From contig VGOZ01000012.1 of the NCBI GenBank assembly GCA_016875715.1, positions 1 to 52,069 on the forward strand: 52,069 nucleotides of DNA, read 5' to 3'. The notes beneath the pieces were generated by a model, which saw only the letters and a program-made list of their open reading frames with translations, searched no databases and was not told the DNA's origin. The stretch is from Chloroflexota bacterium. GTDB lineage: Bacteria; Chloroflexota; UBA6077; FW602-bin22. Below, in pieces: positions 1-52,069 of this stretch; within the stretch, counting starts at the first letter, position 1; every line of letters starts with the position of its first letter. Both the position numbers and the translations under genes were made by a program.

Positions 1-106
1 GGACCTTGGTAATGGCGGCGGTGAGGGTGGTCTTGCCGTGGTCGATGTGGCCGATGGTGCCGACGTTGACGTGGGGCTTGGTGCGCTCGAACTTCTTCTT
101 CGCCAT
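1..106 (-). CDS. tuf: Elongation factor Tu, N-terminal part (truncated by window edge)
   Basis: Reverse complement translates [35 protein letters not shown], the EF-Tu N-terminus with P-loop GHIDHGKTT. Confidence 0.97.
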
Positions 107-131
107 TGCTGTAGCAGCCTCTCCTCAATCG

Positions 132-2207
132 CTATGCGCGAGACTTAGCGGTAACTTCTTCCGCGACGTGGCGCGGCACCTCGTGGTATTCGGCGAACTC
201 CATGGAGTAGCTCGCACGGCCCTGCGTCATCGACCGAAGTTCGGTCGCATAGCCGAACATCCGCTCCAATGGCACGATCGCGCGCAACACCTGGTTGGGC
301 TCGCGTGCCTCGATGCCCGTGATGTGCCCTCGTCGGCCGCTGATGTCGCCCATCACGTCCCCCAACCATTGTTCGGGCGTGACGATCTCGACGCGCATCA
401 TCGGCTCCAAGAGTACTGGTCGTGCCCGGCGTACAGCCTCCTTGATCGCCATCGATCCGGCGATCTTGAATGCCATTTCCGACGAGTCCACTTCGTGGTA
501 CGAGCCGTCGATCAGCATGGCCCGGACGCCGACCACCGGATAGCCGGCGAGAGGCCCGCAATCCAACCCGTCGCGAATCCCGTCCTCGGTGGGGCCGATG
601 TACTCGCGTGGTACGGACCCGCCGGTGATCTTGTTCTCGAACGCGAAACCGCCCTCGGGGCCGAGTGGTTCGATATCGATGACGACGTGTCCGTACTGGC
701 CGCGTCCGCCCGATTGACGGACGAATCGCCCCTCCTGGCGCGTCGACTGCGTGATAGTCTCACGATAGGCGACCTGAGGTCGCCCGATGTTCGCCTCGAC
801 TTTGAACTCCCGAAGCATTCGATCCACGATGACCTCGAGATGCAGTTCGCCCATCCCGGCGATGAGAGTCTGTCCGGTCTCGACATTGGTCGAAACCCGG
901 AAAGTCGGATCCTCCTCCGCAAGGCGGGCCAGCGCGATCCCCATCTTGTCTTGATCGACCTTGGTCTTCGGCTCGATGGCGATGTGAATGACCGGCTCGG
1001 GGAACCGGATAGACTCGAGAACCACCGGTCGATCCGGGCTGCAGAGCGAGTCGCCGGTGAAGGTGTCCTTCAGGCCGACGATCGCGCAGATGTCGCCCGC
1101 CCGAACCTCCTGGATCTCCTCCCGATGGTTCGCATGCATCTGGAGGAGACGGCCCACCCGTTCGCGGCGGCCCTTGGAAGCATTGACGACGTAAGAGCCT
1201 GAAGTGAGCGTGCCCGAGTAGACCCGGATGTAGGCCAGCCGGCCGACGAACTGGTCGGCCACGATTTTGAATGCCAGCGCGGCGAACGGCTGCTGGTCGT
1301 CTGCCTCGCGCAACTCCGGTTCCGACGACCCGGGCGCTGTTCCCGAGACGGGCGGAACGTCGATCGGCGAGGGAAGGTAGGCAACGACGGCGTCGAGCAT
1401 CGGCTGGACGCCCTTATTGCGCAGCGAAGATCCGCACAGAACCGGAACGAGTTGGTTCCGCAGAGTGGCCGCGCGCAGCGCCGCGTGAATCCGCTCGCCG
1501 GGTATGTCGCGGCCCTCCAGGTACGCGGTCATGAGATCGTCGTCCGTCTCGGCAACCGCCTCGATGAGGCGCTCCCGATGCGAGCGAGCATCCGCCAGAA
1601 GTCCCTCCGGGATCTCCCCGATACGCGGCTCGGCCCCTAGGCGGTCCTCGTAGTACTGGGCCGCCATTCCGATGAGGTCGACGATCCCGACGAACTCGGC
1701 CTCCTTGCCGATTGGCATCTGGATCACGGCGGGAGTGGCCCCGAGCCGCTCCTGGATCATCTCGATCGTGCGCCAGTAGTTCGCGCCTGTCCGATCCATC
1801 TTGTTGACGAAGCAGATCCGTGGGACGCGGTACTTGTTCGCCTGCCGCCAGACCGTCTCAGATTGCGGCTCGACCCCGGCGACGGCGTCGAAGACGACCA
1901 CGCCGCCGTCCAACACGCGAAGACTGCGCTCGACCTCGACGGTAAAGTCCACGTGTCCCGGCGTATCGATGATGTTGATCTGGTGGTCACTCCACGACGC
2001 GGTGGTGGCGGCTGCGGTGATGGTGATGCCACGTTCGCGTTCCTGCGGCATAAAGTCCATCACCGCGGTACCTTCGTGGACCTCGCCGATCTTGTACGTG
2101 CGCCCCGTGTAGTACAGGATGCGCTCGGTCGTCGTGGTCTTGCCCGCGTCGATATGGGCGATCACGCCGATATTGCGGACACGTTCGATGGGGACAGTGC
2201 GAGGCAT
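132..2207 (-). CDS. fusA: Elongation factor G
   Basis: 691 aa; [21 protein letters not shown]-loop, [43 protein letters not shown]; located between rpsG and tuf. Confidence 0.98.
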
Positions 2208-2239
2208 ACTGTTTCGTTACCTTTGCTGCTGGACCAGAT

Positions 2240-2710
2240 CTACCAGCGGTAGTGCGAGAAAGCTTTGTTCGACTCGGCCATTCGGTGCGTATCCTCGCGC
2301 CGCTTGACTGTCGCGCCCTGGCCGGTCGCCGCGTCCATGAGTTCGGAGGAGAGACGCTCGGCCATGGACCGACCTGGCCGCGCTCGGGCGGCAAGGATCA
2401 ACCAGCGCATTCCCAGGGCCACGCGGCGGTCGCCGCGGATCTCCACGGGAACCTGATACGTCGCGCCACCCACGCGCCGCGGCTTCACCTCGATCATCGG
2501 CGTCGCGTTGCGCAACGCGTTATCGAAGACCTCGATCGGGTTCCGCCTCACGCGGGTTTCGATGAGGCTGAGCGCCGTATACACGATGCGCTCGGCCGTG
2601 GCCTTCTTACCACGCATCATGACGCGGTTGATGAACTTGGCAAGCACCCGGCTGTTGTATCGTGGATCGGGGAGAACGGTGCGCTTTTCGACCTTCGTCC
2701 GACGTGGCAC
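2240..2710 (-). CDS. rpsG: 30S ribosomal protein S7
   Basis: 156 aa [44 protein letters not shown]; str operon position. Confidence 0.98.
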
Positions 2711-2719
2711 GCTCGCCTC

Positions 2720-3145
2720 CTACTTCCCGGGGGCCTTGGCGGCCTTCGCGCCGTACTTCGACCGACCCTGCTTCCGATTCGACACGCCCGCCGAGTCCAG
2801 AGTGCCGCGGACAATGTGGTAGCGCACCCCCGGCAGATCCTTCACGCGGCCGCCTCGGATAAGGACGACTGAGTGCTCCTGAAGGTTGTGGCCCTCACCT
2901 GGGATGTAGGCGGTGACCTCCATTCCATTCGACAGGCGCACACGTGCGATCTTGCGCAGCGCCGAGTTTGGCTTCTTCGGCGCCATCGTGCGCACCTGCG
3001 TGCAGACGCCGCGCTTCTGCGGCGATGCTGCGCCCTGCGACTGCCGCTGGGTAAGCGAATTGAGCTTCCAACGCAACGCCGGCGCCTTCGTCTTGCGGGA
3101 CGCTGGGACGCGTCCCTTCCGCACAAGCTGACTGATCGTCGGCAC
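2720..3145 (-). CDS. rpsL: 30S ribosomal protein S12
   Basis: GTG start at 3145 giving (M)[11 protein letters not shown]..., [10 protein letters not shown] and [28 protein letters not shown] motifs; the ORF-track start at 3223 is an over-extension. Confidence 0.97.
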
Positions 3146-3286
3146 GGACTCACCTCTCTCCGAGACACACGAAAAGCCGAGGAGCGTCGCCGCTTGCTTG
3201 CGCCCCAGAGGGACACCGCTCAACCGGTCGAACTGCCCCTCGACTTCACACGAATGATTGACCCGCTCGGGACAGACCGAACCGGT

Positions 3287-3316
3287 AGTATAGGGACGTC
3301 GTCACGCGGGTGTCAA
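3287..3316 (-). promoter_or_regulatory. Sigma-70-like promoter of the rpsL-rpsG-fusA-tuf operon
   Basis: Minus strand TTGACA (3311-3316), 18-nt spacer, TATACT (3287-3292); about 135 nt upstream of the rpsL start. Confidence 0.75.
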
Positions 3317-3401
3317 AACGCCGCCCGCCCGCAACCGTTCGGGATTCGGGGGCCGAGTCTGACGCCGTGCCGGGATCCAACTCTGCACAAGCGGGCCGTC
3401 T

Positions 3402-3415
3402 GGGGTGCGCACCCC
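3402..3415. repeat. Perfect 14-bp palindrome GGGGTGCGCACCCC
   Basis: Direct reading; lies upstream of the str promoter. Confidence 0.8.
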
Positions 3416-3460
3416 GCCACACGCGCGCCCTCACGTGTCAGGCAGCTACAGGTCGAAGAC

Positions 3461-3487
3461 CGCCCAGACCGCCCAGACCGCCCAGAC
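3461..3487. repeat. Tandem 9-bp repeat (CGCCCAGAC)x3
   Basis: gaagaccgcccagaccgcccagaccgcccagaccgtcg. Confidence 0.9.
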
Positions 3488-3511
3488 CGTCGCCATCTTC
3501 GAGAACGCGGG

Positions 3512-4159
3512 TCAGTGACGGTCGGCTGACTCACCGTGAGACACATGGAGGTCTCGACGAGCCCAAACAAACACGTAGGCCTCTCGACTCTCCGCACGCG
3601 TCGCCCGCGGGACGATGAGCCGGCACTCGCCGAGCGCCGCTTCGATGCGCGCGACGAGACTGGCCAGATCGCCGCCACGAAACACCTTTACCAGGAAGGC
3701 GCCACCCGGGCGCAGCACCTGAACGGCTATGGAGAGCGCGGCCTCAACCAGCGCGACGGACCTCGCATCGTCCGTCGCGCGTATGCCGGAGATCGCCGGT
3801 GCCGCGTCCGACAGGACGACATCGGCTCCCCGGGGAAGCAGCGCGTGGAGACGGGCCACCAGCGACGGATCGCCGATGTCACCGGTGAGGGACACAACGT
3901 CGTTCAGCGGTTCGATTTCGCTGAGATCGACCGCGACGACCTGACCGTGGGCGCCGACCCGGCCGACCGCGTACTCACTCCAGCTGCCGGGCGCCGCGCC
4001 GAGGTCGATCACCTTGGCCCCGGGGCGCAGGATGCCGAACCGTTGGTCGATCTCCTCCAGTTTGTAGACCGATCGCGCGCGGACGCCCTCGGCACGGGCG
4101 CGCCGATAATGCTGGTCCGACCGCTGGTTGCGCCGCCACGCGCTCACCCGGGAGACCAT
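3512..4159 (-). CDS. rlmE: FtsJ/RlmE-family 23S rRNA 2'-O-methyltransferase
   Basis: [56 protein letters not shown]...[13 protein letters not shown]...FLVKVF; start chosen at [11 protein letters not shown], downstream of the track start. Confidence 0.88.
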
Positions 4160-5055
4160 CGCGCGAAGAGCCCCGTGGGCAGAATGCGCCCGCCTCCCGA
4201 GAGGCACAATTCGCCCGCCTCGATACGCCCGTCACTCCTCACGTCCGCGAGCAGATTCGCGAGCAGAGTCCCCGTCGCGATCACCGCGTACGCGTTCAGG
4301 AGCAGGAACGCGGCATCCGGACTGAGCACTTTTCGGCATTCCCCCAGCAGGGCGGCAATGTCGTTCTCGAATCTCCAGAGCTCACCCTGTGGTCCCCTTC
4401 CGAACGCGGGAGGATCGAGCACGATGCCATCGTACAGCGCTCTCCGGCGTCCCTCTCGCCGGACGAACGCCAGCGCATCATCGATCAGCCACCGGATCGG
4501 CCGATCGACGAGCCCGGACGTCGCGCAGTTCCGGCGAGCCCACATCATCGCGGGTCGTGATGCATCGACGTGGGTCACGTGCGCCCCAGCGGAGGCCAGG
4601 CTCAGGGTCGTCAGCCCCGTGTAGCCGAAGAGGACGAGTACCCGCGCAGGGGTCGATCGCGCTCGCAGGCGTTCGGTCATCCATTCCCAATGGGCGGCCT
4701 GCTCAGGAAAGATCCCCACGTGCCGGAATGGCGTCATCGCGAGGTGCGCGGAAAGGCCGACCGGGGGGCATCGAACGATCCACGGCTCGGGCGGGGGTCG
4801 CAGGACACGCCACGCCTCATCGAACACGAGATCGGCGCCGGGCCACAGCTTTGGAGAGCGACGACGCCACAGGGCGGACGCCTCCGGCCGGTCCACGATG
4901 ACCGATCCAAACCGTTCCAACTTGCGGCCCTCGCCGCTGTCGATCAGGCCGTAGTCCTGCCACCCGGTGGGCCACAGGACTACGAGGCCAAGTTCACTCG
5001 TCGCTATTGGATTCCGAACTCTCGCCGCCGTCAAATTCGTCGTCCTCAAATCCAT
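4144..5055 (-). CDS. Class I SAM-dependent methyltransferase, RlmI-like (COG1092-type)
   Basis: [27 protein letters not shown]...[30 protein letters not shown]; start uncertain (MDLRTTNL at 5055 overlaps the rpoC 3' end). Confidence 0.8.
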
Positions 5056-8000
5056 CGGCAGCGCGCGCACCGGGTCCGAAGTCCTCGTCGGCGTCACCAA
5101 GATCGGCATCGTACGGGTCGAAATCCCGCTCGGCGGTCGCGACCGCGCCCTCGCCCTGGGAAAGGGCGGTGAGGGCGGCCCGCTTCCGCTCGGAGAGTTC
5201 CTTGCGCTTCGCGACGCCGGACCCGGCCGGGATGAGCTTGCCGATGATCACGTTTTCCTTCAGCCCGCTCAGCTTATCGATCGATCCCTGGATGGCCGCC
5301 TCGGTGAGAACCTTGGTGGTCTCCTGGAAGGAGGCCGCGGCCAGGAACGAGTCTGTGCTCAGCGACGCCTTGGTGACGCCGAGGAGTACGGTCTGGGCTG
5401 TCGCCGGCTCACCGCCCTCGGCCAGGACCTTTGCGTTCTCCTCTTCGTAGGCGAAGCGATCGAAGAGTTCGCCGGGAAGCTGATTGGTGTCGCCCGCGGT
5501 CTCGATGCGCACCTTTCGCAACATCTGCCGGACGATGATCTCGATGTGCTTGTCGCTGATGGTCACGCCCTGGCTGCGGTAGACCTTCTGCACCTCATCG
5601 ACAAGATAGAGCTGTGCGGCCTCTCGCCCCATGATGCGGAGGATGTCCTGCGGATTGGCCGCCCCATCCGTCAGAAGGTCGCCCGCGTTCACGCGATCCC
5701 CGGTCTCGACGTGCAGTCGCGCTGCTGCCGGAACCGAATAGGACCGCTCGTCACGATCCTCATATTCGACAGCGATCGTATCCCCTTCGATGTAGACGCG
5801 ACCCGCGAGCCTTGACTGCAGGATGATCGGGCCGTCGGGCCCATCTCCTCGCGCCAACCTGACATCGAGATCCACCCAGTCGCCACCGGTAACAAAGAAC
5901 TCGGGATTAGCGGGCACGGGTTGCTCGTCGCGATAGGTTTCCGTCGAGATGATCTTGATCTCGCGCCGGTCCCCCTCGCGGATCACCTGTATCTCGCCGT
6001 TGATCTCAGCGATGACCGCCTGCCCCTTCGGATTGCGCGCCTCGAAGAGTTCCTCGACGCGCGGAAGTCCGGAGGTGATGTCGAGCCCGACCACGCCCCC
6101 GGTGTGGAAGGTCCGCATTGTCAACTGAGTTCCCGGTTCGCCGATCGACTGGGCGGCGATGATGCCTACTGCTTCACCCATCTCGACGAGCCGACCCCGC
6201 GCCAGGGAGCGCCCATAGCACATCTGGCAGACACCCTGACGTGACTGGCACGTGAGCGGCGATCGGACCGTCACCCGTGCGATGCCGGTCGCCAGGATCC
6301 GGTCCGCGATTGCCTCCGTGATCTCTTCGTTGCGCTCGATCAGGATCTCGCCGGTGGCAGGATCGACGACCGACTCGCCGGCCATCCGCCCGACGATCCG
6401 ATCGCGCAGCGGAACGCCGGTCTGGCGCGTGCGATCTTCGGCGACGATGCCCCCCGGCACGCCGCAATCGGCCTCTTGCACGATGACGTCCTGGGAAACA
6501 TCGATCAAGCGACGCGTGAGGTAGCCCGAGTCCGCGGTGCGGATCGCGGTATCGGCAAGGCCTTTCCGCGCGCCGTGCGTCGAGATGAAGTACTCGAGGA
6601 CCGAAAGGCCCTCGCGAAAACTCGACCGAATCGGCATCTCGTGGATGGTGCCGTTCGGTTTGCTCATCAGGCCGCGCATACCGGCCATCTGGCGCATCTG
6701 CTGGATGTTCCCCTTGGCGCCCGAGTTGAGCATCATGTAGACGCCGCCGAACTTGTTGAGTTCCGCGGACACCCCCTCGGTCACCTTGTTGGTGATGTCA
6801 GTCCAGATCTCGACCGCCTGGGCGTGCCGCTCTTCTTCAGTGATGAGGCCGCGGCGGAACTGTCGCTGGATCTCCTCGATGCGGCGATCCGCGTCCTTCA
6901 GGAGTTCCGCCTTGCGCTCGCGCGGGATGGTGATGTCCGAGATTGCGATCGTGATCCCGGAACGCGTCGCGAGATCGAAGCCTAGGTGGGTAAGCGCGTC
7001 GCACACATCCGCAGTGCGCTCGACGCCGTAGCGCCGATACACATCGCCCACGACGGACCGAAGTTGCTTTCGATCCATCACCTCGAAGCGCGTGTAGCGC
7101 ATTTCCTCAGGCAGAACCTGATTGAAGAGGATGCGCCCGTAGGTGACGTCCATCAACTCGACCGCGCCGGTGAGGGGGTTCGGCAGCCGACACCTGATGT
7201 GGGCCTGGAGGTCGATCAGTCCGAACTCGTATGCGAGGCGCGCATCGTCGGCGTTCGCGTAAATGCGCCCCTCGCCCTTCGCGCCCGGTCGCGGAAGTGT
7301 CATGTAGTAGCACCCCAGCACCATGTCCAGGGTGGGGGAGACGATGGGATCTCCCGACGATGGCGAGAGCAGGTTGTAGGAAGACAGCATTAGGGTTCGC
7401 GCCTCATCGCGCGCGGCCATCGAGAGAGGCACATGCACGGCCATCTGATCGCCGTCGAAGTCTGCGCCGAAAGCCGTGCAGACCAGCGGATGGAGCTGGA
7501 TCGCGGACCCCTCGATGAGGACCGGGAAGAACGCCTGAATGCCCAGGCGGTGGAGGGTGGGCGCCCGGTTGAGGAGTACCGGGTGATCCTGGATCACCTC
7601 CTCGAGGACATCCCAGACTTCCGGCCGAGCGCGTTCCACGATGCGCTTGCCCGACTTGATGTTGTAGGCAAGACCTCGCTCGACGAGCTTCCGCATGACG
7701 AACGGCTTGAAGAGCTCCAGCGCCATCCTCTTCGGGAGGCCGCACTGGTGGAGCTTGAGCGTTGGACCCACGACGATCACGGACCGGCCGGAGTAGTCCA
7801 CCCGCTTCCCGAGAAGATTCTGCCGGAACCGGCCCTGCTTACCCTTGAGGAGGTCGCTGAGCGACTTGAGCTTGTGGTTCGCCGAACCCGAGACGGCGCG
7901 CCCGCGTCGACCGTTGTCGATCAACGAGTCGACCGCTTCCTGCAGCATCCGCTTCTCATTGCGGATGATGATCTCCGGAGCGCCGAGTTCCAGGAGTCGC

Positions 8001-9349
8001 TTGAGACGATTGTTGCGGTTGATGACCCGGCGATACAGGTCGTTCAGGTCGGATGTCGCGAAGCGCCCTCCATCGAGCTGGACCATCGGCCGGATGTCCG
8101 GCGGCAGCACGGGCAGCACGGCGAGGATCATCCACTCGGGGCGGTTGCCACTCTTTCGGAAGGCCTCGACAACACGCAACCGCTTGGTCGCCTTCTTCCG
8201 ACGCTGACCGGAACCGGACGACAACCGGATTTCGCGGCGTAGCTCATCGGCGAGTTCGTCGAGGTCGATCTCGGCCAGAAGGTCGCGGACCGCCTCAGCT
8301 CCCATGCCAGCGCTGAAGACATGCCCGAAGTTCTCGTTCAGTTCTCGGTAGCGCGTTTCGGTCAGGAGCTGGTACTTCTTGATCGACTCAAGATCGGTGC
8401 GCATCGTGTCAATCGAGTTGCGAAGCTTGTCGCCGATCTCGGCAATGTGGCGCTGAAGATCGGACCGCTCTTTGTCCGCCTGAACGTGCGCCGTCTGAAT
8501 CTGCTGCGACGCCCGATCGTTGATCGTGGTTCGCTCTGCCTCGATTGGCTGCAGTTTCTTCTGGCGTGCCTCTTCGTGCCGCTCGTCGAGGGCGTTCAAC
8601 GTTTCGGGCGTGACCCTGCTGTCCTTTGGCAGGAAAGGCACATCATCCACATCGTGAAATGTGATTGGGTCACCCAGGGTCTTGCCGATGAGCATCTCCA
8701 GGTTGGTTCGCAGTTCCTTCGCGTCGGCGTCGATCGCGGCCAGTTCGCGCGTCTGGCGCTCCTCGAGTGTGGCAAGCTGCTCAGCCCGCCGCTGTTCGAT
8801 CGAGCGCTCGCGCTCATCGATCTCGGTGCGGATCTCATCGATGCGCTCGCGCGCCTCGGCCTCCTCGCGGATGATGCGCTGCTCGATGTCGTCGGTCAGC
8901 GTCTGGAGGGCGCTGTGCCGCACCTCCTCATCCACCCGCGTGACGACGTACTGTGCGAAGTAGAGGACTCGCTCTAGCGACCGGGGAGAGATGTCGAGGA
9001 GGAGGCCGACACGGCTGGGCGTGCCCTTGACAAACCAGATGTGGGAGACGGGCGCGGCCAGATCGACATGTCCCATCCGCTCGCGGCGCACCTTCGCCCG
9101 GGCAACCTCGACACCGCATTTGTCGCAGATCACACCCTTGTAGCGGATACGCTTGTACTTACCGCAGTAGCACTCCCAGTCCTTGGTCGGGCCGAAGATG
9201 CGCTCGCAGAAGAGCCCGTCCTTCTCCGGCTTCAGGGTCCGATAGTTGATCGTCTCCGGCTTGGTGACCTCACCGTAGGACCACGACTTGATCTGATCCG
9301 GGGACGCCAGACCGATTCGGACCGCATTGAAGTCGTTGACCTCGAGCAT
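4994..9349 (-). CDS. rpoC: DNA-directed RNA polymerase subunit beta'
   Basis: 1451 aa; [23 protein letters not shown] zinc finger, [11 protein letters not shown] active site, [17 protein letters not shown]. Confidence 0.99.
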
Positions 9350-9392
9350 CAGATACCCCTTCCCTGGTTTCGCGTCGTGCTGTTCGCTGAGT

Positions 9393-12935
<3,543 letters not shown>

Positions 12936-13056
12936 TCAGGCAAACTCCTCAGTGCGGCCCCGCGACATGCGCGAGCGGCGATACCGGGCCGGCCTCCGAG
13001 GCGGTTCGGAACTGGCTGGAGGCATGGCGAAACGCAGGCTCGACCCAGGAATCATC

Positions 13057-13086
13057 ATTCTAGTTCCCGGCAGGACTACCGCACAA
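13057..13086 (-). promoter_or_regulatory. Candidate promoter of rpoBC
   Basis: Minus strand TTGTGC (13081-13086), 18 nt, TAGAAT (13057-13062); about 120 nt upstream of the rpoB start, overlapping the murE side. Confidence 0.5.
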
Positions 13087-13110
13087 CTCGGCCGATCGAT
13101 CCGGCCGGGC

Positions 13111-14619
13111 TCACCCCGCCTTTCGGGAGCCGTATCCGCGTGCGGCGAGCGCTCGTCTGGCCGCTTCTCGGTCATCCCAGGCGTGCTCGGTATCCCCGAT
13201 ACAGAGACTCTGCTCGTGGCCCTTACCGGCTAGAAGGATGGTGTCGCCCGCTGCCCCGAGGCCAATTGCGTGGGAGATCGCCTCGTCCCGATCGAGGATG
13301 GTGACCGATCGACCTCCCACCGATCGGATTCCCCGCTCGATCGCCGCGGCGATCTCACCCGGAGATTCACCGCGCGGATCCTCATTGGTGACGATGCTGA
13401 GATCCGCCGTGCTCCCGGCGACCGCACCTATGGGAAACCGTTTTCCCGCGTCCCGTTCGCCGGCGCAGCCAATGACGATGATGAGGCGCCCGGTGGTCGA
13501 CCCACGTGCATGGGTGAGGACACGTCGAAGCGCTTCGGGGGTATGCGCGAAGTCGACGATGACCGAGAACGGCTGCCCCTGCTCGATGATCTCGTACCGT
13601 CCGGGGACTCCGGCGAAGGACTCGAGTCCGGCGGCGATCTCGCCCAGGCTCGATTCCAGGGCGTGTGCCGCTGCCGCTGCCGCAAGCGCATTGAGGACGT
13701 TGTGCGCGCCCGGTGCCGGCAAGGTCACCCTCGCCGCCCTCTCTCCGATGCGTAGGGTGAACGTGCTCGCACGTGGGCCATGGAGAGGGTCCGACGCCCC
13801 GACATCAGCGACCGCGGCGATCCCGTACGACAGAGTCTGCCCTCCCGGGTTTTGCGACAGGCGTTCGAAGGATCGGTCGTCGGCGTTGAGGATCGCCCAC
13901 GCCGGGCCCGGCTTCCTCCGGTTTCGACCGAGCCCATCGAAGAGTCGCGCCTTGGCCTCCAGATACGCGTGAGGCGACCTGTGGAAGTCAAGGTGGTCGC
14001 GCGTCACGTTCGTGATCACACCGACATCGAACTCGATGCCCGCCACCTTCTCCATCGCCAGCGCGTGCGACGTGACTTCGAGGATCGCGGTATCGCGCCC
14101 CTCGGCACGCATTGCACCCAACAGTGAGAAGAGTTCCGGCGGGTCCGGTGTAGTGGTGTGCAGGCCCGTCGCCCGTTCCAGATGATCCCCCGTCCGAGCG
14201 CCGACGGTAGTGACCAGACCGGCTCGTCGCCGGGCGACCCGAAGGATCGTGTCGAGCATCGTCGCGGTGGTTGTCTTGCCATCCGTGCCCGTGATCCCGA
14301 TGATCGTTAGCGCACGATCCGGAAATCCGTGCGATGCGCGACAGAGCAGCGCCCAAGCCTCGCGGCCGGAACGCACCGGAAAGCACGGCACCGTCGAGAC
14401 GACGCTGGCGGGATCGCCTTCGACGACGACCGCGCACGCCCCACGCCGCTTTGCCTCATCAATGAATGCCCGCCCATCGACGCGCACGCCGGGGTAGGCG
14501 ACGAAGAGATCGCCAGGCCGGACGCATCGGCTGTCCGTCCGGATCGCGCCGACATCGCAGTCCGGGATCGTCTCCGGGAGAGTCACAGAGATGCTCTCGA
14601 GCAGGGCGCCGAGCCGCAT
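13111..14619 (-). CDS. murE: UDP-N-acetylmuramyl-tripeptide synthetase
   Basis: GITGTDGKTTTATMLDTIL, EVTSHAL, NVTRDHLDFH, ILNADD, NEDPRGESP motif. Confidence 0.95.
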   Translation of the reverse strand: MRLGALLESISVTLPETIPDCDVGAIRTDSRCVRPGDLFVAYPGVRVDGRAFIDEAKRRGACAVVVEGDPASVVSTVPCFPVRSGREAWALLCRASHGFPDRALTIIGITGTDGKTTTATMLDTILRVARRRAGLVTTVGARTGDHLERATGLHTTTPDPPELFSLLGAMRAEGRDTAILEVTSHALAMEKVAGIEFDVGVITNVTRDHLDFHRSPHAYLEAKARLFDGLGRNRRKPGPAWAILNADDRSFERLSQNPGGQTLSYGIAAVADVGASDPLHGPRASTFTLRIGERAARVTLPAPGAHNVLNALAAAAAAHALESSLGEIAAGLESFAGVPGRYEIIEQGQPFSVIVDFAHTPEALRRVLTHARGSTTGRLIIVIGCAGERDAGKRFPIGAVAGSTADLSIVTNEDPRGESPGEIAAAIERGIRSVGGRSVTILDRDEAISHAIGLGAAGDTILLAGKGHEQSLCIGDTEHAWDDREAARRALAARGYGSRKAG

Positions 14620-14624
14620 TGACG

Positions 14625-15662
14625 TCAGCGGTGGCGCTGTGCCGAGTAGTCTGCCATGAGTTCGAGGGTCCGGCGCGCTTCGCCGTGCGGGAAGGCGGAG
14701 AGGGCCTCGCGTGCACGCCCGGCATAGCGCATTGCCTCGCCCATAGCGTGATCGATCGCAGCCGAACCCGCGATGCGTGCGATTGCCTGGTCGAAGAGCG
14801 CTGGAGCCGTGATCTCACCGGCCACCGCCGCGCCGATCAAGGGGTCAGACAGGTTCTCGATGGCCCACAGAACGGGAAGAGTGATCGTGCCCTGGCGCAG
14901 GTCCGACCCGACCGGCTTGCCGAGGACCTCCACGGAGCCGGTGAGGTCGAGAACGTCGTCCGCGATCTGAAATGCCATTCCCAGGTTCAGGCCGTACTGC
15001 CGCATCGCCTCGATGCCGTCGGATCTGAGATCGGCGAGAATCGCTCCGCCCTCCGTGGCGGCAACGAAGAGCGACGCCGTCTTCCCCTCGATGCGGCGGA
15101 AGTACTGCTCTCGTGAGAGGTCGCCCGCCTCAGCATTCGCGACCTCGCGCAGCTCGCCATCACAGATTGCCATCAGCGTGCGGGCGAAGAGAGCCATCAC
15201 GGCCAGGCTGTCCGTCGCGGTCGCGAGCGCCGCCGATTTGGCGAAGAGATAGTCGCCCACTAGGACAGTCGCCTTCGGACTGGCAATCTGGTGGAGGGTC
15301 GGCGCGCCGCGCCGGGTGGCAGACTCATCGACGAGATCGTCGTGAATCAGTGACGCGGTGTGGAGTAGTTCGACTGCGGTGCCGAGCAACGTAACCGTAC
15401 GTACGTTGGCATGTCCGAGCCGGCTGCTCAGAAAGGCGAGACGGGGACGCAGCCGCTTTCCCGGTGGGCGAAGGATGTGGCGCAGGAGTTGCCCGAGCAG
15501 CGGAACATCGACCTCATCGCTTATGCCTGCGATGAGCCGTTCGACGCCGGCGAGTTCGGACCCCAGCTGTTCCTGTACGTCCGTGGCCCTATGCTCCCCC
15601 GCCGGCGAGCCTGAAGGCGCGCCGAGCATTCGCTGCCGTGATTGTGCGGAGCACGCCGACAC
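14625..15662 (-). CDS. Polyprenyl synthetase (trans-isoprenyl diphosphate synthase)
   Basis: GKRLRPRL, LIHDDLVDESATRRG (first DDxxD region), QIADDVLDLTG (second). Confidence 0.93.
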   Translation of the reverse strand: MSACSAQSRQRMLGAPSGSPAGEHRATDVQEQLGSELAGVERLIAGISDEVDVPLLGQLLRHILRPPGKRLRPRLAFLSSRLGHANVRTVTLLGTAVELLHTASLIHDDLVDESATRRGAPTLHQIASPKATVLVGDYLFAKSAALATATDSLAVMALFARTLMAICDGELREVANAEAGDLSREQYFRRIEGKTASLFVAATEGGAILADLRSDGIEAMRQYGLNLGMAFQIADDVLDLTGSVEVLGKPVGSDLRQGTITLPVLWAIENLSDPLIGAAVAGEITAPALFDQAIARIAGSAAIDHAMGEAMRYAGRAREALSAFPHGEARRTLELMADYSAQRHR

Positions 15663-16380
15663 TCAAACCGCGCACCTCGGCAACCGCCTGCGCGATGAGT
15701 TCCAGGAACTCCGGTTCGTTCCGCTTGCCCCGGTGCGGCACGGGCGTGAGGAAAGGCGCATCTGTCTCAATGAGCAGGCTTTCCTCGGGAATCGATCGCG
15801 CGGCTCTCCGCACTCCCTCGGCGTTCGGGTACGTAACGTTGCCCCCGATCCCGAAGTAGGCGCCACACGCGAGCCCCGCCTCGATCATTTCCGGATTCCC
15901 GCCAGAACAATGCAAAATGGGAGTGCTCCTCGGATACCTCACCTGCCACCCATGGAGCACGTCCAGGAGATCTCTATCCGCAGAGCGATTGTGAATGATC
16001 ACGGGCAGCCCGTGACTGTCCGCCAATCGCAGATGCCGCGCGAACCACACGCTCTGAAGATCGCGATCCGTGGAACGATAGTAGTCGAGACCGGTCTCAC
16101 CGATTGCGACCACGGGGGGCTGCTCAGCCAGTCTCTGGATCTCCCGCCAGTCCTCGTCCGAGGCTGCACTGGTTCCGAGCGGGTGAATGCCGACTGCGGG
16201 ATGAAGCGCTGATTCCGCGTGGGCGAGCGCAATACCGTCGCGAGAGGAGGCTGCGTCGGTCGCCGGTACTACGAATCCCACCACGCCGCTCGCCTGAGCT
16301 CGTGCCATGACACCGGGGAGATCGTAGGCGAACGCAGGGTCCGCGAGGTGGACGTGGGTATCGATGGTCGGCGCGATCAC
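15589..16380 (-). CDS. tatD: TatD family metal-dependent hydrolase
   Basis: (V)IAPTIDTHVHLADPAF, IGETGLDYYRS, IHNRSADRDLLDVL, LIETDAPFLTPVPHRGKRNEP; GTG start overlaps the metG stop (GTGA). Confidence 0.92.
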   Translation of the reverse strand: MIAPTIDTHVHLADPAFAYDLPGVMARAQASGVVGFVVPATDAASSRDGIALAHAESALHPAVGIHPLGTSAASDEDWREIQRLAEQPPVVAIGETGLDYYRSTDRDLQSVWFARHLRLADSHGLPVIIHNRSADRDLLDVLHGWQVRYPRSTPILHCSGGNPEMIEAGLACGAYFGIGGNVTYPNAEGVRRAARSIPEESLLIETDAPFLTPVPHRGKRNEPEFLELIAQAVAEVRGLSVGVLRTITAANARRAFRLAGGGA

Positions 16381-17906
16381 GTGTCCAGGCGTGGAAAGAG
16401 AGGTTCCGGACGCTGCACCACTCTGGACCAATCGGCGAAGCCACCCCACGTCCGTGTGCCCGCGGCGGCGGCAGGCACGCCAATCTGAGTGAGCAGCGAG
16501 GCCGCACGATTCGGCATGAAAGGCAGGAGCTCGATGCCGATGAGGCGTAGTGTCTCAATCAGGTGATAGAGGATGGCACTGACCCGAGCGCGGTCGGTCC
16601 GAGCGACGACCCAGGGCTGGGTCACATCCACATAGCGATTCGTGCGGCTCACGGTGGCACGGATCGCGTCCGTGGCACCGGTGAACTCGAGCCGATCGAG
16701 TGCCAGGCGCACCGTCTGACTGAGATCCCCGGCGACATCGGCGAGAATCCTGTCTTCTGGAGAGCGCTCCGCAGGCGCGGCAGGGCAGGCACCGTCGAGG
16801 TAGCGATTGACCATGTTAACCGTGCGGTTAAGCAGGTTCCCCAGATCGTTCGCCAGGTCGGCGTGGTAGCGACTTGCGAACGAGTCGAGGGAGATGTTCC
16901 CATCGATGCCGAAGGGGAACTCCGACAGCAGCAGGTATCGGCTCGCGTCGACACCGAAGCGCTCCACCAGCTCTGTGGGTGACACGACATTGCCGAGGCT
17001 CTTCGACATCTTCCTGCCGTTCAGGGTGAAGAACCCGTGGGCGTAGACCTTCTTTGGCGTGGGGAGTCCAATGGCCATGAGCATCGCGGGCCATATCACT
17101 GTGTGGAACCACAATATCTCTTTGGCCATCAAGTGCAGGTCGGCGGGCCAGTATTTCAGGAACGTCTCGCGATCGTCATGATATCCAATTGCAGTCACAT
17201 AATTCATCAGGGCCTCGACCCAGACATAACACGTTTGAGTCCGGTCCCACGGCAGAGGAATTCCCCATTCGACGGTTTTTCGTGAAATGCTAATATCCTG
17301 CAGTCCAAGACGCAGCTTTCCAAGTATCTCGTTCTTGCGCGCAGATGGCTCAATGGAGAAATGGTGTTCGGCTTTTGGATTAGAGATCGCCCGCAAGATC
17401 TGATCCCCAAAGGCACTCAGGCGAAAGAACCAATTCTCCTCGGAGTATGGCACGGGAGCGCGCTGGTGATCCGGGCATAGACCCGACGATGTCAGCTCCG
17501 GTTCCGTCAGGAAGCGCTCGCAGCCGACGCAGTACAGGCCGTCGTACACGCCCTTATAGATGTATCCTGAATCATACAGCCGCATCAAGAACGCCTGGGC
17601 TCCGGCTTTGTGCCGATCGGAACTTGTGCGGATAAACGTGTCGTTACTGATCGAAAGATCTTTCCATGCGCTGATAAACCTGTCGACGATCAAATCGACA
17701 AAGACCTGGGGGCTTTCGCCACGCGCCTCCGCAGCGGCAGCTACCTTGGCGCCATGTTCATCCGTCCCCGTCAGGAAGAGAACGTCGGCACCGTCGGCTC
17801 GATAATATCTTGAAAGGACGTCCGCGGCCACAGTTGTGTATGCATGACCGATGTGCGGAACGTCGTTGACGTAATAGATTGGTGTCGTGATGTAGTATCT
17901 GGACAT
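16377..17906 (-). CDS. metG: Methionine--tRNA ligase
   Basis: YYITTPIYYVNDVPHIGHAYTTVAADVLSRY, KMSKSLGN. Confidence 0.97.
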   Translation of the reverse strand: MSRYYITTPIYYVNDVPHIGHAYTTVAADVLSRYYRADGADVLFLTGTDEHGAKVAAAAEARGESPQVFVDLIVDRFISAWKDLSISNDTFIRTSSDRHKAGAQAFLMRLYDSGYIYKGVYDGLYCVGCERFLTEPELTSSGLCPDHQRAPVPYSEENWFFRLSAFGDQILRAISNPKAEHHFSIEPSARKNEILGKLRLGLQDISISRKTVEWGIPLPWDRTQTCYVWVEALMNYVTAIGYHDDRETFLKYWPADLHLMAKEILWFHTVIWPAMLMAIGLPTPKKVYAHGFFTLNGRKMSKSLGNVVSPTELVERFGVDASRYLLLSEFPFGIDGNISLDSFASRYHADLANDLGNLLNRTVNMVNRYLDGACPAAPAERSPEDRILADVAGDLSQTVRLALDRLEFTGATDAIRATVSRTNRYVDVTQPWVVARTDRARVSAILYHLIETLRLIGIELLPFMPNRAASLLTQIGVPAAAAGTRTWGGFADWSRVVQRPEPLFPRLDT

Positions 17907-18028
17907 AACTCGTTCGTTTCAAATGGTAGCAGACCGGCCGCGAATTGCGAGATCGTTCTGGAGGGGCTGACGGATTAGGTGCTTCGCTGACGACGCCCCT
18001 CGCTCACGCCCGTTAGTCTGGCTGGCTG

Positions 18029-18034
18029 TATACT
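18029..18034 (+). promoter_or_regulatory. Candidate -10 element (TATACT) for tRNA-Gly
   Basis: TATACT ends 9 nt upstream of the mature tRNA 5' end; no clear -35 seen. Confidence 0.4.
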
Positions 18035-18043
18035 GTGTTCGCT

Positions 18044-18114
18044 GCGGGTGTGATGTAGTGGCAGCCTGCTTGCTTCCCAAGCAAGCTGTGCGGGTTCGAT
18101 TCCCGCCACCCGCT
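18044..18114 (+). tRNA. tRNA-Gly(CCC)
   Basis: Acceptor GCGGGTG/CACCCGC, anticodon arm CTTGC-TTCCCAA-GCAAG, T-arm GCGGG-TTCGATT-CCCGC; CCA not encoded. Confidence 0.93.
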
Positions 18115-18137
18115 CCCGGTCTCCGTCCGTTGGCGCT

Positions 18138-18836
18138 GTGACCGACTTCTATCGTCTGCTCCAGGTCCACGAGCGTGCGGATCCGGAGATCATCGAGGCG
18201 GCGTATCGGCGTCTGGCGCTGCGTCACCATCCCGACGTCTCTGGCGATCCGTCGGCCGGAGAGGCGATGAAAGCAATCAATCGCGCGCGGTCCGTGCTCG
18301 TCGATCCAGTGAAGCGCCGCCGCTATGACCGACTTCGCCAAAAGCTCTGGGAGCCTGACACCCGACGCCGGAAGGGACTCGGCGCGTCAATACCCCGGGC
18401 GAACCGCGCGACTTCTGCGGCAGATGGCGAGCGGAGGTTCGTGGCGCGGGTCCGTCGGTCTCTCGCACGACGACAACCGATCTATATCCTCGCTGCGGCG
18501 ACTCTCGCTGGCGGGCTGATCGCGGTTTCCGTGGCCGCGGGCGCATTCGTGCCCCGGGTGCCATCTGGCGCAGACGAGCTCTCTGGACAGTTCGCCCAGC
18601 GCGCCGCGGCCGTCGCGGAGTCGCGGCCGGGGCCTGCCCCAACGCCCTATGTGCGGGACTCGAGTCCGGATGCTCCGCCCTGGCCTCCCCGGCTCACCGC
18701 GATTTCCGTGCCATCCGAGCCTGGTGTTGCGGTCGACTGGTATCGCTGGCTGCGTTCTCGGGAGCATCCGGCGGAGCGATCCGGCGCAGGTCCGGGGCCG
18801 AGCGTACCCAGAGTGGACCCTATACTTCGACCATGA
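18138..18836 (+). CDS. J-domain (DnaJ-like) protein with one predicted transmembrane segment
   Basis: DFYRLLQVHERADPEIIEAAYRRLALRHHPDVS (HPD motif) then PIYILAAATLAGGLIAVSVAAGAFV; GTG start 23 nt after the tRNA. Confidence 0.88.
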   Translation: MTDFYRLLQVHERADPEIIEAAYRRLALRHHPDVSGDPSAGEAMKAINRARSVLVDPVKRRRYDRLRQKLWEPDTRRRKGLGASIPRANRATSAADGERRFVARVRRSLARRQPIYILAAATLAGGLIAVSVAAGAFVPRVPSGADELSGQFAQRAAAVAESRPGPAPTPYVRDSSPDAPPWPPRLTAISVPSEPGVAVDWYRWLRSREHPAERSGAGPGPSVPRVDPILRP

Positions 18837-19051
18837 CTATGCAGACGATGATGGCGCTGCTCGATCGTGCGGCCAAGGACTATCGCTTCAATCGAGCGAT
18901 GATCCATCAGCCGCGGGAGACGCTCGCTGGATTCGATCTCACCGATCGGGAGCGAGACGCCCTCATCTCTGGCGAGCGCGACCTATTGATCTCGGTGGGA
19001 CTTGATGAACGGATCACCGCCTGGATCCCCTGGCTGAGAGGGCGCGCCTGA
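18833..19051 (+). CDS. 72-aa LigA-like small protein, function unknown
   Basis: MTMQTMMALLDRAAKDYRFNRAMIHQPRETLAGFDLTDRERDALISGERDLLISVGLDERITAW; overlaps the J-domain gene by 4 nt (ATGA). Confidence 0.75.
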   Translation: MTMQTMMALLDRAAKDYRFNRAMIHQPRETLAGFDLTDRERDALISGERDLLISVGLDERITAWIPWLRGRA

Positions 19052-19062
19052 TGTGATGCGCG

Positions 19063-19100
19063 GCGCACCGATCGAGCCGAACATCGGTCGATCGGTGCGC
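19063..19100. terminator. Bidirectional terminator-like hairpin between convergent genes
   Basis: Perfect 13-bp stem GCGCACCGATCGA / TCGATCGGTGCGC, 12-nt loop; only weak T tract. Confidence 0.7.
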
Positions 19101-19113
19101 TTGGGGCGGTTGG

Positions 19114-19293
19114 TTACTTCCCCGAGCCGATCTTGAACATCTTGGTGCCGCACGTGGGACACGTGCCCTGAGTGGCCGGCCGCCCATTCTTCATCGTCAC
19201 CTGCGCTGGGGCCTTCATCGTGCGTGTGGTCTTGCACTTCATGCAGTAGGCGTCCAAGGGTTCGATCCTTTCGTTCGAAACTCGCGGTCCCAT
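19114..19293 (-). CDS. 59-aa zinc-ribbon protein (DUF5679-like), absent from supplied ORF track
   Basis: MGPRVSNERIEPLDAYCMKCKTTRTMKAPAQVTMKNGRPATQGTCPTCGTKMFKIGSGK; two CxxC knuckles. Confidence 0.85.
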   Translation of the reverse strand: MGPRVSNERIEPLDAYCMKCKTTRTMKAPAQVTMKNGRPATQGTCPTCGTKMFKIGSGK

Positions 19294-19360
19294 GCCCGTA
19301 CCGCAGTGGGCGAACTAGTCTAACACGGTGCTGTGGCGCTGCCACGCCCGGAGCCATACC

Positions 19361-19366
19361 TATAAT
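19361..19366 (+). promoter_or_regulatory. -10 element (TATAAT) for M16 peptidase
   Basis: TATAAT 27 nt upstream of the TTG start, with AAGGA ribosome-binding site between. Confidence 0.6.
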
Positions 19367-19392
19367 GGCGCGCACCGCCGCGAAGGACTCCC

Positions 19393-20655
19393 TTGTTTCA
19401 GACATCGACCCTTCCGAACGGCCTTCGCGTGGTTTCAGCACTGTTACCCCACGCGCGATCCGTGAGTTCCTCCCTCTTCCACGGCGTCGGATCCCGGCAC
19501 GAGCAATCGGGTCAGTATGGGATCGCGCATTATGTTGAGCACATGTTGTTTAAGGGGACGCGTCGTCGTCCGACTCCCCGCGACGTGAGTGTGGCGATCG
19601 AGCAGTTGGGCGGCATCCTCAACGCCGAGACCGGAAAGGAGGTAACGGTTTACTGGACGAAACTCGCCGCGGAGCACTGGAAGATCGGACTCGATCTCAT
19701 CTGCGATCTGACTCTCGAGAGCACATTCGACACCCGCGAGGTTGAGAAGGAGCGGGCGGTCATCCTCGAAGAAATTGCAATGCTGTTCGACTCCCCGGCC
19801 GATCTTATCCATCTCCTCATCGACGAGGTGACCTGGCCCGGCCACCCCCTCGGCCGCGATATCGCCGGCGATCGCGAGACTCTGCTTGGTATTCGGCAGC
19901 CCGATCTCGTCGAGTTCGCCCGGAGCGCCTATGCGCCACATAACGCCGTTGTCGCGGTGTGTGGCCCGGTGACGCATGAGGCGATCGTCGACGAGGTCGC
20001 GCGGCTCTACCGGGAGTGGCGGCCGAGACCCGGTCCGCAGCTACCGACGGCTACGTGCCAGACAAAGACCGACCGCGTGCTGCTGCGCACACAGCAGACG
20101 GAACAAGCTCATCTCTGTCTCTCCTGCCCGGGGGTCTCCTACTTCAGCGGGGATCGGTTCGCCTTCGACTTGCTCAATGTGATCCTCGGCGAGGGAATGA
20201 GCTCTCGGCTATTCGTGCAGATTCGCGAAATCCTCGGACTCGCGTACGACGTCCACACCTATGTGAAGCGCTTCCGAGATACGGGTGCCCTCGTCATCTA
20301 TGCCGGTGTCGAGCCGATCCGTGCTGAACAGGCACTGGTCGCTGTGCTGGACGAACTGCGCGCGATCGCGCGCTCGGTGCCGGAAGAGGAGATCCGTCGC
20401 GCAAAGGAGTTCTGGAAGGGCCGATTGACGCTCCGTATGGAGGACACCGGCAGTCTCGCCTCGTGGTCGGGAAGCCAGGAGATTCTGCTCGGTCACGTGC
20501 AACCCATCGACGATCTCATACGCAGAATCGATGCGGTGACTCCTTCCGACCTCGCGCGCGTTGCCGCGCATGCGCTGGACATCAGCGCGCTCGATCTGGC
20601 AATCATCGGACCGTTCACGTCACCCGACCCGTTCGTGCGGATTCTTTCCGGTTGA
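19393..20655 (+). CDS. M16 family zinc metallopeptidase
   Basis: 420 aa; HYVEHMLFKGT (HxxEH) with downstream ERAVILEEIAM. Confidence 0.95.
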   Translation: MFQTSTLPNGLRVVSALLPHARSVSSSLFHGVGSRHEQSGQYGIAHYVEHMLFKGTRRRPTPRDVSVAIEQLGGILNAETGKEVTVYWTKLAAEHWKIGLDLICDLTLESTFDTREVEKERAVILEEIAMLFDSPADLIHLLIDEVTWPGHPLGRDIAGDRETLLGIRQPDLVEFARSAYAPHNAVVAVCGPVTHEAIVDEVARLYREWRPRPGPQLPTATCQTKTDRVLLRTQQTEQAHLCLSCPGVSYFSGDRFAFDLLNVILGEGMSSRLFVQIREILGLAYDVHTYVKRFRDTGALVIYAGVEPIRAEQALVAVLDELRAIARSVPEEEIRRAKEFWKGRLTLRMEDTGSLASWSGSQEILLGHVQPIDDLIRRIDAVTPSDLARVAAHALDISALDLAIIGPFTSPDPFVRILSG

Positions 20656-21513
20656 GCTCTGGCCCTGGCACGTGGGGCAGTAGTCGGTAGACCGACCCGC
20701 GACCTGGATGCGCGCCATCGTAGTCCCGCAGAACAGGCAAGGCAGGGAGAATCGCCCGTGTGCCCGCGGAAAGTTGGAATCCGGATCGACCTTCCCCGCG
20801 GGCAGTTCGGCGACACCGTTCTGGATCGCATAGCTCAGGACGGACCGGATCTCCGTGTGCAGCGTTGCCAACTCTGTGGGAGTGAGACTTGCCGCAGCGC
20901 GGAGCGGATGCAGGCGACTTGCGAAGAGCGCCTCATCGACGTAGATGTTCCCCAAACCGGCGACGTTGGTCTGGTCGAGCAAAGCCGCCTTGATCGGGAG
21001 CATCCGATGTGGCGCGAGTGCCTGCGCCAGGGCATCGACCGTAAACTCGGACACCAGTGGTTCGACGCCGAGCCGCCGGTCTGCGAAGTATCCGTCCACA
21101 TCTGACCGATCCAGGATGATGAAGCGCCCGAACTGCCGGATATCGGTCATCCATAGCGTCAACCCATCGTCGAGGTCGAACCGGCCGTGTGTTGCCCGGT
21201 GCGGAAGGGGTGTGTCGAATCGAGGAACTGGGTGCCCGCCGGCAGCGAGAGTCTGATCACCGCGACGGACAACCAGTTGACCCGAAAGCTTCAGATGAAC
21301 GAGCAACGTCGCGGGCCGATCGAAAGAGAAGATGAAGTACTTCGCGCGACGGCCGATCGCCTGGAAGCGCGCCCCGACGATGTCCGTCAGTCTCAGCGAA
21401 CCAGGCTCGACAATCATCTTTGGTTTGCCGACGTATGCGGTCACGACTCGCCGACCGACGATCACTCTCTCGAGTTCGCGCCGAGTCGTCTCGACTTCCG
21501 GCAGTTCAGGCAT
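20620..21513 (-). CDS. mutM: Formamidopyrimidine-DNA glycosylase (Fpg)
   Basis: MPELPEVETTRRELERVIVGR; C-terminal zinc finger CLFCGTTMARIQVAGRSTDYCPTCQ. Confidence 0.97.
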   Translation of the reverse strand: MPELPEVETTRRELERVIVGRRVVTAYVGKPKMIVEPGSLRLTDIVGARFQAIGRRAKYFIFSFDRPATLLVHLKLSGQLVVRRGDQTLAAGGHPVPRFDTPLPHRATHGRFDLDDGLTLWMTDIRQFGRFIILDRSDVDGYFADRRLGVEPLVSEFTVDALAQALAPHRMLPIKAALLDQTNVAGLGNIYVDEALFASRLHPLRAAASLTPTELATLHTEIRSVLSYAIQNGVAELPAGKVDPDSNFPRAHGRFSLPCLFCGTTMARIQVAGRSTDYCPTCQGQSSTGKNPHERVG

Positions 21514-22459
21514 CCTGCAGGCTCACGGCGCTGGGCGACGGAAGAGACCTTTCGCGGCGCCGTGCGTGGAACAGGTATTGCTGCGCCCATCCAGCCATTG
21601 GGCCGAAGCGCGCGCGGAAGAGATCCGCTGCCCGCTCGTACCCGCACGGGTCTGGTGCCGGACCGTTGATACCTGCCTCCGGGAACAGCCTTCGCGCGAT
21701 AGCCCACACGTGCGTATCGACTGGGACTGCCTCGTGGTGTCCCATTCCAAAGAGGCAGACGCAGTCGGCGATCTTCGGTCCAACGCCGCCGATCCTGCAC
21801 AGCATTCGGCGATCTTCCCTGTACTGTCCGGAATAGGAGATCAGATCCGCCACAGGGGAGTCACCCAGCGCGACGGTCACGGCGAAGTCGCGCACGTGCG
21901 GTGCGCGGAAGCCCAGACCGACACCGCGCAGGTGGGACTCGGTGCAGCACGCGAGTGCCTGTGGCGAGGGAAAGGCGCGGAGCAACCGACCATCGATGTG
22001 TGCGATGGGCTCTCCAGCGATGTCCACCAATCGATCGAGCGTTCGGGTGATACGCGTGACGTTGTTTGCGGCACTCGCCAGGTAGGTGACGATTGCCTCG
22101 AAAACGGGTTGACGCGTCACCCGAAGGCCCGGCAGTTCCGCCAAGGCAACGTTGATCGCGGGGTCATCGAGCGATCGCAGGGCACCGAGCGGCGTGTCGA
22201 GCTGAAGGTACCCTGCCAGAGTCGGCAGAGCGTCATCCTCCGGGAAGGATCGAACCTCGAGCGAATGGGCGCTGCTCCTTCGCAGTCGAAAGACCCGGTC
22301 GCCGATCGTTCCAATCCAGCTATCACCGGAGCGCCTCCATCGAAAGCTCTGCGCGCAGTCCAGCGTGTGTTCGAGATTCAGAGTCTCCGAGTCCGCGGGC
22401 AGTTCACATACCTTGAGATCGGACCACGACAGTTTCGGCGGATCAGAGCGGGCCGACAT
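21506..22459 (-). CDS. OGG1-type 8-oxoguanine DNA glycosylase
   Basis: HhH-GPD region GGVGPKIADCVCLFGMGHHEAVPVDTHVWAIARR (Lys and Asp of the OGG1 active site); SFRWRRSGDSWIG. Confidence 0.9.
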   Translation of the reverse strand: MSARSDPPKLSWSDLKVCELPADSETLNLEHTLDCAQSFRWRRSGDSWIGTIGDRVFRLRRSSAHSLEVRSFPEDDALPTLAGYLQLDTPLGALRSLDDPAINVALAELPGLRVTRQPVFEAIVTYLASAANNVTRITRTLDRLVDIAGEPIAHIDGRLLRAFPSPQALACCTESHLRGVGLGFRAPHVRDFAVTVALGDSPVADLISYSGQYREDRRMLCRIGGVGPKIADCVCLFGMGHHEAVPVDTHVWAIARRLFPEAGINGPAPDPCGYERAADLFRARFGPMAGWAQQYLFHARRRERSLPSPSAVSLQDA

Positions 22460-25178
22460 CGCACCAGTTGGCGCCGACCTTAACCTCCACCTCGAGCGCG
22501 GGATCGAGCGCGAATACCGAGATCATCTCATCTCTCACGAGCGCGGCCAACTCCTCGGCCTCGACCTTCGGGGCCTCGAAGACGAGTTCATCGTGAACCT
22601 GCAGGAGCATCTTTGATGCCATTTCTCTGCGACGCATCTGCCGGTCGATTCGCGCCATCGCGACCTTCATGAAGTCTGCGTTGCTGCCCTGAATGGGTGC
22701 ATTGATCGCCCGTCGCTCGGCCGCGGATCTCACCACACGATTGATCGAGACGATATCCGGGAGGAACACCTTCCGACCCATCAAGGTCTCGACGTAGCCA
22801 TTCATCGTGCACGATCGCTTCACATCCTCGATGTAGGCGGCGATCCCGCTGTGGCGCTCGAGGTATGCGCGGATGAAGGTGCCGGCATCGTGACGCGAGA
22901 TGCCCGCTTGCGTCGCGAGACCGTGCTCTCCAAGGCCGTAGGCGATTCCGTAATTCACGACTTTGGCCAGGCGGCGCTGGTCGGCAGAAACGGCGTTCAA
23001 CGCGATCCCGAGGATGCGGCTCGCCGTGGAGGCGTGGATGTCTTCCCCACGCTCGAACGCCTCGATCAGCGCGAGGTCGCGCGAGATGTGCGCCAGTATC
23101 CTCAATTCGACCTGTGAGTAGTCTGCCGCGACAATGACGCTCTCGGATGACGAAGCCACGAACGCGCGGCGGACATCGCGCCCAAGCTCGGTGCGAATCG
23201 GTATGTTCTGCAGGTTCGGGTCGGAGGAGGACATCCGACCGGTATTCGCGCCAACCTGATTGAATGTCGTATGCAGGCGTCCTGTCCGCTGATCGACCAT
23301 CAGCGGCAGGGCATCCACGTAGGTCGACTTCAGTTTCCCAACCTGACGGAACTCGAACAACAGATCGACTATCGGGTGGACCCCGCGGAGATCCTCCAGG
23401 GTCTCGGCGTCGGTGGACCACCCCGTCCGAGTCTTCTTTCCGCGTGGGAGCTGCAGTTCGTCGAACAGGATCTGCCCGAGCTGGACTGGACTGTTCACGT
23501 TGAATTCGTGCCCGGCGTGTGTCCAGATCGCGGTCTGTGCCTCGCCCAGTTGGATTCCGAGCCGCTGAGACATCTCGGCCAGGTATCGCGCGTCGATCGC
23601 GATGCCGACCTGCTCCATCCCCGCCAACGTCTCGATGCAGGGAAGCTCAACGAATCGACAGAAGTCCGCCAGAGAAACACGCTCGAGCGCCGCCGCGAGT
23701 GCCGCGGCCAGGGCGGGAAGTGCATCGGTCCGGGCACAGACCCAACGCATCATCTCTTCCGGCGAGGGGCTCGCGCGTAGCCGTCCGCGACCGGGCTCCA
23801 TCGGAACCGCGGGATCGGCGATATCGATCGACAGTTCGGCCCACAGGAGGTCCTTCAGGTCGAAGCTACGACGCGCGTTGTCCGCAACGAACGCGGCGAT
23901 CAGGGTGTCGAAGTGCAGCCCCGCGAGGGGTAGGCCAAGCGTCCGGAGAACGTGGATCGACCTCTTGAGATCGTGACCGGTCTTGGCAATCGATGGGTCA
24001 CTCAGGATCGCACCGAGGAGCCTCAGGGGGGCGTCGTCCGCCGGGACACCGCCGTCGACGTGCGCGTAGGCGGCGTGAACTCCTGGAGCGACGAAGCCTA
24101 GGCCGAGGGCGGGCGCGAATGGGCCCACGACGCCGGGAGCGGTCTCCACCAGAACCGCCAGGTGACGCGTGGCCCGAGCGGCATCGATGATCTCCAAGGC
24201 CGCCGCCCGATCGAGAGCGCGTCCTGGAGGGGTTGCGCTGATCGCGATTTCGGTCGGAGCCGGTGCATCCTCAGCGAACATTGCGATCTGCGGATTCACA
24301 GATCGGACGGTGGTAGAAGGTACGGGAAGCCGCGCGATGAGCGATCGGAACTCCAGGTCGCGCAGAAAGGCGCGAGCCCGCTCGGCGTCGAACCGCCCGA
24401 AGCGAAACGCCTCGCGATCGAAGGACACCGGAGCATCTCGACGGATCAGGGTCAGCGTCTTGCCCAGTTCCAGGTCGGAGCGATGGGCCCGGATGCCATC
24501 TCCAACCCTGGGATCGAGCGCATCGCTCTCCTCAATGAGACGTTCGACGGTCCCGAATTGCTGAAGCAATCGAGTCGCTGTCTTTTCACCGACGCCGGGA
24601 ACTCCCTTGATGTTGTCGGAAGGATCCCCCTTGAGGGCTTTGAAGTCGACGATCTGCGGTGGGTTCAAGCCATATCGCTCCCGTACTCGGGCGTGGTCGT
24701 ACATAACCTCCTCGGCGATTCCGCGGGACGGTGTCATTACGCGTACGCGGTCATCCACCAACTGGAGGGCATCGGTATCACCGGTCACGATGACGACGTC
24801 CAGATCTCCGGCACTCGCCTGGACGGAGATCGTGCCCAGGACATCGTCGGCCTCGAACCCCTCCGCCTCCAGAATCGGGATAGCCAGAGCTGCCACGAAT
24901 TCGCGCACCCGCGCGAACTGGGGTCGCAGATCGTCCGCCGTCCGCGTGCGGTTCGCCTTGTAGTCGGTATAGGCGACGTGCCGGAAGGTGGGAGTGGGCC
25001 GGTCGAACGCGACGCCGACGTACATCGGCCGAAAGTCGTTCAACTGCTTCAGGAGAACCGATGCGAACCCGAACACCGCGTTCGTCTGTTCGCCGGTGGA
25101 TGTCGTCAGGGGCCGCACCGCGTGGTAGGACCGATGGACCAGGGCGTGAGCATCGAAGAGAAGGAGCAGGTCGCTCAC
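22443..25178 (-). CDS. polA: DNA polymerase I
   Basis: 5' nuclease domain LLLLFDAHALVHRSYHA..., GVPGVGEKTATRLL, motif A DYSQVELRILAHIS, motif B RRLAKVVNYGIAYGL, QVHDELVFEAP; GTG start overlaps the rimI stop. Confidence 0.97.
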   Translation of the reverse strand: MSDLLLLFDAHALVHRSYHAVRPLTTSTGEQTNAVFGFASVLLKQLNDFRPMYVGVAFDRPTPTFRHVAYTDYKANRTRTADDLRPQFARVREFVAALAIPILEAEGFEADDVLGTISVQASAGDLDVVIVTGDTDALQLVDDRVRVMTPSRGIAEEVMYDHARVRERYGLNPPQIVDFKALKGDPSDNIKGVPGVGEKTATRLLQQFGTVERLIEESDALDPRVGDGIRAHRSDLELGKTLTLIRRDAPVSFDREAFRFGRFDAERARAFLRDLEFRSLIARLPVPSTTVRSVNPQIAMFAEDAPAPTEIAISATPPGRALDRAAALEIIDAARATRHLAVLVETAPGVVGPFAPALGLGFVAPGVHAAYAHVDGGVPADDAPLRLLGAILSDPSIAKTGHDLKRSIHVLRTLGLPLAGLHFDTLIAAFVADNARRSFDLKDLLWAELSIDIADPAVPMEPGRGRLRASPSPEEMMRWVCARTDALPALAAALAAALERVSLADFCRFVELPCIETLAGMEQVGIAIDARYLAEMSQRLGIQLGEAQTAIWTHAGHEFNVNSPVQLGQILFDELQLPRGKKTRTGWSTDAETLEDLRGVHPIVDLLFEFRQVGKLKSTYVDALPLMVDQRTGRLHTTFNQVGANTGRMSSSDPNLQNIPIRTELGRDVRRAFVASSSESVIVAADYSQVELRILAHISRDLALIEAFERGEDIHASTASRILGIALNAVSADQRRLAKVVNYGIAYGLGEHGLATQAGISRHDAGTFIRAYLERHSGIAAYIEDVKRSCTMNGYVETLMGRKVFLPDIVSINRVVRSAAERRAINAPIQGSNADFMKVAMARIDRQMRRREMASKMLLQVHDELVFEAPKVEAEELAALVRDEMISVFALDPALEVEVKVGANWCDVGPL

Positions 25179-25834
25179 GGTGGAGCCTCCCGCATGAGAC
25201 GCTGATCCAGGCGGCGCCGGGACTCCGCCAGCATCCCGACGAACTCTGGTCGGTCGATACGCTCGGTCCACATGATGAGGGCGTCTTCGCCATTGTCCGA
25301 GTAGTAACGTTTGCGGACACCCTCCTCGCGGAACGTGTACTTTCGATAGAGACGCTGAGCCACGTCGTTCGAGACGCGCACCTCCAGAGTGAGCCGATGG
25401 GCGCCGATCTTGCCTGCTTCATCGAAGAGGTGCACGAGGAGGAGTTCGCCGAGCCCCTTCCCTCGCACGCGGGGAGACACGCCGATCGTGGTGATGTGCG
25501 CCTCGTCGAACATCAGCCACATCCCCGCGAATCCGAGGATCGGCGGGAGGTCCCGTGAATCAGCATCACGCACGCCGAACGGCCGGAGAAGATGCGAGAC
25601 CGCCCGTTTCATCTGGGAGAGGGGGTCCGAGTCTACATCTGCTGGAGTAGTTCCGGACGGGACCGCACGAGAGTCGTCCGGAAAGTGCCGCAAGACGATG
25701 TAGCGGCTGACCGTGTTCTCGCGCAGTTCGCGCCGGTAGGCGCTGGCTGGCCAGGGTGCCGCGAAACACTCGCGTTCGACACGGCCAACTTCCTCGACGT
25801 CCTCGAGGACCATGGGCTGCACGATGTAGGTCAT
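25175..25834 (-). CDS. rimI: Ribosomal-protein-alanine N-acetyltransferase (GNAT)
   Basis: HITTIGVSPRVRGKGLGELLLVHL...LTLEVRVSNDVAQRLYRKYTFREEGVRKRYYSDNGEDALIM. Confidence 0.92.
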   Translation of the reverse strand: MTYIVQPMVLEDVEEVGRVERECFAAPWPASAYRRELRENTVSRYIVLRHFPDDSRAVPSGTTPADVDSDPLSQMKRAVSHLLRPFGVRDADSRDLPPILGFAGMWLMFDEAHITTIGVSPRVRGKGLGELLLVHLFDEAGKIGAHRLTLEVRVSNDVAQRLYRKYTFREEGVRKRYYSDNGEDALIMWTERIDRPEFVGMLAESRRRLDQRLMREAPP

Positions 25835-25835
25835 G

Positions 25836-26510
25836 TCACCGGTCCGAGCGCGTGATGTGCGGCGGCCTCAGATAGATCGGATCGGGAGAGCTGGTGGCCG
25901 CACCGCGCGGGGCAATCATCCCCTCGTTCACCATTCGCGCGAGGATCGCCGGGTCGCGTCCCGGATCTCCGTCAGGAGGCAACCGGGCCAGGGGCCCAAG
26001 CTCGCCAATCATACGTATCCATGACTCGCGCAGTTCTCCCGCGAAGATCGTTGGCCGAGTAGGTCGGACGAATGCGGCTTCGGGATGGACGATCTCATCG
26101 GGCGAGAGGCGCACGATGGACGGGGAGACGCGCCATCGCGATAGGGCCACCTCGCCGCGGGCCGCGCCCAGGCAGGCGCATACCTCGCTCTCGGCACCGG
26201 CGAACTGGCAGGCGATCAACTGCAGCGTGTTGACACCGTGCACGGGCACGTCTAGCGCGAAAGCCAGCGCCCGTGCCGTGGTCACTGCGACGCGAATACC
26301 GTTGAATGTGCCGGGCCCGACAGCAACCGCGATTTCGTGGATCTGGCGCGGTGACACTCCGCACTCGCGACAGAGCGAATCGATCGCGGGCATCAGTTCG
26401 CGCGCATGCCCCGCGTCACTGACCCACCGTCGCCGCGCCACGAATCCACCTCGGGGCTCGGTCAAGGCGACCCCACAGGTCGCGGTCGACGTGTCGATCG
26501 CAAGGATCAC
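25836..26510 (-). CDS. tsaB: tRNA t6A modification protein TsaB
   Basis: (V)ILAIDTSTATCGVAL, VGPGTFNGIRVAVTTARALAFALDVPVHGVNTL; GTG start overlaps the tsaE stop. Confidence 0.92.
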   Translation of the reverse strand: MILAIDTSTATCGVALTEPRGGFVARRRWVSDAGHARELMPAIDSLCRECGVSPRQIHEIAVAVGPGTFNGIRVAVTTARALAFALDVPVHGVNTLQLIACQFAGAESEVCACLGAARGEVALSRWRVSPSIVRLSPDEIVHPEAAFVRPTRPTIFAGELRESWIRMIGELGPLARLPPDGDPGRDPAILARMVNEGMIAPRGAATSSPDPIYLRPPHITRSDR

Positions 26511-26961
26511 CGGAGGAGCTCTCTTAGAGAAGACTCGCAGAGCCTTCCGCGCGCGCGCAGGTGGGCGGCCCTCGCCCGTCCCCGATAGGTAAGCTCGACC
26601 TCGATCCGATTCAGTGGCAGCGCTGTCCGGATTGCATCGGGCCATTCGATGATGGTGATGGTGCGCTCGTCCATCGCATCGAGCAGGCCGATCTGCGATG
26701 CGTCGGTATCGGACGCGACTCGGTAGAGATCGGCATGGACGAGGCGCGTCGCATCGGGCCCGGCGTATTCGTAAATCAGAGTGAAGCTGGGACTGCCGCG
26801 CCAGCGCTCGATTCCCAATCCGCGCGCGATGCCTCGGGCAAGTGTTGTCTTACCAGACCCGAAAGGACCGCTCAGGAGCACGATGTCGCCGCTCCGGAGC
26901 AGACGCCCCAGACGCTCACCGAAATTCAGGGTAGCTGTCTCGTCATTCAGGCGAACGTTCA
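26507..26961 (-). CDS. tsaE: tRNA t6A modification ATPase TsaE
   Basis: LLSGPFGSGKTTLARGIARGLG, SPSFTLIYEYAG, LVHADLYR, IIEWPD. Confidence 0.93.
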
Positions 26962-26993
26962 TTCTTGCCGACGACGACTTAGCATGTAGTGAG

Positions 26994-27728
26994 GTGCGCG
27001 TGGCGGTTGTCGGCGACATTCACGCGAATTTCGGGGCACTTGAGGCGGTCCTGCGCGATGCCACTGATGTCGAGGATATCTGGTGTCTTGGAGATATCGT
27101 AGGCTATGGACCGGAACCGGCGGCGTGCCTGGAGCGGGTTGCCCGGCAGTGTTCGATCACGCTTCTCGGGAACCACGACGCTGCTGTCGTCGGAACGCTA
27201 TCTCTCTCCACATTCAACGGAGCGGCCAAGGAGGCCGCGCAGTGGACGCGAGGACAGTTGGATCAGTCCGCGATGCTCTTCCTCCGCTCGCTCGCGCCGG
27301 TTCATCATCGGAGACCGGTCAGTTTGGTCCACGGCTCGCTGCGGGATCCGCTGTGGGAGTATCTCCTCTCCGATGAGGCGGCATGCGCGACGTTCACGCG
27401 AATGCCAGGGCACTTGTGCCTGGTCGGCCACACTCACGTTCCATTGTGGGTTGAGGAGGATCGCTCTGGAGTTGCGCTGAGCCGCGCGATCGAGAATGGC
27501 GTTCCTCGCGAATTGCCGGCACGGCGGATCATCGTGAATCCGGGGAGCGTCGGACAGCCGCGCGACCGCGATCCAAGGGCGGCATACGGCGTACTCGTCC
27601 TCGATGGGGTGAGGCCGGTGTCCTTCGAGCACCGACGAGTTCCGTACGATATTGGCTCGACACAGGCGCGCATGCACGCCATCGGGCTTCCGGAGGAGTT
27701 GATCTCACGCTTGTCGGTCGGCCGATGA
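26994..27728 (+). CDS. Calcineurin-like metallophosphoesterase (YfcE/MJ0936-like)
   Basis: (V)RVAVVGDIHANFGALEAVL, WCLGDIVGYGPEP, LLGNHD, LVGHTHVPLW, INPGSVGQPRDRDPRAAY; GTG start at 26994. Confidence 0.92.
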   Translation: MRVAVVGDIHANFGALEAVLRDATDVEDIWCLGDIVGYGPEPAACLERVARQCSITLLGNHDAAVVGTLSLSTFNGAAKEAAQWTRGQLDQSAMLFLRSLAPVHHRRPVSLVHGSLRDPLWEYLLSDEAACATFTRMPGHLCLVGHTHVPLWVEEDRSGVALSRAIENGVPRELPARRIIVNPGSVGQPRDRDPRAAYGVLVLDGVRPVSFEHRRVPYDIGSTQARMHAIGLPEELISRLSVGR

Positions 27729-27733
27729 AGCGA

Positions 27734-27756
27734 GGCGCGCTGATCCGGGGCGCGCC
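27734..27756. terminator. Weak terminator-like hairpin after metallophosphoesterase gene
   Basis: 7-bp stem GGCGCGC/GCGCGCC with 9-nt loop; no T tract. Confidence 0.3.
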
Positions 27757-27779
27757 CGGTAGGTCCTAGCGCTCGCCCC

Positions 27780-27785
27780 TATAAT
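27780..27785 (+). promoter_or_regulatory. -10 element (TATAAT) for pyrG
   Basis: Perfect TATAAT about 80 nt upstream of the GTG start of pyrG. Confidence 0.5.
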
Positions 27786-27864
27786 CGTCACCCGGATTAC
27801 GGCGACCGGGGGGGCGCGCGGATGACGCGCGATGGTCCCCGGTCAACTGTTTCCGGAGGTACGC

Positions 27865-29514
27865 GTGGCACGTTACGTCTTCGTGACCGGCGGGGTGGTT
27901 TCCGGTGTGGGCAAAGGCGTGGCCGTCGCGTCCATTGGTCGCGTGTTGGCAGCCCGCGGCATCTCTATCGCCGCCGTCAAGCTGGACCCGTATCTGAACG
28001 TCGATCCGGGGACGATGAACCCTTATCAGCACGGAGAGTGTTTCGTCACCGAGGATGGCGCCGAAACGGATCTCGATCTCGGGCACTACGAGCGGATCAT
28101 CGACGTCAACCTCACCCGCTCGTCGAACGTGACTTCGGGCCAGATCTACTCCTCGGTGATCGCGCGCGAGCGCCGCGGCGACTTTCTCGGTGGGACTATT
28201 CAGGTCATCCCACATATCACGGATGAGATCAAGGATCGGGTTCGCGCGGTGGCCGCTGAATCGGGAGCCGACGTGGTCATTGCCGAAGTGGGAGGCACGA
28301 CGGGGGATATCGAGAACCTCCCGTTCCTCGAGGCGATCCGTCAACTTCACCGCGAAGTGGGCCAGGCGAACGCAGTGAATATTCATGTGACCCTCCTGCC
28401 GTTTCTCGGGGCGACGGGTGAACTCAAGACGAAGCCCACCCAGCAGAGCGTGCGAGAACTCCGATCGATCGGCATCCAGCCGGATGCGATTCTGTGCCGG
28501 TCCGATATGGACGTTCCTGACGCGATCCGCGAAAAGATTGCTCTCTTCTGCGATGTCGAGCCTCGCGCGGTCGTGGCACTTCCGACGGTTGACACGATCT
28601 ACCAGGTGCCCCTGACGCTCGAGGAGTCTGGTCTGGGCGATCTCCTCGCCGAGAGACTGGGCCTTCGGGCGGCGCCGCCCCGTTGGGAGGACTGGCGCGA
28701 TCTGGTGGCCCGGATTCGTGCGCCCAAGAAGCACCTGCGGATCGCGATCGTGGGGAAGTACGTCGAACTCCCCGACTCCTACCTGTCCATTCGAGAGGCA
28801 GTCACGCACGCGGCGGTCCATCTCGATCGCGACGTGCGGATCGATTGGGTCAGTGCTGAAGCGCTGGAGCACTGCGACCACCTCGCGCATCACCTGGGGG
28901 ACGCACATGGCATCATCGTCGCTCCCGGCTTTGGCAATCGTGGCTTCGAGGGCAAGATCCGCGCCGCGCGGTACGCGCGCGAAGAGGGCGTGCCATTTCT
29001 CGGTCTCTGCCTTGGCATGCAGGTCATGACTGTGGAGTTCGCAAGACACGCGCTGCAGTCCGAGGACGTCCACTCGCGGGAGATGAACGCCGACACCGCC
29101 CATCCCGTGATCGACCTGATGCCGGATCAGCGCCAGGTCGCCGATCTGGGGGGGACGATGCGACTCGGCTCCTATCCGTGCCAGATCACTCCGGGTACTA
29201 TCGCCTCCGCGGCGTACGGCGTTGCACTCGTGTACGAGCGCCACCGGCACCGCTACGAGTTCAACAACACCTATCGGGAGCGGTTAGCCTCCGCTGGCAT
29301 GCGGATCAGCGGTGTCTCGCCGGACGATCGACTGGTCGAGATCGTGGAATTGCGCGGCCACCCCTTTATGGTGGGGAGCCAGTTTCACCCGGAATACCGA
29401 TCTCGCCCTACCCGTCCCCATCCGCTGTTTCGCGCGCTGGTCACTGCCGCGATCGCGACGCTCCGAGAGGGCGAACAGACGCCGCTCCCGCTGGGCGATC
29501 CCGTTCCGGTGTGA
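27865..29514 (+). CDS. pyrG: CTP synthase
   Basis: (V)ARYVFVTGGVVSGVGKGV, KLDPYLNVDPGTMNPYQHGE, EVGGTTGDIE; glutamine amidotransferase domain GLCLGMQVMTVEFAR. Confidence 0.98.
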   Translation: MARYVFVTGGVVSGVGKGVAVASIGRVLAARGISIAAVKLDPYLNVDPGTMNPYQHGECFVTEDGAETDLDLGHYERIIDVNLTRSSNVTSGQIYSSVIARERRGDFLGGTIQVIPHITDEIKDRVRAVAAESGADVVIAEVGGTTGDIENLPFLEAIRQLHREVGQANAVNIHVTLLPFLGATGELKTKPTQQSVRELRSIGIQPDAILCRSDMDVPDAIREKIALFCDVEPRAVVALPTVDTIYQVPLTLEESGLGDLLAERLGLRAAPPRWEDWRDLVARIRAPKKHLRIAIVGKYVELPDSYLSIREAVTHAAVHLDRDVRIDWVSAEALEHCDHLAHHLGDAHGIIVAPGFGNRGFEGKIRAARYAREEGVPFLGLCLGMQVMTVEFARHALQSEDVHSREMNADTAHPVIDLMPDQRQVADLGGTMRLGSYPCQITPGTIASAAYGVALVYERHRHRYEFNNTYRERLASAGMRISGVSPDDRLVEIVELRGHPFMVGSQFHPEYRSRPTRPHPLFRALVTAAIATLREGEQTPLPLGDPVPV

Positions 29515-30163
29515 TCGGACCGGCCTCCGGCTTTCGTGGCTCCAGCACCACGACCTGAGTTTCGCCGGCGGGTGGCAGCGATGATCGGGTGACGTTCACG
29601 CGCGCCTGGCGCGTGGCTCCGATCACCCCCTGCTCGCGAAGGAAGGACTCCACCGGGCCCAGGAAGAGATCTCCGTTTGCCTCGGCAAAGTGCATTGGGA
29701 TAACGACGCGCGGTTCGAGGGCGCGCACAACCTCGGCCGCGCCACGACCATCGAGCGCGTTATGGCCTCCAACCGGCGTCATAAGGATGTCTACGGCACC
29801 GATGGCATCGAGATCGCTCGACGATAGCTGGTGCCCCAGGTCGCCGAGATGACACACGCGCATCTCCTCGGCAGTGACGAGCCATACGGTGTTCCGGCCG
29901 CGCCGTCGCCCCTGCTCTACATCGTGCGCGGTCTGAACACCGACGATCGCGACATTGGTGACGTCGTACTCGCCGGGGCCACTCAGGATGCGCGGTGTTC
30001 CGCCGATGACCTCGCGCGCGTTGTGCCCGGGGTGATCGTGGCTGATGAGGCCAATGTCGGCGGTAATCCGCGCGCCCCGGTGCCGTGCATGCGGATCGAT
30101 CACAATCGTCGCTTCCCGCGCGCGAACCCGGAAGAAACTGTGCCCGTGCCAGACGATTTCCAT
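29441..30163 (-). CDS. MBL-fold metal-dependent hydrolase (UlaG-like)
   Basis: MEIVWHGHSFFRV, SHDHPGHN, VDILMTPVGG, VVIPMHFAEANGD. Confidence 0.85.
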   Translation of the reverse strand: MEIVWHGHSFFRVRAREATIVIDPHARHRGARITADIGLISHDHPGHNAREVIGGTPRILSGPGEYDVTNVAIVGVQTAHDVEQGRRRGRNTVWLVTAEEMRVCHLGDLGHQLSSSDLDAIGAVDILMTPVGGHNALDGRGAAEVVRALEPRVVIPMHFAEANGDLFLGPVESFLREQGVIGATRQARVNVTRSSLPPAGETQVVVLEPRKPEAGPITPERDRPAGAASVRPLGASRSRQ

Positions 30164-30188
30164 AACGATCGAGTGTAGGATCAGCGGG

Positions 30189-32531
30189 TCACGGAACGTT
30201 GAACCGCTCGGCGATGAGATGATCCGATCCGTCTGCCCGCCGCGCTCGGCGCCCTGTCGTGTGATCATATAGACCAATAATGACACGGTAAGGGCCATCT
30301 GGAAGATCTCCCACGGCGAGCGCGTACTCGGACGTGAAATCCTCCCCCGGGAACCACATGTTCGTTGGAACCGCCGCCGCCGGCACGTCGACCTGCGCGA
30401 AAACCGAGTTGCCCGTGGTCGGGTTGACGCCCTCGCCGATCATTTGCACGAATGTGGTGAGGGGTCGCGGTGATGCCTGGATGGCCCGCCAGTGCGCGCG
30501 CACCACGTATGGCTCGGAGCCCGGGCGGTGCGACGGCAGTGCGATCGATCGCAGCATGGCGAAATCGCCAAAGATGGCGATCGAGGCCAGCGACTCCGGC
30601 GAGGCAGGGATCGCGGCCGAAGACCCACCCGCAGACCCCGGTGACCGAACCCTCACGGTACCGGCCCACGTCTCCGCGTAGGAACCATCTGACATCGTCC
30701 GGCCGATTGTGAGGCCGTAATGGCCGGGTGGCAGGTTGGTCCGGAGCGGGAGGATGTGCTCCGCGCGCACGAGGTCACGGGATGGCCAGTCGGCAGCCGG
30801 ATAGTCCGGCCTCAGGGTGTACTCCGCTTGCACGTATGCCCGTCCCGCCTGGTCGCGCAGGCTGACCCGGCTCGCGACGTCGGCGGGTCCGGAGCCCTGC
30901 CAAAAGGATGCGAGGTGGAGGGACTCCCCGGCGGAAGTCTCATTGACCCAGCGATCGAACCCGATGAGCGCCGGCTTGCCGGTCAATGGTGCAACGTACT
31001 TCGGCGTCGCGCGCGCGGCTCGTACGGAGCGGTCGGCATCTCGCGAGAACAGCGCCAACCGCTTATTGTCGACCTCGATCTCCGAGATCAGGCGCGCCCG
31101 CCGCTCCACCGCTCGCCTCACGTTCCCGTCCGGGTCAATGTCGTACGCACCGTTCAGGGTGAGCAGCCAAATCGAATCATGCTCCGCGAACCATTCGTCC
31201 GCCAGTGCCGCTGCAGACGCCTCGGTCTGGCGCGTGTGCGTCGTCACCCCGAATCGTGCGAGTCCAGAAGGGGCGTGATAGAGGAAGACGGGCCAGTCCC
31301 AGTCGGAATAGAGCGCGACCGCGTCACCTGGACGAGAGTAAGCCCGCAGATAGGCCGCAAGAGTCTCGTAGTTATCGGTTCGCCATCGGTTCTCGAGCAG
31401 TTGGCCCGTCGTCACGCATGAGAGTGCAATCCAGGCAAGCGCCACGACGCGGCCGACCCACGGCAGCCGCGACGCGACGAGAGCGATCCCGAGAGCGAAA
31501 AGGATGCTCGCATGCGGAGTGAACAGCGTCACGTAGCGCACTGAGAGGACGGGCCCATACAGCACCGGGTTGGGCAACGCCATCGCGTAGATCGCGAGGG
31601 GCGCAAGTACAACCGGGGCGTAGAGCGCCACAACTGCCTCCCTGGTCGGCGCCCTCGCGCCCCTACGGGGAGCGGGTCGCCACGTCGAGGTGATCTGTGG
31701 CACAGCCGGCAAGACGAGCACTACGAGCACAACAACCGTGACGGGAGTCCACGGATCGATATGGGCCGAGATGCCGAATGCCGTCGCGGTGAGAGCAGCC
31801 CGCAACCAGAGGATCAGGTCAATAACGGTTCCGGCCGCGGGAGGAGAGCGCACACTGCTCAGGAATAGCGTGAGCCAGGGGACGAAAGACAGGAGTACGA
31901 GAGCGTTAGTGACGCACCATCCAATAGCGATGCGCCACGGCGGAGGCTTCCGGAGCAGATGCTGCCAAAGAAGCCACCCCGCACACCCGATGGTGAGAGT
32001 CAGCGGAACGAGTCCGAAGGAGTAGAGCGTATGCAAACCCACTGACACGATGACGCCGTATGCGGCCCATTGAGCCCAGGCTCGCCCTCCGCTCGCGAGA
32101 ATGGAGATGAACAGCAGTGTCGCCGCGATGGCGAGTACCGTGATGAGCGTGTACATCCGGGTCTCTTGCGACAGTTCCACGTGCAGACGATTCACGGCCA
32201 GGAGCCACGCGGCGAGGAGCGACACCCGCGGAGAAGCGGCCGTTCGCGCCAGTCGGTAGGTCAGCGGAACGGCGAGAGTCCCGAGCAGAACCGCTGGGAA
32301 TCGATAAGCCTCAGGAGACTCACCGGCGATGACTCGCCAGGCCTTGAGAAGCCAGAAGTAGAGCGGCGGATGGACGTCGCGTACCGTCCACTGGATCCCA
32401 TCCGCCAGCGACATTCGGGCGACGAGCACGCTCGCGGCCTCATCCCACCAGATGTTGTGCTCACCAAGGCGATAGAGGCGGAGGCCAAATGCGAGCGCTA
32501 CGGCAGCGATCAACAGCGGACGCGTCATCAA
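30189..32531 (-). CDS. GT39/ArnT-like polytopic glycosyltransferase with C-terminal beta-rich modules
   Basis: 780 aa; LGEHNIWWDEAASVLVARM...VHPPLYFWLLKAW; many TM segments; C-terminal module QMIGEG...VFAQVDVP...DGPYRVIIGLYDHTTGRR. Confidence 0.85.
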   Translation of the reverse strand: MMTRPLLIAAVALAFGLRLYRLGEHNIWWDEAASVLVARMSLADGIQWTVRDVHPPLYFWLLKAWRVIAGESPEAYRFPAVLLGTLAVPLTYRLARTAASPRVSLLAAWLLAVNRLHVELSQETRMYTLITVLAIAATLLFISILASGGRAWAQWAAYGVIVSVGLHTLYSFGLVPLTLTIGCAGWLLWQHLLRKPPPWRIAIGWCVTNALVLLSFVPWLTLFLSSVRSPPAAGTVIDLILWLRAALTATAFGISAHIDPWTPVTVVVLVVLVLPAVPQITSTWRPAPRRGARAPTREAVVALYAPVVLAPLAIYAMALPNPVLYGPVLSVRYVTLFTPHASILFALGIALVASRLPWVGRVVALAWIALSCVTTGQLLENRWRTDNYETLAAYLRAYSRPGDAVALYSDWDWPVFLYHAPSGLARFGVTTHTRQTEASAAALADEWFAEHDSIWLLTLNGAYDIDPDGNVRRAVERRARLISEIEVDNKRLALFSRDADRSVRAARATPKYVAPLTGKPALIGFDRWVNETSAGESLHLASFWQGSGPADVASRVSLRDQAGRAYVQAEYTLRPDYPAADWPSRDLVRAEHILPLRTNLPPGHYGLTIGRTMSDGSYAETWAGTVRVRSPGSAGGSSAAIPASPESLASIAIFGDFAMLRSIALPSHRPGSEPYVVRAHWRAIQASPRPLTTFVQMIGEGVNPTTGNSVFAQVDVPAAAVPTNMWFPGEDFTSEYALAVGDLPDGPYRVIIGLYDHTTGRRARRADGSDHLIAERFNVP

Positions 32532-32534
32532 GGG

Positions 32535-35500
32535 CTACGGTTCGACCACGACACGGCCGATCGAGGCCGCATCTCCGTCGGGGCCGACCATCCTTATGCC
32601 AGTGTCCGATCGATAGAAGCCAAGGCGAATCTGATAGGAACCGCGGGCGCTCGACGGGATCTCGATTGCGTACTGGTCCGCGAACGTTTCACCAGCCTGC
32701 CAGGCGCGCGTCGGGTAATGTCCTGCGAGCGGCGGCCGGTCGCCGGTCGCTTCGGGTTCCGAACCGCTACCGATTAGGTGGGCGAACACTGTGAAGTCGG
32801 CGCCCGGATCAGCGTTGACGTGCCAGATCGGGCGGACATCGATCGTGTCACCCGGCCGAGGACGTTCAGGGAGCGGCACGGCGAGCCCTGCCAGCCGTAC
32901 GAGGCCGAAGTCGTGCCGCAGCGCCACTGCCGGAGTCGGCGAAGACCGCGCTGGTCGGACCTTGACGGTCCCGAGTTCAATCCAGTCGGGCTCCGGTCCT
33001 GGTGGCTCCCAGTGCAGCCGGCGCAGGTCGGTCCGCCGATAGACGCCCAGGACGAGGCGGCCGAGCGCCGGTTCTATCTTGTTGGGCAGGAAAGGCGCAT
33101 AGCGATCGTCGACCCGCTTTCCGGTCGCCCAGAGACTTGTCGGGGATAGTCCACGCCGCGGCCAGGCATCATCCTGGGTGACCATGCGTCCCGATTGGTC
33201 CAGCAACTGGACGGTCACGGCGTAATCGTCGAGCGGATCAGCGATCGCTTCCCAGCGGGTACGAACACTGAGGGTCGCTCCGGGATCGATCGTTGCGGCG
33301 ACACCGGCAGGCCCGCCGAGGGACGCTCCGGGTTGGGGTGTGGGCGGCCATAGGCGCTGCTCGATACGCGCCATAAGACGGTCGAGACGATCGCGCGGCC
33401 CGCGCGTTGGCGCGAGGAGATCTTCGGCCACGATCTCCGCCGATACGAGACGGATCGCTCCCGCGACGACCGGTCCGTCGCCGCCGCTATTGGGTGGCGC
33501 GGTGCCGCGACTGGATAGAGTGACCTGGCCCAGTGCGAGACCAGATCCGGACGCGTTCGGCGCCGCGCACGGGCACTTCTCAACCCACGTGACGATATCG
33601 CCGAAAGAGGGAGTCGCGTAGCCGTTCGGGTCGAAGAGGCCAACCGCGACCAGTACGTGCCCACCGGGTCTCGGGTCGATCAAGTCGAGGTCCAGTTCGT
33701 CTCGGATGAGGTAACCGGGCATCCACGATGTTGTTGGGCGTAGTCCGGCGCGCGGTCGAGTGTCCCGTCGTGCCACAACTCGCCCCTCGGAGTCGATGAG
33801 TCGGATCGCGACCCGTAGATCTCGATGGATGGGGTTGTCGGCCGTCCAGATGAGTGAGACCCGGGTACCGGAGATCGCCGCGTCGATGACTCGTGCGCCT
33901 CCGGAGAATCCGCCGACGTCCCGACCGTGCGCTGCGCCGCCCTGTCCGGAAAATGGAGAACCGATACCCCAGAACACACCGGCGACCGCCGTAATCACTC
34001 CAACCAGCGCCAGGCGCCGCCTGTGCGCGCGGACGGCCAGTACGATGAGGATCAAGAGTCCAAGAAAAGTGATGGCCCGCGCCAGGTCCCCCCAGGCTCC
34101 AGATCCCGGTGACGCCATGATCTCGGTGGTTCCCGGTGGGACCCGGATGCGCCATAGACCCCGGTGCGGCTCGGCGGTCGATTCGAGGATGTGACCATCG
34201 CGGGACGAGGCGGCCCAGAGTGGAAACGCATGCTGGTCGATGACGATCTCGCGCTCGTCGTCGGACCGGTCAACCGAGATGCGGAGTGAGCCGGCGCCGT
34301 CCTGTGTCGCGCCAACGATTCGCGCTGGAGGTAGAGCGAGGGCGGGAGGATCCCCCAGCCGAGACCAGAAGTCCGAAGGAACGGTCCGTGGCAGGAACTC
34401 TCCAAGTGTGGACGAGCCGATGAGGCGCCTATCCACCTCAATACGACCCAATGCGGAGAGATTAACCTCGTCCGGGCGCAAGTCAAGGAGCGTCGGCTTC
34501 AGGTCGATTCCCGATGAGTAGATCCAGAGCGCGGTAACGGCCACAGTTGTCCATAGTGCGGATCGTGGCGCAAGCCCTTTCACCAGCCCCCCTACGAGCA
34601 TCGCGGACGCTATTGTTGTCAGGCCCAATAGTCGGAAGGGGAACTGCACAAACCCCAGGATAGCGACTACTTCCCATAGAGGTCTAGAGATATCAATCTG
34701 TAGCAGCAGTGACGCGATCATGAGCCCACCGAAGAAGGCGCCGAGGCCGGGCGATCCTCTAGCGACAAGAATTGATCCACCAATGAGAGCCAGGACTACC
34801 TGGAGCATACCCACGCGAAATAGCTGAGATAGTTCAGGGTTGAATCCGTATCTGTACACAAGTGAAGGCTGAATTACATCGAAAACAGAAGAAAAATGGT
34901 TTCGAAAATCGAACCAGCCTGTGACGAGAATCTCCCACCTGACCAAGTTCCTGTCAGCCAGTGCGGGGAGCCAGTAGAACGAGGACAGCATCAGCCCAAC
35001 TGTTCCCGCGGCAGCTGCACCGACGACGGAGATGAGCGGACAGGGGCTGGATAGCGAGATAATGCTTGCCCGTATCGCGACGACCGGTATTAATAACAAA
35101 AGCGTAATGTTGTGCGTGAGCGCCAGGGCCGTCGTCGTAATGGATGCGACCAGGAGTCGACGCGCGTCAGGGGTTCTTGCCACACGCTCGAATGCGATCA
35201 ACAACCACGGGACGATCGCCATTCCAAGGAGTTCGGGCAGAGCGGCGCGATACCATAGATCGATCAGTGTGTATGGAGCCGTTACATACGTTAATGAGAC
35301 CAGGAACGGCGCATGACCCTCACCAGTGGACCTCCCAAGAACATATGCGCCTGCGGCGCCGATCAACAGCGACACAACCGCAACGCCAACGAGCCCTACC
35401 AGCGGATTGGCACCAAGAACTTGTAGGCCAGCACTAAGAAACGATGCTGTGGGTGCATAGAAATGAAAGACCGGGTATCCGAGGCCCGCGGCGAATTGAG

Positions 35501-35687
35501 GGGACCACCGAGGATAGAGGGTTTGTGATTCGAGTGTGCGTTCCAGCGAGAGCGCCCGGAAGAGATGATCGCCTCCGTCATCGCTGCCCCAGAACTGGCC
35601 CGCGGTGAGGGGGAGCCATGCGAATGCCGTGGCGGCGATCAAGGCGATCGCGTGTACGGCCACCAACCTTCGATGGCGGCGGTTCAT
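32535..35687 (-). CDS. Large polytopic membrane protein (PTPS-related/YfhO-like GT-C candidate) with three C-terminal beta-rich modules
   Basis: Start at MNRRHRRLVAVH (ATGA overlap with upstream gene); GSDDGGDHLFRALSLERTLESQTLYPRWSPQFAAGLGYPVFHFYAP. Confidence 0.8.
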   Translation of the reverse strand: MNRRHRRLVAVHAIALIAATAFAWLPLTAGQFWGSDDGGDHLFRALSLERTLESQTLYPRWSPQFAAGLGYPVFHFYAPTASFLSAGLQVLGANPLVGLVGVAVVSLLIGAAGAYVLGRSTGEGHAPFLVSLTYVTAPYTLIDLWYRAALPELLGMAIVPWLLIAFERVARTPDARRLLVASITTTALALTHNITLLLLIPVVAIRASIISLSSPCPLISVVGAAAAGTVGLMLSSFYWLPALADRNLVRWEILVTGWFDFRNHFSSVFDVIQPSLVYRYGFNPELSQLFRVGMLQVVLALIGGSILVARGSPGLGAFFGGLMIASLLLQIDISRPLWEVVAILGFVQFPFRLLGLTTIASAMLVGGLVKGLAPRSALWTTVAVTALWIYSSGIDLKPTLLDLRPDEVNLSALGRIEVDRRLIGSSTLGEFLPRTVPSDFWSRLGDPPALALPPARIVGATQDGAGSLRISVDRSDDEREIVIDQHAFPLWAASSRDGHILESTAEPHRGLWRIRVPPGTTEIMASPGSGAWGDLARAITFLGLLILIVLAVRAHRRRLALVGVITAVAGVFWGIGSPFSGQGGAAHGRDVGGFSGGARVIDAAISGTRVSLIWTADNPIHRDLRVAIRLIDSEGRVVARRDTRPRAGLRPTTSWMPGYLIRDELDLDLIDPRPGGHVLVAVGLFDPNGYATPSFGDIVTWVEKCPCAAPNASGSGLALGQVTLSSRGTAPPNSGGDGPVVAGAIRLVSAEIVAEDLLAPTRGPRDRLDRLMARIEQRLWPPTPQPGASLGGPAGVAATIDPGATLSVRTRWEAIADPLDDYAVTVQLLDQSGRMVTQDDAWPRRGLSPTSLWATGKRVDDRYAPFLPNKIEPALGRLVLGVYRRTDLRRLHWEPPGPEPDWIELGTVKVRPARSSPTPAVALRHDFGLVRLAGLAVPLPERPRPGDTIDVRPIWHVNADPGADFTVFAHLIGSGSEPEATGDRPPLAGHYPTRAWQAGETFADQYAIEIPSSARGSYQIRLGFYRSDTGIRMVGPDGDAASIGRVVVEP

Positions 35688-37642
35688 CCTCGGATCGTGA
35701 CGTGAGCCACAGTCACTTCGTTGGCGCTGGATCCCGTGAGGTGCACGCGCCGCCCCGAGCCAGCATCGTACAGACCCGTGACCAGCCTGGCAGGCCCCAA
35801 CGACCCGAGCGGTATCTTGACCAGGTGTCGGTCGAAGACTAGATCTCCCCGTTTCCACGTGGATGTCGGCGATGAGGCGTCGCCGGGGATGGAGTCGTTT
35901 TGCGCCAGCGTACGTGACTCGCCCTGGCGCAGATGAAGGAACACCGTATACGACGCCTCGACTGGGTCTTCGACGTACCACCAGAGATCGACCGAGATCG
36001 TCTCGCCGCCGTGCGCTTCTGCCGGGACGTCTACCCGCACGAGCGATAGGGAACTGAAGGCGGCGATCCTGCCGGTCGGGGGTGGGCCTGGCTCGGCGGT
36101 CAAGACGATCGCGATCGGACGCGTGCTATCCCTACCGCTGATCGACGTAACGATGACGTCTGATGAGAGACGCGCTGCGACTGCGGAAGCCCCGACTGCG
36201 TCCTCCGCAGGCAAGACATAGTGAGCGCGTTCGCCGCCGAGAGGGATCACCGCGGCCCGACCCAGGTCGAAACTCGCGATCGCCGCATCTCGGAGCAGGA
36301 AGCTGAAGGTGAAGTCCCGCGCGTACAACGGTGCGAGAAAGACACGATCGCCGGCCTCCCTCAGTCGCACGACTGCCGCCGCGACGTCGACCTTGTCGCC
36401 CATCATGGCCAGGTAGGCTGCCTCGCTCGGGGCCCAGCGCGCGAAGTAGTCGTATGGCGCCAGGAGCATGGGTGGGATGACAAAAAGCGCCAGTAAGCGC
36501 CGGTCCCGAAGCGCCCGCACGACCGCATTGAACCCCAGCGCGGCGAGCCCAGCCGCGATTGGAGTGAATCCACCCAACCGCGAGAATGACGGGGGGTTGA
36601 CGGAGAGGACTGCGGGAGCGAGTGTCGCTGCAATCACCAGGAGAAGGAGGGTCGCCGGCACCATCTTCCTCGCCGCGACCACGACAAGTGTGCCAGCGAC
36701 CACTCCCACGGACACGAGCGGATCGAAGAGCGCTCGTTCGGGCAGGTTCTCCATCGCGCTGGTCGTGCCAACGACCGAGACGCCCAGGGCGGTACGAAAG
36801 ACGCCATGCACCAACGCACCCCATGGGTCGCCCCCGTGGACCTCGGGATTGGAGATCGAAACAGCCATCGTACGAAAATCCATCATCTCGCGGTGACCCA
36901 TGTAATAGATAAGCAATGGAGCTGCAATGGTTAAAGCGGCGAAGGCAGTAGCGAGCCATACACGGAGCAACGCGCCACGGTGTTCCGGTTTCCCGAAGCT
37001 GACGAGCGCCCCAATTCCGATTGCTGGGATCAAGAGTCGGGCCGAGGTATAGGTGTAGAGAGTCCCGCCAAGAAACGTGCCCGCGATCGCTCCATCGACC
37101 ACGGAGAAGCGCCTGAGCGCGCGCAGCGTGAAAGTGAGCGCAATGGTGAGTACGAGCGGCAACGTGATGACGCGGAGGCCGAGGCGACTGAAGTTAAGGA
37201 GCCAGTAGATTCCGGAGGCGCCCAGGGCTGCGCATACGCACCCCACGATCCACCAGTCTTCCCGCGCATAGATTCTCCCCAGTTCGCATCCGAGGAGATA
37301 GAGCGCGGGGATCGTGAGTAGCCCGAACACCAAGGCCGTGTAACGGGCTGCCAGCGCGTTCACGCCCAGCACGAGCGACGCAGCGGTCTCAGCGTAGATC
37401 ATCAGCGGCTCCCGCCCATTGTTCCGGACGAACCAGATGGGTCGTGCGCCCTCTCTCACCTCGATCACATCCTGGAGGTTTGCCGCGACGTCGAAGAAGA
37501 GGCCTGGGGGTACTCGGTCCAGGTCCCAAGTGCGAAGGCCGAATCCTGCGGCGATGATCGTCACCAGCAAGTACAGGCGGACGATCCCTGGTGTTTCGGG
37601 CTGCTCTCTGGAGATGATCTCACGTTCCAAAGTCAAACTCAC
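35684..37642 (-). CDS. GT39-like polytopic glycosyltransferase with C-terminal beta-rich module
   Basis: 652 aa; DRVPPGLFFDVAANLQDVIEVREGARPIWFVRNNGREPLMIY, multiple TMs, SYTVFLHLRQGE...GLYDAGSGRR. Confidence 0.8.
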   Translation of the reverse strand: MSLTLEREIISREQPETPGIVRLYLLVTIIAAGFGLRTWDLDRVPPGLFFDVAANLQDVIEVREGARPIWFVRNNGREPLMIYAETAASLVLGVNALAARYTALVFGLLTIPALYLLGCELGRIYAREDWWIVGCVCAALGASGIYWLLNFSRLGLRVITLPLVLTIALTFTLRALRRFSVVDGAIAGTFLGGTLYTYTSARLLIPAIGIGALVSFGKPEHRGALLRVWLATAFAALTIAAPLLIYYMGHREMMDFRTMAVSISNPEVHGGDPWGALVHGVFRTALGVSVVGTTSAMENLPERALFDPLVSVGVVAGTLVVVAARKMVPATLLLLVIAATLAPAVLSVNPPSFSRLGGFTPIAAGLAALGFNAVVRALRDRRLLALFVIPPMLLAPYDYFARWAPSEAAYLAMMGDKVDVAAAVVRLREAGDRVFLAPLYARDFTFSFLLRDAAIASFDLGRAAVIPLGGERAHYVLPAEDAVGASAVAARLSSDVIVTSISGRDSTRPIAIVLTAEPGPPPTGRIAAFSSLSLVRVDVPAEAHGGETISVDLWWYVEDPVEASYTVFLHLRQGESRTLAQNDSIPGDASSPTSTWKRGDLVFDRHLVKIPLGSLGPARLVTGLYDAGSGRRVHLTGSSANEVTVAHVTIRG

Positions 37643-40172
37643 CCAGGTCGGCGAAATCTGCCCGATCCTCGACTGGGACGCGCATCCCTCCGATTGGATC
37701 GTAGAGGCCTACCCGAAGACGCAAGGTCCCGCGCGCGCGTTCCAGCACGTGCGCGTCGTCGATGATGTCTCCCGCGATCCAGCCGTCGCTCGGAGATGCG
37801 CCATTCCCCGGGGCACCGTCATGTTGGGCCTGAATCGCCCCGGTGGGCGAAACCGCGTGTACGAAGACGTGAAGTCCTGTCGTGGACGGTGCGATCGCCT
37901 CCCACTGAAGAACCACACGACGCGCCGCAACATCCACTGTCGCCCCGCGAAGCACTGCAACCGATCCGAACCGAAGGTTCACCGGGATCGTCGGAGCTGT
38001 CGGTGACGCACTAGTCGGAACGGAGGAAACACGAATCGAGCCAAGCGGCAGAGTCTCTTCGGTGGATCCCGTCGTGATGCGCAGTGCGAGCTGGTACGCG
38101 CCCTCCGGCCGGAGCGCCCCCGCCGGGAGAGATGCCTGAATTCGATGAAAAGTGCCCTGGGTGGCCGCGGGAAGATCCCATTGTCGCAGCGGTACCCCGG
38201 CACGACTGGGGATCGCCTGGAGCGCCACGTGCGCGGACTCGGTCCGCCGTGCCTCGAAGATCAGCGTGGTGTACGCGGGCCGTCCCACGCCGATGTGCTC
38301 CGGGATCACCCACCCGACCAGCCTCCAGGCACCCAGGGTCGGTCGATCGTTCAGCGTCAGGTTGGCCAGGTCGGGGATCCAGATGCGGTCGGAGGGCACG
38401 ACCGTCACGTCGCCGAGCCGCGCGATCACGGTGTCGCGTCCGGACAGGGTGCGATCGTAGAGCGCGGCCTCGACGGTGAGGGAGCCACCCTGGAACCCAC
38501 CGTCGACCGCCACCAGCCACCGCACCTCGCCAGGTTCCACGACTTCGTCAATTTCGCCCCAGATGAAGCCGGATCGATCGACCAGACGTAGACGTAGTGC
38601 CAGACCAGGAGCGATCTCAGGAAGGCTCAGGCGAACGGGAACGAAGCGACCTGCCTCGATGGTCCGATTGGGCAACGCGGCCACCACCGCGTAGTCGCCG
38701 AGTCGAAGCGTCGCCCAGCGATCGGCTCCCGCGCCAGATGCGGGTGCGAACGCGTACAGTCGGCTGTTGGTCGTCCACCAGGCGCGGCTGCGGTACGAGT
38801 TCTCGGCAAGCCAGTTGAAGACGGTCAGATCCGGGTCGTAATCGCGCTCCGCGTACAGGATGAGCCACGTGAGATCGTGGCCAGCGATATCGCGACGGAG
38901 TTCCGCTTCGATGATCTCCCGGGGACTCCGCGCGATCTGCGGAATACGATGGACCGGCAGGTTCACGCCGCCCGCACCTCCGTAGTACTCGTACAGCGGA
39001 CTCTGGGACGATCCCGTGAGCACCACGGCATCACCGGGCCGCGCCAGCGCGTGGATGCGTCCAGCGCTCGCGCTGTAGCCGCTCCGCGAGCGGGACGGAT
39101 CGTGGGCACCCAATAGACCCGCGCCGCAGATGACGAACACTGCCGCGAGAGCCGCGGCGCGCGGGAACCTCCAGGGAATACGGGTCATGGCGGCCGCGAA
39201 CCAGATCAGCAGCGGTGGCGCAAGGATGGCCAGGTAGCGCTCTTGAAACATGGGCCGCCAGACCGACACGACCGCGCCGACCGCTACCGGTATCGCGACG
39301 AGCCACAGCAGGGAGCGGACATCGGCGGTGCCCCGGGCCGCGATCCCCACGAGGAGCAATGCCACGGCAGTGGCAGCCGAGGCAGTTTCCCAGGGATCGT
39401 CGGCCGCCCAGCCGGACAGGACGTGGGCAAATGCGGAACTCGCGACGCGCACGAAGTCAACGGTCCCCGGCAGAGCGCCGTAGTACGCGATCGTGATACG
39501 GCTGGCCATCAGGAGCCAACCTCCCACGATCGCTCCGACGATCGCCATGCCCGGTGCAAGCATCCGCAGAGTCGGAAGAGGTGGGTTCTGCGACCGTAGC
39601 GTGTGGTGGATGATGAACGCGGCCTGGCTGGCCGCGACGGTCAGCGTGAAATAGTGAGTCATCAAACCGATGGAGAGCGCTAGCGCCCACGAAAGGGCCG
39701 ACGCGCGCCGCCCGGTCCGCAGGGCTGCGATGAGCAGGTACCACGACGCGATCACGCCGAGAGACGCGATTGAGTACATGCGTGCTTCGGTCGCGTACCA
39801 GACGAGCAGGGGACTGACGCCTGTGAATGCGGCCGCGGCCACAGCCCCACGTCCGAAAAGCGAACGCGTGAGAACGTACGAGAAGGGCACCAGGAGAGTC
39901 CCTGCGACCAGAGACGGGAACCGCACCGCGAACTCGTCCGAGCCAGCCAATCGCATCCAGATCGTGAGGACAACGGGGAAGAATGGCGGATGCGGCTCGG
40001 CTTCCCTCAGGGTCGCGATCATCTCCGCGAACGAGCGGAGGCTCAGCGTGACGCTTGCCGCCTCATCGCCCCAGAGATCTCCGCGCGCCAGCCCGAGCCG
40101 GAGTCCGAAGGCGGCGGCGCAAAGTCCCACAACCGCGCTTGTTGTGAGTCTGCCCGACGTGCCAGATGTCAT
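37620..40172 (-). CDS. GT39-like polytopic glycosyltransferase with C-terminal beta-rich modules
   Basis: 850 aa; RGDLWGDEAASVTLSLRSFAEMIATLREAEPHPPFFPVVLTIW; C-terminal GLHVFVHAVSPTGAIQAQHDGAPGNG...GLYDPIGGMR. Confidence 0.85.
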   Translation of the reverse strand: MTSGTSGRLTTSAVVGLCAAAFGLRLGLARGDLWGDEAASVTLSLRSFAEMIATLREAEPHPPFFPVVLTIWMRLAGSDEFAVRFPSLVAGTLLVPFSYVLTRSLFGRGAVAAAAFTGVSPLLVWYATEARMYSIASLGVIASWYLLIAALRTGRRASALSWALALSIGLMTHYFTLTVAASQAAFIIHHTLRSQNPPLPTLRMLAPGMAIVGAIVGGWLLMASRITIAYYGALPGTVDFVRVASSAFAHVLSGWAADDPWETASAATAVALLLVGIAARGTADVRSLLWLVAIPVAVGAVVSVWRPMFQERYLAILAPPLLIWFAAAMTRIPWRFPRAAALAAVFVICGAGLLGAHDPSRSRSGYSASAGRIHALARPGDAVVLTGSSQSPLYEYYGGAGGVNLPVHRIPQIARSPREIIEAELRRDIAGHDLTWLILYAERDYDPDLTVFNWLAENSYRSRAWWTTNSRLYAFAPASGAGADRWATLRLGDYAVVAALPNRTIEAGRFVPVRLSLPEIAPGLALRLRLVDRSGFIWGEIDEVVEPGEVRWLVAVDGGFQGGSLTVEAALYDRTLSGRDTVIARLGDVTVVPSDRIWIPDLANLTLNDRPTLGAWRLVGWVIPEHIGVGRPAYTTLIFEARRTESAHVALQAIPSRAGVPLRQWDLPAATQGTFHRIQASLPAGALRPEGAYQLALRITTGSTEETLPLGSIRVSSVPTSASPTAPTIPVNLRFGSVAVLRGATVDVAARRVVLQWEAIAPSTTGLHVFVHAVSPTGAIQAQHDGAPGNGASPSDGWIAGDIIDDAHVLERARGTLRLRVGLYDPIGGMRVPVEDRADFADLGEFDFGT

Positions 40173-42037
40173 GCTGTGAGATTGATAGAGGTGAGGCGAA
40201 CGACGGTACCCTCCAGAATCGGCGCGTGTTCTGGACCGATCGGCTCGACCGCGCGCAGCGTGTCCGGCTCGTAGATGAGGAGATCGACGTTCAGAGTTGC
40301 TGGTGCATCGGCCGGCACCAGCAGCGCGTAGCGGTCGGCGAATGGCTGCTCCGTCATCGCGGGAAACGGACGGCTATCGCTGCCAGGCTTACGGTCGATC
40401 TGAGCGACCCTTCGTCCCGCCGGGTCGACCAGGCGTAGAGAGACCTTCCAGTCACCCGGCGCTGAGCCAGCGATGCTGCGCCATCGGATCTCCACGCCCG
40501 CCAGACGCCCACGCGTCGAGGAGTCGCTGGCGAGCGTCACGTCGATCAGTTCGACGCCCGGCCATCGCACGCCAACTGCCTGCCGTGTGGCGCCAACAGA
40601 TCCCGGGAGGAGGAACATCTGCATCCGCTGGCCCCGAAACCAGCGCGTCTCGGCCGGGTATCCGACCGCGCTCAGCCGCGTGGACGCCATAGCATCCGGC
40701 GCCGTCTCCCAGAACGGGAGATGTACGATAGTTCGAGGCCGCGCCCGAAGCGCGCCGTCGATAGCGCTGGCAACTTCTGCCGTTTCGGTCGCGATGGCCG
40801 TCTCGTGCGCGGTCTGACGATAGTAACCGTAGGCATCGGCCACACCCTGGCCCGTGATCAGCACGAGGCCGCCGGGCTCGACGCGCTCGGCGATCGCCCC
40901 GGCGATTCCCCTCCAGTCGGGCCGACCTTCGATGGTCCGGGATATCGCATCTGGCACGGAACTGGCCATGAGGACGGCGACCGCGCACGATGCGACCAGG
41001 GCGATTCGGCTCGGGACGATCCCAACGCCATAGGCGGCCAGTCCCAGATAGAGGGGAGCCGCCACGATGAGGTAACGCTCCTCGAACATCGGTCGAACGG
41101 CGAACAGCGCGAGCGCGGCCACTACGGGAACCGCCGCGGCCAACGGGAGCAGGACGGAGTCTGGTGCTGAACGAGCGTACTGAACCGCACGGATGGTGCC
41201 CAGAACGCCGAGGATCGCCAGAAGAACCTCGACTCCTGGGAGCCATCCCACTCCGCCAGCGGTCGCGAACGTCGTGATGGTACGGGCGAGGATGACATCT
41301 GCCGCCAAACGCTCCGGGAAATACCCCTGATACGCCAACAGCGCTGGCGACGCGTACGCCAGCCACGGGACGAACAGGGCCAGGACGAGCAGCGGCGCTG
41401 CGATGGAGGCGCGCCCGTGCAGCGTGCCCTGGCGCAGGCTGACGATGGCCGCGTGCGCCAGATGGGATGCGAGAGTGAGCGCTGCGTTCAGGTGCGTATG
41501 CAGTCCGCCGCTCATCAAGACTGCGTAGCGCATCCACCCGGATCTCTGGCCGGCGCGTTTCGCGGCTACCAGCGCCGCGGTCGCAAGCGTGGCAAGCGCG
41601 GCGACCATCGCGTAGTTGCGGGCGTTCTGTGACTGCAGAATTGCGTACGGATTCACCGCCAGGAACAGCGCGGCGACCAGACCGGCGCGTGTGCCGCCGA
41701 TCTCTCGTACCAGGCGCCAGACCGCAACGATCGTCAGGCAGCCGAACAGGACGGACGGGAATCTCAACGCATACTCGGTCCAACCGGCGACCTGCTCCCA
41801 CGCCCAGATTCCGAGGTAGTAGAGCAGCGGGTGCGGCTCGAACACGCGCGCCTGCTCGATGATCCACTGCGCACCTTCCTGGGCGTTCCGATGCATGAAC
41901 CACTCGTCACCGGTCAGGGTCGCCAGTCCGAGCCGGCGAAGCCGTAGTGCCGCGGCTCCGACGGTGATCGCGACGAGCACGGCAATTTCGCCGGACGTGG
42001 CTGGGGCGGCTGGCGTGCCGATGCCTCGCGGTCGCAC
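40169..42037 (-). CDS. GT39-like polytopic glycosyltransferase with C-terminal beta-rich module
   Basis: 622 aa; LATLTGDEWFMHRNAQEGAQWIIEQARVFEPHPLLYYLGIWAW, TMs, DWKVSLRLVDPAGRRVAQIDRKPG. Confidence 0.85.
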   Translation of the reverse strand: MRPRGIGTPAAPATSGEIAVLVAITVGAAALRLRRLGLATLTGDEWFMHRNAQEGAQWIIEQARVFEPHPLLYYLGIWAWEQVAGWTEYALRFPSVLFGCLTIVAVWRLVREIGGTRAGLVAALFLAVNPYAILQSQNARNYAMVAALATLATAALVAAKRAGQRSGWMRYAVLMSGGLHTHLNAALTLASHLAHAAIVSLRQGTLHGRASIAAPLLVLALFVPWLAYASPALLAYQGYFPERLAADVILARTITTFATAGGVGWLPGVEVLLAILGVLGTIRAVQYARSAPDSVLLPLAAAVPVVAALALFAVRPMFEERYLIVAAPLYLGLAAYGVGIVPSRIALVASCAVAVLMASSVPDAISRTIEGRPDWRGIAGAIAERVEPGGLVLITGQGVADAYGYYRQTAHETAIATETAEVASAIDGALRARPRTIVHLPFWETAPDAMASTRLSAVGYPAETRWFRGQRMQMFLLPGSVGATRQAVGVRWPGVELIDVTLASDSSTRGRLAGVEIRWRSIAGSAPGDWKVSLRLVDPAGRRVAQIDRKPGSDSRPFPAMTEQPFADRYALLVPADAPATLNVDLLIYEPDTLRAVEPIGPEHAPILEGTVVRLTSINLTA

Positions 42038-42053
42038 GCCGGCCTCTGCCGTT

Positions 42054-42635
42054 TCAGGCGGCTGGTGTCATCGTCGGCCGCGGCGTCGCAGTTCTCACCG
42101 CGGTCGCCGTCGGTCGCGGCACCGGCGGATCGTGTCGCCACTGCATCAGGTCGTTCAGCGCGAAGGCCGCCACCACATGGATCGTGTCTCCACCGTACGG
42201 TCGGACATACACGGAGCCGCCGTCGCTCGATCGGTCCCCGATCTCCAGTTTCGTGACAACGCCATCGTTCATGCCGAGTTCGAGCACGCCAACAGGTGGC
42301 GACAGCCCGAACTGACTCGGGTCACCGGCCGTCAGCGTGCGGGTCGAAGTCAACCGTGAGACCCTGGCGACGCTATCGTCGATGCGCCTCCTGTCACCGA
42401 AGCCTGACACGGCGTCGCGCAACTCCCAGCCACCCTCGACGCGCTCGGCCGTGTAGGCAGCGCCGCCTGTCCGATAGGTGACGCGCATGACCCGGTCGGT
42501 GGGGACGTTGAGGACCAGTGTGGTCGGACTCGGCGTGGGCAGTGGGGCCGGTCCGGTCAGGTCGAAGGCCCAGATCGCCCCGCCGACGAGCAGGCAGCCG
42601 ACGAGCAGGAAGGAAGTCAGTCGGTAGCGCGCCAC
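42054..42635 (-). CDS. DUF4340-like protein
   Basis: 193 aa; N-terminal TM, YTAERVEGGWELRDAVSGFGDRRRIDDSVARVSRLTSTRTL...FGLSPP; adjacent to GldG-like gene as in known ABC/GldG/DUF4340 clusters. Confidence 0.75.
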   Translation of the reverse strand: MARYRLTSFLLVGCLLVGGAIWAFDLTGPAPLPTPSPTTLVLNVPTDRVMRVTYRTGGAAYTAERVEGGWELRDAVSGFGDRRRIDDSVARVSRLTSTRTLTAGDPSQFGLSPPVGVLELGMNDGVVTKLEIGDRSSDGGSVYVRPYGGDTIHVVAAFALNDLMQWRHDPPVPRPTATAVRTATPRPTMTPAA

Positions 42636-44222
42636 TCAGCGACGGGTCCACCACACGATTCCGCCGATGAGGAGGAGCCCGGCGGGAAGGAACAGGGTGC
42701 TTATGAAGAGCAGGGTATTCTGCTGTGGTCCAGAGAGGATCAGACTTCTGTCCGTCACAGGCCGGGCACGTACGCTGATCAGCGACTCCTCCTCCGCAAG
42801 CCAGTTGACGGAGTTGACCGCCAGATCGCGATTACCGGAAATGAGCATGAACGATAGGAACGCGTTGGTCGCGAACGACCCGTTGCCAATCGCGACGATG
42901 CGCGTCGATCGATCCTGGGGGTGGCCGTCGCCCTGCGGTGGCCGCGAGCGCATCGACGTTACGGCGAGAGAGATCGGCCCATTGGTGTCCACTCCCGCAT
43001 CAAAACGCATTGTCGCTGGGTTCACAGGGCGGTCCGACTCGAGCCAGCTTCGGTCGGGGCTCGTCTGCGCGATCGTCTGCACCACGAGCGCCGGATCACG
43101 CTCGGCCCTGGGCGCCACGAGCAGTGATCCCGGAAAGACCGTGATGTATCGACCCGTCTGATCGATGCCGACGGTGCGCATGATCGGGTTCGGAGAGTAC
43201 CGAATCACAGCGGGGGAGAACGGGTCTCCCTGGAGGTTGAGTTCGAGATCCACAACAACGCCATCATCGACCTGGATCCCCCAGGTGCCGAGCAAGCCGA
43301 GCAGCTCGGGCGAGTTGCCCGGGGATCGCGGTTCGAGCATGACCAGCAGCTTGCCGTCCGCCACCAGGTACCGTGAGAGCGCCGCAATCTCCTGGGGCAG
43401 CAGCGGTTGGCGTGGCCGCGCCAGAACGACCACGGACGTATCCGCAGGCACGTCCGCCGCAGTGAGCAAGGAGAGCGCGCGAATCGAGTAGTTCTCGAGT
43501 TCGATCTGACGCTTCAGTTCGCTCGCGCCACCCTGGTCAAAACTATCGATATCGAGCTCGCCGTGTCCGGTCACCCAGATGATCCTCTTCGGTGTACCGC
43601 GCTGCAACTTGACGAGCGCGCTGGTCAGATCCGCCTCGTTCGCTCCGGTCATGTTCTGGCGTCGGCCCTCGGACTCGAGAATGGTGGTTCCGAAGGTCTC
43701 CACGCGGTACTCACGCGCCAGCCCGGGCATCTGGATCGGGTCGATGATCTGATAGGTGATCTGGGTCGTATGCCGCTGATACTCCTTGAGGAGATCCTCC
43801 AGTTCCTCGAGGCCTCCCTGACCGGGCTGATAGAAGGCCAGAACGCGTACGGGGCTATTGATGGTCTGTAACACGTTAATGGTCTGCGGACTGATGGAGA
43901 ACGCCTTGGTCTCGGTCAGATCCCAACGGTGCGAGAACCGGTTCGTGAGGATGTTCAGACCGATGACCAGGCCGAGGAAGGCGAGCGTCATCACGATCGT
44001 GTTCGTGCCGTGTTGGGCCTCACGGGAGACGATGGCCCGCCGGAGGTTGTCGGGACGATCGAGAAGGCCGTACGCGATCAATGCCAGGCCAGCGGCCGCT
44101 GGCGCGAGCACCCGCACATCGAGTGGATCGCCAAAGACGATGAGGACGCTCAACGCAGCTACTCCGAGCAGGACGCCGAGCCCCAGCGCGAGTGAAGGCA
44201 GGTAAGTGCGGAGCCTGCTCAT
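42636..44222 (-). CDS. GldG-like ABC-transporter auxiliary protein
   Basis: 528 aa; NRFSHRWDLTETKAFSISPQTINVLQTINSPVRVLAFYQPG...WVTGHGELDIDSFDQGGASELKRQIELENYSIRAL; C-terminal TM. Confidence 0.85.
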   Translation of the reverse strand: MSRLRTYLPSLALGLGVLLGVAALSVLIVFGDPLDVRVLAPAAAGLALIAYGLLDRPDNLRRAIVSREAQHGTNTIVMTLAFLGLVIGLNILTNRFSHRWDLTETKAFSISPQTINVLQTINSPVRVLAFYQPGQGGLEELEDLLKEYQRHTTQITYQIIDPIQMPGLAREYRVETFGTTILESEGRRQNMTGANEADLTSALVKLQRGTPKRIIWVTGHGELDIDSFDQGGASELKRQIELENYSIRALSLLTAADVPADTSVVVLARPRQPLLPQEIAALSRYLVADGKLLVMLEPRSPGNSPELLGLLGTWGIQVDDGVVVDLELNLQGDPFSPAVIRYSPNPIMRTVGIDQTGRYITVFPGSLLVAPRAERDPALVVQTIAQTSPDRSWLESDRPVNPATMRFDAGVDTNGPISLAVTSMRSRPPQGDGHPQDRSTRIVAIGNGSFATNAFLSFMLISGNRDLAVNSVNWLAEEESLISVRARPVTDRSLILSGPQQNTLLFISTLFLPAGLLLIGGIVWWTRR

Positions 44223-44226
44223 CTCA

Positions 44227-44940
44227 TTACGACCATCGTCGCGATTCGACCTTGCGCCATGTCAGGAAGAGCGCCGCTGCCGTCATAGAGAGGAAGTAGA
44301 CGATGTCCTTGGTGTCGATCACACCGCGCGTGAGATCGTTGAAGTGTGGGTAGAGAGACACATAGCGAAGTACATCTGAAGATGTTCCGCCGAGGACACC
44401 CGAGAGGGCGTCAACCAGGTAAAGGAGCAGCAGGATTGCCCACGAGATCGCCGCCGCCACGATCTGGTTCTGGGTGAGCGACGACGCGAAGAGGCCGATC
44501 GCGGTCAGCGTCGCGCAGAACAGCAGCGCGCCGAGATAGGTTCCGACGATGCCGCCCACATCCGGGTTTCCGTACACGAGCAACAGGAAGGGGAAGTAGA
44601 GCGTAACCCCGAGGACGACGGCGAAGAAACCAAGCCCGGCCAGGAACTTGCCGAGCACGATCTCGAAGTCGCGGATCGGCGCGGTCAGAAGCAGTTCCAT
44701 CGTCCCGTTGCGAGCCTCTTCGGCTAAGAGACGCATCGTGATGATTGGCGCGAACAGCAACAGGATCGTGAAGAGCGCACCGAAGAGCGGTCTCACCGTC
44801 GCTTGACGCGACGAGATGACGCTGTTGGCGAAGAGAAAGCCCGCGATCAGGATGAACGCCGCGATGAGGATGTATGCGACCGGACTTCGGAACTGCGCCG
44901 CGAGTTCGCGACGCGCGATCACGAGGATGGGCGTTCTCAT
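44227..44940 (-). CDS. ABC-2 type transporter permease
   Basis: 237 aa; IARRELAAQFRSPVAYILIAAFI...MRLLAEEARNGTMELLLTAPIRDFEIVLGKFLAGLGF. Confidence 0.9.
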   Translation of the reverse strand: MRTPILVIARRELAAQFRSPVAYILIAAFILIAGFLFANSVISSRQATVRPLFGALFTILLLFAPIITMRLLAEEARNGTMELLLTAPIRDFEIVLGKFLAGLGFFAVVLGVTLYFPFLLLVYGNPDVGGIVGTYLGALLFCATLTAIGLFASSLTQNQIVAAAISWAILLLLYLVDALSGVLGGTSSDVLRYVSLYPHFNDLTRGVIDTKDIVYFLSMTAAALFLTWRKVESRRWS

Positions 44941-45920
44941 GTCGCAACCTCATCGGTGGGAATCTGGCCCTCGCCCGCCGCGCCCGTTGGTTCGGTGGTT
45001 GTAACGGCCAGGAACACGTCCTCGAGCGATGCGCTGCTCGCCTCGAGGGCGAAGAGATCCCACCCTCCAGCGATCAAGCGGCGAACGACCTCCGGCCGAA
45101 CGTCGCGATCCGACGCAGTCTGCACTCGGACGGTCAAGACCGATGCGGCCCGGGTCTCGACCCGTGCGTCCGCGACCCCGGCAACACAGAGGATCGACGC
45201 AACCAGACCCTGCTCCGGTTCGCCCACCCGAACGCGGAACTGCTGGCCACCGGCAATGTGTCGAGCGAGAGATTCGGGGTCGTCGACCGCCACGACCCTA
45301 CCGCGGTTGATGATCACCACTCGCTCGCACGTCGCGCTCACTTCGGGCAGGATGTGCGTGCTCAGGATCACCGTGTGTTCCCCGGCAAGCGACCGAATGA
45401 GGTTTCGGGTTTCAATGATCTGACGCGGATCCAATCCAACCGTGGGCTCGTCCAGGATCAGGATCGGCGGATTGGCGACGAGAGCCTGTGCGAGTCCCAC
45501 ACGCTGGCGGTAGCCTTTGGACAGTCTTCCGATGATCCAGTCGGCTCGATCGTCGACTCGTGCCTTCTCGATTGCGTCATCCACCCGCGACGAACGGAAC
45601 TTCGCCGCCACACCCTTGATGTCCGCCACGAATCCGATGTAGTCGCGGACCGTCATCTCGTGGTACAGCGGGACGTTTTCCGGCAGATAGCCGATCTGGC
45701 GGCGCGCATCCAGTGAGTGCTCGAAGACATCGAAGCCGTTGATACGAGCCGTGCCTGACGATGCGGGCATGTATCCCGAGAGGATCCGCATCGTTGTGGA
45801 CTTCCCCGCGCCATTCGGGCCGAGGAACCCCAGAATCTCGCCTCTGGCGACCTGGAAGGTCACGCCATCGATGGCCGTCTTCTCGCCGTAGCGCTTTGTG
45901 AGACTGTCAACCTCGATCAT
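44937..45920 (-). CDS. ABC transporter ATP-binding protein
   Basis: 327 aa; Walker A GPNGAGKST, signature LSKGYRQRVGLAQAL, Walker B ILILDEPTVGLDP. Confidence 0.97.
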   Translation of the reverse strand: MIEVDSLTKRYGEKTAIDGVTFQVARGEILGFLGPNGAGKSTTMRILSGYMPASSGTARINGFDVFEHSLDARRQIGYLPENVPLYHEMTVRDYIGFVADIKGVAAKFRSSRVDDAIEKARVDDRADWIIGRLSKGYRQRVGLAQALVANPPILILDEPTVGLDPRQIIETRNLIRSLAGEHTVILSTHILPEVSATCERVVIINRGRVVAVDDPESLARHIAGGQQFRVRVGEPEQGLVASILCVAGVADARVETRAASVLTVRVQTASDRDVRPEVVRRLIAGGWDLFALEASSASLEDVFLAVTTTEPTGAAGEGQIPTDEVAT

Positions 45921-45932
45921 GCGCCATCGCCC

Positions 45933-45962
45933 AAGTTAGCACGGGCGTTTCGAGGGGTGCAA
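45933..45962 (-). promoter_or_regulatory. Candidate promoter of ABC/GT operon
   Basis: Minus strand TTGCAC (45957-45962), 18 nt, TAACTT (45933-45938); 12 nt from the ATG at 45920. Confidence 0.45.
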
Positions 45963-45973
45963 CCGCGCCTCCA

Positions 45974-45979
45974 TATAAT
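45974..45979 (+). promoter_or_regulatory. -10 element (TATAAT) adjacent to start of membrane protein gene
   Basis: TATAAT-CGG-GTG; alternative TTG start 9 nt after the hexamer. Confidence 0.5.
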
Positions 45980-45982
45980 CGG

Positions 45983-46732
45983 GTGGGCTTGGAGTTCTAC
46001 GCGTCACTGCCGGTCACCTTCGCGATCCTGCTGCTCGAGTTGATCGCTGGCACTGGTCTGGCGATGCTGTTCGTCGAGTACCGCCTCGAGGTCGGCCGTG
46101 GATTCCTTCAGTTCATGGCCGCGAGTGCTTCGGCAGTGCTCTTCATCGTGGTTTCGGTAACTGAAGGTGAGATCCGCCCTCTCGCGATCGCCGCGACGAT
46201 CGCGGCGCTCGTGGTGCTGTTGGCTGCCGTGCGCGATGCTCCGGTTCTTCGGCGCGCGGCAACCGCTCTCTACTCGCTCCTCGCGGGAGGTGCCGCGCTG
46301 GGAGGCCTCGCCGCGCTGACCGGCGCGGTGACCCCTGTCGGTGTCGTCAGCATGTTCGGCGCCTCGGTGTCACTGGGCGCGTCGATGACGGGGATGCTGC
46401 TGGGGCACTGGTACCTTGTCTCCCCGATGCTCTCCAGCGATCCCCTCCTGCGACTGACGGGCATGCTGATAGGGGGTCTCACGCTCCAGATTGCCCTGAT
46501 CGGCTGGTTCGGCGCCGCAGGCCCCGCGCCCGAATCCCTCCCACTTGTCCTCTGGATGCGCGTCGCCTTCGGGCTCGTGCTGCCGGGCGCGATGGTTGGC
46601 TTCGTCTGGTATGCCTGTCGCACGCGGGCGATGCGCACTGCCACCGGCATCCTCTATCTTGCCGCGGGCTCGATTCTTATGGGCGACGTCACGGCCAAGG
46701 CGTACCTTGTGCTGACGAAGGTGCCAATTTGA
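45983..46732 (+). CDS. Polytopic membrane protein of unknown function
   Basis: 249 aa with about 8 hydrophobic segments; start codon uncertain (GTG 45983 or TTG 45989). Confidence 0.75.
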
Positions 46733-47448
46733 GAGCGGATGGTCGTGCGCTTGCAGAGATGCGCGCGGTTCGCATCACGCCGGGATTCCTGCGTCATGCC
46801 GAGGGGTCGGCTCTCATCGAACTGGGGCAGACGCGCGTCCTGTGTGCCGCGAGTATTGAGGAACGGGTGCCGCCCTTCCTCGCGGGCAAGGGTCGCGGCT
46901 GGGTGACCGCAGAGTACGCGATGCTCCCACGCGCGACACACACCCGCACCCAGCGAGAGTCCACCGCCGGTCGTGTCAGTGGTCGGACACAGGAGATCCA
47001 GCGCCTGATCGGCCGTTCGCTGCGTGCCGCAGTCGATCTGGGCGCAATCGGCGAACGCACGATCACAGTCGATTGCGACGTCATCGAGGCGGATGGGGGA
47101 ACACGAACTGCCGCGATCACGGGCGGCTGGGTCGCGCTCGCCCTTGCCGTGGAATCCCTCGTCCAGCGCGGCCTGCTCGCCGCCCGACCAGCCCTCCTGC
47201 CGGTCGCGGCAACGAGCGTCGGTGTCGTCGATGGACAGAATCTGCTGGACTTGATGTACAGCGAGGACTCCCGCGCCGATGCGGACATCAACGTGGTGAT
47301 GACCGGGGCGGGCGGCTTCGTCGAGATCCAGGGGACAGCCGAAGGCCAGGCTTTCGATCGAGCATCCTTCGACGCGCTTCTCGACCTCGCCGGGGGCGGG
47401 ATACGCACCCTTTTCGAGCGCCAGTCCCGGGCTATCGGGGGCGGCTGA
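46729..47448 (+). CDS. rph: Ribonuclease PH
   Basis: [87 protein letters not shown] start overlapping the upstream stop. Confidence 0.97.
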
Positions 47449-47478
47449 TCTCCTCCGCCCCCGCCGGGCACGCCTGGG

Positions 47479-47781
47479 TCAGGTCAGGCCAGGAATCTTG
47501 ATGCCGCCCGTGATCGCGCCCATGCGGCGCGACGCGAGATCTTGAGCTCTGGCCAGGGCATCGTTTGCCGCGACGAGGACCATGTCCTGCAGGGTCTCGA
47601 CGTCCTCCGGGTCAACCGCCGCGGGATCGATCGTGACCTCGAGCACGCGCAGATGGCCCGATACCGTCACGGCCACCGCTCCACCACCCGCGGTTCCCTG
47701 GACGGCCTCGTTAGCCAGGTCCTCCTGCGCCTTGAGAAGACGCTGCTGCATCTGCTGGATCATCCGCATGTTCGGTTGCAT
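47479..47781 (-). CDS. ybaB: YbaB/EbfC nucleoid-associated protein
   Basis: MRMIQQMQQRLLKAQEDLANEAVQGTAGGGAVAVTVSGHLRVLEVTIDP. Confidence 0.9.
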   Translation of the reverse strand: MQPNMRMIQQMQQRLLKAQEDLANEAVQGTAGGGAVAVTVSGHLRVLEVTIDPAAVDPEDVETLQDMVLVAANDALARAQDLASRRMGAITGGIKIPGLT

Positions 47782-49618
47782 CGCGCGACTCCTTGTTCAG
47801 GCGCTCCGGGTGCGATTGTATGGAGTCGCCCGTCGCCGTCTCGATCCGGGCGATCCAGCCGCGCTCGACGGCGCGTCGTATGGGCGGGCTATCGGTCGGC
47901 AGAAAGTCATCTCCCTCCCGTTCCCACCGCTCCGCCACCGAACAACTGAAAGCGGGCATCTCGCCGAACAGGCGGTGCCACTCCGTCGAGATGACACGCT
48001 GGTTCCGTTTGAACTGCTCCTGGTGACCGGCGGAACGTGCCAGGACGCGGATGGTGGGACCTCCCCGCCCCGCGGCATAGGTGTCAATCCGGACATCGGC
48101 CAGAAAGCTCGCCAGTCGCTGATCCCGATCCGCCAGCCCGGCGCGGAGGGCTCGCCAGCGCGCCAGAGCATCCTCCGGGGCGCCTGTCTCTGGAGTCGTG
48201 CGCCGTGCCTCCGTTTCATCCTTCGTGGCGGTGGGCGATGTCTCGAGTGTCGCGGCCTGAGATCCGTCGACCGGCGATAGTGCTGGACGAAGATCGGGCT
48301 CGTCGTTCGCTCGAACGGTGGGTGACGCGAGCGGTGGCCGACCGAGACGCTGGCGAACCGACGGTTCCGGCCCCGCAGGCGCCGCGATACCAGCCCGCGT
48401 GGACGGCGCTCTATCGGCAAGGCGCCCGGGGCCGCGTGGGTCGGGTCGCGCGAGCGTAGTGACACGGGGGGCTCCGGAGTCTGCTGCCGGATCGAGTACT
48501 CGTGGAGACGCGCCTCCCGCCGACTCCGGACGATCGGACCACAGCACGCTTTCGATGAACGCCAACTCGAGAGGCAGTTGATAGTGGAGCGAACCCCGCC
48601 AGTTCGCATCGGCGATGCCGAACTGCTTGACGGCGAAGATCACGTGCGAGGCTGGTGTCAGAGGCGCCAACTCGCGGATCTCCGCGCGCGACTCCGCCGA
48701 CCACTCGCCAAGGTCATTCTCCGACGCACCCATTTGGACGAACAGGATCGCGCGAAGGTACGCGCTGACCTCGCGGCAAAGCTGGCGCGGATCTGCGCCA
48801 GCCTCGATCGCTCGGTGGATGGCCGCCACGCCCTCGGCGCTCTCCCGTCGCACGATGTGGCCGACAAGGCGGGCGATCGAGGCGGCTCCCGCCGTTCCGA
48901 GCGCGTCCTCGACCTCCGAAAGTGTCAGTCGCGATGACCCGAGGGACAGAACCTGATCGAGGATGCTCTGCGCATCGCGCAGACTGCCATCCGCGGCCCG
49001 CGCGATCGCCTCGATTGTGCCGGGCTCGAAGTCCGTTCCCTCTGCGTGGCAGATCTCGCGCAGCCGCTCCACGATCCCCCGATGGGCAAGCCGCCGAAAG
49101 TCGAAGCGCTGACAGCGAGACACGATTGTCGCGGGGATGCGGTCCGGATCGCTCGTGACCAGGATGAACACGACGTGCGGCGGCGGTTCCTCCAGGGTCT
49201 TGAGCAGAGCGTCGAAGGCCGCGGCGCTCATGCGGTGTGCCTCGTCGAGGATGTAGACCTTACGTCGGGCGCGATCCGGGTGGGCGAGGATGTTCTGGCG
49301 CAGGTCGCGCACATTCTCGATGAGCCCGTTCGACGCGGCGTCCATCTCGATCACGTCGTAACTTGCGCCCGACGCGATCGATCTACACATCTCGCAGCGG
49401 TCGCACGGTTCGCCATCCTCGCGCGCTTCACAGTTGATCGCCTTCGCCAGCACGCGGGCGGTCGTCGTCTTCGCCACGCCACGCGGCCCGCAGAAGAGAA
49501 ACCCGTGGGCGACACGATCGTGAATCACCGCGCTCTTCAGCGTCCGTGTGATGTGATCCTGCCCGATGATCTGCTCGAAACGCTGTGGCCTCCAGCGCCG
49601 GTACAGTGCAAGCGTCAC
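47711..49618 (-). CDS. dnaX: DNA polymerase III subunits gamma/tau
   Basis: (V)TLALYRRWRPQRFEQIIGQDHITRTLKSAV, GPRGVAKTTTARVLAKAINC, zinc module CEAREDGEPCDRCEMC, EAHRMSAAAFDALLKTLEEPP; GTG start at 49618, not 50038. Confidence 0.96.
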   Translation of the reverse strand: MTLALYRRWRPQRFEQIIGQDHITRTLKSAVIHDRVAHGFLFCGPRGVAKTTTARVLAKAINCEAREDGEPCDRCEMCRSIASGASYDVIEMDAASNGLIENVRDLRQNILAHPDRARRKVYILDEAHRMSAAAFDALLKTLEEPPPHVVFILVTSDPDRIPATIVSRCQRFDFRRLAHRGIVERLREICHAEGTDFEPGTIEAIARAADGSLRDAQSILDQVLSLGSSRLTLSEVEDALGTAGAASIARLVGHIVRRESAEGVAAIHRAIEAGADPRQLCREVSAYLRAILFVQMGASENDLGEWSAESRAEIRELAPLTPASHVIFAVKQFGIADANWRGSLHYQLPLELAFIESVLWSDRPESAGGASPRVLDPAADSGAPRVTTLARPDPRGPGRLADRAPSTRAGIAAPAGPEPSVRQRLGRPPLASPTVRANDEPDLRPALSPVDGSQAATLETSPTATKDETEARRTTPETGAPEDALARWRALRAGLADRDQRLASFLADVRIDTYAAGRGGPTIRVLARSAGHQEQFKRNQRVISTEWHRLFGEMPAFSCSVAERWEREGDDFLPTDSPPIRRAVERGWIARIETATGDSIQSHPERLNKESRDATEHADDPADAAASSQGAGGPG

Positions 49619-50574
49619 GCCGGATGCTCCCGCAGGAGTGCGTCGATGTCGTCGCGCCAGGGCATCGCCTCGTGCGCTCCCCGCTTCGTGACCGCCATCG
49701 CCCCCGCCGCACAGGCGAAGCGGACCGCGGCGACGATGGCCAATCCCTCGGCCATCGCGACCGCCAACGCGCCGCAGAATGCGTCGCCAGCCCCGGTCGT
49801 GTCGGTCACGGTGACCCTGGGCGCGGGAACGTGGTGGCTGCCCTCGGCTTCGACGATCAGCGCTCCCGCGCTCCCGAGCGTCACGATCATCGTCCGACGG
49901 TACTTCGCGGCGAACGCTCGCGCGGCGTCCTCCAGGGCTGAGCGCTCTTCCGACGCCACGCCGAGGAGCGTGGCCGCCTCCCGTTCGTTGGGCACCAAAA
50001 CATCGACGGCCTCGATCAGGTCGTCCTGTAGCGGGCACGCGATCGGCGCCGGATTGAGGATGACCCGCGCCCCAGCTCGACGCGCGCGGCGTGCGGCGGC
50101 CTTCACCGTCGTCATCTGTAACTCCATCTGCAGCAGGCAGATCGCCACGCTCGCGAACGCGCTCTCGTGAGCTGCCAGGTCCTCCGGTGCCAGGGCGTGA
50201 TTCGCGCCCGGGGCGGTCGCGATCGCGTTCTCGCCGTGCGCATCCACGACGATCAGCGCCACCCCGGTCGGCTCCGTGGCGCTGCCAAGGTCCTGAACGT
50301 CGATCCCGGCCCTCAAGAGTTCGGCACGCCGCGTCTGACCGAACGCGTCGGGCCCAACCCGCCCGACGAATCGCACGCTGCCTCCCAGCCGAGCCGCTGC
50401 GACAGCCTGATTCGCCCCTTTACCGCCGCCGCCGATCAGAAAGGCGCTGCCCTGGACGGTCTCGCCCGGTCGTGGGATGCGCTCCGCACGGACGACAAGA
50501 TCGGTGTTTACGCTGCCCACCACCAGGATCTGCCCGGTACCGGCCCCCGCGTCGCGCACGCTCGGCTCATGCAT
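49615..50574 (-). CDS. rbsK: Ribokinase (PfkB family)
   Basis: ILVVGSVNTDLVVRAERIPRPGETVQG, GGKGANQAVAAARLGG, DTTGAGDAFCGALA; start MHEPSV at 50574. Confidence 0.93.
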   Translation of the reverse strand: MHEPSVRDAGAGTGQILVVGSVNTDLVVRAERIPRPGETVQGSAFLIGGGGKGANQAVAAARLGGSVRFVGRVGPDAFGQTRRAELLRAGIDVQDLGSATEPTGVALIVVDAHGENAIATAPGANHALAPEDLAAHESAFASVAICLLQMELQMTTVKAAARRARRAGARVILNPAPIACPLQDDLIEAVDVLVPNEREAATLLGVASEERSALEDAARAFAAKYRRTMIVTLGSAGALIVEAEGSHHVPAPRVTVTDTTGAGDAFCGALAVAMAEGLAIVAAVRFACAAGAMAVTKRGAHEAMPWRDDIDALLREHPA

Positions 50575-50613
50575 GAACGGACGGCAACCGTTCGTCGTCA
50601 TCCCAACGGTCCA

Positions 50614-50690
50614 TGGTCGGGGTGGTGCGATTTGAACGCACGACCACCTGCACCCCATACAGGTGCGCTACCAGACTGCGCTACACCCCG
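50614..50690 (-). tRNA. tRNA-Pro(GGG)
   Basis: CGGGGTGTAGCGCAGTCTGGTAGCGCACCTGTATGGGGTGCAGG...CACCCCGACCA; loop ATGGGGT; CCA encoded. Confidence 0.95.
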
Positions 50691-50770
50691 AAGTCACTGA
50701 CAGTATAGGTGGTGTCGGCGACGCGCATCTGGCAGCCCCACGATGGCCGGGATACACTGAAGGAGGTCAT

Positions 50771-50842
50771 TCCTCGATAGCTCAACGGTAGAGCGGCCGG
50801 CTGTTAACCGGTAGGTTCCAGGTTCGAATCCTGGTCGAGGAG
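50771..50842 (+). tRNA. tRNA-Asn(GTT)
   Basis: TCCTCGATAGCTCAACGGTAGAGCGGCCGGCTGTTAACCGGTAGGTTCCAGGTTCGAATCCTGGTCGAGGAG; loop CTGTTAA. Confidence 0.96.
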
Positions 50843-50850
50843 CCGCGCAG
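50836..50850 (+). repeat. Direct repeat copy 1 (CGAGGAGCCGCGCAG) covering tRNA-Asn 3' end
   Basis: Exact 15-nt match to 50927-50941. Confidence 0.9.
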
Positions 50851-50926
50851 TCCGGAGCGGCCTGGTCGAATGCCGTTCATGACGACTGGTCGTGTCGGCC
50901 CGATGACGGGTTGCCTGGTGTTGCAG

Positions 50927-50941
50927 CGAGGAGCCGCGCAG
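50927..50941 (+). repeat. Direct repeat copy 2 (CGAGGAGCCGCGCAG)
   Basis: Exact 15-nt match to 50836-50850. Confidence 0.9.
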
Positions 50942-51285
50942 TGCGAGAGCAGAGGATGCTTGAGTCAGATTGCGCGATTGATTCCGCTGACGCCGCGCAG
51001 CTGAGCGGCCGCGTTCAGGTGGCTGCTACGGCCTGTGCGGACTTGGTGCGCCACTTCCCGGGAAGGGTGCCTCGACGCCGGCCGCGATCGCTGGCCTCGG
51101 GACCGCGCGAGATGATCGACCCGGCGCTCGTCCGCGGGGCGGTCAAAGGACCACCTGGGCGCACGTCGCGCTCCGGACGACCTCGGGCGGCTGTGATCGA
51201 CCGGACCCCGCACGGCTTCTCTGCGGCGTGCTGCATCGCAGGCGAGGATCCCATCCTCGTTGATCTCGGCTAACGGGTGCGGCGA

Positions 51286-52069
51286 TCACTCTCCCTGGAT
51301 CGTGTTCTGCGGGAGCTTGCGCGATCGCACCAGCGGGTGCTTGGCGCCCACGAAGCTGCGCACGTCATTGGACGAGAGTTGATTGCACCAGGCGGTCGCG
51401 GGGTGGGCGAACTCGTCGATGAAGTCGTCGTAGCGGTTGGCGGTGACCACGGGAGTCGCTTGACTCGCGCTTTCCGAAACTGCAGCGACCGGGTCAGTTG
51501 GGGGGTGGCAGACGGCGGATCATCCATTCGAGACCAGGCTTCGAGTTGATCAAGGAGGGACCAGCGTTTCGAAAACTGGTATTGCTTAACGTGAGAATGA
51601 CGTTATTGAAAATCACTTCGTCGGTGCGAGCTCCGCCGCCACGTGTAAATTGATTCTGCCAAGCCCATGACCTATCGCCAAGCCGAGAGGCGTCGGCTGG
51701 CAGATACTGATCTCCGTCCAGAGAAATAGGCCGCTTGCCGGCAATCGCGAAAGCGGTGTCGCGGTCTCTGCAGACCACCACTGTTACTTGAAGCAGCGCG
51801 GGGCCGTCATCGACGGGGACTAGCGATAAACCGGCATGATATCGCCCCGTCGGGATCGGCTCGTTCTGTCGTCGTTTCCAACTTCGCGACCAGTCCTCGG
51901 CCAGAGCCCTCACATACTCTCCGGCATTCACGCGAATGATTGGTGAGAGTCTGGGGCTTTCGCTTCGCGCTTCAGCGTTCGCCAGCGCTGTTGCCGTGGA
52001 AGGTACCGTGCGACCCACCGCTGTCGCGGTGGCCGCTGCCCCAACACATTGGGTGTCAATGACGCGTCC
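51286..52069 (-). pseudogene. Hypothetical protein gene, partial at window edge, apparently frameshifted at a C6 run
   Basis: ORF open from edge to TGA at 51494; removing one C in the run at 51500-51505 joins it to a stop-free downstream frame ...PVVTANRYDDFIDEFAHPATAWCNQLSSNDVRSFVGAKHPLVRSRKLPQNTIQGE ending at 51286. Confidence 0.5.

Follow-up and report, generated by a model that had tools for sequence, protein, structure and literature searches.

A C-terminal beta-sandwich module on Chloroflexota membrane glycosyltransferases, with a putative surface motif kept on the last copy

The window, a stretch of 52,069 nucleotides from a Chloroflexota bacterium, carries on its minus strand five genes for membrane proteins of the glycosyltransferase (GT-C) type. 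Protein A (780 aa; 30189..32531), protein D (850 aa; 37620..40172) and protein E (622 aa; 40169..42037) match PMT_2 (8.9e-15, 7.1e-12 and 9.5e-15, respectively) with 46-56 bits against a cut-off of 26.1. Protein B (1058 aa; 32535..35711) matches PTPS_related (2.9e-10; 39.7 bits, cut-off 26.4) and, weakly, a TMEM260-like family. Proteins A, B, D and E thus score above the cut-off of a GT-C-type Pfam family, while the GT-C-like protein C (652 aa; 35684..37642) has no Pfam match, its ortholog being recognised by a profile based on protein A. Upstream, on the same strand, lie genes coding for a DUF4340 protein (42054-42635), a GldG-like/ABC_transp_aux protein (42636-44222), a GldF-like permease (44227-44940) and a GldA-like ATPase (44937-45920). 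The order gldF-gldG-DUF4340-E-D-C-B-A is the same in a genome of the same family (G001). The full-length model of protein A, the one protein compared by structure at this length, matches AglB, STT3, PglB, ArnT and AftA with the membrane domain included, and the acidic pair D30-E31 of the first outer loop is at least 90% conserved among 41 sequences. The enzymes of the window are expected to draw their sugars from polyprenyl-linked donors on the outer side of the membrane.

All five proteins end in a homologous module of about 130 amino acids. A profile built from 107 modules, all from outside the window, identifies terminal modules on the minus strand at 30192..30584 in protein A (i-E 4.5e-14), 32538..32918 in protein B (2.6e-28), 35687..36070 in protein C (2e-26; its single copy), 37626..37982 in protein D (3.9e-19 to 1.3e-26) and 40172..40576 in protein E (5.1e-12; its only copy). 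An earlier note, made from the sequence alone, had proposed such a related module on all five proteins, and the boundaries given by the profile fall within about 20 bases of those it drew. Its count of about three tandem copies in the protein of about 1050 aa is borne out, protein B having copy 2 at 32952..33332 (7e-32) and copy 1 at 33510..33914 (4.7e-24), so that the array spans 32538-33914. Extra diverged copies had also been claimed for the 780- and 850-aa proteins. Protein A has one, at 30642..30998 (8e-11), which forms a beta-sandwich in the AlphaFold2 (AF2) model (residues 512-629); the corresponding region of protein D (38004..38711) gives i-E values of 0.22 and 0.27 and is not significant by sequence. 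When seven copies are compared in pairs, most Smith-Waterman scores exceed shuffles by 4-23 SD (0.7 for the weakest pair), and the soluble regions directly upstream of the modules score about 0. The sequence pattern that the earlier note described does reflect one homologous module on the five proteins, with the exception of its PTxxW part, which is absent in protein E, the most diverged of the terminal modules. In a tree, modules from different genomes cluster by enzyme and by position, in agreement with the proposal that they were duplicated together with the enzymes, and the module of protein E groups with those that come first in the orthologs of E and D.

The module is present in 123 of the 301 Chloroflexota genomes sampled, as many as 61 copies being detected in a single genome, with one, two or three copies per protein among 130 complete carriers. 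The best 80 of 214 matches among about 85,000 species are all from Chloroflexota; judged by these best 80 sequence matches, the family is centred on this phylum. No relative was found in phages, plasmids or viral contigs at the settings used. The Pfam families of 46 carriers are PMT_2 (34), PMT (9), DUF2142 (7), GT87 (2), TMEM260-like (2) and DUF2079 (1). No family of Pfam or NCBIfam and no PDB sequence covers the module, and its profile has no significant match to PDB sequences; single weak Pfam matches to DUF6211, MazE-like and CcmD were judged to be chance. A literature search found no description of this C-terminal domain in Chloroflexi. It is an unnamed and very abundant family that marks many surface-glycosylation enzymes of a phylum with poorly known envelope chemistry, and its presence can help to identify and annotate envelope proteins of Chloroflexota, GT-C enzymes among them.

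The AlphaFold2 model of the protein C module (pLDDT 96.2) features nine strands arranged in an Ig-like/E-set beta-sandwich, as expected from the beta-sandwich that had been anticipated from the sequence. Foldseek agrees, returning E-set/Ig-like folds of which the nearest solved ones are NPC2/ML, RhoGDI and the O-antigen-binding domain of Wzt. The best E-values, 3e-5 to 8e-4, belong to ML/NPC2 and RhoGDI; the ML/NPC2 match at 3e-5 has a TM-score of about 0.55 and an rmsd of 4.5. The Wzt domain 8dky is matched at 1.3e-4. Because the top matches include lipid and prenyl binders, the fold by itself does not specify the ligand.

Similarity to Wzt is also detected by profiles. The Wzt_C family (PF14524) weakly matches 20 of 114 modules (best E = 1.7e-4), below its curated cut-off and with no match for the proteins or modules of the window, and hhalign aligns the module with Wzt_C at 87.7%, against 0.1-1.8% for shuffled columns. 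The two probably share a homologous E-set/jelly-roll fold; a common fold without common descent is conceivable.

Several indirect lines support a position of the module outside the membrane, where the earlier note had expected it. In all 130 complete carriers it is C-terminal with no later transmembrane segment, and the GT-C match of the full-length protein A model orients this end outwards. With helix boundaries from AF2 and charges counted family-wide near the helices, K/R density is greater in the inside loops of 41/41 homologs under the C-out topology. Two exported carriers have no GT-C domain, one being a lipoprotein and the other a PEP-CTERM-linked DUF3485 protein. A crude hydropathy/positive-inside prediction on single sequences mostly favoured the opposite, C-in topology, but it missed membrane helices and counted the charges of the large C-terminal part; it was set aside.

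Comparison of last and internal copies reveals a putative surface motif, newly found here, that is kept only on the last copy and lost in the internal ones. Its residues, numbered as in the model of the protein C module, are F46, H48, Q59, D61, G102, Y104 and R111 (F-H-Q-D-G-Y-R). H48 is found in 74% of last versus 30% of internal copies, D61 in 94% versus 50% and an aromatic residue at 104 in 92% versus 58%, while W33 and G77 do not differ and W74 differs little. Positions 48, 61 and 104 top the ranking of all positions by this contrast, which was reproduced in two further sets, and in 113 of 139 multi-module proteins no other copy matches the motif as well as the last one. In the window, the terminal modules of proteins C and D have the full 7/7 motif. 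That of protein A keeps F46, Q59, D61, G102, Y104 and R111, with Q replacing H48, and copy 3 of protein B keeps F46, H48, D61, G102, Y104 and R111; its copy 2 has T46 and Q48, and copy 1 has A46, R48 and T111. The sole module of protein E lacks most of the motif. By strand alternation in the model, these polar and aromatic residues would face outwards rather than line the space between the sheets.

Positions 48, 61 and 104 align with Leu300, Asn313 and His350 of Wzt, which line its sugar pocket (PMC9445017); the residues differ and the alignment is remote. Of the four residues with the highest terminal specificity, three align with pocket-lining residues of Wzt. Wzt-equivalent positions are more terminal-specific (p = 0.0096), without being significantly more conserved overall (p = 0.10), and the key Trp362 of Wzt has no clear equivalent in the modules. 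That seven residues of the last module can be aligned to a solved sugar-binding domain makes a compact, testable prediction.

The explanation that we favour builds on the established homology of the modules, their predicted fold, C-terminal placement and location outside the membrane, and the conservation confined to the terminal copy. Beta-sandwich modules would have been added head-to-tail onto the C-terminus of GT-C enzymes. The internal copies would chiefly provide a spacer arm, and the last one would expose a conserved putative site on strand faces equivalent to those of the cap-sugar site in Wzt. There it would capture a ligand that many enzymes have in common, the most likely candidate being a common envelope glycan or the growing acceptor polymer, and the membrane-embedded catalytic site would then work on the acceptor held outside. 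We give a probability of roughly 0.45 to spacer internal copies combined with a terminal copy that binds a common ligand, most likely an envelope glycan. Of the carbohydrate-binding or partner-docking role suggested earlier, the similarity to Wzt and the terminal-only motif favour binding as such, whether of a glycan or of a protein; the conserved terminal patch probably holds on to a sugar or partner in the cell envelope that the carriers have in common. Near-invariance of the site from one GT-C family to another is unusual for a module that binds a specific acceptor, and it fits a common protein partner equally well. It is conceivable, if somewhat doubtful, that the terminal module acts as a common recognition tag, its one conserved site, kept on the outermost copy only, letting many unrelated GT-C enzymes, the lipoprotein and the PEP-CTERM-linked protein gather on the same surface polymer or assembly factor. 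Such a tag would provide a common 'address' for surface glycosylation in the Chloroflexota envelope.

Docking to an envelope protein or assembly factor common to the carriers, with the patch as a protein-protein interface that brings them to one site, is a rather unlikely reading, if the most probable of the alternatives. It accounts for a motif retained by the outermost copy only, almost unchanged between unrelated GT-C families and present in full (7/7) in both non-enzyme carriers; however, the loci examined showed no constant partner gene, and the patch has many aromatic, His and Asp residues at positions equivalent to the sugar site. The complete motif in the lipoprotein and the DUF3485 protein, both devoid of a GT-C domain, makes it very improbable that the terminal module packs against the catalytic domain of its own enzyme to regulate catalysis, even if it is appended directly to the enzyme, C-terminal to an extracytoplasmic alpha/beta domain. 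Purely structural modules, forming a ligand-free stalk that keeps the enzyme at a distance from the envelope or packs it in place there, would agree with the variable copy number and with internal copies that keep core residues without the motif, but a conserved surface motif restricted to the terminal copy is unexpected for a pure stalk, and we regard this as distinctly unlikely. Lipid binding that shields or presents the donor polyprenyl chain, in the manner of ML/NPC2 or RhoGDI, is less probable again. The top Foldseek matches, the weak matching of 13 of 114 modules by the ML domain and the polyprenyl-linked sugars expected as substrates speak for it; yet GT-C folds bind lipid inside the membrane domain and the terminal-specific residues presumably point away from the inter-sheet space. 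ML/NPC2 domains have conserved disulfide cysteines, unlike the module consensus, which has no cysteine.

Among known systems, AglB/PglB/STT3 and ArnT share the GT-C fold modelled for protein A, but their own C-terminal domains differ from the module. ML/NPC2 and RhoGDI, its best Foldseek matches, have no significant sequence relationship to it, and differ in that the conserved residues of the module would lie on an outer face. The mycobacterial GT-C arabinosyltransferases EmbC and AftD carry extracytoplasmic C-terminal CBM-like beta domains, as the enzymes here do, and that of EmbC binds the acceptor glycan (PMC3044687), a precedent for the role favoured here. The modules, with no significant sequence match to any PDB chain including these domains, form a separate repeated family that spreads across many GT-C families and onto non-enzymes. 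The C-terminal domain of Wzt (PF14524; A. aeolicus 6o14, 8dky) is cytoplasmic, is part of an ABC ATPase and dimerises by strand swapping, whereas the modules lie outside the membrane in tandem, are not fused to the Wzt ABC ATPase and are carried mainly by GT-C membrane proteins. Like the modules, it is a C-terminal appendage of an envelope-glycan machine, with which they share a predicted E-set/jelly-roll fold, a remote profile similarity and conserved residues at equivalent sheet positions.

Five overlapping or closely spaced genes on the minus strand (30189-42037) all encode membrane proteins. Proteins A (780 aa), D (850 aa) and E (622 aa) match PMT_2 above the cut-off, B (1058 aa) matches PTPS_related and C (652 aa) matches no Pfam family. 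All five end at their carboxyl terminus in a module of ~130 amino acids. Most pairwise scores among seven module copies lie 4-23 standard deviations above shuffles (0.7 for the weakest pair), and the soluble regions directly upstream of the modules display no similarity in the same comparison. A profile built exclusively from modules outside the window recovered all five termini at 5e-12 or better. Together with the pairwise scores, this shows that the shared terminal module announced in an earlier note is real and that its coordinates there were nearly exact. The additional copies proposed hold for B (three modules) and A (two modules), but the two claimed for D are not significant with the outside-window profile. 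E has a sole module (40172-40576).

The AlphaFold2 model of the module, obtained from an input of 114 sequences, features nine strands (pLDDT 96.2). Foldseek comparison with the PDB retrieved E-set/Ig-like folds, among them NPC2 (3e-5), the Wzt carbohydrate-binding domain (1.3e-4), RhoGDI and GH3 enzymes. Weak Pfam matches among the 114 modules point in the same direction (20 to Wzt_C, 13 to ML, 11 to DUF4832 and 10 to MalQ_N), while no family searched in Pfam and NCBIfam covers the module. Its profile matches that of Wzt_C domains drawn from related genomes at 87.7% (P 3.4e-6), where ten controls with shuffled columns reach ≤1.8% and a reversed profile 0.3%; this similarity is at the fold level and could reflect a common fold instead of common ancestry.

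The window's own genome has 22 module matches over ten contigs. Stop codons break the module frames at G000:C10:28940-29254 and G000:C43:20377-20598, which are decayed copies or assembly errors. The same genome has eight clustered PMT_2-type genes (G000:C1:39332-75922; frames of 458-1711 aa) without detected modules. The module is present in 26 of 31 related genomes, with a maximum of 61 copies in a single genome, and in 123 of 301 genomes drawn evenly across the phylum. A scan of one genome per species (~85,000 species) yielded 214 confirmed relatives; the titles of the best 80 loci are all Chloroflexota/Chloroflexi or groups within, and since the phylum assignment rests on these 80, the module may occur rarely elsewhere. 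No relative was found in the phage, plasmid and viral collections searched. Across the best 80 loci, 163 reading frames contain 310 modules. Every one of the 130 complete proteins among them carries the module C-terminally, with no transmembrane segment after it and usually 7-10 predicted ones before it; it occurs once (31 proteins), twice (76) or three times (23). Carriers belong to diverse GT-C-type families (PMT_2, PMT, DUF2142, GT87, TMEM260-like, PTPS_related, DUF2079 and others).

The full-length model of protein A (pLDDT 83) shows eleven helices, probably membrane helices, followed by an alpha/beta domain and two beta-sandwiches. It matches AglB, STT3, ArnT, AftA, PglB and DPY19, enzymes known to have their C-terminal part on the extracytoplasmic side. 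If A's helices are taken as N-in/C-out, all 41 sequences compared have a higher K/R density in inside than in outside loops (0.24 versus 0.08). Two carriers that are not GT-C enzymes likewise place the module outside the membrane. One is a DUF3485 (EpsI-like) protein with one transmembrane segment and two terminal modules that adjoins PEP-CTERM proteins (L139:4360-6396), giving the module a place in an exosortase-type locus as well. The other is a predicted lipoprotein with two modules and, close to its N-terminus, a lipobox-like LTGC (L087:4972-6393), flanked on both sides by CotH-kinase-like genes.

In an alignment without the modules that had served to locate the loci, last and internal copies differ. 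The residues concerned (model numbering) are F46 (an aromatic residue in 81% of last versus 45% of internal copies), H48 (74% versus 30%), Q59 (76% versus 39%), D61 (94% versus 50%), G102 (83% versus 55%) and Y104 (an aromatic residue in 92% versus 58%), with no difference at W33 and G77. The most terminal-specific of all positions are, in rank order, H48, F46, Y104, D61, R111 and Q59. The contrast was replicated in two further sets at all seven motif positions, except for G102 in the smaller set. In a tally that also counts the modules used for locating the loci, 113 of 139 multi-module proteins have their strictly best motif match in the last copy, and 16 more show a tie. Strand alternation suggests that the motif residues lie on outward faces. 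In Wzt, Leu300, Asn313 and His350 line the cap-sugar pocket (PMC9445017; numbering checked by counting along the 7k2t chain, which is the paper's number plus one). Three of the top four terminal-specific residues align with this pocket: H48 with Leu300 and D61 with Asn313 in the profile alignment, and Y104 with His350, strand pairing at 102 and 104 being set by a G-x-Y-x-L motif common to module and Wzt, which also aligns G102 with Ala348. Terminal specificity is higher at the Wzt-equivalent positions than elsewhere (p = 0.0096), but their overall conservation is not significantly higher (p = 0.10).

Immediately upstream of the five enzymes are a DUF4340 gene and genes for a GldA/GldF/GldG-like ABC transporter (42054-45920, minus strand). 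A genome of the same family (G001, locus L166) has exactly the order gldF-gldG-DUF4340-E-D-C-B-A, and E-D-C is retained in two further genomes of the order: G006, which is without the ABC genes, and G010. The region 132-29514 has a housekeeping content (EF-G, S12, rpoC/rpoB, Mur ligase, methionyl-tRNA synthetase, DNA polymerase I, Fpg and OGG-type glycosylases, CTP synthase). A 31-module tree clusters the copies by enzyme and by position, showing that modules were inherited with their enzymes, in agreement with the duplication previously proposed. E's one module (minus strand) falls in the tree with the first modules of orthologs of E and D; it is an internal-type copy from which most of the terminal motif is missing, suggesting that the outer modules of E have been lost. 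In other families of the order, E orthologs carry three modules.

In the GT-C superfamily, it is the GT-C domain that transfers polyprenyl-carried sugars, at the outer face of the membrane, and the acidic pair D30-E31 in the first outer loop of A is conserved. The GT-C domain of the carriers would transfer polyprenyl-linked sugars at this face, the modules would reach outward from the enzyme and the last one would bind a ligand via its predicted conserved face. This ligand is probably common to the carriers because GT-C families with no relation to one another, and two non-enzymes as well, show almost the same face. It could be a shared envelope glycan or a common partner protein; we tentatively favour the glycan, on account of the Wzt-equivalent site and of the precedent of EmbC (PMC3044687).
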